From positions 1 through 51,863 of the forward strand of contig JABWCN010000031.1 of assembly GCA_013359135.1 (NCBI GenBank): a stretch of DNA of 51,863 bases, read 5' to 3'. Source of the DNA: Pseudobdellovibrionaceae bacterium (lineage in GTDB: Bacteria; Bdellovibrionota; Bdellovibrionia; Bdellovibrionales; Bdellovibrionaceae). Under the pieces are notes generated by a model. That model saw nothing but the letters and a program-made list of their open reading frames with translations, did not search any database and had not been told where the DNA came from. Each line of letters starts with the position of its first letter. Positions within the stretch are counted from its first letter, which is position 1. The position numbers and the translations under genes are program-made. Positions 1-51,863 of the stretch are shown piece by piece.

Positions 1-92
1 CAAATAGAAAACAAAAAAACCTTGAAGATCGATTGAAAAATATGCAATAAATTCTCTTAAAAATTAAACCAAAAAGTCCGAACTAAAAAAAG

Positions 93-788
93 CTAGACAG
101 AAAAAATAGTCCAAGCAATCAGATAGGTTTTAAGCGATGGAGTTAGTTGCTTGAGTGACCAATTTGTTTTTGTATTAGCAACACGGGGTAAAGGATGTTT
201 TTGTTCTTTTATGGTCATTGCCATCGCAACAGAGAGAAGACCTGGAATCAATGCAAAAAAATATAAACTTCTAAGTTGCAGGGTAGTTAAGGAAAGTAAG
301 GTAATTGTAAGTAGGGGACCAACGGCGGCACCTAAAGTGTCCATTGATCTGTGCCAACCAAAAGCGGATCCTCTTTGAGAGGGAGATACAACATCAGCTA
401 TCAGTGCATCCCGAGGCGATGATCGCAAACCCTTTCCTGTTCGATCTAGAACTCTGAGAAAAAGTACTTGAAACCAACTAGTTGAGATTCCTATAAATGG
501 CTTAGAAATACCTCCAAGCAGGTAACCTAAAATAATGAAAGGTTTTCGTTTTGAAAGTCGATCTGACCAAACCCCAGAATATGTTTTTAGTAAACTAGCG
601 ATGGCTTCGGCTGTGCCTTCGATAATTCCTAGGGAGCTCATCGAAGCTCCTAGGATAGTTGTTAAAAAGATCGGTGTGATGGGATAAAGCATTTCACTGG
701 CAACGTCGGCAAAAAATGAAACCACGCCAAGTTTTTTAACCGTAGGATCTAAGTTTTTAAAATCACTGTCATTCAAATGGAATCGCAA
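93..788 (-). pseudogene. MFS transporter, N-terminal half only
   Basis: This is the first half of a major facilitator superfamily transporter. About six membrane segments are visible, with the loop between segments 2 and 3 (VWSDRLSKRKPF, near residue 75) and RVLDRTGKGLRSSPRDALIAD (near 112). The substrate is unknown. Full-length relatives have about 400 residues and 12 segments; this frame stops at residue 231, where the second half should begin. The remaining 92 bases to the window edge hold stops in this frame and no recognisable MFS sequence in the other two, although a short SSDFLV stretch appears in one shifted frame. The first codon is TTG, directly after the stop of the chorismate mutase, so translation is probably coupled. 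It is probably a decayed gene, but it could be a functional half transporter. Confidence 0.6.
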
Positions 789-1094
789 TTAATTTGAAAA
801 CTTTTGATCAGCCACTTTTCTAGTCGCTTCAATCAAGGTTTGGTAAATATCTTGAATGTATTCTTTTTCTAGCCCTTTAGTGTTAGTGGTGGCATTGGCT
901 AAAATGACTTCTTCTCTGTTGGGGCAGAAGAAAGGCATTCCTTCAATTTTTTTGATTTCTCTGACTTGATAAACTAAAGTTAAACGCTCTTTAAGAAGCT
1001 CAACTATTTTGTCATCAATTAAATTGATTTGAGTTCTAAGTGTTTGAATCTCGTTATCGTAGTTAGCGATGTCGTTGAAAAGAGTTGTTTTCAT
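789..1094 (-). CDS. aroQ: Chorismate mutase, AroQ class
   Basis: This 101-residue protein is a stand-alone AroQ-type chorismate mutase, which converts chorismate to prephenate in the cytoplasm. The family pattern is clear: an LRTQINLIDDKIVELLKER helix with Arg20 and Arg37, Lys48, an NREEVIL segment (Arg60, Glu61/62) and IYQTLIE with Gln85, matching the usual active-site set. No dehydratase or dehydrogenase domain is attached. A GGAG ribosome site precedes the ATG. It lies 19 bases after the end of trhP on the same strand. That is telling, because TrhP-dependent tRNA hydroxylation is reported to need prephenate. Chorismate mutase activity is well supported; dedication to tRNA modification is inferred. 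Confidence 0.9.
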   Translation of the reverse strand: MKTTLFNDIANYDNEIQTLRTQINLIDDKIVELLKERLTLVYQVREIKKIEGMPFFCPNREEVILANATTNTKGLEKEYIQDIYQTLIEATRKVADQKFSN

Positions 1095-1113
1095 GGTTTG
1101 CTCCTGAACCTTA

Positions 1114-2367
1114 TCAGAGAAGGCTGATAAGGGAATGGGGTTCGATTTTCATCATATCACAGTCTAAGGATAAAAGATATTCTCCAGCGCCACCATGAGC
1201 GGCATCAGTATTTTCATTTTTAGAAGTTACGATTTTTGTTACTTTCCCATGATGATTATTTTTGGGACCGATGATCTCGACTAGATCTCCTACTCTAATT
1301 TTATTTCTTACGCTGACTTTAACTTGATTTGGTTCACTTTCGCCGACAACTAGTCCAGCAAATTTCTGAGTAAACTCTCTAGAGGTCGAGTGTTTGTAAT
1401 TTTGAGCTTCATGCGAGGGCTGTCCCATTAGAAAACCTTTGTGGTAGCCACGATTGGCAACTTTATTAATTTCGTCTAATAACTGGACGTTGAAAGGTTT
1501 ACCGTCTTGTAAATCATCAATTGCTTGGCGGTAAATTTTTGCCACGTGAGCTGCATAATGCACTGATTTGGTTCTGCCTTCGACTTTGAACGAAATCACT
1601 CCGGCCTCTTTGAGTTCGGCCAGGTTTTCAAGAAGGCAAAGGTCTTTTGCATTCATGATGTAGGTACCATTTTCATCCTCATCAATTTGGTAGAACTGAC
1701 CAGGATCCCTAAGATCTTCAAGATAGTACTCAGTTTGATTTTTTACTTTTTCAGGATCATAGGCATGAACGTTATAGCCATATCGACAAGAGTTATCACA
1801 AACACCTTGATTGGCATCCCTATAGCTCATGTAGTGTGAAAGTAAGCAACGTCCAGAGTAGGCGATGCAGATAGACCCATGCACAAATGCTTCTAACTCC
1901 ATATCAGGAACTTTGTCCTTAATTTCTTTGATCTCGCTGACTCGGAGCTCGCGACTAAGAATTATCCTTGAAACTCCGATAGACTGCCAGAACTTGACAC
2001 TTTGCCAATTCATGCAATTGGCTTGAACCGAAAGATGAATGGGCATTTCTGGATACTTCTCTTTAACCATAGAGATGAGACCAGGATCACTCATAATCAT
2101 CGCATCAGCATTAAGTTCCATCCATTTAGGTAGAGCTTCAGTAAAGGGTTTAAGCTTTAGGTTTCTAGCAAAAATATTTGCAGTCAGATAGACCTTGCGA
2201 TTTCTTTGGTGAGCAAATTCAATTCCTTTTTTAAGATCTTCAAAGTTAAATTCATTTTCACGGGCTCTTAGGCTAAAAAAGGGGACTCCTGCATAGACGG
2301 CATCAGCTCCGTAAAGCAATGCATATTCTAATTTTTCAAGTGAACCCGCGGGCATCAGTAATTCCAT
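1114..2367 (-). CDS. trhP: TrhP-like U32 family tRNA hydroxylase
   Basis: This is a peptidase-family-U32 protein resembling E. coli YegQ/TrhP, which forms 5-hydroxyuridine at the wobble position of tRNAs. Matching segments include LMPAGSLEKLEYALLYGADA at the start, NADAMIMSDPGLI, MPIHLSVQAN, RIILSREL, AFVHGSICIAYSGRCLLS and SFKVEGRTKS. Cysteines at about 174, 190, 194 and 244 lie where this family has its cluster-binding cysteines. About 417 residues is normal for the short U32 branch. The chosen ATG at 2367 has AGGAG six bases upstream; an in-frame ATG at 2391 has none and would add eight residues unlike the family. It is followed by a chorismate mutase, the enzyme making prephenate. RlhA (23S rRNA) is the main alternative, but the length and sequence fit TrhP better. 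Confidence 0.88.
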   Translation of the reverse strand: MELLMPAGSLEKLEYALLYGADAVYAGVPFFSLRARENEFNFEDLKKGIEFAHQRNRKVYLTANIFARNLKLKPFTEALPKWMELNADAMIMSDPGLISMVKEKYPEMPIHLSVQANCMNWQSVKFWQSIGVSRIILSRELRVSEIKEIKDKVPDMELEAFVHGSICIAYSGRCLLSHYMSYRDANQGVCDNSCRYGYNVHAYDPEKVKNQTEYYLEDLRDPGQFYQIDEDENGTYIMNAKDLCLLENLAELKEAGVISFKVEGRTKSVHYAAHVAKIYRQAIDDLQDGKPFNVQLLDEINKVANRGYHKGFLMGQPSHEAQNYKHSTSREFTQKFAGLVVGESEPNQVKVSVRNKIRVGDLVEIIGPKNNHHGKVTKIVTSKNENTDAAHGGAGEYLLSLDCDMMKIEPHSLISLL

Positions 2368-2449
2368 TAAAACTCCTCGAGAAAAACTCATATTTTATTT
2401 ATAAGGATTAAATCTGAGATTCATAAGAAATAAAAACTCAAATTTAGGG

Positions 2450-2478
2450 TTTTTCCTCATAACATTTTTGAGGAAAAA
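2450..2478. repeat. 9-bp perfect inverted repeat between histidine kinase and trhP
   Basis: TTTTTCCTC (2450-2458) and GAGGAAAAA (2470-2478) are exact reverse complements around an 11-base spacer. Neither strand has a T-run after the stem, so a classical terminator is unlikely. The repeat lies about 83 bases upstream of the trhP start and 41 bases past the kinase stop. It may be an operator or a weak terminator; function is unproven. Confidence 0.5.
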
Positions 2479-2518
2479 AAAATAGGAAGATTTTAGAAAT
2501 ATGAAGAAACTCCAAAGT

Positions 2519-4330
2519 TTAAGCGGCTTTTTTTTCTTTGCTAGCTGAAGTTTCTGGAGGATCAACAGGGGAAGATGCGGACTCTATAAACTCAGGGAGT
2601 ATGAGAACAAACCGCGTGTGCTCACCACTCATGTCCAGACCAAGTTCACCTTGATGCGAACGAGCTATATTTTGAGAAATCATCAAACCAAGTCCTGTGC
2701 CCTTACCAACTTCTTTGGTAGTGAAAAACGGAACAAAGAGATTTTCAGCAACACTTGCAGGAATTTTTGGACCACTATTTTCAACAGTGATTTTAATTTT
2801 CTGTGGTTCGATTTTGAAGCTGGTGATTTTGATCCACGGGTCTGTTGTTGTTTTTAACTCATCAGCTGCATTATTTAAGAGATTAAGCAAAATTTGCGAG
2901 ATTTGAAAGCCTCGGGCTGGAACATAGAGGTCTTCTTGACCGTATTCCAAGATTAATTTTAGTCCTTGATTTTTGATTCTTTCATGGCAGAGATCAAGTG
3001 TAGCATCGACAATTTCTCTTATGTTTTCTTTTTTAAAAGGATCTTGAGATTCATCTCTTGCATAAGCTCTTAGTGATTTTATAATTTTAGCAATACGATC
3101 AACAGTATTTTCGATTTTTTTTACATTTTCCTTAGCTTTATCGAAATTTTTTAATTCTATAAATTTAGGTAAACTGTAGGAGAGGCCTTTGATAATAGCT
3201 AGTGGGTTATTGATTTCATGAGCAATTCCTGTTGCCATTTGTCCTAGGGCTGCAAACTTACTATTTTTATTACTTTCGGCAAGGGACATCTTAAGTTTTT
3301 CTAACATCAAGTTGTAACCATTAATCAACGAAATAAATTCTGTTGAAAACTTATCATTCATTGGGATTTTTTCAAAATGTCCATCAGCCAGTTTTTTCAT
3401 ATATAGCGACAAAGATTCTAAGGGAGTTAAAAGGTTATGGATGAGTTTATGAGAAATGAAAAAGAGAAAGCTTAAAAAGAGCATTCCCAAAATAATTATA
3501 TTTGAAAACAAATCTTTAAATGGTCTAACCACTTCCTGAGTATCAATTTTAGTCAAAATTTTCCAATTAAATTGCTCATTGTAGTAACTAATAGGGAAGC
3601 TAGATTCAATTATAAGGTTTTGGCTGGAGTTATAAAAAGAACTCGAGTCGTTAATTTTTTTTGCAGTTAAACTCGCTATGTTAATAGAGTCTGCATCGTG
3701 ATGATTTTGAAAGATAATTTTATCATCAGAAGTTCTTAGCTCAATTTTAGGTTTAATGAACTTTAATATTTCTGACTCTGGTAGATCTATAGCATCGGAA
3801 GCTTTATCGATAGGGATATTTGATATCAGAATGTACTTAACATTGTTATTCTGATCCTTTATGGGCGAGAAAATTTGTATTTTTCCTTTATGGTAGGACG
3901 AGTTTATACTAAGTTTAATTTCGCGATTTTTTTCTGTGAAAATTTTCTCAATAACATCTCTTGGTTCATAGACTTCATTAAGGTCAAGCTGGCTGGTATG
4001 AAGTCTGCGAATTCGATTTTGATCAATGAGTTCAAATGACTCATAGTTTTTATAAGCATTCCTAATTTTAAGTAATTCTTTATTAATTTCATTATAAGAC
4101 TTAATGTCTTGAAAGTACTTCTGCTGTTCGATAATTTCAATATCTGAAAGTTTCTCATTGAAAAAACTTTGAATATTCTTTTTAATTGCTTGTTGGTTAT
4201 CAGCAATAAGTTGGATAAATATTTTTTCAATAAGTTCTTCTGATTTTTTATAAATTGAGATCCCAACAATCGAAGTTGTTAGACAGATACATACAATTAG
4301 AAATATGAAAACTTTACTTCTTAATTTCAT
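2519..4330 (-). CDS. Membrane sensor histidine kinase
   Basis: This is an inner-membrane sensor kinase of about 603 residues. It has a membrane segment near the N-terminus, a periplasmic domain of about 240 residues (Cache-like by its length and position), a second membrane segment (NIIILGMLFLSFLFF), a HAMP linker, a HisKA domain with HEINNPL (His371) and an HATPase_c domain (NNAADEL N box, FFTTKEVGKGTGLGL G box). The ATG at 4330 is preferred; an upstream TTG at 4360 is less likely. The start lies inside the end of the binding-protein gene (17-base overlap), so the two are co-translated and the lipoprotein probably feeds ligand information to this kinase. No response regulator is adjacent, so its partner must be elsewhere. 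Confidence 0.92.
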   Translation of the reverse strand: MKLRSKVFIFLIVCICLTTSIVGISIYKKSEELIEKIFIQLIADNQQAIKKNIQSFFNEKLSDIEIIEQQKYFQDIKSYNEINKELLKIRNAYKNYESFELIDQNRIRRLHTSQLDLNEVYEPRDVIEKIFTEKNREIKLSINSSYHKGKIQIFSPIKDQNNNVKYILISNIPIDKASDAIDLPESEILKFIKPKIELRTSDDKIIFQNHHDADSINIASLTAKKINDSSSFYNSSQNLIIESSFPISYYNEQFNWKILTKIDTQEVVRPFKDLFSNIIILGMLFLSFLFFISHKLIHNLLTPLESLSLYMKKLADGHFEKIPMNDKFSTEFISLINGYNLMLEKLKMSLAESNKNSKFAALGQMATGIAHEINNPLAIIKGLSYSLPKFIELKNFDKAKENVKKIENTVDRIAKIIKSLRAYARDESQDPFKKENIREIVDATLDLCHERIKNQGLKLILEYGQEDLYVPARGFQISQILLNLLNNAADELKTTTDPWIKITSFKIEPQKIKITVENSGPKIPASVAENLFVPFFTTKEVGKGTGLGLMISQNIARSHQGELGLDMSGEHTRFVLILPEFIESASSPVDPPETSASKEKKAA

Positions 4331-5339
4331 TTGTTTTCTTTTTCTGTAAAGCTTGATCAATAAAGGTTTGATCTAAAATTTCTGTCACTGCCACTTTAGT
4401 TCTAATCTGTCCCCGCTGAGTAAAGAAGTTTGAAATTTCACGACTCCAATAAGTTAGTCCTTCATTAGATTCGGATTTAAAGAGCTCTTGATTTTTTTCA
4501 AGATTCAAGAATTCAACGCCGGTCTTTATACTGGAGTCAATATTTTCTATACTGGTATTAAAGAAAAGAGCTAGATAATTTTTTTGAGAAAGATTCAAGG
4601 TTTTGATGTTAGCGACATACTGGTCTATTAGGAATAAAATTTCACTTACACTTTCTGGTTGACGTTGAAGAATTTCCTCAGTGGCCATGAGTCCATCAGT
4701 GATCATTCCTTTAAGTTCATAGGCATTGGCCAAAATTTTATATCCTTTGGCTAAAGCTTTAGCAGTTTCAGGATCCCACGTATGTCCAGCACTGATGGTT
4801 TTATTGTCTAGTTGCTCAGTGACTTGATCAAAAGGGAAAACTTTGAATGAGACTTTAGATTCAGGGATTTTTTTTCTTTCGAGCATGCGTAAGATAAAAA
4901 ATTCAGAAAAAGAGTTGATATCAGTGATGCTAATTTTTTTTCCAATAAGATCATTGAAAGATTTAATTTTTTTATCGACAACAAGCACATCCGATTTAGA
5001 GAAATCAGCGGCATAGATATACTTTATTTTTTTTCCATTGCCTCTGATTAGCAAATGATCAGCAAAAACTCCAAAACAAAGATCCACTTTCCCCGATTCA
5101 ATGAAGGAATTGAGTTCAAAATTATCTTTTCCTTTGACGATTTCTATTTGGTAACTCGTTTTTTGGAAGACCCCATCATGAATAGCAAGCATTAAGGGGT
5201 AAAAACCTGGCCAGTCCATGATGCCAATTCTAATTACTGGTTTTGGCTTACTTCTAAGTTCTTCCTTTTTAGGCTCACAAGAGCATAAGAACCAAAGTGT
5301 TGTTAAAATAAAGCATTGTAAAAAAAGTGTTTTCAACAT
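4314..5339 (-). CDS. Substrate-binding lipoprotein, NMT1/TauA-like
   Basis: This is a periplasmic solute-binding protein with a lipoprotein signal ending LCSC (Cys21 from the chosen start). The mature part has the NMT1/TauA-type pattern: IRIGIMDWPGFYPLMLA, a VDLCFGVFADHLL segment, KSFNDLIGKKISI and an AGHTWDPETAKAL segment. Such proteins bind small sulfonates, pyrimidine precursors or similar ligands for ABC importers; the ligand here cannot be read. No permease or ATPase gene is near, and the next gene is an overlapping histidine kinase, so a sensory role is more likely than transport. AGGG lies six bases before the ATG at 5339; the ATG at 5345 sits directly on that site. Confidence 0.82.
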   Translation of the reverse strand: MLKTLFLQCFILTTLWFLCSCEPKKEELRSKPKPVIRIGIMDWPGFYPLMLAIHDGVFQKTSYQIEIVKGKDNFELNSFIESGKVDLCFGVFADHLLIRGNGKKIKYIYAADFSKSDVLVVDKKIKSFNDLIGKKISITDINSFSEFFILRMLERKKIPESKVSFKVFPFDQVTEQLDNKTISAGHTWDPETAKALAKGYKILANAYELKGMITDGLMATEEILQRQPESVSEILFLIDQYVANIKTLNLSQKNYLALFFNTSIENIDSSIKTGVEFLNLEKNQELFKSESNEGLTYWSREISNFFTQRGQIRTKVAVTEILDQTFIDQALQKKKTNEIKK

Positions 5340-5576
5340 CTGCATCCCTATCGGATAGCTTTTTTCTCACATTAATAAATTGTTAAAAGGGAATAGAAAG
5401 TTTTTTTGAGTTTTTTGACTCCTGAAAAATAGTTTTAAATTGAGACTTTTTTGTCTTAAAATTCTACAAAAAAAAGATTTCCTAATTGACTCGAATATTT
5501 ACTCTGGACTTAGGTCTGAAGCTTATATATATACTTTTTATTAACAAAAAATGAAGACAGATAGGCGAGGTAACTT

Positions 5577-7121
5577 GTGTTTATTAATGGCAAAACTCTT
5601 GATTTAAACCAACTGATAACAATGGTAAGGCCGCAAAGCTCAACTCAGGTGACAGTCCTACTCTCTTCAGATGCAAAAGAAAGAATGCTGACTTCAAGAA
5701 ACTACATTGAGAAGAGAATATCTCAAGGTGAAGTGATGTATGGAGTTAATACAGGATTTGGTGCTTTTTCTAGCGTAAGAATTAGCGATTCTGAAATTGA
5801 AGCTCTGCAAAGAAATTTGATTCGTTCCCATTCCGTTGGTGTGGGTGATTATTTTACTAAAGAACAGAGTAGAGCCATGATGTTACTCAGGGCTAATGCT
5901 TTGGCTACAGGAAGAAGTGGAATTAGACCTCAAGTGGTTGAGAAAATTTTAGAGTTTTATAATAATGATATAATTCCAGCCATTCCTTGCCAAGGGAGTG
6001 TGGGAGCTAGTGGTGATTTAGCTCCTTTGTCACATTTAGCATTAGCTCTGATTGGTGAAGGCGAAGTGTGGACTGCAGATGCAACTCAAGTTATCCCTGT
6101 AGAAAAAATGTTACTTGCTAAAAATGTCAGTCCACTAGTGCTTAAGGCAAAAGAAGGATTATCTTTGATTAATGGTTGTCAAGTTATGACAGCTATCGGT
6201 CTTTTAAACTGTTTTAAAGCCCGTGACTTAGTTAAATTGATGGATGTTGCTGGAGCTATGTCATTAGAGGCACTACGCGGGAGTCGTAAAGCCTTTGACC
6301 CCTTAATTTCTGCGACAAGGCAACATCCTGGGGAGGCTAAAACTGCCAGAAATTTGATGAAAATTTTAACTGAAAGTAGTGGAATCTCAGAGAGCCATGC
6401 CCATTGTAACAAGGTTCAAGACGCTTATTCTTTAAGATGTATGCCCGCAGTTCATGGAGCGGTTAAAGATACTCTTAATCAGGTGATAAAAACTTTAGAG
6501 ATAGAAGCTAATTCTTCAACTGACAATCCGTTAGTGTTTGCAGAAGAGAATAAAATTTTATCCTGTGGAAACTTTCATGGAATGCCAGTGGCCTTTGCTA
6601 TGGATTATTTGGGTATTGCCTTGTCTAGTTTTGCCTCTATAAGTGAGTGTCGCATTGCTAAACTTATAAATCCTGCAATGTCAGATTTACCTGCTTTTTT
6701 GGCAAAAAATGGAGGCCTTCACTCTGGTCACATGATCGTTCAGGTCGCGGCAGCTTCTTTAGTTTCAGAAAATAAAGTCTTAGCTCATCCTGCAAGCGTA
6801 GATACCATACCTACCTCGGCTGAAAAAGAAGATCACGTCTCTATGGGAACTATAGCTGCAAGAAAAGCAGAAAAAATTATCAAAAATGTTCAAAATGTTT
6901 TAGCTATGGAGTTTTTGTCTTCAACTCAAGGCCTTGATCTTTTAAATCCGTTGAAAACCTCAAGTCCCTTAGAAAAAGTTAAAGCACTTATTCGAACTGA
7001 AGTTCCTTTTGCTGATGTTGATAGAATTTTCTTTAAAGACATCAATGCTATTTCCTCTATGATAGATTCAAGAAAAATAATTCAAGTAATAGAGAAAGAA
7101 ATCGGGGAGCTGGAATTTTAG
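5577..7121 (+). CDS. hutH: Histidine ammonia-lyase
   Basis: This enzyme removes ammonia from L-histidine to give urocanate, the first step of histidine breakdown. The MIO prosthetic group forms from Ala144-Ser145-Gly146 within GSVGASGDLAPLSHL. The catalytic-tyrosine segment YGVNTGFG begins at residue 55, and SSTDNPLVF and the SAEKEDHVSMG segment are also present. At 514 residues it is full length. The GTG start is preceded by AGGCGAGG at suitable spacing. The 237 bases before it are AT-rich and shared with the divergent binding-protein gene; a TTGACT lies at 5486-5491, but I see no convincing -10 at the right distance. hutU follows after one unrelated gene; hutI and hutG are not in this window. 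Confidence 0.97.
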   Translation: MFINGKTLDLNQLITMVRPQSSTQVTVLLSSDAKERMLTSRNYIEKRISQGEVMYGVNTGFGAFSSVRISDSEIEALQRNLIRSHSVGVGDYFTKEQSRAMMLLRANALATGRSGIRPQVVEKILEFYNNDIIPAIPCQGSVGASGDLAPLSHLALALIGEGEVWTADATQVIPVEKMLLAKNVSPLVLKAKEGLSLINGCQVMTAIGLLNCFKARDLVKLMDVAGAMSLEALRGSRKAFDPLISATRQHPGEAKTARNLMKILTESSGISESHAHCNKVQDAYSLRCMPAVHGAVKDTLNQVIKTLEIEANSSTDNPLVFAEENKILSCGNFHGMPVAFAMDYLGIALSSFASISECRIAKLINPAMSDLPAFLAKNGGLHSGHMIVQVAAASLVSENKVLAHPASVDTIPTSAEKEDHVSMGTIAARKAEKIIKNVQNVLAMEFLSSTQGLDLLNPLKTSSPLEKVKALIRTEVPFADVDRIFFKDINAISSMIDSRKIIQVIEKEIGELEF

Positions 7122-7190
7122 CCCGCCAAAACTGTCACATTGTCTAAATCTCTACAGGTGAATAAAATCCAGGATTGAGTTAACTTCTGA

Positions 7191-7208
7191 CATTGTTTAT
7201 CTACAATG
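7191..7208. promoter_or_regulatory. CATTGT-N6-ACAATG palindrome before the phospholipase-like gene
   Basis: CATTGT (7191-7196) and ACAATG (7203-7208) are perfect inverted half-sites around TTATCT, 24 bases before the start codon at 7232. A further CATTGT lies at 7138-7143. The size and place suit a dimeric repressor site overlapping a promoter, but no regulator can be named. Confidence 0.4.
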
Positions 7209-7231
7209 ATAATTAATTAGAAGAGGAAGTT

Positions 7232-8110
7232 ATGAATAAAAAACGATACTGGTTATTTTTTTTATTTGGAATTAATTTGATCTCTTTTAAGGTTTTGGCG
7301 TTTGATCTTTCAGAACAATTTAAGAATGCCAGTATTTTATTTGCCATAGAAGTTGGTCCAAAAACTTCAACCCTTGAGAGTAAGCAGCTTAGGGCCTTTA
7401 CTTCTGATGGTTGCAGTCTAAGTCCTAATTCTTTTTTTGAAAGTCAAATTGCTTCCTGTTGTCAGTTTCACGATGTGGCTTATTGGCTTGGTGGCACAGA
7501 AGAGATGAAAAACGATGCTGATCAAGAACTGGCTAGTTGTATTAAATCCAAAGTGAGTCAAGAGTATGGAGACATTCCAGCAAAGATAGTCTCAAAGAGT
7601 TACAAGTTGGGAGTTGACGTTGGAGGAAGTAATAAGATGCCTAGCACTTATCGTTGGGGATATGGCTGGAATTATCTCCGCCCCTATGAGCCATTAAAAG
7701 CATGGGAGATACAGGAAGCCGAAAGACTTTACGGCAAAAATTTAGAAATTTTAAAAGCGAAAATTGAGAAAAATCAAATACCATTATTTTTTCAATTACT
7801 TGTTTTTGATGGAGGTCTACTTCCTATTTCTACGGCAGATAGAATCGTTTATTTTCATTTGCAAGAACACTTAGTTAAAAATCATTTTGTGAACGGAGTT
7901 TCTATAGTTTCACTTCCAGAGTTTAATAGGACTCAGTATCAACTACAGCTGACTGAGTGTCCGAAGAAAATCATTTATCACTTTAATGAAAAAGTGCTAG
8001 CTTCTTTTTCCACAGTACAAGAGGCTAATATTTTAAAACAGAATCTTTCTACAATAGTTGAAAACGTTGATGACCCAGGAAATTGTTTGTCATCTGACTC
8101 CAAACCTTGA
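7232..8110 (+). CDS. Secreted phospholipase A2-like protein
   Basis: A signal peptide (hydrophobic to about residue 22) is followed by a segment resembling phospholipase A2 folds: TSDGCSLSPN near residue 58, like a calcium-loop region, then CCQFHDVAYWLGG with Cys76-Cys77, His80 and Asp81, and an Asp in NDADQELASC. The His-Asp pair after two cysteines is the PLA2 catalytic-helix signature. The C-terminal 130 residues are unassigned. A GAGGAAG ribosome site precedes the ATG. It would act in the periplasm or outside the cell, perhaps on phospholipids. It sits between hutH and hutU with its own likely promoter region. Catalysis is inferred from the motif only. Confidence 0.65.
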   Translation: MNKKRYWLFFLFGINLISFKVLAFDLSEQFKNASILFAIEVGPKTSTLESKQLRAFTSDGCSLSPNSFFESQIASCCQFHDVAYWLGGTEEMKNDADQELASCIKSKVSQEYGDIPAKIVSKSYKLGVDVGGSNKMPSTYRWGYGWNYLRPYEPLKAWEIQEAERLYGKNLEILKAKIEKNQIPLFFQLLVFDGGLLPISTADRIVYFHLQEHLVKNHFVNGVSIVSLPEFNRTQYQLQLTECPKKIIYHFNEKVLASFSTVQEANILKQNLSTIVENVDDPGNCLSSDSKP

Positions 8111-8159
8111 TTTTGCTTAAAAGGTAGTTATATGATGCCCCTTATTTGGAGGGGTATAT

Positions 8160-9818
8160 ATGAATAAAAGCTCAAGGCTTGTTAAAGCACCAACGGGAAA
8201 AAACTTAGTTTGTAAGGGATGGCAGCAAGAGGCTGCCTACAGAATGATTCAAAATAATTTAGATCCCAGTGTGGCTGAGCACCCTGAACAGTTAATTGTT
8301 TATGGAGGGATTGGAAAAGCGGCTAGAAACTGGGAATCCTTTGATAAAATATTGTCTGCGCTTAAAGAGCTTGAGAATAATGAAACACTTTTAGTGCAAT
8401 CAGGAAAACCAATTGGCGTTGTAAAAACCCACGATGACGCGCCAAGGGTTTTATTGGCTAATTCCAACCTTGTTCCTAAGTGGGCGACATGGGAGCATTT
8501 TCATGAGCTCGATAAAAAAGGTCTGATGATGTTTGGACAAATGACCGCGGGAAGCTGGATTTACATTGGTACTCAAGGAATTATTCAAGGAACTTATGAA
8601 ACTTTTGTAGAAGCAGGACGACAGCATTTTGGCGGTGATCTTTCTGGAAAAGTGATTTTAACAGCTGGTCTTGGGGGAATGGGTGGGGCTCAACCATTAG
8701 CAGGTGTTTTTGCGGGTGCTATTGTTCTAGCTGTGGAAGTGGATCCTACACGCATCCAAAAAAGACTTGAAACTAAATATATCGATGAAGTTGCTGAGAA
8801 TCTAGAAGACGCATTGAAAAGAGTCAGAAAATATCAACAAACTAAAGAAGCCAAATCAATTGCTGTTTGTGGGAATATGGCGACGGTGATTCATCAATTG
8901 ATTGAACTGAATTTTATTCCTGATTTGTTAACTGATCAAACTTCGGCCCATGATCCCTTGGTAGGTTATATTCCTGAGGGACTGAATCTCATGGAAGCAG
9001 CTGAGCTCAGATCAAAAGATCAAAAAAACTATTTGGAAAGAGCCTATCAGAGTATGGCAAAGCATGTTTTAGGTATGTTGGAAATGAAAAAGAGGGGCGC
9101 TATTACATTTGATTATGGTAATAATTTAAGGGCCAGAGCTTTTGAAGCTGGAGTAAAAAATGCTTTTGATTTTCCTGGATTTGTTCCAGCCTATATAAGA
9201 CCTCTTTTTTGTAAAGGGAGTGGACCGTTTCGTTGGGTGGCTTTATCAGGAGATCCCAATGATATCAAAGTGACGGATGAGGCTCTTAAAAAACTATTCC
9301 CTCATAAAAAGCATTTATTAAAATGGTTGGAAATGGCAGAAGAAAGAATTGCTTTTCAAGGATTACCCGCGCGTATTTGTTGGCTTGAGTATGGTGAACG
9401 AGCTAAAGCTGGTTTGTTGTTTAATCAATTAGTGAAAGAAGGAAAAGTTTCAGCACCTTTAGTTATTGGTAGAGACCATTTAGATTGTGGAAGTGTGGCC
9501 TCACCAAACCGAGAAACCGAGGCTATGAAAGATGGGAGTGATGCGGTTTCCGATTGGCCCCTATTGAATGCTATGGGTAATGTTGCTTGTGGTTCTACCT
9601 GGGTGAGCTTACATCATGGTGGCGGTGTTGGTATGGGTTACAGTCAACACTCTGGACAGGTGATTGTCGCTGATGGGACTGAATCAGCAGCTAAAAGACT
9701 TGAAAGAGTTCTCACCTTTGATCCAGCCATGGGAATTTTTAGACATTTAGATGCGGGGTACGAAGAAGCTAAACAAGTAGCCATAGAACGTGGTGTTCAT
9801 AGTCTTTGGTTAAAATAA
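8160..9818 (+). CDS. hutU: Urocanate hydratase
   Basis: Urocanase converts urocanate to imidazolone propionate with tightly bound NAD+, the second step of histidine breakdown. The family is unmistakable: [14 protein letters not shown], a glycine-rich segment [13 protein letters not shown] near residue 175, [11 protein letters not shown] and [17 protein letters not shown], which carries the active-site cysteine region. At 552 residues it has the usual length. GGAGGGG precedes the ATG. It is on the same strand as hutH, one gene away, and the following small membrane-protein gene begins 26 bases after its stop. Confidence 0.97.
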
Positions 9819-9844
9819 TAATATCAACAGCAAAGGATTTTCCC

Positions 9845-10369
9845 ATGGGTGAAAAAAAAGAGTTTCCATTAAAATATATCGTCATGGGATTTCCAATCCT
9901 ACTAAGTCTTTTTGCAGGAATTCCAGCTTTGATTGCTATAAGAACAAACGATGCTTCTTATCAAAAGTCGGCAAGAGTGGCAGAAGCAAAGGTACAGTTA
10001 AAAGAGATTGTAGATTTAGTTTTGCAACAGCCTGTTTTAAATGTCGATCTAGTGGCTTTGGGTTATCGTCCTGAAGGGAAATTAGCTAATGTCTATGGGC
10101 TCAATCCAAAATGTTTTCCTAAGTTTAAAAATACGCATTTGATTGAAGTTAGTAAATTGAAGCAACCATTGCCTTTGTTTAAATGGGAAAGTGCTGTTCA
10201 AAAAAATTTAAATTTTATTGAAGAAAAACTGCTAGCTCAACCTTGTAATCATGAGGGAAAAGTGTTGATTTATGCTTTCTATGTTGAAGAAAACGAACTT
10301 AAACCAACTGATTTAATGATCAAAGGTTGGAGCATGGATTTAGAACATAAAATGGAAGAGTTAAAATAA
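9845..10369 (+). CDS. Small membrane-anchored protein, pilin-like layout
   Basis: This 174-residue protein has one N-terminal membrane helix (YIVMGFPILLSLFAGIPALIA) after a short KKEFPLK stretch, then a soluble, presumably periplasmic part. The layout (short basic head, helix, ARVAEAKVQLKEI helix, then a small domain with LGYRPEG) recalls pilin-like proteins, but there is no recognisable prepilin cleavage site. The ATG at 9845 is chosen because AAAGGA precedes it; an upstream in-frame ATG at 9806 would overlap hutU and lacks a site. The family is not recognised and no function is proposed. Confidence 0.7.
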   Translation: MGEKKEFPLKYIVMGFPILLSLFAGIPALIAIRTNDASYQKSARVAEAKVQLKEIVDLVLQQPVLNVDLVALGYRPEGKLANVYGLNPKCFPKFKNTHLIEVSKLKQPLPLFKWESAVQKNLNFIEEKLLAQPCNHEGKVLIYAFYVEENELKPTDLMIKGWSMDLEHKMEELK

Positions 10370-10396
10370 GCAACTGCACCTTAAGGAGAGTTCATT

Positions 10397-11998
10397 ATGA
10401 AGTGGGTGATGAAAATCTATAATCTACTTGAAAAAGGTATAGTGATATTAAGTTTTCTATTTTTGACGGCTTGTGTGCACCAATTTTTTGTGATGGATCG
10501 AGACAGGTTGCCAGCGAGCAGTGACAAGTCACAAAATGATTTTATCTTTATCGAAGATTCAATGACTCCTGACCTGAAGTCTTTAGAGGATATTCTCCGC
10601 TCTAGAATTATTCCTTTGGACCGAGATATGATTACATTCAACTATCAGTCAGGAGAGTCCTTTACTCCTCAATCACTCAGCGAAGTTAAGATGCGTTTGA
10701 CAAATGGCTGGGCAGAAAGATACTTCAATCCGCGAGCTATTGAAGTTGACATGGGCCCCGGTCAATACGTTGCTATGGACCCGTTTAGCTCACGGTGGTA
10801 TGGGCGTGAAAAACCTCAGCTATACGTTATCACAATCGCTAAGGGCACGCTTATTTTAGATGTGACGAGAGATTATAAGGAAACAGAGAGAGCCACCTTA
10901 GAAATGATGTACAAAAAATTAAACTGTGCAAAGCCTCCCGAAGAAGGTGGGGTAATATCTACTAGTCGAAGTCTCCCTATGGATTTCAACGATATGATTG
11001 GTCGACTCCGAACGAGCGCTTCAGAGAATTGTAGGAGATTAATCATTCGTGCGGCTCAGGATCTGGGAATTCAAGCAATTCTATATGGTTTAGAAAGTGT
11101 AGGTACACTAGCTGAATGTCGTAGGTCTCGTAACCAAGCTATTGATCTGATCCGTCATGAAGCAATTCGTATTGAAGATATTGCCTACTATGATGAGAAA
11201 GTGAAATTCGAAGGTAAACCGCTCGCTGACAAAATCGCACGCCTTTATAGGGAGTCAACTCTGGATCCTGAATTTCGGAAGAAATATAAACCAAGATCAA
11301 TCAAAATTCTCGGTAGTCTCGACGGATACACATTGGATGATTCGATATACGCATCGTGGAAGCGCAGTTACATCTATCGCTGCGGTCCTCAGTGGTTTTC
11401 AGAGAATAAAGACGAATTTATTGATTTAATTGAATTTGTTAGCTCGGCGTACAGCGATCTCAATATTCTTGAGAATTTGGCAGCGGTCAACGATGCTTTT
11501 GTAAAACGGTTTTCTGGCTCAGTTTCAGGACGTAGACTAGATTTCGAACCGTCGCGCATGAATGAAATCGAAAAATTGCAATTTACTGCAGATAGTAATA
11601 TTACCGGGTTAGATTTCACAGAATGGAAGAAGAGGGTGGATTTGCCAGACGATTCAGTGCGCGATTTGGTAACTTATGTAAAGCAAATTAAAATTCCATT
11701 AAATAGCGATCGACGTGGAGTCATTGCCAATTTTTATCTTCATTCTGATATGAAATTGTCTCGATCACGTCTTAATTCCTGGATCTTTGCCATGAATGGT
11801 ATTCCATTTTTAAATGGTCCATTACCTCAGAAGTCAGATTCTAAAAATAAAATCGATCGGCTCGTGCAAGCCAACCGCGATATTTACAAACGGCTTTTAA
11901 ATCGGTGTTTAGCTATATACTCTGATCTGCGACTGAGTGATTTAGAAATTCAAGAAGGTCCATGTGGTATTCGACCCCGTTACACGGAAGTTCATTAG
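10397..11998 (+). CDS. Lipoprotein of unknown family, atypical base composition
   Basis: This 533-residue protein starts with a lipoprotein signal ending LTAC (Cys26) after an AAGGAG site. Around residues 120-155 the pattern GPGQYVAMDPFSSRWYG followed by LYVITIAKG loosely resembles the strand-loop region of ADP-ribosyltransferase-like folds; I would not assign activity from this. The remainder is mostly helical, with SRNQAIDLIRHEAIRIE and similar segments. The gene is richer in G+C than its neighbours (32 of 60 bases in 10741-10800) and uses CGN arginine codons often, where adjoining genes prefer AGA. That suggests acquisition from another genome. It is convergent with the next gene, 11 bases apart. 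Confidence 0.75.
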   Translation: MKWVMKIYNLLEKGIVILSFLFLTACVHQFFVMDRDRLPASSDKSQNDFIFIEDSMTPDLKSLEDILRSRIIPLDRDMITFNYQSGESFTPQSLSEVKMRLTNGWAERYFNPRAIEVDMGPGQYVAMDPFSSRWYGREKPQLYVITIAKGTLILDVTRDYKETERATLEMMYKKLNCAKPPEEGGVISTSRSLPMDFNDMIGRLRTSASENCRRLIIRAAQDLGIQAILYGLESVGTLAECRRSRNQAIDLIRHEAIRIEDIAYYDEKVKFEGKPLADKIARLYRESTLDPEFRKKYKPRSIKILGSLDGYTLDDSIYASWKRSYIYRCGPQWFSENKDEFIDLIEFVSSAYSDLNILENLAAVNDAFVKRFSGSVSGRRLDFEPSRMNEIEKLQFTADSNITGLDFTEWKKRVDLPDDSVRDLVTYVKQIKIPLNSDRRGVIANFYLHSDMKLSRSRLNSWIFAMNGIPFLNGPLPQKSDSKNKIDRLVQANRDIYKRLLNRCLAIYSDLRLSDLEIQEGPCGIRPRYTEVH

Positions 11999-12009
11999 AC
12001 CAACCAAGA

Positions 12010-12825
12010 TTAAAAGTAAAATTGAATTCCTGTTTTGATGCCATTGATTTTGGTTTCCGAAGGCAGTAAGGGGGAAGCTAAAGACGTAGAATCTACGGTT
12101 TGAGTATCGCTATACCATTCACCAAAGACACGGAGTATTTTAAAGTCAATAAAGATAGAATAAGAAACCAGTTTTCCTGTGACTTTGCCAAGAGTCTGAT
12201 CTTCATAGGGTTGATAGGCCCTGTAAAAAGAATTCACTCCAAAGTAGGGTGTTAAATAAATTTGTAGTGAGATCTGTCCAAGGGTGTTGCGGATGAGAAA
12301 ACTCTGAGTGTCAGTTGTTATTTTTCTGGTTCGTTGTCCTAAATGAATTTGTAAGGAGGTGTTTTGAATGGAGTTTCCCAGGAGTCTGAGGTTTAGTAAA
12401 CCACTTAAGTCATAAGAATTTTCAGGAGTTTTGTTGTCGTACTCAATGCCGATGCCGAAGTTTTTTGCATAAGCCAAACTTTGAAAACTGTAAATGGTTT
12501 GCTTTTGTAAAGGTGTTTCTGTCGCTATTTTTTCATAATTATTATTAGCAGCTCCAAGCATAAACTCGTAAGGAGATGGCGAGTTCATTGCTAACCACAT
12601 ATCCATAAGTTTACTTTTTTCTTTTTGAGCAAGCCACTCTGATAGGGTCCAGCGGCTGGCAGCTCTTTTTTGTGCCTTTTCTAAAAAGTTTGAATTTGAA
12701 GAAGAGGAAGACGCTTGGTTCGATCCTGCCAAGCTATTCACCCCTAAGAGGTGAAATAAACTTAGGAGTCCAATCCAAAGGTTGAGGCTTAAATGAGTTT
12801 TTATTTTAACTTTTTCTAGCAACAT
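12010..12825 (-). CDS. Putative outer-membrane beta-barrel protein
   Basis: This secreted protein of about 271 residues has a signal region (LSLNLWIGLLSLFHLLGVNS), a serine-rich linker (SSSSSNSN) and then alternating polar and hydrophobic stretches such as NSYDLSGLLNLRLLG and TSLQIHLGQRTR. It ends in IQFYF, a typical C-terminal signature for barrel insertion with a final phenylalanine. The function is unknown. An ATG at 12825 is preferred to the ATG at 12882 because the signal peptide then lies near the N-terminus. Neither start has a strong ribosome site; a TGTTACAAT stretch just upstream could be an extended -10, which would make the transcript nearly leaderless. Confidence 0.65.
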   Translation of the reverse strand: MLLEKVKIKTHLSLNLWIGLLSLFHLLGVNSLAGSNQASSSSSNSNFLEKAQKRAASRWTLSEWLAQKEKSKLMDMWLAMNSPSPYEFMLGAANNNYEKIATETPLQKQTIYSFQSLAYAKNFGIGIEYDNKTPENSYDLSGLLNLRLLGNSIQNTSLQIHLGQRTRKITTDTQSFLIRNTLGQISLQIYLTPYFGVNSFYRAYQPYEDQTLGKVTGKLVSYSIFIDFKILRVFGEWYSDTQTVDSTSLASPLLPSETKINGIKTGIQFYF

Positions 12826-12942
12826 AGAACCATTGTAACAGATGAGTCTGATCTCTTTGAAATATTTAATCGAATTTTTCAATCGACTGAGACTGAATGT
12901 TGCCTCTACGCATCACTTCCTATTAAAAAAAACATTCCTATA

Positions 12943-12972
12943 TTGCTTATAAGCCTCGATCTGAATCATAAT
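12943..12972 (+). promoter_or_regulatory. Possible promoter of lgt
   Basis: TTGCTT (12943-12948) and CATAAT (12967-12972) are separated by 18 bases and lie 46 bases before the lgt start. The -10 matches five of six consensus bases. This is a prediction from sequence only. Confidence 0.35.
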
Positions 12973-13018
12973 GAGAAAAATTTAAGTTTCATTTTATTTA
13001 CTATTCAGGAGATAACCT

Positions 13019-14095
13019 TTGGATTCTTTAAAATACTATGTTCATGATTTAAGTCCTTTCGCTATTCACTTTACTGGAAACTTGGGAATCAGATGGTACG
13101 GACTTAGTTACATGATAGGATTTATTGCTTCCTATTTTTTAATTAAATGGTTGGCTGAAAAACAAAAGTTAGGTTTGTCAGGTGAGATGGTCAGTGATTT
13201 TGTAACTTATTGTGCTGTTGGTACTATGCTTGGTGGGCGTCTTGGGTATTGTTTGTTTTATTCGCCAGATTTATTTTTAAAGTTTAAACCTGATTTTCCT
13301 TTCTGGGGAGTTTTTGCTGTGAATGAAGGAGGAATGGCCTCCCATGGCGGAATGATTGGAGTGGTGTTAGCTTGTTTTGTGTTTGCACACAGAAAAGGTT
13401 TAAGTACTCTTTATTTATTAGATTTAGTTTGTTTGTGTGGGCCTGTAGGTATCTTCTTTGGAAGAATTGCTAATTTTATTAATGGCGAGTTAGTAGGTAG
13501 ACCAATTCAATCGGCAGTGTCTTGGGCTGTAAAATTTCCAGCAGACATGTTAGGTTGGTCCTACGGTGATCAAGATAAATTTCAAGCTTTGACTGAAGCT
13601 TATGTGAAATTAGGTGGTAGTAAGGATCAATGGTTAAGTTGGATAGATAAGATGAAAGTGGAAAGCACAGCTAGGGACTCAATCAACCACTTCTTGTATC
13701 AAGCTATTGAGGCTATTCAAGGGGGTAATAAAGAGGTCGCTGCTATAGTAGAACCTTTATTAGCTCCAAGACATCCTTCGCAATTGTATGCAGCTCTTTT
13801 AGAAGGACTATTTTTATTTGTAGTATTATTTTTATTTTGGAGAACACCCAAAAAATTTGGAACTGTAGCGGCCATGTTTGGAATGATGTATTCTATTGTC
13901 AGAGTTGTCGATGAGTTTTTTAGAATGCCAGATGCTCATATTGGATATCAATTGTTTGATTTAACCAGAGGCCAGTGGCTGAGTATTGCAATGGCTGTCA
14001 TTGCTCTGGCTTTAGGAATTGTTTGGCAGAGAACAGGAACCATGATGAGTCCTGGTTGGGGCAAAGTTCAATCCCTAAAGCTCAGCAGAAAGTAG
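13019..14095 (+). CDS. lgt: Prolipoprotein diacylglyceryl transferase
   Basis: Lgt moves diacylglycerol from phosphatidylglycerol onto the lipobox cysteine of prelipoproteins in the inner membrane. The signature GRIANFINGELVGR lies at about residues 148-161, and HGGMIG and RHPSQLYAALLEG are also present. At 358 residues it is longer than the usual 260-290. The excess is a largely polar segment of about 70 residues between KFPADM and PRHPSQ, where ordinary Lgt proteins have a short loop. The start is TTG, with GGAG seven bases upstream; no ATG lies nearby in frame. Enzyme identity is certain; the role of the insertion is unknown. Confidence 0.96.
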   Translation: MDSLKYYVHDLSPFAIHFTGNLGIRWYGLSYMIGFIASYFLIKWLAEKQKLGLSGEMVSDFVTYCAVGTMLGGRLGYCLFYSPDLFLKFKPDFPFWGVFAVNEGGMASHGGMIGVVLACFVFAHRKGLSTLYLLDLVCLCGPVGIFFGRIANFINGELVGRPIQSAVSWAVKFPADMLGWSYGDQDKFQALTEAYVKLGGSKDQWLSWIDKMKVESTARDSINHFLYQAIEAIQGGNKEVAAIVEPLLAPRHPSQLYAALLEGLFLFVVLFLFWRTPKKFGTVAAMFGMMYSIVRVVDEFFRMPDAHIGYQLFDLTRGQWLSIAMAVIALALGIVWQRTGTMMSPGWGKVQSLKLSRK

Positions 14096-14105
14096 CTTCT
14101 AAAAA

Positions 14106-16130
14106 CTACCAAATGGAAATACGGTCCGAATCAGAAAGAGTCATTGCCTGACCTGCTTTGCAAGAAAAGGCTTCCTGGAATCCAGGTTGGTGCTTAACCT
14201 GTTCATTGATTCTAGCCCAACCTAAAGCATGTGGATCTGTTTTTAATTTTTTCTCGATAACACCTGGTCTTGCAACTTCACACCAAGTTCTTGCATAGGC
14301 GATAAAGAATTTTTGTTTCTCTTCTTTATTTCCTTGTTTGTCTCCGAAAGCTGCTTGGTAAGCAAAACTTAAACCCACAAGATCGGCCACATTTTCACCA
14401 AGAGTCAGTTTGCCATTGTGACCAATTTTTTCAAACTGATTGACCATTCTTTCACCACGCTTTTGAAACTCAGCAAGATCTTTCATGCTCATCCACTGAT
14501 TTAGTTTTCCTTTTTCATCAAATTTAGAACCTTGATCATCAATACCATGACCAAGTTCATGGCCCATAACTGCACCCACAGCTCCTAGGTTTTCATAAAG
14601 ACTTCCATTGGCATCGAAAAAAGGAAACTGTAGAATTCCCATGGGCATAACAAATTTATTTTCAGTTGGGGAATAGTAAGCATTGATAGTTAAAGGTCCC
14701 ATAGCCCAGGCATCTTTATTAACAGGTTCTCCCATTTCTTTGAGAACTTTTTGTAACTGAGCTACGCGTAGAAGGCGGGTGTTTTCGATAGGATTTTTTG
14801 CAGAGTATTTTTGAATAGGATTGAAATTCCATTCTTTATCATTGGTTGGAGCGATAATTTGTAGACGACAATCTTTGATTTTGGCCTGGGCTGTTTTTTT
14901 GGAATCTTTTGAAAGCCATTTGTTTTTATCAATTCCATTCAAGATCGAACTTCTAATTTTTTCAGAAATTTCAACCATTTTATCTTTGGGGAAATTGGGA
15001 AATAATCTGTCCATTAATACTTCATCAACTTCTTTTTCAAACTCTGCCATCATACGTAAGGTACAGCGTTCTTGTCTGACAGGTCTGATTTCTGGTCCAC
15101 CAAGAAATTTTTTATTAAAAGCAAACTTCTTTTTAAAGTACTCAGGGTAGCCATCATCCATTAAACCGCTGGCTGATTTGTACAGATAGATGTCTTTTAA
15201 AGTAGCTAAATTTTCAGCAATTAAACTATCATTAAGGAAAGTTAAGGCTTCAGGGATATTCACTCTGACGTTCACATCTTTTGGAATCAATTCAAAAAGT
15301 TCTTTGATTTTTAAACGAGGGAAGTCAGTGATGACTTTAGTTTGAGGTAGATCTCTTTTTTCACTCCAGCGTTGTCTTCTTTCAGCGGCCTTGGGATATT
15401 TGGCCACAAACTGAGTTTCAAATAGATACATTTTATCAACTTTTTCAGCTAGTTCTTTTTCTGTCATCTTTGGAAAAATGGTTTTAAAAAAAGCTTGCAA
15501 CAGAGCCTTAAAATCTTTAACTAACTCTGGTTTTTCATAATAGGAATGATCTGGTAAATTCATGAAACTATTAGCTATATAAGCATCGTACTTATCGGGG
15601 TTATCGGCATTGGCAGAGCTATCCAAGATCAGTAAAGAGTACTTACCTTTTTTCAGATTTTCTCTATCAAGTTGAATTAATTTATCGATAGAGTCTATTT
15701 TCTCTAATTCTTGAATGATTTCTTTAACTACTTTCTTTTCTTCACTTTTATTTGCGTTTTCGTCCATACAAGCTAAATAAAAATCTTTAAGTTGTTGTCC
15801 TCTAGGGTTCAAAGATTTTTCTTTAGCAATATTTTTAAAAAAACTTTTTTTCTTTTCTAAAATACGTTCAAACGAGTCATTAAAAGCGAAAGTGTGACTA
15901 CTACGATCAGGGCGTAGGGTAAATGATGATTCCACCTTAGAGCACACGTACTTATGAAAATCCTCACAAGGAGAAAGTTCAGGACTGATGGGAAAATCCC
16001 TACGTTCAGGAATTTCACTTGAGGCCGCAGTGGCTGTTGCCATTTTAGAAGTATTCGTTGTTTTTGCTTGTAGAATTGATAGGCAAGATATACTTAATAG
16101 AGTCATTCGACTAAGTAGTTTTATTGACAT
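14106..16130 (-). CDS. M13 family zinc metallopeptidase (neprilysin/PepO-like)
   Basis: This is a secreted endopeptidase of the neprilysin family. After a signal peptide there is the M13 N-terminal helical domain, beginning near SPELSPCEDFHKYVC. The C-terminal catalytic domain has VMGHELGHGIDD (HELGH at 524-528) and GENVADLVG with Glu579 as third zinc ligand and Asp583. The NAYYSPTENKFVMPMGIL substrate-strand region and a final tryptophan are family features. Length is normal at 675 residues. AAGGA is six bases before the chosen ATG and overlaps the ATG six bases upstream. It probably cleaves oligopeptides in the periplasm or outside the cell. Confidence 0.93.
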   Translation of the reverse strand: MSIKLLSRMTLLSISCLSILQAKTTNTSKMATATAASSEIPERRDFPISPELSPCEDFHKYVCSKVESSFTLRPDRSSHTFAFNDSFERILEKKKSFFKNIAKEKSLNPRGQQLKDFYLACMDENANKSEEKKVVKEIIQELEKIDSIDKLIQLDRENLKKGKYSLLILDSSANADNPDKYDAYIANSFMNLPDHSYYEKPELVKDFKALLQAFFKTIFPKMTEKELAEKVDKMYLFETQFVAKYPKAAERRQRWSEKRDLPQTKVITDFPRLKIKELFELIPKDVNVRVNIPEALTFLNDSLIAENLATLKDIYLYKSASGLMDDGYPEYFKKKFAFNKKFLGGPEIRPVRQERCTLRMMAEFEKEVDEVLMDRLFPNFPKDKMVEISEKIRSSILNGIDKNKWLSKDSKKTAQAKIKDCRLQIIAPTNDKEWNFNPIQKYSAKNPIENTRLLRVAQLQKVLKEMGEPVNKDAWAMGPLTINAYYSPTENKFVMPMGILQFPFFDANGSLYENLGAVGAVMGHELGHGIDDQGSKFDEKGKLNQWMSMKDLAEFQKRGERMVNQFEKIGHNGKLTLGENVADLVGLSFAYQAAFGDKQGNKEEKQKFFIAYARTWCEVARPGVIEKKLKTDPHALGWARINEQVKHQPGFQEAFSCKAGQAMTLSDSDRISIW

Positions 16131-16162
16131 AGACATCCTTGTTGTTTCGGTTGCAAAATTCG

Positions 16163-16187
16163 GGGCATGTTAAAAGAAGACATGCCC
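16163..16187. repeat. 8-bp perfect inverted repeat upstream of the M13 peptidase gene
   Basis: GGGCATGT (16163-16170) and ACATGCCC (16180-16187) pair perfectly around a nine-base spacer, 33 bases before the peptidase start and beyond the hisS stop. A short TTTT follows on the minus strand after four bases. It could be an operator for the peptidase gene or part of the hisS terminator. Confidence 0.5.
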
Positions 16188-16212
16188 TAATAATGTTAAT
16201 GAATGTTTTATT

Positions 16213-16234
16213 AAAAACTAGTCTAGAAATAGAC
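16213..16234 (-). terminator. Possible terminator after hisS
   Basis: Read on the minus strand, GTCTA-TTTC-TAGAC is followed by TAGTTTTTA, 16 bases past the hisS stop. The five-pair stem is short for an intrinsic terminator, so efficiency is doubtful. Confidence 0.4.
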
Positions 16235-16249
16235 CATGTCTTAAGCACA

Positions 16250-17512
16250 TTATGTCTTTAAAATCTCACTGAGTGATTTTAGTGAACTAGGTATGGTTTT
16301 TTGCTCCCCAGTTTTTAAATTTTTTATGACCAAAGTAGAGTTAGTTACCTCTTGTTCACCTAGAATAATAGCAAATTGAGAGTTTTTGTTAGAAGCTTTT
16401 TTCATTTTTTTTCCAACATTCCCACCATAGATAATTTCAGTGGTTAGTGGCAAAGATAGCATCTCTTTGGGGGCTTGTCTCAAATCACTAGCTAGCTTTA
16501 GTACAGCAAGTTCACCTAACTCATCGGCTGCAATTAAAGAAATGTGCTGTGCATTTTGAGTCAGCAAATTTTTATCGGCAAGTTCAATAAGTCTTTCTAC
16601 TCCAGCCGCCCATCCGACACCAGGAGTTTTTGGTCCTCCCATCATTTCAATCAAGCCATCGTATCGTCCTCCCGCAAGAACGGTCCCTTGGGCTCCAAGT
16701 TCGCTGGTGATGAACTCAAAAACAGTATGGCAATAATAGTCTAGACCGCGAACTAATTTATCATCAAGGTGGTAATTAAAGCCTAATTTATTTAAAAAGT
16801 GGATCACGGAATCAAAATATTTTTTTGAAGAGTCATTTAAGGAATCAATAAGTTTAGGAGCCGAGAGGTTAATCTCAATGTCTTTTTGGTCTTTGCTATC
16901 TAAAATACGTAGTGGATTTTTTTCCAGACGAATTTTAGAGTCAGGGGATAAGTCCTGTGAAAATTTTTGATAATAATTAACAAGTTTTTCTTTGTACAGA
17001 GCCCGTGACTCTATATCGCCTAGAGTGTTGATATGAAGTTGACATTTACTTTCAATACCAATGGTTTTTAGTAACTCACGACCTAGCATTAAGCATTCGA
17101 TATCTACGCTGGGGTTATCAAGTCCTAGAACTTCCACACCAATTTGGTGAAACTGTCTTAGACGCCCTTTTTGAGGTCGTTCATAGCGAAACATGGGGCC
17201 ACAGTAATAGAGTTTCAGCGGAATCTTTTGAGCAAGGCCCTCAGAAATAAAACAGCGCGCAATACCAGCCGTGCCCTCAGGTCTCAGAGTGAGGGAATCA
17301 TTAGAACGATCATTAAAGGTGTAGGTTTCTTTACTGACAACATCAGAGCTCTCGCCAAGAGTGCGGTGAAAGACATCGGAATGTTCAAAAATAGGTGTTT
17401 TGATCTCGCCAAATCCATAGGATTTAGCTTTCTTAAAGAACTGAGCTTCCATAGACCTAAAATACGAACTTTCTAACTCAAGCCAATCTTGTGTGCCTCT
17501 AACTTTTTGCAT
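16250..17512 (-). CDS. hisS: Histidyl-tRNA synthetase
   Basis: This class II synthetase charges tRNA-His. Motif 2 ([20 protein letters not shown]), the histidine-binding [14 protein letters not shown] segment and the GGRYDGL segment are clear, and a C-terminal anticodon-binding domain follows. About 420 residues is normal. The ATG giving [10 protein letters not shown] is chosen, since AAGGA lies eight bases upstream and homologues start there; 15 extra residues from an upstream in-frame codon are unlikely. It diverges from the DUF3299 gene with 51 bases between. The first steps of histidine catabolism are also in this window, but I see no regulatory link. Confidence 0.96.
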
Positions 17513-17563
17513 TGGATAATCCTTATTGCTACCTTCAGATATTTCCATTAATATCAATCAAAC

Positions 17564-18034
17564 ATGATGAAGTCGATATTTAATAAATGGTTTTTTATTG
17601 CTGGATGTCTTTTTGCTGTGGTGTTGGCAGTAGTTCTGTACTTCAATGCCTTTAAAGTGAGTTCTTTAGGAAGTGGAGTCGAAGTGGATTGGAAGCTTCT
17701 TGGGGAGATGGACTACATTACAGGAAAAGCTCCCCATGAATTACAGAAGTTGAATCACCAAGCCATTAAAGTTCCAGGTTTTATGGTCCCACTAGAAGAC
17801 AATATGAATGAAGTGAGTGAGTTTTTACTGGTGCCTACACCTCAAGCGTGTATTCATGTACCAGCTCCTCCACCAAATCAAATGGTCTATGTAAAAATGA
17901 AAAATACAAGCAAGGCACAGGTGCCTATGGGGCCTATCTGGGTTCATGGCGAGTTAAATATAGTGACCAAAAAATCAATGTATGGCGATGCTAGTTTTGA
18001 AATCATTGGTGAAATGGTAGAACCTTATAAATAA
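17564..18034 (+). CDS. DUF3299 membrane-anchored protein
   Basis: This 156-residue protein has an N-terminal membrane helix (WFFIAGCLFAVVLAVVLYF) and a periplasmic DUF3299 domain: VDWKLLGEMDY, VPGFMVPLEDN, EFLLVPTPQACIHVPAPPPNQMVYV and PIWVHGELNI. Proteins of this family are small periplasmic proteins often found near permeases or metal-related genes; their function is not established. The conserved CIHVPAPPPNQ loop with its cysteine and histidine could bind a metal, which is an inference. There is no clear ribosome site before ATGATG, so the first or second ATG may be used. It converges with the cyclase gene 23 bases later. Confidence 0.85.
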   Translation: MMKSIFNKWFFIAGCLFAVVLAVVLYFNAFKVSSLGSGVEVDWKLLGEMDYITGKAPHELQKLNHQAIKVPGFMVPLEDNMNEVSEFLLVPTPQACIHVPAPPPNQMVYVKMKNTSKAQVPMGPIWVHGELNIVTKKSMYGDASFEIIGEMVEPYK

Positions 18035-18037
18035 GTA

Positions 18038-18056
18038 TAGGGAGAGTGTCGCCCTA
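18038..18056. terminator. Weak hairpin between convergent genes
   Basis: TAGGG (18038-18042) pairs with CCCTA (18052-18056) over nine bases, in the 23-base gap between convergent genes. There is no T-run on either side. It may act as a weak bidirectional terminator. Confidence 0.25.
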
Positions 18057-18057
18057 G

Positions 18058-19947
18058 TTAAGAAGCAATTTTGACTTTGTCAGCAGCCTCTGGTTCATAA
18101 TCAGAGTAGGGGGTGACTACGATTTCAAATTCTCCATTAACCTTTTTAAAACCTCTGATCTTGTGAAGTTTTAAAGGTTCACTTCGGCCTTTGACTTCGG
18201 CAGCGCCAGCAAATTCAGATAAAAAATCATCTTTAACTTTTTCTAGTACTGTATCACTCACTAAAAGATCTGACCCAAAAGCCTTGGTTGAGGACTCAAT
18301 TCTGGAACCTGTATTAACGGTATTTCCAATGATGGTATATTCCATTCGCTCTTCAGAACCTATAGTTCCAGAAATTGCAGTTCCATAGTGCAACCCCATT
18401 CCAATCTGAATGGGACTTTCATTTCGTTTTAGTCTTTTTTCATTTAGCTCAGCTAGTGCCTTCCTCATTTCTAGACAGGCTTTTACAGCATTTTGCGCAT
18501 CTTTTGGGCTTGATTTTGGAACTCCCCAAACGGCCATGATAGCATCCCCAATAAATTTATCAACGATACCACCATGTTGGTTAATAATTTTCACCATCAC
18601 AGCAAAGTACTCGTTAAGCATTCTAACGACCTCTTCAGGGTTTTTCTTTTCAGAAAAAGCGGTAAAACCTCTTATGTCACTAAAAAAAACAATCACATCT
18701 TTTGATTGGCCACCAATACTGATATCTTTTTTCATTAGATCTTCGGTGATACTAGAACCATGGAATTTGTTAAATAAAGTTTTAACCTTATCACGTTCTT
18801 TCAAACCTTCAGTCATTTGATCAAAAGCTATAGCTAGTTCTCTAACTTCGTCTTTAAGAAAAGAGTTAATTTGTTGTGCTGCTTTAACATTGAAGTTTCC
18901 TTTAGAAACCATGCTAATTAGGCCATTTAGTTTTTCCAGAGGGCTTGTCAGTGACATTGAAAAAAGAAAAATGAGTAGTAAAGTTCCAGATAAAAAGTAT
19001 CCAACAATTTTGATAATTGTGGTATTTAGCTCATCAATGACAGCTAAGATTATGTCTTCATCAAGTTGTGCGAAAACGATTGGGCCATAGCTAGTTTTTG
19101 CAAAGGCTGAATAAAAGGCTTTTGTTTGTTTTCTTTCTTTAATGTACTTCATTCCACTCATCATTAGATTTTGTTTGGCGTATTTCACAATTTCTTCACT
19201 AGCTAAACTTTGTTTTGTGACACTTTTATTTTCATCAAGATGAGCTAGGACAACTCCTTGTGAGTCAGTGATAAAAAAACTACTCGTAGTACCATTTTCA
19301 ACCACAGCTTTTTGTAATACAGCAAGAGAAATGTCAGCAATGGCAACATGGGTGATTTTGTTATTAGCATCTCTAATGAGAGGTAGGGCTATAGTAAGAA
19401 CTGGTTCATAGCCTTTTATAGAGCTATTGAATAATAAAAAATTTCCTCTACCTTCGACGATTTTTGTAAAACTAATAGGATTTTTTTCACGGAGATAATT
19501 AGATATTTTTTCATTATAGTTTAAATTGTTATCAGACTTAGTTTTATATTTAGCATTAATTTTCGTAGCTACTGAGTTTTCAAACTTAAAAGCTTCAATT
19601 CCTAAAATAAATGTATCTAGATTAAAATTGTTATCTATATCACGTTTAAGATTGTTGTAGTTCTGAGCTAAATCATAGGTATTATTGATTTGCTTAGACA
19701 TAAGGGTTTCAGCTTCTTTTAAGCTTAATAATAGACGTCCATTGAGCGTGATTTTATCTTTTAAGTTATTAAAAATGTGATCAAGTTCTCTAGCTTTAGA
19801 CTTTGCAAGTTCCAAATTATTATCTTGGTTAGCATCAATTAATTTTGCTTTTGTAATTGTTGAAGTTTTTATTGAAATAAGTACTGTCACACCTATCAGT
19901 AAGAAAGTTGTAATTATAATAAGCTTTATCGAAATAGGTACTTTCAC
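18058..19947 (-). CDS. Transmembrane class III adenylate cyclase with HAMP
   Basis: This 629-residue protein has an N-terminal membrane helix, a periplasmic Cache-like sensing domain of about 270 residues, a second membrane helix (FLSGTLLLIFLFSM), a HAMP linker and a class III cyclase domain. Metal-binding aspartates are in FFSDIRGFTAF (near 424) and FIGDAIMAVWG (near 467). The purine-specifying Lys is in DKFIGD and Thr in EYTIIGNTVN, the class IIIb arrangement that favours ATP; the transition-state Asn and Arg lie in NTVNTGSRIE. It should make cAMP in response to a periplasmic signal. The GTG start follows GGAGG. It is the last gene of an operon with a FecR protein and a barrel, 9 bases after the barrel gene. 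Confidence 0.92.
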   Translation of the reverse strand: MKVPISIKLIIITTFLLIGVTVLISIKTSTITKAKLIDANQDNNLELAKSKARELDHIFNNLKDKITLNGRLLLSLKEAETLMSKQINNTYDLAQNYNNLKRDIDNNFNLDTFILGIEAFKFENSVATKINAKYKTKSDNNLNYNEKISNYLREKNPISFTKIVEGRGNFLLFNSSIKGYEPVLTIALPLIRDANNKITHVAIADISLAVLQKAVVENGTTSSFFITDSQGVVLAHLDENKSVTKQSLASEEIVKYAKQNLMMSGMKYIKERKQTKAFYSAFAKTSYGPIVFAQLDEDIILAVIDELNTTIIKIVGYFLSGTLLLIFLFSMSLTSPLEKLNGLISMVSKGNFNVKAAQQINSFLKDEVRELAIAFDQMTEGLKERDKVKTLFNKFHGSSITEDLMKKDISIGGQSKDVIVFFSDIRGFTAFSEKKNPEEVVRMLNEYFAVMVKIINQHGGIVDKFIGDAIMAVWGVPKSSPKDAQNAVKACLEMRKALAELNEKRLKRNESPIQIGMGLHYGTAISGTIGSEERMEYTIIGNTVNTGSRIESSTKAFGSDLLVSDTVLEKVKDDFLSEFAGAAEVKGRSEPLKLHKIRGFKKVNGEFEIVVTPYSDYEPEAADKVKIAS

Positions 19948-19956
19948 AAATCCTCC

Positions 19957-21648
19957 CTAAAAGGCGTACTCAGCAAATAAACTCAAATAGTAACCATCGA
20001 TATTAGTGCTGACGTCCGTGTTACTATTATAAAGTGCATCAGCAGATCCAAGTTGAAATTTCCCTTGAGAAGTTGAGTCGTCAGTATATACAGCTTGGTC
20101 TTTCTTATAGGTCAACCCCATCAGTCCTGTAAACTTGTTGTTGAATTTATAACTTCCTAAGACTCCATATTGACTGGATATCGTGGGTTTAAAGTTTTTT
20201 CCATTGTTAGGTAACTTGATGGCAGACATCGAGTAGTACCATTGACTATTCATTTGGAATCCTAGTTTGGGAGTTAGTGAAAACCAATATTCAAGACCAA
20301 AGTGAGGTCCTGCCATAGAAATTACTTGATTACTTGTTCCTTTAAAACCGCTAATGCTTCTGTTGTTGTTTATGAAGTATGTGGAAATTTCATCTAAATC
20401 TGCAATTGTTTGTGGAATTTCTTTATAAAAAACTCCAGTGTTCACTCTAAACTCATCCGTTGATCTAACAGTTTTTCTGTACGTTACAGAGCCAGAGATC
20501 GAGTGATAGATGAAAGATCTTTGGTAACTCTCATCTTTTAAAAAACCACTCAGATCCCAATTCAAGTAGTAACCAATCGGCTGGTTTTCTTTGAACCATC
20601 CAAGACCTACTCTTCCGGTACCACCAAAAGCGTTGTATTTTGGATTTAGTCCTTTATAAGAAGAGGAGTAGTTGATCATACTTAGTAACCAGCTTGCATT
20701 CATGTATAAGCCATTGATTCGGTCAATAGCTTTTCTTAAGACATAAGTATATTCTGCGGCAATAGAACGATCGCCATTTTTGACTTTAAAGGTTAATGAT
20801 TTTTTGTCTGAACTAGGGCGTAAATTAGCTTTAGCAGTAATATTGATACGGTAAGTTCCACCAGGCCAGCGGTCATCGAACATAACTTTGTTGCCCTTGA
20901 AATTAACTTCAGTGATCTTCGCTTCCCATTTCTTTTTTTGAGGATTTAATTTTTCCAAGCTGATTTCATAGGAATCTACTAGTTGATTTTCTTTCCAAAC
21001 AATTTCTCTTACAAATTGGGTTTCTGGAGTTTGAACCTCAGGAACTCCTAACTTTTTTCCGAAAATAGTGATGTCGCCTGAAGCCTCTTCATCACTTTTT
21101 AAATTGGCATTATCTTGAGCAGTAAGTGTCCAAATATACTTTTGACTTACAGGTAAGTTGACTTTGGTAAAAAGCTCGGTGAAATGATTTTCATAGACCA
21201 CTTTATTGCTTTCTTGGTCTTTGATGGTCAAAATATATTTATCTGCTCCAAGAACAGAATTCCAAGCAAACTCAATTTCTTGGTAATCATCGTTTTGACT
21301 TTGTAAAGTCATGTCTTTTTCTTTTGGTACTTGAACTTTAACTTTATCAAGTAAAACTGGAAATTCCACCTCTGGACTCCACACTCCAGGAACATTTCTT
21401 TTGTCAAGTGAGCGCAAAGTCATTTTGTAAATACCTGGAGGAATAGCTCCATAGTATGAGTTTGTACTAGTGAACTGACTGGTTTCCACAGCAGAACCAT
21501 TTTTCAAATTAATAAATTTAACTTCATATTTAACTGCTCCTGGAACTGGGTCCCATTCAAAAGAAATGGTCTTCTTGTAAACCTCTTGGCTCCAGCAAGA
21601 GTAAGTAAAAGTTATTAAAAAAAGTAACAAGTTTAAGTACTGCATCAT
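19957..21648 (-). CDS. Outer-membrane barrel with fibronectin-like N-terminal repeats
   Basis: A signal peptide (LLLFLITFTYSCWS) is followed by two or three fibronectin-III-like repeats (SFEWDPVPGAVKYEVKF, EFAWNSVLGADKYILTI, IVWKENQLVDSYEISLE). A C-terminal part of about 280 residues then has barrel-like alternation, ending SLFAEYAF with the terminal phenylalanine typical of barrel proteins. It probably sits in the outer membrane with the repeats in the periplasm. The start codon follows the FecR gene stop directly (TAGATGATG), so translation is coupled. The same WxxVxGAxxYxVxI repeat style occurs in the upstream FecR protein, suggesting that the two proteins bind each other or a common ligand. 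Confidence 0.75.
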   Translation of the reverse strand: MMQYLNLLLFLITFTYSCWSQEVYKKTISFEWDPVPGAVKYEVKFINLKNGSAVETSQFTSTNSYYGAIPPGIYKMTLRSLDKRNVPGVWSPEVEFPVLLDKVKVQVPKEKDMTLQSQNDDYQEIEFAWNSVLGADKYILTIKDQESNKVVYENHFTELFTKVNLPVSQKYIWTLTAQDNANLKSDEEASGDITIFGKKLGVPEVQTPETQFVREIVWKENQLVDSYEISLEKLNPQKKKWEAKITEVNFKGNKVMFDDRWPGGTYRINITAKANLRPSSDKKSLTFKVKNGDRSIAAEYTYVLRKAIDRINGLYMNASWLLSMINYSSSYKGLNPKYNAFGGTGRVGLGWFKENQPIGYYLNWDLSGFLKDESYQRSFIYHSISGSVTYRKTVRSTDEFRVNTGVFYKEIPQTIADLDEISTYFINNNRSISGFKGTSNQVISMAGPHFGLEYWFSLTPKLGFQMNSQWYYSMSAIKLPNNGKNFKPTISSQYGVLGSYKFNNKFTGLMGLTYKKDQAVYTDDSTSQGKFQLGSADALYNSNTDVSTNIDGYYLSLFAEYAF

Positions 21649-23565
21649 CTAATCCGAACTCTGTTTTATATTTAAGTTTTTCAATTTTGGAGCTGATAGT
21701 GAGGTTTGAGAAGGAACTTCAAATTCGAAACTTTCACTAGCAGGTCCTCGTCGATCATGTTGATCAATGGGAGTCACAACTAACTCATAACTACCTGGTG
21801 TAAGACCTGTGCCATTTTTACCTCTGTATTCAAAACGATTTTTATTAGAGTTTAGTTTTTCAGTATCGTTACTTTTTTTAGCAATAAGTTCTATTTCATA
21901 CTCTTTTACAATAGGTTGATTGTTCCATTGGACATCAAGAATTCCATTTTCAAAATACACTTTATTCGTTAGCTGATTGCGTTTTAAATCTTCGATTTTA
22001 AAAATCGGAGCCTTGGCTAAAGGAAATTCAGAGATTTCAATCGAGCGGGGACTTAATTTGGCCATTGATTGCCCTGCTTTATCAAGAGCTTCTACATAAG
22101 CAATGTAACGTCCAGAAGCTGTCAACTGAACTTTGAATTGATTCAATTCTGATACCTGTTGAGCTACAGATTCATTATTTTGGTTAAGCACTTCAATTTT
22201 CCATTGTGTAATTTCATTTTTTCGAGTTTGGGCTTCCCAATTAAGTTCAATAGAGGGTTGACTTAGGTAAAATTGCTTTTCAGGAGTTTTAGTCCAGGCC
22301 AAAACAGGTGGTGGTTTTGGAGGTTCTTTTATTAATTTCTTGATAGAAAATTTTTGTATTTTAGTCTGAAATGATAAATCTGAATCGTGATACTTAGTTG
22401 ATAGACGCCAGTAGTAATCTCCCTCTTTCAAGTCTTTTACTAAGTAGTCTTGAACTTGGCTTACATTAATATTTTTTAAAATCAAAAATGACGAAAGCAT
22501 CTGTGGATGATTACTTAATTCTAAAAAAACACTTTTAACATCTTGCGGTTTTTGCCACTTAAGATTGACTCCTAAAGGCAATGTTTCAACTTCATATATT
22601 TTGTTGTTTTCTGGAGCTAAAATGATTGGCGGATAACGACTGTGAATTTCTAGTTTATAGACACTTGAAGAATGTAGTTTGTTCTTAGTTTTTGGATCTT
22701 TAGAAATAAGTTGCCAGTAGTAGGTTCCAAGTGGAAGTAAAGTGTTTACCGAGTCAGAAGCTACGGGAAGATTGGCTTTTTCAACCATATTTTTTTTCGA
22801 ATCACCAATTAATAAACTGATTTCTTGCTCCTTTGGGAAGCCTTTCCATTTAAAGCGAACTGTTGGATCAGCTTCTGGATTAATAAAATAAACTTGGGAC
22901 AGTTGATCTCCAGGTTTGAATAGACTTGGTGAAATAATTTTGATTTCGAGATTAGTTTTAATTCCATTTTGAGTGACGGTGAGAGACTGTCCTTTGCTTA
23001 ACTCTTTGACTTTGCCACTGGAATCGTTGAACTTGGCTTGCCCGTCTAGAATATTTACTTGAGTTTGTTGACCTTTATTTTTGGATAGAATAGTTTTAGT
23101 CCCATCAAGATTAAATTTATTTTTGTCAGATCTGAAAATAATTTCACTTTTGTTAGTTTTTCGGTCATCTCCATCTGTGGCAACAGTTTGCTTGGCATCA
23201 ACGTAGAGAGAACCTTCAACAAGATCTAAAGAAATTTCACTTTTATTTTTTTGAATGACAATAGTTGAACCGGAATCAACTACGATGGACTTGCCATCAT
23301 CAAAACTAATTTTAACCTCACTCTTGTCTGAGGTTCTGATCGAGTCTCCATCATAGAGAGTGTCACCACTGCTAATAGGGAGCCATTGAAGGCTTCTAGC
23401 TATTTTTTTTCTTGCATCTTCGTTAGTGTAAGTGACTTGTGCAATTTTATTTTTATCAGTGATTTGGAATTTTTTCTCTTGGGCATTGGACCACAAGAAA
23501 GTAGCAATAAAGCAACTTCCAGAAAGAAAAAAAGCCCAAAATAGACGACGAAAATTCGTTTTCAT
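21649..23565 (-). CDS. FecR-domain protein with Ig/fibronectin-like repeats
   Basis: This 638-residue envelope protein has an N-terminal membrane segment or signal (LFWAFFLSGSCFIATFLW). A FecR-like domain spans about residues 40-200 (SSGDTLYDGDSIRTSDKSEV, DDGKSIVVDSGSTIVI, DLVEGSLYVDA, VNILDGQAKF). Beta-sandwich repeats with FKWKGFPKEQEISLLIG, LNWEAQTRKNEITQW and VQWNNQPIVKEYEIELI follow. The FecR domain normally senses or carries signals across the periplasm, often to sigma factors; here no sigma gene is adjacent and the operon ends in an adenylate cyclase. AGGAG precedes the ATG. A transenvelope signalling role is inferred from context. Confidence 0.82.
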   Translation of the reverse strand: MKTNFRRLFWAFFLSGSCFIATFLWSNAQEKKFQITDKNKIAQVTYTNEDARKKIARSLQWLPISSGDTLYDGDSIRTSDKSEVKISFDDGKSIVVDSGSTIVIQKNKSEISLDLVEGSLYVDAKQTVATDGDDRKTNKSEIIFRSDKNKFNLDGTKTILSKNKGQQTQVNILDGQAKFNDSSGKVKELSKGQSLTVTQNGIKTNLEIKIISPSLFKPGDQLSQVYFINPEADPTVRFKWKGFPKEQEISLLIGDSKKNMVEKANLPVASDSVNTLLPLGTYYWQLISKDPKTKNKLHSSSVYKLEIHSRYPPIILAPENNKIYEVETLPLGVNLKWQKPQDVKSVFLELSNHPQMLSSFLILKNINVSQVQDYLVKDLKEGDYYWRLSTKYHDSDLSFQTKIQKFSIKKLIKEPPKPPPVLAWTKTPEKQFYLSQPSIELNWEAQTRKNEITQWKIEVLNQNNESVAQQVSELNQFKVQLTASGRYIAYVEALDKAGQSMAKLSPRSIEISEFPLAKAPIFKIEDLKRNQLTNKVYFENGILDVQWNNQPIVKEYEIELIAKKSNDTEKLNSNKNRFEYRGKNGTGLTPGSYELVVTPIDQHDRRGPASESFEFEVPSQTSLSAPKLKNLNIKQSSD

Positions 23566-23643
23566 AAACTCCTAGCAATATCATCTCGGTACATTTTTAA
23601 AGAGTTTGAGTCTTAAGACCTTTATCTAGGGGTTCGTCTTTAG

Positions 23644-23672
23644 TTGACCCGTCGCAGTGAAAACGGAACTAT
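23644..23672 (+). promoter_or_regulatory. Possible promoter of the NPD-like gene
   Basis: TTGACC (23644-23649) and AACTAT (23667-23672) are 17 bases apart in the 197-base divergent gap. The -35 is good and the -10 poor (three of six), giving a leader of about 80 bases if used. Confidence 0.25.
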
Positions 23673-23762
23673 CTAATGTGAAATTAATTCTCATTTATTT
23701 TTTAATTTTACAGCCTAAGGTAATAAGGTTATTCTCTCGACAACTTTTTTAAAGGAATTGGA

Positions 23763-24965
23763 ATGGCATTACCCTCAATAAGGATTAGAAATTTAGAATT
23801 TAACGTACCAGTTATCCAGGGTGGAATGGGTATTGGGTTATCTAGCTACACACTTGCTGGAGCTGTGGCTTTAGAAGGTGGAATGGGTGTGCTTTCTAGT
23901 GCTGCATTGGATAGAATTGTTTCCAAAAGACATAATAAAAAATTTAAAGCAAGAGAAGCTGCTGCTCAGGATGTTAGAGATGCTAAATTTCTGGGTAAAG
24001 GTGGCGCTATTGGTATGAATATTATGGTTGCTGTAATCAACCAATACGAAGATTCTGTTTTAGGTAGTATGGATGGGGGCGTTGATGCTATTATAAGCGG
24101 TGCAGGTCTACCTCTACAGCTACCAGAGATAGCTTTACAGCACCCAAGCGCTAATGATTTAGCGCTTATCCCGATAGTTTCCTCTGGAAGAGCTCTAGAA
24201 ATTATTTGTAAACGCTGGAGTCGTTCTGGCCGTTTACCTGATGCTGTTGTTGTTGAGGGTCCTTTAGCAGGTGGACACATTGCATGGAGAAGCGTCGAAG
24301 AAGCTTTGGATCCAGCTAATAAATTAGAGAATTTGTTAACAGATGTACTTGCTGTTGCAAAAAAATGGGGATCAATGCCTGTAATTGCTGCAGGTGGAGT
24401 CTACTCCCACGAGGATATCAAAACATATTTGGATATGGGATGTGCAGGAGTTCAAATGGGAACTAGGTTCCTTGCAACTCATGAGTCTGGTGCTAACTCA
24501 AGATATAAGCAATTATTAGTTGATTCTACCGAGCAAGATATTGAACTTGCATCTAAGCCTGGTTCTCCTTGTGGAATGCTCTTTAGGGTGTTGACAAAAT
24601 CTCCATTTTACCAAGAGGCCTTAAAAAGAGAGCGAGCTCCTAAGTGCGATAAAGGTTATTTATTAAATAAAGGCTTCTGTCCATCTAAGCACGAGAATGA
24701 AAAAACTTTTTGTATCTGTAATGGTCTACTTTCTTCAATTGAATTAAATGTAAATGAAAAGGAATTATATACTGTTGGAAGTAAAGCTTATTTGGTGGAT
24801 AAAATCATGTCGGTTAAAGAGCTGATGTACGAACTTCAAGGTAAGGTTTTAGATAAAAACCAAACAGAAGTGATTGATGTTAGACCTCAAGACCCAAGTC
24901 CGTTGATTAAAGCAGGGTTTAATTTTGGTAGTGTCTCTATGGTAACAGCGCCATTAGGCATCTAG
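23763..24965 (+). CDS. Nitronate monooxygenase/NPD-type flavoprotein
   Basis: This FMN-dependent TIM-barrel protein belongs to the 2-nitropropane dioxygenase/FabK superfamily. Visible features are VIQGGMGIGLS at the N-terminus, IGMNIMVAV, VVEGPLAGGHIAW with the usual active-site histidine position, IAAGGVYSHEDI and GVQMGTRFLAT for phosphate binding. Candidate substrates are nitroalkanes or enoyl thioesters; the sequence does not decide. The last 110 residues form an extra tail with a cysteine cluster (CDKGYLLNKGFC, then FCICNGLL), which may bind metal. A GAATTGGAATG context precedes the ATG. greB follows after 6 bases, so the two are probably cotranscribed. Confidence 0.85.
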   Translation: MALPSIRIRNLEFNVPVIQGGMGIGLSSYTLAGAVALEGGMGVLSSAALDRIVSKRHNKKFKAREAAAQDVRDAKFLGKGGAIGMNIMVAVINQYEDSVLGSMDGGVDAIISGAGLPLQLPEIALQHPSANDLALIPIVSSGRALEIICKRWSRSGRLPDAVVVEGPLAGGHIAWRSVEEALDPANKLENLLTDVLAVAKKWGSMPVIAAGGVYSHEDIKTYLDMGCAGVQMGTRFLATHESGANSRYKQLLVDSTEQDIELASKPGSPCGMLFRVLTKSPFYQEALKRERAPKCDKGYLLNKGFCPSKHENEKTFCICNGLLSSIELNVNEKELYTVGSKAYLVDKIMSVKELMYELQGKVLDKNQTEVIDVRPQDPSPLIKAGFNFGSVSMVTAPLGI

Positions 24966-24971
24966 TAGTTA

Positions 24972-25448
24972 ATGTCGCAAAAAAACTACATCACACCTAT
25001 AGGATTTGAAAAGCTCAGGGGAGAATACTCTGAGCTTTTGCATAAAGAGCGTCCCAAAGTTGTTGAAACAGTGGCTTGGGCGGCTAGTAATGGTGATCGG
25101 TCAGAAAATGCGGATTATCAATATGGTAAAAAAAGACTTAGAGAAATAGACAGACGACTAAAGTTTTTGACCGATAGACTTGATAAGGCTGAAGTTGTGG
25201 ACCCCAAGACAATTAAATCAGACAAGGTGGTTTTTGGAGCCACAGTTACTTATGTTAATGAAGAAGAAGTGGTGCAGACCTATCAAATTGTCGGTGAGGA
25301 TGAATTTGATATTAAGAATGCCAAGATTTCATGGAAATCTCCCATAGCAAAGCACCTTTTAGGAAAAAAAGTAAACGAAGAAGTTGTTATTAAAAAGCCA
25401 AATGATCAAGAAGAGGTGATTTTAATCACTCATATTGAATACAAATAG
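24972..25448 (+). CDS. greB: Transcription elongation factor GreB
   Basis: Gre factors enter the RNA polymerase secondary channel and stimulate cleavage of backtracked transcripts. The N-terminal coiled coil carries the acidic tip in SNGDRSENADYQYGKKRLREI, which is the GreB form, and the C-terminal FKBP-like domain includes VVFGATVTYVNEEEVVQTY and SPIAKHLLGKKV. At 158 residues it is full length. It follows the NPD-like gene after six bases without an obvious ribosome site, so translational coupling is likely. Confidence 0.93.
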   Translation: MSQKNYITPIGFEKLRGEYSELLHKERPKVVETVAWAASNGDRSENADYQYGKKRLREIDRRLKFLTDRLDKAEVVDPKTIKSDKVVFGATVTYVNEEEVVQTYQIVGEDEFDIKNAKISWKSPIAKHLLGKKVNEEVVIKKPNDQEEVILITHIEYK

Positions 25449-25565
25449 CCAAAAGTTTGCCACGGCCCTGATTATACGAAGCTATTAAGAGGAATAGGAC
25501 AAAATTAGGCATTTCGTTTAAATCTCTACAGTAGAATTTTTAAAGAAAACTTAATAGTATTAGGT

Positions 25566-26216
25566 ATGGAATTAAAGTCAAAATTTCTCAATCAATATGA
25601 TTCTTTGATGATACCGAGGATAGAGTTGTTTGGTACAGATCAAGAGAGCATTTTTTATCATAAAGGAGCTTATTCCTATGCTTTGTTGACGCTAGGACAA
25701 ATGAGTTTTCAGGATGAGCTATTTACTGAAGCTTATAATTATCTAAATTTTATTTATCCACAGTCTTTGGATAAATCTGGCTCTTTTATTGATACTATTA
25801 AACGCACTAATAAGAAAATATGGAAACAAACTCACTTGCTCTTAATGTATGAGCTAAGCTCTCAAAGGATGGTTGCAGGCTCTGCCTTAATTACCTCCAT
25901 GAGTCCTGAGCTTCCTTTAGCTCTGGAGTTAGAATTAGGAATAGAGATTCAAAGAAAGACACCATCGATTGAAATTGGAAGACTTTCTATCGATGTAAAG
26001 CATGCTCATCGGAGCGAGATACTAAATTTGCTATTAGTAAATATCTATGAAATTTTAGAGAATACAAAGGGTTTAGAAAATGTTTTTTTATATAGTAAAA
26101 AAACTCTTAGAAAGCTCTACGAAAGAAAAGGTTACTATTTTAAAAATTTAGAACAATATTCAAAAACACTAGGTGAAGATATTATTTCAGAACTGATTTT
26201 ATACAGAAATAAATAA
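25566..26216 (+). CDS. FeeM/autoinducer-synthase-like acyltransferase
   Basis: This 216-residue protein resembles the N-acyl amino acid synthase (FeeM) and LuxI-like branch of the GNAT fold. The core is IEIGRLSIDVKHAHRSEILNLLLVNIY (about residues 137-163): an EIGRLSI strand, then a basic turn and helix where FeeM-type enzymes bind acyl carrier. A late GYYFKNLEQYSK is like the GF region of GNATs. FeeM joins acyl-ACP chains to amino acids. Length matches that family. No strong ribosome site is seen before the ATG. It stands first on the plus strand, before the convergent AraC gene, in a cluster with a second FeeM-like protein and lipid-export genes. The substrate is unknown. Confidence 0.6.
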   Translation: MELKSKFLNQYDSLMIPRIELFGTDQESIFYHKGAYSYALLTLGQMSFQDELFTEAYNYLNFIYPQSLDKSGSFIDTIKRTNKKIWKQTHLLLMYELSSQRMVAGSALITSMSPELPLALELELGIEIQRKTPSIEIGRLSIDVKHAHRSEILNLLLVNIYEILENTKGLENVFLYSKKTLRKLYERKGYYFKNLEQYSKTLGEDIISELILYRNK

Positions 26217-26231
26217 TATGTGTTTAAGTTG

Positions 26232-27002
26232 TTATTTAAAAAGATATTTTGAAGGAGTAGTGTTAGTTACTTTTTTAAACTGTTTGTTAAATCGACTTAA
26301 ATCGTTAAAACCTGAGTTAAATGCAGCTTGCGTGATATTTAAATCTACATTTTCATTGAGTAATACATACATTGCTTCAAAAATGCGTAATTTGTTTCTG
26401 TACTCTACAGGCGTTAAGAGAAATTCTTTCTTGAAAATTTTAGTTTGTTGAGAATTAGAAATTCCAATTTTTTTTGCTATTAGATTAAGTGATTCTGGTT
26501 GGTTAAAGTAAGAGTCAATAGACTCTTTGATTTTTATAGCAATCAAATTTTTTAAGTTATTATCAAATGTATAAATCACTTTAAATTTATTCTTAAATAA
26601 CTGACTGATTTGTTCCACTTCTGTTAAGTTAATGTATTCATATTCATAAACAGAAGTGAAGTCTGGAAAAGTGTTGTTTTCTTTTCTGAAAACAAACATT
26701 TCCCACTCTAGATAGTTAGAATTTATTTCCCATTTTACAATTTGTAATGGAGGAATATACAAAAAAAATTTTCCAGATAAGAGGTATGATTGATGATTTA
26801 TAGAAATATTCAAGGATTGATTTTTTAGATCTGCTTTAATCAGTAAGCAGTAGTTACCATAAGTATCTATAAAGGTATTTGAACCTCTAGGGTAGTTATG
26901 TTTTCTGGCAATCCAGAGCAGGTTCTTTGAAATTCTCTTATATAGGTTTTCATAATTTGAAGCTTTTAAGTCAAAGGTCTTTAATTCGTAATTTGAACTC
27001 AT
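26232..27002 (-). CDS. AraC-family transcriptional regulator
   Basis: The C-terminal 100 residues are an AraC DNA-binding domain with two helix-turn-helix units: LNLIAKKIGISNSQQTKIFKKEF, and the conserved second unit ITQAAFNSGFNDLSRFNKQFKKVTNTTPSKY. The N-terminal domain is not the arabinose cupin in any obvious way and may bind a ligand. AAGGTAGG just before the ATG at 27002 decides the start; an upstream TTG at 27032 lacks a site. It diverges from the methyltransferase gene across 75 bases and converges with the acyltransferase gene. It therefore probably controls the acyltransferase, methyltransferase and export genes and itself. Confidence 0.9.
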   Translation of the reverse strand: MSSNYELKTFDLKASNYENLYKRISKNLLWIARKHNYPRGSNTFIDTYGNYCLLIKADLKNQSLNISINHQSYLLSGKFFLYIPPLQIVKWEINSNYLEWEMFVFRKENNTFPDFTSVYEYEYINLTEVEQISQLFKNKFKVIYTFDNNLKNLIAIKIKESIDSYFNQPESLNLIAKKIGISNSQQTKIFKKEFLLTPVEYRNKLRIFEAMYVLLNENVDLNITQAAFNSGFNDLSRFNKQFKKVTNTTPSKYLFK

Positions 27003-27014
27003 GCCTACCTTAGT

Positions 27015-27043
27015 CTTGGAAAAAAACGCCAAGTTCTATAAAT
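27015..27043. promoter_or_regulatory. Divergent promoter/operator region of the acyl-lipid cluster
   Basis: CTTGG (27015-27019) and CCAAG (27029-27033) form an inverted repeat in the 75-base gap between the AraC gene and the methyltransferase gene. A TATAAAT (27037-27043) beside it could be the -10 for the methyltransferase transcript. A site for the adjacent AraC regulator is plausible but unproven. Confidence 0.35.
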
Positions 27044-27077
27044 ATAAATAGTTTAAGCTCTAGCTGTAAAGGAATTT

Positions 27078-27923
27078 ATGAAACATATATTAGCAATTCT
27101 GCGTGAGTTATTTAGTAAGAAGTTGTTAGAAAGAGAAATCGAAAAAATGGTTATGACTGGAGAACAAGTTCTCAGTTATAGTGCTTATGGAGAAGCTGAC
27201 TCGGCTTTAAGAGCTGCATATCTGTTCCATGCATACTGGGCAAGTCAAAGTTTCTCTGGGTGTAAGCGTGTTATTGACTTGGGATGTGGACCTGCAAATC
27301 AGTTACTACTTTTAGCCAAACTAAATCCACAAACTCATTTCGTTGGAGTTGATTTATCAGAGGATATGCTGAAGTTGGCTCAAAAGAATAAGGAGTCATC
27401 AGGTATTAACAATGTTGAGTTCGTTGCTGATGATATCACTCAACTTAGTAAACTTGCTGATAAAAGCTTTGATGGAGTATTTAGTTCCGTAGCACTACAT
27501 CATGTTTCAACAGAAAAAGACTTATATGCTGTTTTTAATCAGGTAGAGAGAGTTTTATCAGGACCTAAGGCTTTATACATAACAGACTTTATTTTATTAA
27601 AGAACCCTAAAAGTATTGACTATCTTTTAGAGTTAAATTGGCAGCAGCCTGAACTGTTTAGACTAGAATACTTAAACTCGTTAAAAGCTGCTTTTAGCTT
27701 AGCTCATTTTAAAAAAGTCCATGAGTTGGTGCATACTGATTTTAAAATTTATCACACGAAACTGGCAAATTTTCTGATGATTATGAAGACTCCGTCTCTA
27801 ACGACTGAAGAAAACATGAATTTTAGTCAATTATTTAATGACGAAGTAAGAAAATTAAGTATAAAAAATTTACAGACTTACAGAGATTTATCACTTATGT
27901 TTCGTGTTTCTGGATTGAAATAG
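27078..27923 (+). CDS. Class I SAM-dependent methyltransferase
   Basis: This 281-residue enzyme has the Rossmann methyltransferase motifs: VIDLGCGPAN (motif I, 65-74), HFVGVDLSEDML (near 84-95), VEFVADDITQL and FDGVFSSVALHHV. The acceptor substrate cannot be read. AAAGGA precedes the ATG. It is the first gene after the divergent AraC promoter and is followed, 70 bases on, by the FeeM-PilZ gene. Methylation of the cluster product or of an amino acid precursor is an inference from position. Confidence 0.88.
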   Translation: MKHILAILRELFSKKLLEREIEKMVMTGEQVLSYSAYGEADSALRAAYLFHAYWASQSFSGCKRVIDLGCGPANQLLLLAKLNPQTHFVGVDLSEDMLKLAQKNKESSGINNVEFVADDITQLSKLADKSFDGVFSSVALHHVSTEKDLYAVFNQVERVLSGPKALYITDFILLKNPKSIDYLLELNWQQPELFRLEYLNSLKAAFSLAHFKKVHELVHTDFKIYHTKLANFLMIMKTPSLTTEENMNFSQLFNDEVRKLSIKNLQTYRDLSLMFRVSGLK

Positions 27924-27951
27924 TCTCAGATCGAGAAATAAAAAAATAACG

Positions 27952-27993
27952 ACTTTGGTCTAAAGTTTTAAAAAGATTATTCGATACCAAAGT
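27952..27993 (+). promoter_or_regulatory. 8-bp inverted repeat abutting the FeeM-PilZ start codon
   Basis: ACTTTGGT (27952-27959) and ACCAAAGT (27986-27993) are exact reverse complements around 26 bases. The second arm ends directly at the ATG at 27994, where a ribosome site would be expected but is absent. In mRNA this would form a stem touching the start codon; as DNA it could be a protein site. Confidence 0.45.
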
Positions 27994-29298
27994 ATGGCTT
28001 TTTCACCAAGAAAAATAATTTGGAAAATAGTAGATTTGATTCCGGAGAAAATAAGAAGTTCTTTGATTAGAGATTCATTAGATATTGATAAAGATCAACT
28101 CAAAGGGATTGAAATTCGGGTGGCTAAAAGCCAGAACGAAATAAATCAAGCTTTTCGTCTTTTACATGAATCTTATGTTTCTAATGGTCTTATGGACTCT
28201 AAAGAGCATGAACTTAGGATTACAAAGTATCATTGTTTGCCAACAAGCTTGATTATTGTTGCTCTTCAAGATGGTAAGGTTATTGGAACAGTGACTCATG
28301 TATTAGATAGTCAGTTGGGTTTACCATCTGATTCAGCCATAGATTTGTCCGAAATGAGAAAGAAAGGAAATCGAATTGCAGAGGTCTCTTCTTTAGCTGT
28401 TCGAAAAGGTTTTCGTCGCTCTCATGCCTTATTATTCGCTTTGACCAGATACATGTTTCATTATGCCCATAAGATTGCCGGTGTTGATTATTGGATCATT
28501 GGAGTCAGGGATAATGTTGCAAGTTATTACGAAGCCATTTTCTTCTTTAAACGCTTTAAAACAAAAAAAATTGCTCATGGTTTTGTAAAAGATTCTCCAT
28601 CGTATTTTTTGTATATGAGTCTTGGGGACTCTGAAGAAAAATTTTTAAGATGTTACAACAGTAAGCCTTTAAATAAGAATTTATATCATTTCTACTTCCA
28701 TACAGATTTTAGAGAAATAGGAAATTATGACCAGTTTAAATACAACTTACCAATAAATTATTGTTTCGATAGAGATAGCTTTACAAACTACTTCAGAGAA
28801 AAAGAGAGAATTATTGATAGCTTATCTGATAAAGAAAAGTTTGAGGTATTAAATGCTTATATTCAAATCTATCCTGAATTTTTTGAGGAAGCGGAGATGA
28901 AGCTTTTAACCCAAAGGCAATCTAGAAATGGTGTCAGATATTTATCACACTATGAAATAGAGATTTTGAGTTTAAATCAAACTCCAGGTGAACGTAAAAT
29001 ATTAGTAACTAAGTTTGAAGCAAATGGATTTGTAATGAACTTTTCAAGTTCGGGTTTACTCGTTAAATTAAATAAAAAAGTAAACCTAGAAGGTGAGTAT
29101 ATTTTAAGATTTCCAGCTAAGATACCTATTGATAAATTTTTGCGAGTTAAGGTTATTAGAAATGCAAAAGAGAATCATTATTCTTTTATGATTACCGAGG
29201 TTAATGATTCTTGGAAGCAATTTATATTAAACTTAGAACAACATATCTATACTCAAGCCCAGTCTGAAAAAGAGTTTATTATTAAAAAAGCAGCATAA
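27994..29298 (+). CDS. FeeM-like acyltransferase fused to a PilZ domain
   Basis: This 434-residue protein has two parts. Residues about 38-215 look like an N-acyl amino acid synthase/GNAT-type domain: IEIRVAKSQNEINQAFRLL, TSLIIVALQDGKVIGTVTHV, then NRIAEVSSLAVRKGFRRSHALLF and YYEAIFFFKRFK. The C-terminal part (from about 308) resembles PilZ, with RNGVR (RxxxR, 311-315) and NFSSSG (NxSxxG, 349-354), the two elements that bind cyclic di-GMP. If so, the acyltransferase is allosterically controlled by c-di-GMP. No ribosome site precedes the ATG and an inverted repeat abuts it; no other in-frame start upstream is possible before a stop. Acyl donor and acceptor are unknown. Confidence 0.78.
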   Translation: MAFSPRKIIWKIVDLIPEKIRSSLIRDSLDIDKDQLKGIEIRVAKSQNEINQAFRLLHESYVSNGLMDSKEHELRITKYHCLPTSLIIVALQDGKVIGTVTHVLDSQLGLPSDSAIDLSEMRKKGNRIAEVSSLAVRKGFRRSHALLFALTRYMFHYAHKIAGVDYWIIGVRDNVASYYEAIFFFKRFKTKKIAHGFVKDSPSYFLYMSLGDSEEKFLRCYNSKPLNKNLYHFYFHTDFREIGNYDQFKYNLPINYCFDRDSFTNYFREKERIIDSLSDKEKFEVLNAYIQIYPEFFEEAEMKLLTQRQSRNGVRYLSHYEIEILSLNQTPGERKILVTKFEANGFVMNFSSSGLLVKLNKKVNLEGEYILRFPAKIPIDKFLRVKVIRNAKENHYSFMITEVNDSWKQFILNLEQHIYTQAQSEKEFIIKKAA

Positions 29299-29347
29299 GG
29301 TTGGCTTAAAAGAAAAATTGAACTAACTTTAGATTCAAAGGTAAGAA

Positions 29348-30226
29348 ATGAACTTTGATTATAAAAAAGCTTTTTCACGAAATTTAGGTTGGGTGACTCC
29401 AGAAGAACAAAAGTTAATAGCAGCTAAAACCGTAGCTATTGCTGGCCTTGGAGGTGTTGGTGGTATTCACCTAGTAACACTTCTAAGGATGGGCTTTCAA
29501 AACTTTCATTTAGCTGACTTTGATTTTTATGAGCTCCATAATTTTAATAGACAAGCAGGAGCCTTTATATCTACTGTTGGAAAGTCAAAACTTACAACTA
29601 TGGTCGAGATTGCAAAAGATATCAACCCTCAAGTAAATATCAAAGAATTTCCAGAAGGAGTTTCAAAAGAAAATTGCGCAGCCTTTTTGAAAGATGTTGA
29701 TTTATTTCTAGATGGACTAGATTTTTTTTGTTTTGATTTAAGGTCTATTCTATTTTCTTATTGCTATGATCATCATATTCCTGCGGTGACAGCAGCTCCT
29801 TTAGGAATGGGCAGTACAGTAGTTAACTTTATGCCAGGAAAAATGACTTTTGATGAGTATTTTGGATTTTCGAATGTAAAAACGGTTGAAGATAAATCTA
29901 TCCTATTTGTCATAGGCTTGTCTCCATTTAGAATTCAAAATGAGTATTTAGTCTACCCAGAAATAGTTGATTTTGAAAAAAAGCAGCTCCCATCAACTCC
30001 AATAGCTTGTCAAATGGCATCAGCTTTAGCTGCTACGGAAATCCTTAAGATATTGCTGAAAAGAGGCAAGGTAATTTGTGCTCCCTATTCTATGCAGGTT
30101 GATCCATATGTTCAAAAAGTTAAAATTTCTTGGATACCATTTGGATTTAAAAATCCCATACAACAACTAAGAGTTTTAATTGGTAGGTGGATTTTTAAAA
30201 ATAAAATTTCAAAGGTAAAAGCATAA
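29348..30226 (+). CDS. ThiF/MoeB/E1-like adenylating enzyme
   Basis: This 292-residue protein is an E1-like adenylyltransferase with a nucleotide-binding AIAGLGGVGG (30-39), an aspartate-rich LADFDFYELHNFNRQAG (55-71, with the N-R-Q triad) and DLFLDGLDFF. Family members activate a carboxylate with ATP, typically the C-terminus of a ubiquitin-like protein or a peptide. The two CxxC zinc pairs of MoeB/ThiF are missing, and no ThiS/MoaD-like gene is adjacent, so a small-molecule or peptide substrate is possible, as in MccB-type enzymes. A cysteine in STPIACQMASALAATEIL is the best candidate for thioester chemistry. AAAGGTAAG precedes the ATG. It ends one base before the ATPase gene. Confidence 0.85.
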   Translation: MNFDYKKAFSRNLGWVTPEEQKLIAAKTVAIAGLGGVGGIHLVTLLRMGFQNFHLADFDFYELHNFNRQAGAFISTVGKSKLTTMVEIAKDINPQVNIKEFPEGVSKENCAAFLKDVDLFLDGLDFFCFDLRSILFSYCYDHHIPAVTAAPLGMGSTVVNFMPGKMTFDEYFGFSNVKTVEDKSILFVIGLSPFRIQNEYLVYPEIVDFEKKQLPSTPIACQMASALAATEILKILLKRGKVICAPYSMQVDPYVQKVKISWIPFGFKNPIQQLRVLIGRWIFKNKISKVKA

Positions 30227-30227
30227 T

Positions 30228-30902
30228 ATGGAACAGCTAATAACTATACTAAAGTTAAAAAAAAAATATCCATTGGGTGATACTGTCATAGAAGCTTTAA
30301 AGGGTATTGATCTTAAAATATACAAAGGTGATTTCACAGCAATAGTAGGTGCTTCCGGTTCAGGCAAGAGTACTCTTTTGAATTTGATAGGAACAATAGA
30401 CGACCCTGATGATGGTGAAGTTTATTTTAAAGATATTAATATATTTAAATTGAATGAAAATGAAAAAGCAAAATTTAGAAATGAAAAAATAGGATTTATT
30501 TTTCAATCATTTAATTTAATTCCAGTTTTGAATGTACTTGAAAATGTAAAAATTCCTTTGTTGTTAAATAAGAAATTATCAGAGCAACAAAGGACAGATA
30601 AGGCGATAGAGAGCTTGGAAGAGGTTGGTTTAAAAGATTTTGTATATTCAACTCCAAACAAGCTTTCTGGTGGGCAAAGGCAAAGAGTAGCTATTGCTAG
30701 AGCTCTTGTAAACAATCCTGAGTTTATAATAGCCGATGAACCAACAGCTAACTTAGACTCAAAAACGACTATGAATGTAATTGATTTAATGTTGAAGCTT
30801 AATAAAGAAAAGGGTGTTACCTTTCTTTTTTCAACACATGATGAAAAATTAATGGATAGAGTTTCTAAAATAATCCATATAAAGGATGGACTTATATTGT
30901 GA
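30228..30902 (+). CDS. LolD/MacB-type ABC transporter ATPase
   Basis: This 224-residue ATPase carries Walker A GASGSGKST (41-49), a Q-loop in FIFQSFNLIP, the ABC signature LSGGQRQRVAIARAL (near 146), Walker B FIIADEP and a switch histidine in STHDEKL. It belongs to the LolD/MacB/FtsE branch, which pairs with FtsX-like permeases that work on periplasmic or membrane-embedded substrates rather than importing solutes. It begins one base after the ThiF-like stop and overlaps the next gene (GTGA), giving strong operon linkage. Confidence 0.95.
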   Translation: MEQLITILKLKKKYPLGDTVIEALKGIDLKIYKGDFTAIVGASGSGKSTLLNLIGTIDDPDDGEVYFKDINIFKLNENEKAKFRNEKIGFIFQSFNLIPVLNVLENVKIPLLLNKKLSEQQRTDKAIESLEEVGLKDFVYSTPNKLSGGQRQRVAIARALVNNPEFIIADEPTANLDSKTTMNVIDLMLKLNKEKGVTFLFSTHDEKLMDRVSKIIHIKDGLIL

Positions 30903-32164
30903 TTTTCTTAAAGTGGGCTTTCTTAAACCTAAAAAGAAATAAGAGATTAACTTTGGCAACAGGGTTTGCTTTAGTTTTTGGATTTACAGGATTGTTACTT
31001 CTTTCAGGTTATATAAAAGTAGTTGATAGGTTTGTTAGCACTCAGACCATATATCTAAACATGGTTGGACATATAGGGATATTAAAATCAGGATCTGTGG
31101 AAGATGCTTATCGAAATCCCGAAAAGTATTTATTGAGTTCAGAAGAACAAAAAGAAATTGAACAGGTATTAGAGATACCTTTTTTAAAAGAAAATATAGA
31201 AAAAGTTTCTAAAAAGCTTACCGCATTTGCGTTGTTATCAGCTGCTGAGAAGAATCTTCCAATATATATTGAAGCTTATTCTGAAGGGATGACTGCCTAT
31301 ATCGAAAATCATCCTCAGTTAGTAAAGTGGTTGCCAACTTTACTGTCTAAAATAAAATCTTCGGATGGCGTTTCATTAACCAAAGAATTGTATTCGATGT
31401 TAGGTCATGACGTGAATGCACAACCTATTGATGTTCAAGTTATGACCAAAACTTTGGATGGATATCTGAATGGTGTTAGTGATAAACTTACTGGTGTTCA
31501 TACAACGGGATTAGCTTTTGCTGAAGACGTGAGTGCAAAAATGTCATTGCCTAAGTTACAAGAGTTATTAGCGACAGATAAAATAGGGACATTCTCAATT
31601 TTTCTTAAAGATGAAACGAAAATTGAGGAAGTTATAAAACAATTAAAGTTATCCTTAAAAGGAAAAGGCTTTGAGATATACTCATACAACTCCGATGAAA
31701 TTGGAGCTTATTATACAGGGACAATGTCATTCATTAATAGTATTGGTTTTTTCTTTTACTCTCTAATTGCTTTAGTTTCTATTTTTTCTATTGTTAATAC
31801 TTTGACTATGGGGATTAATGAAAGAACTAAAGAAATTGGTACTCTTAGAAGTATGGGATTTAATAACTATCAAATTTCCAATTTGTTTTCACTTGAGGTA
31901 ATCATGTTAACGTTTTTTGCTATTATTATTTCTTCAATTCTATATTATGTACTTTCGAGTTTTATCAATTCTTTGAAGATTCCTTTTGAGCCCGCTGGTA
32001 GCTCAGGATATGTTTACTTTACTATATATATCAGTAATAGCATAATGCTTGCTCATGCCTGTATTATATTATTTATTAGTTATCTAACATCTTTTATTGC
32101 CTGCAAGAAAAAGCTTAACTTTAATATTGCAGAGTTACTTAATGAACAGGGAGTATACAAATGA
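30899..32164 (+). CDS. FtsX/LolC-like ABC permease, first subunit
   Basis: This 421-residue permease has the MacB/LolCE layout: one N-terminal membrane helix (LTLATGFALVFGFTGLLLL), a periplasmic domain of about 240 residues, and three C-terminal helices with the cytoplasmic segment GINERTKEIGTLRSMGFNNYQIS that couples to the ATPase. The GTG start overlaps the ATPase stop by four bases. LolC/LolE proteins lift lipoproteins out of the inner membrane, and MacB works on peptides or toxins; the cargo here is unknown. A second, diverged permease follows two genes later, so the complex is probably a heterodimer as in LolCDE. Confidence 0.92.
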   Translation: MIFLKWAFLNLKRNKRLTLATGFALVFGFTGLLLLSGYIKVVDRFVSTQTIYLNMVGHIGILKSGSVEDAYRNPEKYLLSSEEQKEIEQVLEIPFLKENIEKVSKKLTAFALLSAAEKNLPIYIEAYSEGMTAYIENHPQLVKWLPTLLSKIKSSDGVSLTKELYSMLGHDVNAQPIDVQVMTKTLDGYLNGVSDKLTGVHTTGLAFAEDVSAKMSLPKLQELLATDKIGTFSIFLKDETKIEEVIKQLKLSLKGKGFEIYSYNSDEIGAYYTGTMSFINSIGFFFYSLIALVSIFSIVNTLTMGINERTKEIGTLRSMGFNNYQISNLFSLEVIMLTFFAIIISSILYYVLSSFINSLKIPFEPAGSSGYVYFTIYISNSIMLAHACIILFISYLTSFIACKKKLNFNIAELLNEQGVYK

Positions 32165-32880
32165 AGATATTATTATTCCTCTTCTTAGCACTTCAGGTCA
32201 AAGCACAAAACTTACAAGAACTATTAAAGGTTTCAGATCGTGCCAGGGGGGGAGTTGCGCAGGGTGTATCTTGGAATGTAAAAATTAAATCTTGGGAAAA
32301 TGAATTGCAAACAGAAAGAAACTTCCAGGTGAAAGCAAAAGATGTCAATGCTTATGTTGAAACATCTGATATTGGTCGATTTAAAGGAGAGATTTATTTG
32401 TTTAATGATCGTACTATCTGGTTTTTTAAACCGTCGTTAAAAAAACCAGTTTCTATTTCTGCAAGAGAAAGACTCTCTGGGCAGGCGGCTAATGGCGATA
32501 TTGCTAGTACTAATTATGCTAGAGACTATATTCCTAAGCTGTTGAAAAAAGAAAGTATTAATGGTCAAAATACTTTCGTATTACTATTAAAAGCTAAAAA
32601 TAAAACTATGACTTATGATCAAATAAAATACTGGATATCAGAGAAAGAAAAGCTAGGTATTAAGGCCGAGTTTCTTACTTTAAGTGGAAAAGTATTTAAA
32701 ACTGCTATTTTTAAATATTCTAATTCAATCAAATTTAATGGTAAACAAATCCCATTTGTTTCAGAGATGATTATTCAAGATGCAATTCAAGACAGCAATA
32801 AAAGCATTCTGTACTATGATAAACCTGTTGTTGAAAAAATTTCAGATAACATTTTCAATATAAATAATATTAGCCGATGA
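32161..32880 (+). CDS. LolA-like outer-membrane lipoprotein-sorting protein
   Basis: This 239-residue periplasmic protein has a short signal peptide (ILLFLFLALQVKA). Its domain resembles LolA/LolB-type lipid carriers of the outer-membrane lipoprotein-sorting family: SDIGRFKGEIYLFNDRTIWFFKPSLKKPVSIS, a RLSGQAANGDIASTNYARDY segment, then the paired strands QNTFVLLLKAKN and IKYWISEKEKLGIKAEFLTL. Members shield acyl chains in a half-barrel. The ATG overlaps the upstream permease stop (ATGA), and its own stop overlaps the next permease, so it is sandwiched between two FtsX-like subunits. It most likely carries the cluster lipid from the ABC complex to the outer membrane. Confidence 0.85.
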   Translation: MKILLFLFLALQVKAQNLQELLKVSDRARGGVAQGVSWNVKIKSWENELQTERNFQVKAKDVNAYVETSDIGRFKGEIYLFNDRTIWFFKPSLKKPVSISARERLSGQAANGDIASTNYARDYIPKLLKKESINGQNTFVLLLKAKNKTMTYDQIKYWISEKEKLGIKAEFLTLSGKVFKTAIFKYSNSIKFNGKQIPFVSEMIIQDAIQDSNKSILYYDKPVVEKISDNIFNINNISR

Positions 32881-34199
32881 ATTTACTTATAAAAACTGCT
32901 TTTAAAAATATTATTAATTACTCAAAGCAAAGCAAGTCTACTTTGTTAAGTATTGCTGTAGCTTTTATGTCAATTGTTCTATTTCAAGGATATATAAAAG
33001 ATGTATTTCTAGTTATGAGTGATGAATATTCTAAAAGATCTATGTTTGGTGATTTTATTATTGAAAATAAAGAATCTTATTCTCCTGCTGCTAAAAAAGA
33101 ACCTTGGAAATATTATATCACTCAAGAACAACAATTGTTAGTTAAAAAACTCTTGATAGATAAATTAGGAAATGAATTACCTATTTGTTCTGTACTGAGA
33201 ATCTCAGGAATGATTCAGAAAAAAAATCAGCAATTTTTATTTATAGGCTCAGGTTTTGATCAGGATGGATGTGTTAAACTCAGGGGTTCTGAATGGAAAG
33301 TTAATGCCATTTTTGGAAAATCACTTCATGAGGTAAAAATTGAAGAGAGTGTTTTACTTGGGCAAACACTAGCTAAAAATTTTGATTGTGAGAAAAAAGA
33401 TAAGTCTGCAAAAAATTTATACAGAAGAAGTGGTTACGGTAAATACAATAGAGAAATTGAATGTCAAAATGGACAAAATTTTAATCTTTCTGTTTTAACT
33501 ATTAATGGCCAAATTAATTCCGATGAGGTTGAGTTAGTTGGGTTATTTGATGGTGGTTTTGTTGATATTGATGCAAGGATTTTACAAGTGAGCCTAGAAA
33601 AAGCGCAAAAGTTATATGATACCAATGGTGTAAGTTATATGACTTTTGCTAGTGAGGATCTGAAAAATGATCCTGCTAAAATAGCTTTTTTCAATTCACA
33701 GCTGCCAAGTGGGCTGCAGATGACTCTATGGAAGGAGCATCCTGTTATTGGTGATTTTTATCGGCGGACAATAGGTTTAATGAATCTATTAAAAAATTTT
33801 GTTGCTATTATTATTTTTATAGTCGTTTCTCTTAGTGTCACAAATTCTTTATTGAAAAACATAAAAGAGCGTTCAAAAGAGATTGGAACATTTCGTAGTC
33901 TAGGTTTTAATAAACAATCTATTCGAAATATTTTTTACTTTGAAGTTGTCTTTTTAGCATTATTTGGTTGCTTCATTGGAGCTGCTGTTTCCTTGGGATT
34001 GACTTTGTTAATTAATAGTTTAAACATAACTTATAAAGCTGGTCAGTTTGTTGAAGCAACTCCAATGCTAGTTGCTGTTGATTTTCAAAACTATTTTTTG
34101 GTAACCCTTGGAATAGTATTATTGTCTGTTATTGGTTGTAATGTAGTTTTAAACAATACGCTCAAAAAAACTGCAGCTGAAAATTTGAATCATGCTTAA
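32877..34199 (+). CDS. FtsX/LolE-like ABC permease, second subunit
   Basis: This 440-residue permease has one N-terminal membrane helix (SIAVAFMSIVLFQGYI), a periplasmic domain of about 270 residues with ISGMIQKKNQQFLFIGSG and LLGQTLAKNF segments, and three C-terminal helices around NIKERSKEIGTFRSLGFNKQSIRN. The periplasmic part holds cysteines near FDCEKK and IECQNG that the first permease lacks. Start and preceding stop share ATGA. With the ATPase and first permease it should form an asymmetric LolCDE-like complex. No second ATPase is present, which supports a heterodimeric permease sharing one ATPase type. Confidence 0.92.
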   Translation: MNLLIKTAFKNIINYSKQSKSTLLSIAVAFMSIVLFQGYIKDVFLVMSDEYSKRSMFGDFIIENKESYSPAAKKEPWKYYITQEQQLLVKKLLIDKLGNELPICSVLRISGMIQKKNQQFLFIGSGFDQDGCVKLRGSEWKVNAIFGKSLHEVKIEESVLLGQTLAKNFDCEKKDKSAKNLYRRSGYGKYNREIECQNGQNFNLSVLTINGQINSDEVELVGLFDGGFVDIDARILQVSLEKAQKLYDTNGVSYMTFASEDLKNDPAKIAFFNSQLPSGLQMTLWKEHPVIGDFYRRTIGLMNLLKNFVAIIIFIVVSLSVTNSLLKNIKERSKEIGTFRSLGFNKQSIRNIFYFEVVFLALFGCFIGAAVSLGLTLLINSLNITYKAGQFVEATPMLVAVDFQNYFLVTLGIVLLSVIGCNVVLNNTLKKTAAENLNHA

Positions 34200-35466
34200 A
34201 TTAAAAAAAAATATATTTTTTCTTTTTATACAAATTTTATCATTAAAGTTGAATGGCGCCACTTATAACTTTAAAAGTGGTCTTGAATGGATTAATGGAG
34301 TTCAAGTTAGAGAGGTTGCAGATTCAGATTTGAATCCAGATAATCGAATATTTAAAACTCCTCGAGGTCTGGCAAAAACAGATATTCGAGGAGACTTTAG
34401 ACTAAAATATTTTTCAGGTGTAAATTTTGTTTTTAGACCCAGATTTCAAGGAACAAGTTTCGATATTTATTATCCTAATTCTCAAGAATCTCTGAATATG
34501 AATGAGGGAAACTGGGATATAAACGAGTTATTTGGAGAATATTTTGCTACAGATGTTGTAAGTTTTAATTTTGGATTACAAAATTATCAGTGGGGACCAG
34601 CGGAGGTTATGAGTCCATCTAATTCACTATTCCATTTTGAAAATGATCAGAAATCCATTTTCTACCGTGCAAAAGGGAAAGTTTTATTAAGAACTAATTT
34701 AAGTTTTTTAAAAACTCACAGTTTGATTTTTATTAATGAACCTATTAGTAACAACGAACCTGGTTGGATGGCTGCACAAAAATTTGAAAGTAAATCAATT
34801 ATAAAATGGGAAAAAAGAAGTTTGAAAGACTCGAATACCTACTTTGGAATAACTTTAGGTAATGAGGAGCAAAATAAAAAGTTTGTTGGGACTTATTTTA
34901 ACTATTTTTTCCAAGAGAAATACTCTATTTATGCAGATATTAAGTTTAAAAATGGTTCTGATGCGTATTATCCAAAACAGCTTTTTTCAGATCAATATCT
35001 TTTAATGCAGGACTCCGTTAAACAACAAAAGCAACAGACATTAGCTGTTTTAGGTTTCAGAGTTGAAGCTAGGGGTGATTTTAGAATAGAGTGGGTCTAC
35101 AACAGTGCTGGTTATGATGATCAAGAGGTTAGCTATCTTGGAAGGTCCTTAGCTATGAATCAGCTTTTCTATTATAAGAACTTAGAGTTAGCTTTGAAAC
35201 CAGGTCTTGAGCTTTATACTCAAAACTATTTGTATTTGAGCTATAGATTGCCAGACTTGGGAAAGAAAAAGCTTTCGACACTTTTTTTTAGGTATATCAC
35301 AAGTATAAATGACAAATCAGGTACGCTTGAAATGCTTTGGGACTCTGCGCTAAATGATTTTTGGAATTACTATATAGAAATCACAAGCTCTCATGGTGAA
35401 AATAATACTGAGTTTAGATTGTTTGAAAAGGGATCTCTGTTCCTAGGGGTTAAGTTTGCCATTTGA
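34192..35466 (+). CDS. Putative outer-membrane beta-barrel of the export operon
   Basis: This 424-residue protein has an N-terminal signal region (IFFLFIQILSLKLNG) followed by barrel-type alternation throughout. Examples are FRLKYFSGVNFVFRPRFQG, VVSFNFGLQNYQWGPAEVMSPSN, TYFGITLGN and NYYIEITSSHGENNTEFRLF, and it ends LFLGVKFAI. The periodic YQWGP segment resembles porin-like proteins found beside LolA-like carriers, but I cannot name the family. It overlaps the second permease gene by eight bases and is the last gene of the run, completing an inner membrane-periplasm-outer membrane set. It could receive or flip the cargo at the outer membrane. Confidence 0.72.
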   Translation: MLKLKKNIFFLFIQILSLKLNGATYNFKSGLEWINGVQVREVADSDLNPDNRIFKTPRGLAKTDIRGDFRLKYFSGVNFVFRPRFQGTSFDIYYPNSQESLNMNEGNWDINELFGEYFATDVVSFNFGLQNYQWGPAEVMSPSNSLFHFENDQKSIFYRAKGKVLLRTNLSFLKTHSLIFINEPISNNEPGWMAAQKFESKSIIKWEKRSLKDSNTYFGITLGNEEQNKKFVGTYFNYFFQEKYSIYADIKFKNGSDAYYPKQLFSDQYLLMQDSVKQQKQQTLAVLGFRVEARGDFRIEWVYNSAGYDDQEVSYLGRSLAMNQLFYYKNLELALKPGLELYTQNYLYLSYRLPDLGKKKLSTLFFRYITSINDKSGTLEMLWDSALNDFWNYYIEITSSHGENNTEFRLFEKGSLFLGVKFAI

Positions 35467-35579
35467 GAAAATTTTAGTATAAAAAAAACATCCTAACCAA
35501 ATCACTACAAAGAAAAACTGTTTATAACTTGATTTTTACTTTTTCCAATGAGAAATCCTTAGGAAAAGGGGGCTCTAAA

Positions 35580-36047
35580 ATGTTAAATAAAAAGTTTTTT
35601 GTACTATTTACAGGTATTTTTCTGTCGGTTTGTTCTTCTTATTCCTATAGTGGATATTCATATGCGAATCCAAGAAAGGCTCCTAAACAACAGTTCGTTT
35701 CTCCGGTTAACTCTGATACTGCATTAGTGCAAGCACTTAACAGTAAAAGAAATGTAACTTATCTTGAAGCTGCAAATCTTGTTGTTGTTGAGTTATTACC
35801 TGATGATACATCAGGAAGAGAGCACCAAAAATTTGTAACTAAGCTTTCAACAGGTCAAACTGTTCAAATTATTTCTAACCTAGATATGTGCCAAAAGATT
35901 CCAGTAAGAGTTGGTGATGTAGTTTCTGTTGGCGGAGAATTTATTTGGACCAAATTCGGTGGTTTAGTTCATTGGGTTCATTATGATCCAAGAAAAATCA
36001 GAAAAGATGGTTACATCATCTATAACGGCAACTTATACTGCCGCTGA
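35580..36047 (+). CDS. DUF3465 secreted protein
   Basis: A signal peptide (KFFVLFTGIFLSVCSSYSYS) precedes a DUF3465 domain with the conserved GREHQKFVTKLSTGQTVQIISNLDM, KIPVRVGDVVSVGGEFIWTKFGGLVHWVHYDP and the final YNGNLY. It looks like a small beta-barrel (OB-like) periplasmic protein; its function is not established. The ATG at 35580 is chosen because AAAAGGGGG precedes it; an in-frame start 51 bases upstream would bury the signal peptide. It lies 113 bases after the export operon on the same strand and is probably separately transcribed. Confidence 0.85.
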   Translation: MLNKKFFVLFTGIFLSVCSSYSYSGYSYANPRKAPKQQFVSPVNSDTALVQALNSKRNVTYLEAANLVVVELLPDDTSGREHQKFVTKLSTGQTVQIISNLDMCQKIPVRVGDVVSVGGEFIWTKFGGLVHWVHYDPRKIRKDGYIIYNGNLYCR

Positions 36048-37580
36048 TTAGCTTTTAGTAATTCCCTGAAAGTTGTAACACTTCCAAAAGTAAAACACTC
36101 TTGAGAGTTCATCCTCTCGATAATATTTGAACTCCTGTTTTTGGCAGGAGTCAAATTTAGCATGTTCTAAAGGATTATCTGGATATTTATCTGTTGTTAG
36201 AACTACAGCGTTTGAACCTAAAAATTTGTCCAAAGTATGGTATTTAGATTGAATTACGGTGTAATGACTAACAAATGTATTAAGCATGAAAATCTCTTCC
36301 TCTGCCTTAGTTCCCCATATAGTTTGAGCCGTTGTTTCGTATCTAATGGCTGCTAAAAAAGGCTTATTACCTATTTCTGAATGAAATTGTCTTTGAATCT
36401 TTCTTAACTCTTTACCAGCAGTCTCCCAACCAAAAAACTCATTTGAAAGGTCATATCTAGGGTTCCATTCCTTATTATGGCTAAATGTGCGAAATATTTT
36501 GGGATAAAAAGGATAGATAAAAGGCAAATAGATAAACAAATTCACAATCAGAAGAAAGCCAATAGTTATGTTTTTGATAACTTTATTATTTGGTCTTAAA
36601 ATCTGATTTTTTTTGATCTTGAAGCCATTATAAAAAAGATAACCAGCAATAAGACTAACAAAAAAAGAAGCTGTACCCGACCAATGAGGTTTATAGTCAG
36701 CAAAGAATGGTTGAATGTAAAAAATAAGATAACTAGGAAGTGCAAGTAAAAACAAAAATCTAATTTTTTTATTTTTAAAATGGAATAGTGAATAGAAAAA
36801 AGACAACATCATTAATAAATAGACACCCGGGGAGTAAAAAAGAAACTGAGTTACAAACCATGTCAACCAACGCATTAAAGAAAAACTTTCGCCTGTATGT
36901 CTGTCATGGAATTGATATTTAAAACCTGGCCAGTCGAAGTTGATATTCCATACAAAAATAGGAATACAAAGAACAGTTGCTATTAAAAATCCAATCCAAG
37001 GCCACTTAGATAGGAGCATTTTTCTATATTCTTTATCAGATAAAAGAAAAAAACCAAAACCGAAAGCAAGCATTGCCATAATAAATTTAGAGTTTAATCC
37101 GGCCCCCATAACTAAACCTAAAAAAATCCAAGTTTTTTTAAGACTCCAACGCTTGTTATCATCGCGAACACCTTGCCAAAAAATCCAAGAAGCAAGTAAC
37201 CAGCAAAACACAAATACAGGCTCAGGAGAGTTGACATAACCACCAAATCCCCAAAAAGGTGTCCAAAGAAATAGCATTGCTCCCCAGAATGCAACTTTTT
37301 CATCAAAAAGCTCTTTTGCTAATTTCCAATAAACTAATAGCGATAAAGAATAGAAAATAAAAGAAGGTAAGCGAATAGCAAAAATCGTGTCTCCGAAAAT
37401 TCTTGTTGTTATCCAGTTGAGCCAGGCAATCATTCCTGGATGATCGTAATAAGAAAGCATTAAGTGCTTACTCCAAGACCAATGATAAGCTTCGTCATCG
37501 ATCAAGTTCACATTGAGAGCAAAAAAAATTCTAAAAATAAAAATTGGGATTAGAATATATACAGGCTTTATAGATTTCAT
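36048..37580 (-). CDS. Glycosyltransferase family 39 (ArnT-like) membrane protein
   Basis: This is an inner-membrane GT39/PMT-type glycosyltransferase of 510 residues with about ten membrane helices. The first periplasmic loop holds the family motif DDEAYHWSWSKHLMLSYYDHPGMIAWL, whose acidic residues are catalytic in ArnT-like enzymes using polyprenyl-phosphate sugars. A periplasmic tail of about 140 residues follows. The acceptor could be lipid A, another glycolipid or a protein. The ATG at 37580 is preferred over a TTG at 37604, though neither has a strong ribosome site. It converges with the DUF3465 gene with no gap. Confidence 0.9.
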   Translation of the reverse strand: MKSIKPVYILIPIFIFRIFFALNVNLIDDEAYHWSWSKHLMLSYYDHPGMIAWLNWITTRIFGDTIFAIRLPSFIFYSLSLLVYWKLAKELFDEKVAFWGAMLFLWTPFWGFGGYVNSPEPVFVFCWLLASWIFWQGVRDDNKRWSLKKTWIFLGLVMGAGLNSKFIMAMLAFGFGFFLLSDKEYRKMLLSKWPWIGFLIATVLCIPIFVWNINFDWPGFKYQFHDRHTGESFSLMRWLTWFVTQFLFYSPGVYLLMMLSFFYSLFHFKNKKIRFLFLLALPSYLIFYIQPFFADYKPHWSGTASFFVSLIAGYLFYNGFKIKKNQILRPNNKVIKNITIGFLLIVNLFIYLPFIYPFYPKIFRTFSHNKEWNPRYDLSNEFFGWETAGKELRKIQRQFHSEIGNKPFLAAIRYETTAQTIWGTKAEEEIFMLNTFVSHYTVIQSKYHTLDKFLGSNAVVLTTDKYPDNPLEHAKFDSCQKQEFKYYREDELSRVFYFWKCYNFQGITKS

Positions 37581-37624
37581 CTTGAAAAAATAGCAATTCA
37601 ACAAATAAATGTCTAACTAAAAAA

Positions 37625-40600
37625 CTAAAACCCTCTAGGAGGCTCCATTCCATTATCTTGGGTTTTCTTTTTAACAGGTATGATGTTAGTCTCTTCAAGA
37701 ATTGGAATCTCTTGGACTGCCTCATTAGAGGCTTTTTCTTTTGGTGAGTTCAACCCGGTAGTATTATCAGGCTTGACTCCCTGTTGGGAGGCGGAAGAGG
37801 TATCTGGAGTATCTTTTTTTTCTAGATCTTCAGAAGCTTTGCTTGGCTGATCTGGTGCAAGTTCTTCATTGAGAACTCCAAAACTGTGATTGAAATTTTC
37901 GCTATCCTGTCTCATTGAGGCCGTTAACTTTACCACTTCATTTCTACGATGAAAGTCTCTTAAAGCACAAATTCTAGCATCAAGATTGTAGCCTCGTTCT
38001 AATTGAGTCGGCATTTTGTTTCCGGGTTCAAGATACTGATATGCTTTTTTTACATAATTTACAGAAAGATATTCATTCATTAATCTTATAAGCTCAGGGT
38101 CTTTTATAGAGTCCTTTTTTAAAGGAGTTTCTAAAACAGAGTTTTTACAAAGACTCCAAAAATACCTTAAGTTTGGAAACATCAGAGTTTGAGTACATAG
38201 AAGTGAAAACTCTGTTTTTGCAGAATCGAACTCACCAGTACCTAAAAGAACAATTTTATTATTTCTACCTAGCATGTAGTTATAAAGTGATTTAACTGGA
38301 AAAAGTAATTTATCCCAAGGATCGATTCCGAATTGGTACTTATCATTACCTGTCACGTCTGTCCACAACCTGTCAAATAATCCACGGAGGCCTCGTTGAA
38401 GAGAGTTAGAGTTTTCATCTGGAAGTTTTGCATTGCCGCGTTCGTAACTTGCTTCTAATGATTTTTCAAATAATTTTTCAGTTGTTAATTCAGAATTTTC
38501 TGAGCGAATTTTAAGTTGAAATATATTGCGAGTATATACTTCTTTTGCAATATCTTCTAAAACATTGATATTTTTCAAATAGATATTCATCGCTCTTTCA
38601 ATATCAAGTTTTGATTTTGTAAATTCAATTTCAGACATATTCGTCATTTGCTGAAGACTATTATAACCAGTCGTGAACATTATGTCTTCAATATAGGGAT
38701 TGAAGAAATCTCTTTTTCTTAATGTTAAAGTATAGTCGTACATTACAAAGTCAGAAAGTCTTTTAGAAAGCCATCCAGCCCTTGCAAGATAGACTTCAAA
38801 CTGCTCATAAACGATCTTTAAAAACTCAGAACCAAGATCTTTCAATTTTCTATCTAGTTCAGGACCGTTTATTTTACCATGGGTTTGTGGATCTTCCATT
38901 TTCTTTATAAGTTCAATTCCTTCCTGTCTGATTTCTTTGTACTTCTGTAATACTCTTTGAATTCTTAGCCGAGTTTGTTGGATTGAGGGAATTAAAGTTG
39001 GATCATGTTTTTCTTTAATAATTCTCTTTGAAAGATTATTCAGATAGTCATCAATATTCATCAGTGCAGACCTGACATCTGTATCCATTCCAAGCAAAGA
39101 ATCATTTATCACTTGAATTTTATCAACGATAAAAAATTTATTATAATAAGTTATCATATTTCTAGAAGACTCTTCAAAAATATCTCTTAAGTTTTTCAAC
39201 ACCATTTGAGCAAGAGCTTCTGGGTCATTAAATTGCGCAATACTTCTATATTTTGCTTTGAGCCATCCGTTGGGATCATTAACAAAATTATTCTCACTTG
39301 CTGTTCCATTACCAAGAACTGCATCTGGTACTGGAATTCCTATTAGTTTAAAAAGCATCTCATTGTCTGAAGCAACACGTGTGAAAAAGTTTTCACTTTT
39401 AGAAGCTCCTCCTGTAGGTATCATACCACCAGCAATTCCCATCCCTAGAGTAATATTGATAATGGTATCCATCAAATAAGTTTGTTTGATAGCGTGTTCT
39501 TTGATGTCCTTCATGAAACTTAGACTTTGATTAAGTTCTCCCATAATTTTATACTGACTATTAATGTGATTTTGGACATTATTAGAAATTTGTATTTTAA
39601 AATCAGCTTCCATAGGAAGTTGTGGATCAATACCGTATTGAACTTTCTGAATCCAATTACTAACAACAGGAACTTGTCTTGATAAAATATAATAGCCTGC
39701 TAACGGGCCTTTTTCTAGAAAAGATTTAAAGTTTGTATTTTCACCAACAAGTTTTACATCTTTTTTCCCAGTCACTTGGTTCATAACTTCAATTTTATTA
39801 AAACGACTGTTACTTAAAACTTCTTTTAACAAGTATCTTGCATCCAGGGCTGAACAATAGTTGTTACTCGTAATTTCTAAAAGGCAAGACATTGATGTTA
39901 AAAACTCACGATCATTTAAGTTTCTTAAAGCATCAATATATTTCTTATCTCTTGAGATAAGTTGACCTATATTTTGGACAGCATTGGCCATAGCTGAACC
40001 ATTGGCAGAGGCACCTGATGAGGCAAAAGAAGCTAGCATCTGAACTGTTCCAGAGATCGCAGCTACAGTGTTAGTGTCATCCAGGCAACCTGCACTAGCT
40101 GCTGTAATATCATTGATTGTTGAGTTAATTAGAAATAAACCATCACTTGTTGCATTTCGAACTCGTTCGTCCAAAGAGATTAAAGATTGAGCGACTCCAT
40201 CTCTTGATGCGGGGGTGGAGTTTTGAATTCGGGTTGAAAGAGCTTGTTGTTGAATATTTTTTCCTAAAATCAGTTGAACGACATCGCCTCTAAAAATAGA
40301 ACTTTCCCTTACAAAACTCCTTAGTCCTGAAATTTCGTTAGGAATCTGCATATAAGTTCCAACATCAGCTACTTTATTAAGTTGGCTAATTTTTTCTTGT
40401 AATTTGTTAAGTGAAGCATTTAAACTGTTTTTAACCCCATTACATTCTGGAGAGTTCTTAAGTTGAGAGATTACATCTTTAAGACTGCTAGTGTGATCAA
40501 TAGCATTCTGGGTCCAGATACCTTGAGATGTACAAGGACCAGAAAAAGAATATGCACTTTTATTAGATTCTTGAGCCCAAAGGGGAATCTTAATACCTAA

Positions 40601-40639
40601 AATAATTAGTAGAATGTAAGTTGAAACGTTCGACTTCAT
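37625..40639 (-). CDS. Very large secreted protein of unknown family
   Basis: This 1004-residue protein has a signal peptide (ILLIILGIKIPLWA) and no recognisable domain. The first 250 residues are helix-rich with several cysteines (SGPCTSQGIW, KNSPECNGV, AGCLDDTN, SCLLEITSNNYCSAL). A central stretch has many amphipathic helices (for example FEESSRNMITYYNKFF), and two hydrophobic segments occur near IINITLGMGIAGGMIP. The last 100 residues are low-complexity and charged, rich in Lys, Glu, Ser and Pro, with EDLEKKDTPDTSSASQQG. AGG lies before the ATG. It is probably periplasmic or surface-located and may be lineage-specific. No function is proposed. Confidence 0.8.
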   Translation of the reverse strand: MKSNVSTYILLIILGIKIPLWAQESNKSAYSFSGPCTSQGIWTQNAIDHTSSLKDVISQLKNSPECNGVKNSLNASLNKLQEKISQLNKVADVGTYMQIPNEISGLRSFVRESSIFRGDVVQLILGKNIQQQALSTRIQNSTPASRDGVAQSLISLDERVRNATSDGLFLINSTINDITAASAGCLDDTNTVAAISGTVQMLASFASSGASANGSAMANAVQNIGQLISRDKKYIDALRNLNDREFLTSMSCLLEITSNNYCSALDARYLLKEVLSNSRFNKIEVMNQVTGKKDVKLVGENTNFKSFLEKGPLAGYYILSRQVPVVSNWIQKVQYGIDPQLPMEADFKIQISNNVQNHINSQYKIMGELNQSLSFMKDIKEHAIKQTYLMDTIINITLGMGIAGGMIPTGGASKSENFFTRVASDNEMLFKLIGIPVPDAVLGNGTASENNFVNDPNGWLKAKYRSIAQFNDPEALAQMVLKNLRDIFEESSRNMITYYNKFFIVDKIQVINDSLLGMDTDVRSALMNIDDYLNNLSKRIIKEKHDPTLIPSIQQTRLRIQRVLQKYKEIRQEGIELIKKMEDPQTHGKINGPELDRKLKDLGSEFLKIVYEQFEVYLARAGWLSKRLSDFVMYDYTLTLRKRDFFNPYIEDIMFTTGYNSLQQMTNMSEIEFTKSKLDIERAMNIYLKNINVLEDIAKEVYTRNIFQLKIRSENSELTTEKLFEKSLEASYERGNAKLPDENSNSLQRGLRGLFDRLWTDVTGNDKYQFGIDPWDKLLFPVKSLYNYMLGRNNKIVLLGTGEFDSAKTEFSLLCTQTLMFPNLRYFWSLCKNSVLETPLKKDSIKDPELIRLMNEYLSVNYVKKAYQYLEPGNKMPTQLERGYNLDARICALRDFHRRNEVVKLTASMRQDSENFNHSFGVLNEELAPDQPSKASEDLEKKDTPDTSSASQQGVKPDNTTGLNSPKEKASNEAVQEIPILEETNIIPVKKKTQDNGMEPPRGF

Positions 40640-40774
40640 ATATGCCTATTCTCTAGCTGTTAGTAAAACACTTAAAACTAGTTCAAACCTTGGGCCAATT
40701 ATTAGGCAGTATAAAGTTATTTTAACTTCTTGATATGTCAAAAAGTTAAACACATGTTACTCTAAATTGTGAAC

Positions 40775-40805
40775 GGGTCTAGACACTTGGTTCAATTGGG
40801 TCTAG
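40775..40805. repeat. 8-bp direct repeat upstream of the small lipoprotein gene
   Basis: GGGTCTAG occurs at 40775-40782 and 40798-40805, a 23-base period, within a 199-base divergent gap that is otherwise AT-rich. The sequence after each copy (ACAC, then GTGT) is also related by inversion. It may be a tandem operator; the evidence is weak. Confidence 0.3.
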
Positions 40806-40838
40806 GTGTTCTGATATGATTTTTACAAGTAAATAGCT

Positions 40839-41117
40839 ATGATAAAAGAGATTGGATTAAATAATATTGTGAAGCAATCTATCCTAGAGATAACGTGTAT
40901 TTTGATTCTTATTTTTTTTCTTATCTCTTGTGCTTCGGATGATAAGCAAGAAGTAAGTAGAGCACATCCCGCAAGTTATGGGATGGATAATTTTTCAATA
41001 GATAATGGGATGCCGATGAGAGAAGTTATTAGAAAACAGTTTTATTTTAAAGACTGTGAGCTTGAGTCCAGAAGAGCTTTTCCGAATAGAATTGAATATT
41101 CATGCCATGAGCATTAA
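40839..41117 (+). CDS. Small lipoprotein, unknown family
   Basis: This 92-residue protein has a lipoprotein signal: a long polar head, then ITCILILIFFLISC, with lipobox Cys near residue 31, followed by ASDDKQEV. The mature 60 residues hold two further cysteines (FKDCELES and YSCHEH), which could form a disulfide. No ribosome site is obvious. It stands alone on the plus strand between minus-strand genes, in a normal spacing context. It is not a recognised family. Confidence 0.6.
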   Translation: MIKEIGLNNIVKQSILEITCILILIFFLISCASDDKQEVSRAHPASYGMDNFSIDNGMPMREVIRKQFYFKDCELESRRAFPNRIEYSCHEH

Positions 41118-41138
41118 ATAGTATTATTAGCTATGATT

Positions 41139-43133
41139 TTATTTTTTTTGTTTTAGCAATTTCATTTTTGCCGTAAGAGTTTTGAATATTTTTTCTTGCT
41201 CTGTAGAGGTATTATTTCCATAAGCGAGACGAATCCAAAGATCAAAAATTTCTATGAGTAATTCTTTTTTCAAAGGGTCTGATAAAAAATTTATTATTCG
41301 CGCCTTCCATTCTAAGGGGCCTTCGGCGTCCTTTTTGACAAGATTAAAAGGCTCAGCCCACTGCTGTAGTAAATTATAGATGAGTTGGGCTTTATTTAAA
41401 TGTTTCCTATTTAATACATTTGTCTGCATAATAAGAGAGCTTAGAATAGCTGTTAGTGCGACAATAGCTAGAGCAAAGGTAATGTTTAAATCATATTTTT
41501 GAAGAAGTTCTTTTTGCTTTTCAAAATCATGCTCAAGAAGAAAATTGTTCCATTGATAATTAAGATTTTCAAACCACATAGAGGTTTTGGTAATAAAAGT
41601 TTGTTTTTGAAATAGACTTTTTATTTCTTCTTTTGTAAGCATTTGGTCTATTACTGTAGAGTAAAGATGACCTCCTAATTCAATTCTTTCAGGTTGGATA
41701 ACAGTTATAGGATCTGTTGTAACCCAGTAATTGTTTTCATTGAGATATTCAACCCAAGCATGAGCATCTTTTTGTCTAACAATCCAGAAATTTCCCATTG
41801 AGTTGTATTCTCCACCTTGATAGCCGATAACTACTCTAGCTGGTATACCAACAGAGTTTAAAAGCAAAGCATGTGCAGAGGCATAGTGTTCACAATAACC
41901 TTTTTTAATTTTAAATAAAAACTGATCTAATGTTAAATGAGGTTGAAGGCCAGGGCTTAGGGAATAGTGGAAGTTGTTAGAAGCAAAAAAACTTAATATT
42001 TTTGCATTGATTTCTTTAGGCTTGAGAGAATGGTCAAAAGCTAATTTTTTTTGTAATTGGAGTAGAAGATTCTTTGAAGTTTGATTATCAGAAATGAAAT
42101 TTTTGTTTATAGTTATATTTATTTCTGCCGTATTTGACTTATAAAGTATTGGTTTTCCAATAGTTCCTTTAATCGAAATTCTTTTATCAATCAGGTTATA
42201 GGTTTTGAAGATATAATCAGTGTCTGAAAAGATTTTGAAGTTGTCAGAAAATAAGTTAGTTGTGTTTGGTAAAGAAAAAACAATATTTTGTTGAGTTGGT
42301 TCTAGCGTTATTTTATAATCAACTTGTTCAATGTTTTCAGTAAAGTTGTAGGTGGTAGTGTTTTTTTCAGATGCCCAATTAAGAAATCCTAGATGTTTTT
42401 GAAGAACAAGACCTTTAAGATAGAAATTTTTTATATCTATTTTTTGTTCATCAATTAGAGCTAGTCTGAGAATTGTTTCGTTACTTAATGACAAATTAGA
42501 AATAGAACCTGGGGTTAAATTGTCACTAAAGCCAGAAATTCCTTCTTTAGATCTAATATTAAGTTCATTTAATTCTTTTGTAACTCTTGGAAAGAGAAAA
42601 AAAAGTAACAAAGACATTGGAACAGAAACGGTAAATATTTTTAGTGTATAAATCATGGATTCTTTTTTATATTTTCTGATCCAAACTGTAGGTAATAGAT
42701 TATAAGTTAGATAGGCATAGACAGGGATAGAAATGAATATGTAGAATAAGTCGTAAGAGAATAAAAATTTAGCTGTAGTCATAAAAAAACCAAGCAAGAT
42801 AAGAAAATCTTTTTCTTCAGAAGATTCAAATTCTAAAATTTTTAAACTAGCTAATACCACAATAAAACTAGTTGCGGCCTCTTTCCCAATAAAAGTTTTG
42901 AATTGAAGATAGATGAGTACAAAAAAAACAAAAGAAAAAAAACCAGTTAGAAAACGAGTAGGATTTTTAAGATTAAACCAAATAATAATTAGTTTCCATA
43001 GCCAAAAAACTATCGATGTTAGAAAAATCCAGAGAGGAATATCTTGATAAAGACTTAAAGTGGATATAGCCAATGGAATAAAAATCATAAAACTATTTTT
43101 GTTTAATGGTTTAGTTATCAATTGATACCCCAC
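41139..43133 (-). CDS. TgpA-like transglutaminase membrane protein
   Basis: This 664-residue protein has about six N-terminal membrane helices (DUF3488/TgpA_N type), then a periplasmic transglutaminase-like domain and a last membrane helix (FALAIVALTAILSSLIM) with a cytoplasmic tail. The catalytic triad is visible: Cys in KKGYCEHYASAHALLL, His in QKDAHAWVEYL and Asp in WVTTDPI. Relatives are inner-membrane enzymes in MoxR-DUF58-TgpA operons; the substrate is not established. The start is probably GTG at 43133, inside the end of the DUF58 gene (overlap of 23 bases); a TTG at 43121, with GGTGGGG upstream, is an alternative. Confidence 0.9.
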   Translation of the reverse strand: MGYQLITKPLNKNSFMIFIPLAISTLSLYQDIPLWIFLTSIVFWLWKLIIIWFNLKNPTRFLTGFFSFVFFVLIYLQFKTFIGKEAATSFIVVLASLKILEFESSEEKDFLILLGFFMTTAKFLFSYDLFYIFISIPVYAYLTYNLLPTVWIRKYKKESMIYTLKIFTVSVPMSLLLFFLFPRVTKELNELNIRSKEGISGFSDNLTPGSISNLSLSNETILRLALIDEQKIDIKNFYLKGLVLQKHLGFLNWASEKNTTTYNFTENIEQVDYKITLEPTQQNIVFSLPNTTNLFSDNFKIFSDTDYIFKTYNLIDKRISIKGTIGKPILYKSNTAEINITINKNFISDNQTSKNLLLQLQKKLAFDHSLKPKEINAKILSFFASNNFHYSLSPGLQPHLTLDQFLFKIKKGYCEHYASAHALLLNSVGIPARVVIGYQGGEYNSMGNFWIVRQKDAHAWVEYLNENNYWVTTDPITVIQPERIELGGHLYSTVIDQMLTKEEIKSLFQKQTFITKTSMWFENLNYQWNNFLLEHDFEKQKELLQKYDLNITFALAIVALTAILSSLIMQTNVLNRKHLNKAQLIYNLLQQWAEPFNLVKKDAEGPLEWKARIINFLSDPLKKELLIEIFDLWIRLAYGNNTSTEQEKIFKTLTAKMKLLKQKK

Positions 43134-44124
43134 CTTTGATAGAATGTAAGGCTAGAGTTTGAAAAATGAGTTCATAATCGTTCTTTCCATTTAATAAAGA
43201 AAACTTTCCATTGTATGTTTTTATTAAACAGGGGGTGTTGATTTTGTGAGCATCAAATAACCATTTAGTGATTTGTTTTAGCTTTATCTCCATTGGAATA
43301 CCGTTGAGATGGTCAAGCTCCGAATTTAGATCAACATAAATAATTTTAGGCTCAGCACTTGAAAATATTTTGGTATAAAATTTATTTTTTCTTGCAAAAA
43401 CTTTCCAATCAATTCTTTTAAAATTATCACTCTCATTATATTCTTTGTGCATAAAAAATTCATCATTTTGATTATCTTTTTTTAACCATAAAGGTAGTTT
43501 TAATTCCTTTTCAATCTCTTCAAAAGCTTGTGGCACTTTAATATCACCTACTCTCTCAGGATAAACAAAGTAACTCATCTGCCAGTCGTGTATTTGCCAA
43601 CAGTAAAATAAACCAAATGGGAATGTTGAATAAATTTTTATTCTTGGATAGGGAAATAAGCCTCGAGATGATTTTAATATCTTACAAGTAACAGTGATAT
43701 TATCTCTATTTTTTATAATTTCGATTTCTTTTTCTATTTCAAATTCAGATGTATTTATTTCAATATGAATAAACCTGGTTAGGTACTTGTGATGTTCATT
43801 GGTAAGTTGAATTTGTATAGAACCTAGTTCATCAGCAAAATAAGAAGGTATTTCATAACTGTTTATTTTAATATTTTTAAGATTATTATTAGCTAAATGC
43901 ATAACAATAAAAATAAAACTAGAGTAAAAAAAAGCGATTAAATAAATAAGCTGGTTAGCGTATGTAAAGGCCAGAATCAATAAGATCAGTATTCCGCTGC
44001 CAAAATAAAATCCAAATTTTGCAGGGATAATATAAGGCCTTTTCTGGTTTTTTTGTTTTCTACGCCTATTTTCAAACTGGGATTTTAATTTGGTTGAGAA
44101 TGTCTGTAACCATTTTATTTCCAA
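43111..44124 (-). CDS. DUF58 domain protein
   Basis: This 337-residue membrane protein has two N-terminal hydrophobic segments (FGFYFGSGILILLILAFTYA and LIYLIAFFYSSFIFIVMHLA) and a C-terminal DUF58 domain with EYNESDNFKRIDWKVFARKNKFYTKIF, the family core. DUF58 proteins partner MoxR ATPases; a von Willebrand-like fold is usual. The start is TTG, with GGGAG six bases upstream, and lies 53 bases inside the moxR end, so translation is coupled. No separate VWA or aerotolerance (bat) genes follow, only the transglutaminase. Confidence 0.88.
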   Translation of the reverse strand: MEIKWLQTFSTKLKSQFENRRRKQKNQKRPYIIPAKFGFYFGSGILILLILAFTYANQLIYLIAFFYSSFIFIVMHLANNNLKNIKINSYEIPSYFADELGSIQIQLTNEHHKYLTRFIHIEINTSEFEIEKEIEIIKNRDNITVTCKILKSSRGLFPYPRIKIYSTFPFGLFYCWQIHDWQMSYFVYPERVGDIKVPQAFEEIEKELKLPLWLKKDNQNDEFFMHKEYNESDNFKRIDWKVFARKNKFYTKIFSSAEPKIIYVDLNSELDHLNGIPMEIKLKQITKWLFDAHKINTPCLIKTYNGKFSLLNGKNDYELIFQTLALHSIKGGVSIDN

Positions 44125-44983
44125 CTTTAACTCCCTCAGTTAATCCTAAACGGTGACCTAAAACATATGGGGCTAATTTTTTTATATCTTCTGGTACCAC
44201 AAAGTCACGATCACTCAGATAGGCAAGAGTTTTAGCTGATTTTGATAAAGATAAGCCAGCACGCGTAGATAGTGGTGAGTATTGAGAGTTTTTTCTTGAG
44301 TGATCTAAAATTAAAAAAATGTACTCAGCTATGGAAGGAGAAAGATAAATTTTTTGAGCTTCTTTTTGAATTTCTATTACAGTTTTATGGTCAATAATAG
44401 GCATTAAATTTTTGATTAGTCCTCTGACATCTTGTCCTTGAAAAATTTTCAGTTCAGATTCTTTTTTAGCGTAATTGAGCTCCATTGACATTAAAAAACG
44501 ATCCAACTGACTTTCAGGTAAAGGAAAAGTTCCAATTTGGTTTTTTGGATTTTGAGTTGCTATAAGAACAAAGGGTTTTGGTAGTGGATAGGTTTTTCGA
44601 TCCTGGGAAACTTCAAACTCTTCCATAGCTTGAAGAAGAGCACTTTGGGTTCTTGGATTGGCACGGTTTAACTCATCAGCTAAAACCAAGTGGCTAAATA
44701 AAGGCCCCTCAAAAAATTTAAATTGTTTCAGGTCTTGGTCGAAGATCATATTACCAATGATATCGGAAGGTAAGAGATCGTTGGTAAATTGAATTCTAGA
44801 AAAATTGAAGCTCAATAATTTTGCTAAGGCTTGAACAAGGGTCGTCTTACCCACTCCAGGGATATCTTCAATTAGAAGATGACCCTCCGAAAAAATACAT
44901 GTCAGGGCCATCAAAATTTCATCGTCTTTATCAAAAATAACCGAACTAAGCTGTGTTACAAGTTTATCAACAAAGGGTTTCAT
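44072..44983 (-). CDS. MoxR-family AAA+ ATPase
   Basis: This 303-residue ATPase carries Walker A GVGKTTLV, Walker B LVLADELNRANPRTQSALLQAMEE and sensor 1 IATQNPKN with the MoxR pattern GTFPLPESQLDRF, plus a C-terminal lid with SPLSTRAGLSLSK. MoxR proteins act as chaperones that activate partner proteins; here DUF58 and TgpA-like genes overlap in the same run. It starts 9 bases after the iron-sulfur carrier gene stop, so it may share that gene's transcript. Confidence 0.94.
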   Translation of the reverse strand: MKPFVDKLVTQLSSVIFDKDDEILMALTCIFSEGHLLIEDIPGVGKTTLVQALAKLLSFNFSRIQFTNDLLPSDIIGNMIFDQDLKQFKFFEGPLFSHLVLADELNRANPRTQSALLQAMEEFEVSQDRKTYPLPKPFVLIATQNPKNQIGTFPLPESQLDRFLMSMELNYAKKESELKIFQGQDVRGLIKNLMPIIDHKTVIEIQKEAQKIYLSPSIAEYIFLILDHSRKNSQYSPLSTRAGLSLSKSAKTLAYLSDRDFVVPEDIKKLAPYVLGHRLGLTEGVKVGNKMVTDILNQIKIPV

Positions 44984-44992
44984 ACCCTTTTA

Positions 44993-45319
44993 TTAGACAT
45001 TAAAACTTGAACCGCAGCTACAGTTTTTTGTGGCATTAGGATTATTAAAGACAAAACCTTTACCATTTAGTCCACCAGAATAGTCTAAAGTCATACCTAT
45101 TAAATAAAGGTAGCTTGATTTGTCCACCACGACTTTGGTTCCATTTCTTTCAAAAATCTTATCTTCTGGTGAAGGCTCACTAACAAAATTCATTTTGTAA
45201 GAAAGTCCTGAACAACCACCTTTTTTTACTTCAATTTTTAGAAGAGCCGTTTCAGGTTGTTGATCTTCTGATTTTAAATTTTCAATTTTTTTTGCAGCCA
45301 TTTCTGTAATTTGTATCAT
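44993..45319 (-). CDS. A-type iron-sulfur carrier protein
   Basis: This 108-residue HesB/IscA/ErpA-family protein has the three conserved cysteines: Cys36 in KKGGCSGLSYKM and the CSCGSSF pair near the C-terminus (ATKNCSCGSSFNV). It delivers iron-sulfur clusters to target proteins. GAGGATTT lies before the ATG. It follows the cysteine desulfurase gene by 73 bases on the same strand and is followed closely by moxR. No IscU/SufU scaffold or other partner is in the window. IscA, SufA and ErpA cannot be told apart safely from this sequence. Confidence 0.92.
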   Translation of the reverse strand: MIQITEMAAKKIENLKSEDQQPETALLKIEVKKGGCSGLSYKMNFVSEPSPEDKIFERNGTKVVVDKSSYLYLIGMTLDYSGGLNGKGFVFNNPNATKNCSCGSSFNV

Positions 45320-45392
45320 AAATCCTCACTATTTACGAGCCTTTCAATCTAACACAGGAATGGCTACAAATCTATGGATTTAAAATGGAAAT

Positions 45393-46550
45393 CTATTTGC
45401 TATTTAACAAAGATTTAAAATGACTCACAGCCACTTCAATATCCTCAACTTTGGTAAATCTGCCGACGCTCAAACGCAGTGTGCGAGCGGCTTCTTCATG
45501 GCTAACCCCTATACCTTTTAAAACATGACTTGAAGCTATTTTCCCAGTGCTGCACGCTGAGCCCGAAGAAACACCTAGTCCAGGGAGCCTAGAGGCAATA
45601 TCAGTTCCTGTAACAGATGGAAAGGTCAAAGAGAGATTCATAGGACTTCTTTGTTTTCCCAATTCCGGTCCATTAAGTTTCAATTCAGGAAAAAGATTTT
45701 TAAGTTGTTGGTAAAGTAAAGTGGAAAGCTTTTCATAATGAGTGATTTCTTCAGTGAGTCGTCCCTGAAAGAGCTTGCAAGCTTCGCCAATACCTACAAT
45801 TCCAGGAACATTCAGAGTTCCTGAACGATCTCCATTTTCTTGGCCTCCACCAACTAAAAAGGGGTCAAGTTGAACAAGGAGATTCTTTTTCCGTTTAAAA
45901 AGCACACCAACACCTTTAGGACCATAAATTTTATGTCCAGAAAAAGATAATAAATCCACAGGTGTTTGTTGTAAATCGACAGAGATTTTTCCAACAGCTT
46001 GAGTCCCATCTGTGTGAAAATATATTTTTCTTTCTCTAGATAATTGGCTTAACTCTTGGATTGGATTTATAGATCCAATTTCGTTATTAACCCACATAAG
46101 AGATATAAGTTTTGTGTTAGGTTTTATTTTTTCTCTTACCGCATCAACTGAAATAATTCCTTGTGAATTAGGCTTAATAAAATCGACTTCGACACCTAGA
46201 TTTTCCAAATATTTTAAAGTGTTTAATACCGAATTATGCTCGATGGGAGACGAGATTATATGTACTTTCTCATTTAGTCTGGCAAATTGATGAAAAATTC
46301 CAAAAAGCACCCAGTTGTTACTTTCTGTTGCACCAGATGTAAAAATTATCTCTCTTGATTCACAATTTAATAAGGTTGCAATTTGCAGTCTGGCTTTTTG
46401 AACAGCATGGTCTGCTGTCCAGCCCCAAGAGTGACCTTGGCTTGAAGGGTTACCAAAATTTTCTTTAAAATAGGGTAACATGGCTTCTAAAACTTTAGGA
46501 TCCACAGGTGTCGATGAATTGTAATCTAAGTAAATCATTGGGCTAGTCAT
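45393..46550 (-). CDS. Cysteine desulfurase (NifS/IscS family)
   Basis: This PLP enzyme takes sulfur from cysteine for iron-sulfur clusters and thiolated cofactors. The N-terminal DYNSSTPVDPKV, FTSGATESNNW and HTDGTQAVGK segments, the PLP lysine in SGHKIYGPKGVG and the catalytic-cysteine loop SSGSACSTGK are all present. The short loop sequence is the NifS-like form rather than the E. coli IscS form. At 385 residues it is full length. A second ATG at 46538 is possible. Upstream on the minus strand a TATAAT lies about 9 bases before the first ATG, implying a very short leader. It diverges from nrdJ. Confidence 0.95.
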   Translation of the reverse strand: MTSPMIYLDYNSSTPVDPKVLEAMLPYFKENFGNPSSQGHSWGWTADHAVQKARLQIATLLNCESREIIFTSGATESNNWVLFGIFHQFARLNEKVHIISSPIEHNSVLNTLKYLENLGVEVDFIKPNSQGIISVDAVREKIKPNTKLISLMWVNNEIGSINPIQELSQLSRERKIYFHTDGTQAVGKISVDLQQTPVDLLSFSGHKIYGPKGVGVLFKRKKNLLVQLDPFLVGGGQENGDRSGTLNVPGIVGIGEACKLFQGRLTEEITHYEKLSTLLYQQLKNLFPELKLNGPELGKQRSPMNLSLTFPSVTGTDIASRLPGLGVSSGSACSTGKIASSHVLKGIGVSHEEAARTLRLSVGRFTKVEDIEVAVSHFKSLLNSK

Positions 46551-46558
46551 ACTTGTCC

Positions 46559-46586
46559 ATTATAGGAGCTTATCATAGAATGAAAA
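46559..46586 (-). promoter_or_regulatory. Possible near-leaderless promoter of the cysteine desulfurase
   Basis: On the minus strand TTTTCA (46581-46586) and a perfect TATAAT (46559-46564) are 16 bases apart. Transcription would begin within a few bases of the ATG at 46550, leaving no room for a ribosome site, so either the message is almost leaderless or translation starts at 46538. Confidence 0.4.
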
Positions 46587-46600
46587 TTAAAAAGGTGAAC

Positions 46601-48733
46601 ATGACACAGGATTTCTTTATAGATAGTCGATTTACCCAAGGTAAAATGGCTGAAAAGTTTTTTAGATGGACAAAAAGAAAATGTTCTTTGTCTTTTACTA
46701 GTGAAGACCCCTATTTTAGGAAAAATTTCTTATACTTTCCAGATTGCTGGTCACAGTTAGCACTTGATATCACTGCAACCAAATATTTTAAGAAAAAAAG
46801 AAATGAAAAGTCACTTGTTACATTGGTAAATAGAGTGTCCAGAGAATTAGAAAAGGCGAGTGTCAAGCAGAAATATCTCACTACTAAACAGGCTAAGACT
46901 TATCGACAAGAGTTAAACTTTATTTTATTCTCACAAAAAGCCTCTTTTAACAGTCCTGTTTGGTTTAATTTAGGAGTCTTTGAACATCCTCAAACGTCAG
47001 CTTGCTTTATTCAAAGTGTAGATGATTCTTTAGAAGGAATTTTTGATCTTCTTAAAAAAGAAGCCAAGGTTTTTAAATACGGTTCTGGTTCTGGATCGAA
47101 CTTTTCTGTTCTTCGAAGTCGCTTTGAGGAGTTAGATTATGGGGGATACTCATCTGGTTTAATGGCTTTTCTGAATATTTTCGATAGTGCTGCAGGAGCC
47201 ATCAAATCCGGAGGGACCACGCGACGAGCGGCAAAGATGGTTATCGTTGATATTGATCATCCTGAAATTGAAGACTTTATTGATCTAAAACGCAAAGAAG
47301 AAAAAAAAGCTAAAGTTTTAGAGTCTGCAGGATATAGTCTTGGATTAGATGGTGAGGTTACAAGTTCTCTGCAAGGACAAAATGCGAATAACTCTGTGAG
47401 GGTGACAGATAGATTTATGAAATCTGTTAGTAGGGATCAATCTTTTTCTCTTCGTTATCGCAGAAATTTAAAAAAATTTAAAAGTATTAAAGCCCGCAAC
47501 TTGTGGAAAAAAATAGCTCAAGCTGCCTATGAATGTGCGGATCCAGGCTTACAATTTCACGATACCATCAATCAGTGGCACACATGTAAAAACAGTGGAG
47601 CCATCATCGCATCCAATCCTTGTTCTGAATATATGTTTTTAGATGATTCTAGTTGCAATTTAGCTTCAATAAATTTAGTAGCTTTTTTGGATGAAAATGG
47701 GCAGTTTTTACTTGAAGACTTTATTCATACAATTAAAGTAGTGTTTTTCTCTCAGGAATTATTGATAGATCTCTCTAGTTATCCCTCCGGTGCAATTAAA
47801 AAAAATTCTCAAAGTTTTCGCCCTTTAGGAATAGGTTTTACCAATTTAGGAAGTTTTTTGATGCGTAAAGCTATTCCTTACGATTCTGATGAGGCCAGAA
47901 GTTGGGCTAGCAGCTTGAGTGCTTTGTTAACAGGATATGCGTATTATTTTAGTTCACTGATGGCTCAAAAAAAAGAGCCTTTTAAAGAGTTTAGTAAAAA
48001 TAAAGTCTCGATGATTTCAGTTTTAAAAAAGCACAAGGCTCACCTACGAAAAATAAGTTATCAGTTTTTACCAAAAGATTTTAAAGACAATTTAGAGAAG
48101 GTTTGGAATCAGGTGCTATATCTTGCTCAACGCAGTGGACTTCGTAATGCTCAAGCCTCGGTAATGGCTCCCACAGGAACAATTTCTTTTATGATGGATT
48201 GTGAAACCACAGGAATTGAACCAGAATTTTCATTAGTTAAATTCAAAAAACTTATTGGACAGAGTAATGAAGTCAGTATGGTTAACCAATCTGTTGGAGT
48301 TGCTTTAAATAAAATGGGTTATTCGCTAAACGAAATAGATATTATTGAACGTAGGTTAATTGAAACTGGGACTTTTCCTTTGTATCTTCTTAAAGAAAAA
48401 AAGCATTTGGAGGTTTTCAGAACAGCTGTTGGAAAAGATGTGATCTCGGCTGAAGGACATTTGCAAATGATGAGTGCAATTCAACCGTTTGTCAGCGGAG
48501 CTATTTCGAAAACTGTAAATATGCCAACTGAAGCCACTGCAGAGGATATAGAAAAAATTTATTTTACTGCATGGAAGTTAGGTTTAAAGTCTATAAGTGT
48601 TTATAGAGATAAAAGTAAAGTAGTGCAGCCACTTACAACTACACCTAACTGTCCTGAGTGTGGAAAACTCACACAAAATTCAGGAGGTTGTTTTGTTTGT
48701 ACATCTTGCGGTACCTCCCTTTCTTGTGGATAG
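46601..48733 (+). CDS. nrdJ: Adenosylcobalamin-dependent ribonucleotide reductase, class II
   Basis: This enzyme reduces ribonucleotides to deoxyribonucleotides using coenzyme B12. Family segments include NSPVWFNLGVFEHPQTSACF, KYGSGSGSNFSVLRSR, GGTTRRAAKMVI, the catalytic NPCSEYMFLDDSSCNLASINL (Cys and Glu) and ASVMAPTGTISFMMDCETTGIEPEFS. The C-terminus carries a redox-active or zinc-ribbon-like CPECGKLTQNSGGCFVC plus TSCGTSLSCG. Length, about 710 residues, is at the short end for the B12 class. The ATG at 46601 has AAGGTG five bases upstream; earlier in-frame starts (46553 TTG, 46580 ATG) are less likely. It needs cobalamin, which implies uptake or synthesis elsewhere. Confidence 0.93.
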   Translation: MTQDFFIDSRFTQGKMAEKFFRWTKRKCSLSFTSEDPYFRKNFLYFPDCWSQLALDITATKYFKKKRNEKSLVTLVNRVSRELEKASVKQKYLTTKQAKTYRQELNFILFSQKASFNSPVWFNLGVFEHPQTSACFIQSVDDSLEGIFDLLKKEAKVFKYGSGSGSNFSVLRSRFEELDYGGYSSGLMAFLNIFDSAAGAIKSGGTTRRAAKMVIVDIDHPEIEDFIDLKRKEEKKAKVLESAGYSLGLDGEVTSSLQGQNANNSVRVTDRFMKSVSRDQSFSLRYRRNLKKFKSIKARNLWKKIAQAAYECADPGLQFHDTINQWHTCKNSGAIIASNPCSEYMFLDDSSCNLASINLVAFLDENGQFLLEDFIHTIKVVFFSQELLIDLSSYPSGAIKKNSQSFRPLGIGFTNLGSFLMRKAIPYDSDEARSWASSLSALLTGYAYYFSSLMAQKKEPFKEFSKNKVSMISVLKKHKAHLRKISYQFLPKDFKDNLEKVWNQVLYLAQRSGLRNAQASVMAPTGTISFMMDCETTGIEPEFSLVKFKKLIGQSNEVSMVNQSVGVALNKMGYSLNEIDIIERRLIETGTFPLYLLKEKKHLEVFRTAVGKDVISAEGHLQMMSAIQPFVSGAISKTVNMPTEATAEDIEKIYFTAWKLGLKSISVYRDKSKVVQPLTTTPNCPECGKLTQNSGGCFVCTSCGTSLSCG

Positions 48734-48756
48734 AACATGCTGATATTTGGTAAAGA

Positions 48757-49536
48757 CTAATCTTTGATGAATTGAAAAAAACGAGCATTTTGTATTAAAA
48801 AGCTATCCACTAAGTTTTCTTCACGAAGGTAATCTTTGAGCTCTATTTTTTTATCCCAGTGGATAGAAATTAAATAAGAAATTCTCTCTTTCATTTCAGG
48901 AACACTGTCTATAGATTCTGCATGTATCCACTGATCAATAATTTTAGCAGCACCCACCATTTCAGAGTTTTGTGAAGCTAAATAATACTTTATTAGTTCT
49001 TCCCCCTTGGTTTTAAAGTTTTTTAAAAACATTTGGTAAAGATCATCAGAAATTTTATAATTTTCTTTTACTAAATAGTAGTTTAAATCAATTAGATTAG
49101 AATCAGCAGCCCAAAAGCTTTTTGCAATGGTTGTAGTGATTGATAAAGTGGAAGTAGCTTGAACATCAGTTATTGATAAAAAAGGACAAACAAATCCATT
49201 CATGTTCTTAAAATTTTCATTTCTATCTGTGAGGGCTATCCATAACAGTGATTTGTTATGATTTAATGAACATAAAAGTTTACAAAAGTACCACGATGTT
49301 TCATCAGTATTTTTTAACTGACTAAATCGTTTGGGGCTTAACTGAGTTTTTAATTCTTTCCATTGAAGATGATCATTAGAAAGAGAACTAAGGTAAACTT
49401 TAGAGTCAGCGATGCTATGACATTGACCATCCATTAAATCAGGACTTGTAAATTTACTTGTATCTATAACTTGAGAATAAACAGTCGAACTAATAACAAA
49501 ATTGATAATAAATAGAGTTACTGTTAAAATTTGCAT
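48757..49536 (-). CDS. Secreted protein, unknown family
   Basis: This 259-residue protein has a signal peptide (ILTVTLFIINFVISSTVYS) and a mature part that is not recognised. Four cysteines lie in the first half (GQCHSI, SWYFCKLLCSL, GFVCPF). The second half is helix-rich, with EELIKYYLASQNSEMVGAAKIIDQW, and might bind another protein. GGGAGGG precedes the ATG. It diverges from the ECF sigma gene across 206 bases. Confidence 0.72.
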   Translation of the reverse strand: MQILTVTLFIINFVISSTVYSQVIDTSKFTSPDLMDGQCHSIADSKVYLSSLSNDHLQWKELKTQLSPKRFSQLKNTDETSWYFCKLLCSLNHNKSLLWIALTDRNENFKNMNGFVCPFLSITDVQATSTLSITTTIAKSFWAADSNLIDLNYYLVKENYKISDDLYQMFLKNFKTKGEELIKYYLASQNSEMVGAAKIIDQWIHAESIDSVPEMKERISYLISIHWDKKIELKDYLREENLVDSFLIQNARFFQFIKD

Positions 49537-49627
49537 AAAACCCTCCCAGACGCACTCATACGCCCTTAAAATAAAAAAATAAAAATCTTTTTTGTTAAAA
49601 ATAAAGGAACATGAATTTATTTTACTT

Positions 49628-49656
49628 TTGTTAAAACTTTATACATTTGCTATGAA
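49628..49656 (+). promoter_or_regulatory. Possible promoter of the ECF sigma operon
   Basis: TTGTTA (49628-49633), a 17-base spacer and TATGAA (49651-49656) preceded by TGC give a sigma70-type promoter with an extended -10. The leader to the GTG at 49743 would be about 80 bases. An ECF-type autoregulatory promoter is not evident here. Confidence 0.4.
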
Positions 49657-49742
49657 TATATTCGGTCTGGTGCCTTAACACTATTAGGACGATATTTGAA
49701 AATAAATTGAAACTTTTTTTGAACTTAAGACAATAGGTATCT

Positions 49743-50252
49743 GTGGATAAATTGGAATGGAATTTACTCATCGAAAAAATGGGTGATCGATTATATAATT
49801 ACTTTCTAAGGCGAGGACATTATCAATCAGCGGGCGATCTTACCCAAGAAACCTACGTAAGACTGTGGGTGTATTGGAAAGAAGGCCGTGTGGATGCAGC
49901 TAAAGGTAGCTTAGAGTCATTGGCTTTTGGTATAGCCTATTATGTTTCTTTAGAGCGAGTGAAAGAGTTAAAATCCATTATGCAAGAGGATCCAGATTGG
50001 GATAAAATGGCAAGCTCAGAAAATATAGAAGAGATGTATCAAAAGAAAGAATTACATTTTCAATTTCATTTGGCACTTAAGCAGTTACCTGAAGAGCAGC
50101 AAGATATTCTAACACTGTACATGGATGAAACTTTAAAGCTAGAGGAAATTGCAAAAATCCTGGAAATACCATTAGGAACTATAAAAAATCAAATTTACAG
50201 AGCCAAAGAAAAAATGAAGTTAATTTTTGAAGCTAAAGGAGTGTCACTATAA
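49743..50252 (+). CDS. ECF-type RNA polymerase sigma factor
   Basis: This 169-residue sigma70-family protein has region 2 (GDLTQETYVRLWVYW, near residues 29-43) and region 4 (QLPEEQQDILTLYMDETLKLEEIA, then IPLGTIKNQIYRAKEKMKLIF). It lacks regions 1.1 and 3, as ECF factors do. It starts with GTG and a weak AGGT site. The following gene overlaps its stop (TAATG) and encodes a one-helix membrane protein that fits an anti-sigma factor. The signal and regulon are unknown. Confidence 0.92.
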   Translation: MDKLEWNLLIEKMGDRLYNYFLRRGHYQSAGDLTQETYVRLWVYWKEGRVDAAKGSLESLAFGIAYYVSLERVKELKSIMQEDPDWDKMASSENIEEMYQKKELHFQFHLALKQLPEEQQDILTLYMDETLKLEEIAKILEIPLGTIKNQIYRAKEKMKLIFEAKGVSL

Positions 50253-50554
50253 TGGATGACAATAATGAAAATAAAAATGGAGAAAAAGATCTTCTTGAAA
50301 TCAAAAATTGGGGGCAAAGATTAAATGTAAAGGCTCCTAAGGACGAAAAACAAAAATGGCAAAGCTATAACTCTGCGCAAATACTAAGAACAATCCGTAA
50401 AACAGCACCTTGGTGGGGAGTGGTTGCTGCACTTCTTGTTGGTATTTATATTGGTAGAGTGTCTCAAAATTGGGTTGATCATGATGTAAATTATGCTGTT
50501 GAAAAAAAAATTCAACAAGATGAAACTTTCGAATCAGTTTACTCCAATTACTAG
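50252..50554 (+). CDS. Small membrane protein, probable anti-sigma factor
   Basis: This 100-residue protein has a charged N-terminal cytoplasmic part (about 50 residues), one membrane helix (TAPWWGVVAALLVGIYIGRV) and a short periplasmic tail. Its layout and coupled translation with the ECF sigma gene (TAATG overlap) point to an anti-sigma role. I see no zinc-binding HxxxCxxC motif and no known anti-sigma domain, so assignment rests on context. It is shorter than most membrane anti-sigma factors, and its periplasmic part is too small to hold a sensing domain, so a partner protein may do the sensing. Confidence 0.65.
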   Translation: MDDNNENKNGEKDLLEIKNWGQRLNVKAPKDEKQKWQSYNSAQILRTIRKTAPWWGVVAALLVGIYIGRVSQNWVDHDVNYAVEKKIQQDETFESVYSNY

Positions 50555-50616
50555 CGTCAGCTGACTTAATAAATTTACCCAATTTTAAATTATTGGAAAA
50601 AAATAAGGAGTTAAAA

Positions 50617-51501
50617 ATGATAAAATCTCTAGTGTTACTTTTTTTTGGAATAACTTGTTTGAGCTTTGCTGACCCTGATGTTACGACTACAGAGTCAAAC
50701 ACGGAAAAGAAAAACATTGAGTCCTCAAAACTAAGATATAAAATTGAAGTTCAAGGTCAGGTTCTAGTATTTGATAGTAAAGGGAAAAAGTTATTATTCT
50801 CTGTTGATGAGGAAAGAAAATGGCGTTTTGGCAATGAAAAACCTATTTCCAGTTACTGGCAATTAAACCAAAAAGGACTTCCTGACTTACATTTTAATCA
50901 TGAATGGCAGTTATCTGAATCGGGAATTTTGAGTGTAAAATTTAAACAATATGACTCAATGAAAAGAATTTCAGAGGATAAATTCATTTTTGGTAAAACT
51001 CTGCAGGAAAAAGAACTTGAAATTGAAAATTTCCAAGCTCCAGTTTTCGTTTTATCTCAGGAACCTGATAGACGTATTGTAGTTCAATTTAGAGTTCAGG
51101 TTTGGAGTGATGACGATGCTAAAGACATTGGTAAGCTAGCTATCAACTCAACACGTATGACGATATTTGACAGTAAAGGAAACTTGTGGGCTTCAAGAAT
51201 TGATAACTCTTCAGGTGATAATGTTTACTATGGAATCACAACATACTTGGGAAGCTTATATATTAGTTATTTACCTTTTAAGGGTGCAAGTAAAATTGGA
51301 ATTGCAGAAAAAAATAGAATTCGTATTGAACATGGGAAAACTAAGCTTTCCATTGAAAGCTCCGACGCTTTTTTACCAAGAGGAGTTGTCGCAAATGTTT
51401 ACGGTTTTATTGATCTAAATCATCGTACAGAAGGTCTAAATCGAACTCGCTCGAATGGTTCTGATAAAGAGGAAAATTTTCTTAAAAGTATCAAACGGTA
51501 A
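50617..51501 (+). CDS. Secreted protein in the ECF sigma operon, unknown family
   Basis: This secreted protein of about 294 residues has a signal peptide (SLVLLFFGITCLSFA), then a mostly beta-strand mature part: KLRYKIEVQGQVLVFDSKGKK, PVFVLSQEPDRRIVVQF, TRMTIFDSKGNLWASRID and LSIESSDAFLPRGVVANVYG. No family is recognised. AAGGAG before the ATG at 50617 sets the start. It follows the putative anti-sigma gene by 62 bases on the same strand, so it may be the sensor partner or a target of the sigma factor. It ends 96 bases before the convergent mgtE end. Confidence 0.75.
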   Translation: MIKSLVLLFFGITCLSFADPDVTTTESNTEKKNIESSKLRYKIEVQGQVLVFDSKGKKLLFSVDEERKWRFGNEKPISSYWQLNQKGLPDLHFNHEWQLSESGILSVKFKQYDSMKRISEDKFIFGKTLQEKELEIENFQAPVFVLSQEPDRRIVVQFRVQVWSDDDAKDIGKLAINSTRMTIFDSKGNLWASRIDNSSGDNVYYGITTYLGSLYISYLPFKGASKIGIAEKNRIRIEHGKTKLSIESSDAFLPRGVVANVYGFIDLNHRTEGLNRTRSNGSDKEENFLKSIKR

Positions 51502-51524
51502 TATTAAAAAATTCAACTAACTTC

Positions 51525-51559
51525 TATGGGCCTCTAACAAGCAGTGTTTTAGGCCTATA
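51525..51559. terminator. Bidirectional terminator-like hairpin
   Basis: TATGGGCCT (51525-51533) pairs with AGGCCTATA (51551-51559) over nine positions with one G-U pair, and AACA/TGTT extend the stem inside, leaving a loop AGCAG. It stands between the convergent secreted-protein gene and mgtE. The T-run downstream is poor, so strength is uncertain. Confidence 0.5.
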
Positions 51560-51597
51560 TTCTTAAATGATTTTATTTAAATATCTGAAGAGAAAAC

Positions 51598-51863
51598 CTA
51601 TAGTAAAATTCCTTTTAAAAAAAGGCTAGCTATTGAAAAATAAATCACAAGTCCAGTTACATCTACTATGGTAGCAACTCCAGGTGCAGAAGCTGTAGCA
51701 GGATCAAGTTTCAATTTTTTGAGTAGAATGGGAAGCATAGAACCACAAATAGAACCCCACATCACGACGCCAACAATGCTTGAGGCAACAGCTAAAGCTA
51801 TTTGTATAAAATGAGGGCCATACAGTTTGTCTCCATTCGGCCAAAGTAAAATTCTAATAGCAC
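51598..51863 (-). CDS. mgtE: Magnesium transporter MgtE, C-terminal part (cut by window edge)
   Basis: Reading in from the right edge on the minus strand gives 88 codons ending in TAG at 51598-51600. The peptide is the last membrane region of MgtE: IQIALAVASSIVGVVMWG, then GSMLPILLKKLKLDPATAS, followed by ATIVDVTGLVIYFSIASLFL. The GSMLPILLKK-x-x-DPA pattern lines the magnesium pore in this family, including the conserved Asp that binds Mg2+. The N-terminal cytoplasmic and CBS domains lie beyond the window. The stop fits the normal MgtE end, so the 3' end is complete. Confidence 0.9.
   Translation of the reverse strand, partial: AIRILLWPNGDKLYGPHFIQIALAVASSIVGVVMWGSICGSMLPILLKKLKLDPATASAPGVATIVDVTGLVIYFSIASLFLKGILL

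Follow-up and report, generated by a model that had tools for sequence, protein, structure and literature searches.

The closest described relatives of the locus analysed here are Nas343 and Nas354, two N-acyltyrosine synthases from metagenomic clones in which an N-terminal FeeM-like synthase, a linker of about 80 residues with no known fold and a C-terminal PilZ domain share one chain, a layout for which control by c-di-GMP was proposed (Thies et al., 2016; PMC4897644). Nas354 produced N-acyltyrosine in E. coli, and changing the catalytic Glu led to loss of the phenotype in the same study (PMC4897644). NasP is likewise a synthase under second-messenger control, activated by cAMP and not by c-di-GMP (Clardy and Brady, 2007, summarised in PMC4897644). 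A link between N-acyl amino acid synthases and PEP-CTERM has also been published (Craig et al., 2011, cited in both PMC4897644 and PMC7293339). Two solved proteins mark the separate halves of this layout: FeeM (2g0b) has the synthase fold and the catalytic Glu region in a chain of 198 residues without a PilZ domain, and the cellulose synthase BcsA joins PilZ and a synthase in one chain but is a glycosyltransferase.

A synthase, a ThiF-like enzyme and a nitroreductase-type oxidase together produce oxazolones in M. tuberculosis and Pseudoalteromonas (PMC10404671). In the TyzA-TyzB-TyzC, TrzA-TrzS (M. tuberculosis) and OxzA-OxzB (Pseudoalteromonas rubra) systems the synthase lies next to a ThiF-like cyclase, with TyzB, TrzS and OxzB cyclising N-acyl amino acids to oxazolones (PMC10404671, PMC12856293), whose role is described as a major unresolved question (PMC12856293). 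The same trio is linked to N-acyl dehydrotyrosines in the stieleriacine, kyonggic acid and thalassotalic acid clusters, which combine NasY, ThiF and a nitroreductase, with a methyltransferase in Stieleria (PMC12479983). PilZ has no occurrence in the two oxazolone papers and is unmentioned in PMC12479983.

The window, a stretch of 51,863 nucleotides from a Pseudobdellovibrionaceae bacterium, encodes a protein with the same order of synthase domain, linker and PilZ domain as Nas343 and Nas354, as identified by Pfam, a structural model and a fold search; its reading frame begins with ATG and is uninterrupted (Table 1). The domain lengths are also similar and the catalytic Glu is shared, a likeness judged from the published description of the two proteins. 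In contrast to those slaughterhouse-biofilm clones, which are thought to lie outside a biosynthetic operon, the window gene adjoins a ThiF gene and an export-like module. The architecture has therefore been known since 2016, and the window protein is a further member; what we add is the spread of the fusion, the conservation of its signal-binding residues and its adjacency to a lipid-modifying pathway gene. The first-pass annotation had called the coupling of c-di-GMP signalling to small-molecule synthesis unusual: the two-domain fusion is real, but rarity does not hold, since Nas343 and Nas354 were reported in 2016 and the family is widespread. Within the open-licence literature, we found no further paper naming Nas354, nothing further on PilZ with an acyltransferase or with an acyl-homoserine lactone synthase, and no combination of this fusion with a ThiF cyclase neighbour.

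Table 1. Features of the synthase locus, in coordinates of the window (aa, residues of the 434-residue protein)
Feature	Residues	Coordinates	Strand	Basis
AraC-family regulator, divergent from methyltransferase		26232..27032	-	HTH_18 1.6e-18
SAM methyltransferase, possible tailoring enzyme, upstream		27078..27923	+	Pfam Methyltransf_31 2e-24
N-acyl amino acid synthase with C-terminal PilZ (NAS-PilZ)	434 aa	27994..29298	+	ORF, Pfam, model
FeeM-type GNAT domain	~aa 39-209	28108..28620	+	Pfam FeeM, 2g0b match, E130 invariant
Linker, helical, conserved	~aa 210-304	28621..28905	+	Conserved columns 221, 229, 246, 267, 289; model helices
PilZ domain, six-stranded barrel and long C-terminal helix	~aa 305-433	28906..29292	+	Profiles, fold model
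RxxxR motif, RNGVR	aa 311-315	28924..28938	+	R315 in 119/119, R311 in 82% of 119 homologues
[D/N]xSxxG motif, NFSSSG	aa 349-354	29038..29055	+	S351 98%, G354 99%; strand 2-3 turn
ThiF/E1-like adenylyltransferase, PRK08223 type, candidate oxazolone cyclase		29348..30226	+	NF006077, class-wide linkage
ABC transporter ATPase, LolD-like by sequence		30228..30902	+	ORF/translation; homologues beside synthases
LolC/E-type permease		30899..32164	+	NCBIfam lolCE 2.6e-13, under family cut-off
LolA-like outer-membrane lipoprotein-sorting protein		32161..32880	+	PF17131 8.5e-30
Second permease		32877..34199	+	ORF; conserved neighbour in L051, L070, L083
424-aa protein without Pfam match		34192..35466	+	Conserved neighbour in L051, L070, L083

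Synthase and PilZ domains in one chain

The N-terminal part of the protein matched the Pfam FeeM family (PF21926) at 125.8 bits against a cut-off of 27 (E=1.7e-36, residues 52-196), and the solved structure closest to its model was FeeM itself (2g0b, Z 20.7, rmsd 2.5 over 180 residues), with acyl-homoserine lactone synthases second at Z about 16. E130 aligned with the Glu of the FeeM AEV segment, the catalytic-Glu region, and was identical in all 119 homologues; a FeeM match was present in each of the 43 full-length homologues from the class. The encoded enzyme very probably couples an amino acid with a fatty acid. In the whole-protein model (mean pLDDT 83.6) the GNAT domain was followed by the helical linker and then by a six-stranded barrel at about residues 320-433 with a long final helix. 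The linker of one Burkholderiales homologue (L154) aligned up to position 280 with PRK14852, an NCBIfam model that spans synthase and ThiF as one chain and whose ThiF part starts near 313; because of this alignment, the linker probably belongs to the synthase and is not a transmitter specific to PilZ.

The PilZ motifs, RNGVR and NFSSSG, lie exactly where the first-pass annotation had placed them, with the correct spacing and place in the fold for PilZ. Since a motif pair with PilZ spacing also arises in 1.07% of shuffles of the 434-residue protein, we treated the match alone as weak evidence, a lead. Single-sequence searches miss the domain, as a phmmer search of the PDB with just this protein returned FeeM at no better than E=0.08 and no PilZ. 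A fold search with the whole-protein model listed acyltransferases alone, and the PilZ part was therefore folded and searched by itself. This C-terminal model had a pLDDT of about 90 or more across most of the barrel, with the RxxxR segment modelled at low confidence, and its fold search placed solved PilZ domains in roughly the top 30 rows, with unrelated folds below; it matched c-di-GMP-bound PilZ structures at Z 9-11.6, and its matches also included MapZ with CheR1 and YcgR.

A PilZ profile search and a structure prediction had been proposed as checks on the annotation. Pfam PilZ scored 15.5 bits on the whole protein and 17.7 bits on the C-terminal part alone, below the cut-off of 22.5, but 23 of the 43 full-length class homologues matched PilZ at E<1e-3 (best 1.5e-12), so that the shortfall reflects limited sensitivity and does not bear on what defines the fold. 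A profile of the class family found the BcsA PilZ domain (5.8e-4) and VCA0042 (3.6e-3) in the PDB, and a mixed Bdellovibrionota-Burkholderiales C-terminal profile was weaker, reaching MrkH/YcgR at E=0.17-0.27. In the reciprocal direction, a C-terminal profile from which the query had been left out recovered the query protein (3.6e-15) and, from the 16 PilZ loci in its own genome, 13 (12 distinct proteins, as two loci overlap), the top two at 1e-13 and 7e-11. The structure prediction gave the six-stranded PilZ barrel with its helix, and solved PilZ structures were the best matches. Across the 119 homologues, R315, G354 and S351 ranked highest in conservation within the C-terminal domain, above W407, and were kept in 98-100% of sequences; R311 ranked seventh and was not universal. 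With homologue profile, reciprocal test, fold search and motif conservation in agreement, the C-terminal region is, by sequence and model, a real PilZ domain. The reading of a FeeM-like acyltransferase fused to PilZ is thus borne out, and computation establishes both folds and shows that the catalytic Glu and the c-di-GMP motif are conserved.

Distribution of the fusion

NAS-PilZ homologues were present in 39 of the 144 genomes sampled from the Bdellovibrionia lineage (the class), often in several copies, and R315, S351 and G354 were kept in all 43 full-length members. A scan of genome contigs with the single protein found no relatives; the wider scan, with a six-member alignment as its query, gave 80 loci, for the most part from Burkholderiales. 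The NAS-PilZ fusion is a common one among both Bdellovibrionota and Burkholderiales. Most sequences of the wider set (n=76, including some Bdellovibrionota loci) have E instead of D or N at position 349, a replacement that makes ligand binding less certain there. The fusion of Nas343 and Nas354 is accordingly a widespread family and no peculiarity of the two metagenomic clones, and the conservation of a c-di-GMP domain on the synthase in two groups so distant from each other suggests that production of these lipids is under the signal that controls attachment and biofilm.

About 30 of the 80 loci had homologues of the XrtA/PEP-CTERM proteins PrsK, PrsR and PrsT as neighbours, which agrees with the published PEP-CTERM link. 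Burkholderiales NAS-PilZ genes lie within XrtA/PEP-CTERM exopolysaccharide clusters at L101, L123, L129, L144 and similar loci, most with the E349-type motif. One genome (G101) held nine NAS-PilZ matches, an unusual expansion, and in another (G139) the homologue at L027:1477-2781 is broken by an in-frame TAA, with a ThiF gene nearby.

The ThiF gene and other neighbours

The ThiF gene lies 49 bp 3' of the synthase gene. Its product scored 373.7 bits against NF006077 (cut-off 266) and matched the ThiF part of both PRK14852 and PRK14851, the latter an NCBIfam model that spans ThiF and oxidase. At a threshold of E<1e-40, ThiF genes of this type were present in 28 of the 144 class genomes, and 27 of these 28 also held a synthase (Fisher p=8e-19, a guide only, as the genomes are related). 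Within the class, 23 of 54 ThiF copies fell within 5 kb of a synthase, compared to 0.7 expected for evenly placed genes in 3.3 Mb genomes; the linkage of the two genes is thus established by computation. The nearest relative, G064, has an orthologous locus without ThiF, and a ThiF 62% identical to that of the window adjoins its second NAS-PilZ gene. The ORF after that ThiF gene was considered as an oxidase and rejected, being a malate dehydrogenase.

No nitroreductase-type flavin oxidase lies beside the window synthase, unlike in the stieleriacine-type clusters, and such oxidases are present at some other synthase loci. The sole TyzC/Acg-type flavin oxidase homologue found in the same genome is encoded away from the synthase (L174:5959-7116, contig C41), so that the genome shares a same-superfamily oxidase with the Tyz, Trz and Oxz systems but differs from them in carrying it on another contig. 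The regulator beside this oxidase was 21% identical (E=5e-4) to the DUF4423 regulator of six synthase loci.

Downstream of ThiF, genes for an ABC ATPase, a permease, a LolA-like protein, a second permease and the 424-residue protein follow in a tightly packed row on the forward strand (30228-35466). A LolA-like gene was near a synthase in 8 of 45 cases in the class compared to 0.46 expected; 15 genomes that lack a synthase carry the module too, which leaves its link to an acyl amino acid lipid weak. That it acts here as an exporter is a guess, and the 424-residue product is possibly, again as a guess, an outer-membrane barrel. Upstream, homologues of the methyltransferase were not found beside other synthases, and AraC homologues occurred at six synthase loci. 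Just upstream of the AraC gene, a 216-residue protein (25566-26216, forward strand) contains an EIGRLSI stretch resembling the GNAT/autoinducer-synthase type and had no match in Pfam, NCBIfam or PDB sequences. Promoter- and terminator-like matches in the window were near shuffle level.

Proposed mechanism and competing explanations

We infer the reaction and pathway from characterised homologues, and consider it likely that the PilZ domain binds c-di-GMP and tunes the synthase, whose N-acyl amino acid product would then be processed by the ThiF enzyme. The GNAT domain would take an acyl chain from either acyl-ACP or acyl-CoA and attach it to an amino acid at the amine, with an aromatic amino acid as the best-guess substrate, and c-di-GMP bound through R311, R315, N349, S351 and G354 would alter synthase activity. 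The product may pass to the adjoining ThiF-like enzyme, which would activate its carboxylate and cyclise it towards an acyl-oxazolone or N-acyl dehydro-amino acid, in cooperation with the TyzC-like flavin oxidase on the other contig, and the downstream ABC/LolA-like genes may carry the lipid to the outer membrane. This bacterium probably makes c-di-GMP, as its genome encodes five GGDEF domains. Since Nas354 is active in ordinary E. coli cultures, the PilZ switch may fall short of strict on/off control, although E. coli does make some c-di-GMP. We hold only tentatively the larger picture of a pathway to oxazolones or N-acyl dehydro-amino acids that is gated by c-di-GMP, in which a biofilm or lifestyle signal would set the flow of acyl amino acids into the ThiF route with Lol-like export. 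Such gating would operate in the Bdellovibrio lineage and also in Burkholderiales, there within PEP-CTERM exopolysaccharide clusters that mostly lack ThiF.

The main competitor to direct tuning of the synthase is that PilZ does bind c-di-GMP but steers location or partner binding (to the membrane, the ThiF enzyme or ACP) and not catalysis. Many PilZ domains work through protein contacts, the structural matches to this one include MapZ with CheR1 and YcgR, and between the synthase and PilZ domains lies a helical linker that is conserved; however, the PilZ domain of BcsA, the closest match in both sequence and structure, gates the catalytic domain of its own chain, and we regard steering as unlikely. 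A PilZ domain surviving as a degenerate structural remnant that has lost c-di-GMP binding would fit the sub-threshold Pfam score and the variation of relatives at positions 311 and 349, but appears improbable given that the window protein keeps every motif residue and that R315, G354 and S351 are the domain's three most conserved columns.

The acyltransferase might instead make another acyl amide, such as an ornithine-lipid type, an acyl-homoserine lactone or an acylated protein, beside an unrelated ThiF gene. Acyl-homoserine lactone synthases are indeed next after FeeM in structural similarity, but FeeM is clearly ahead in both structure and Pfam score, the ThiF linkage recurs across the class and PRK14852 unites synthase and ThiF, all of which make this very improbable. 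That the motifs arose by chance in a C-terminal region that is not PilZ, as the shuffle frequency and the Pfam score below cut-off might suggest, is hardly credible, because the homologue profile, the reciprocal profile and the fold search all give PilZ.
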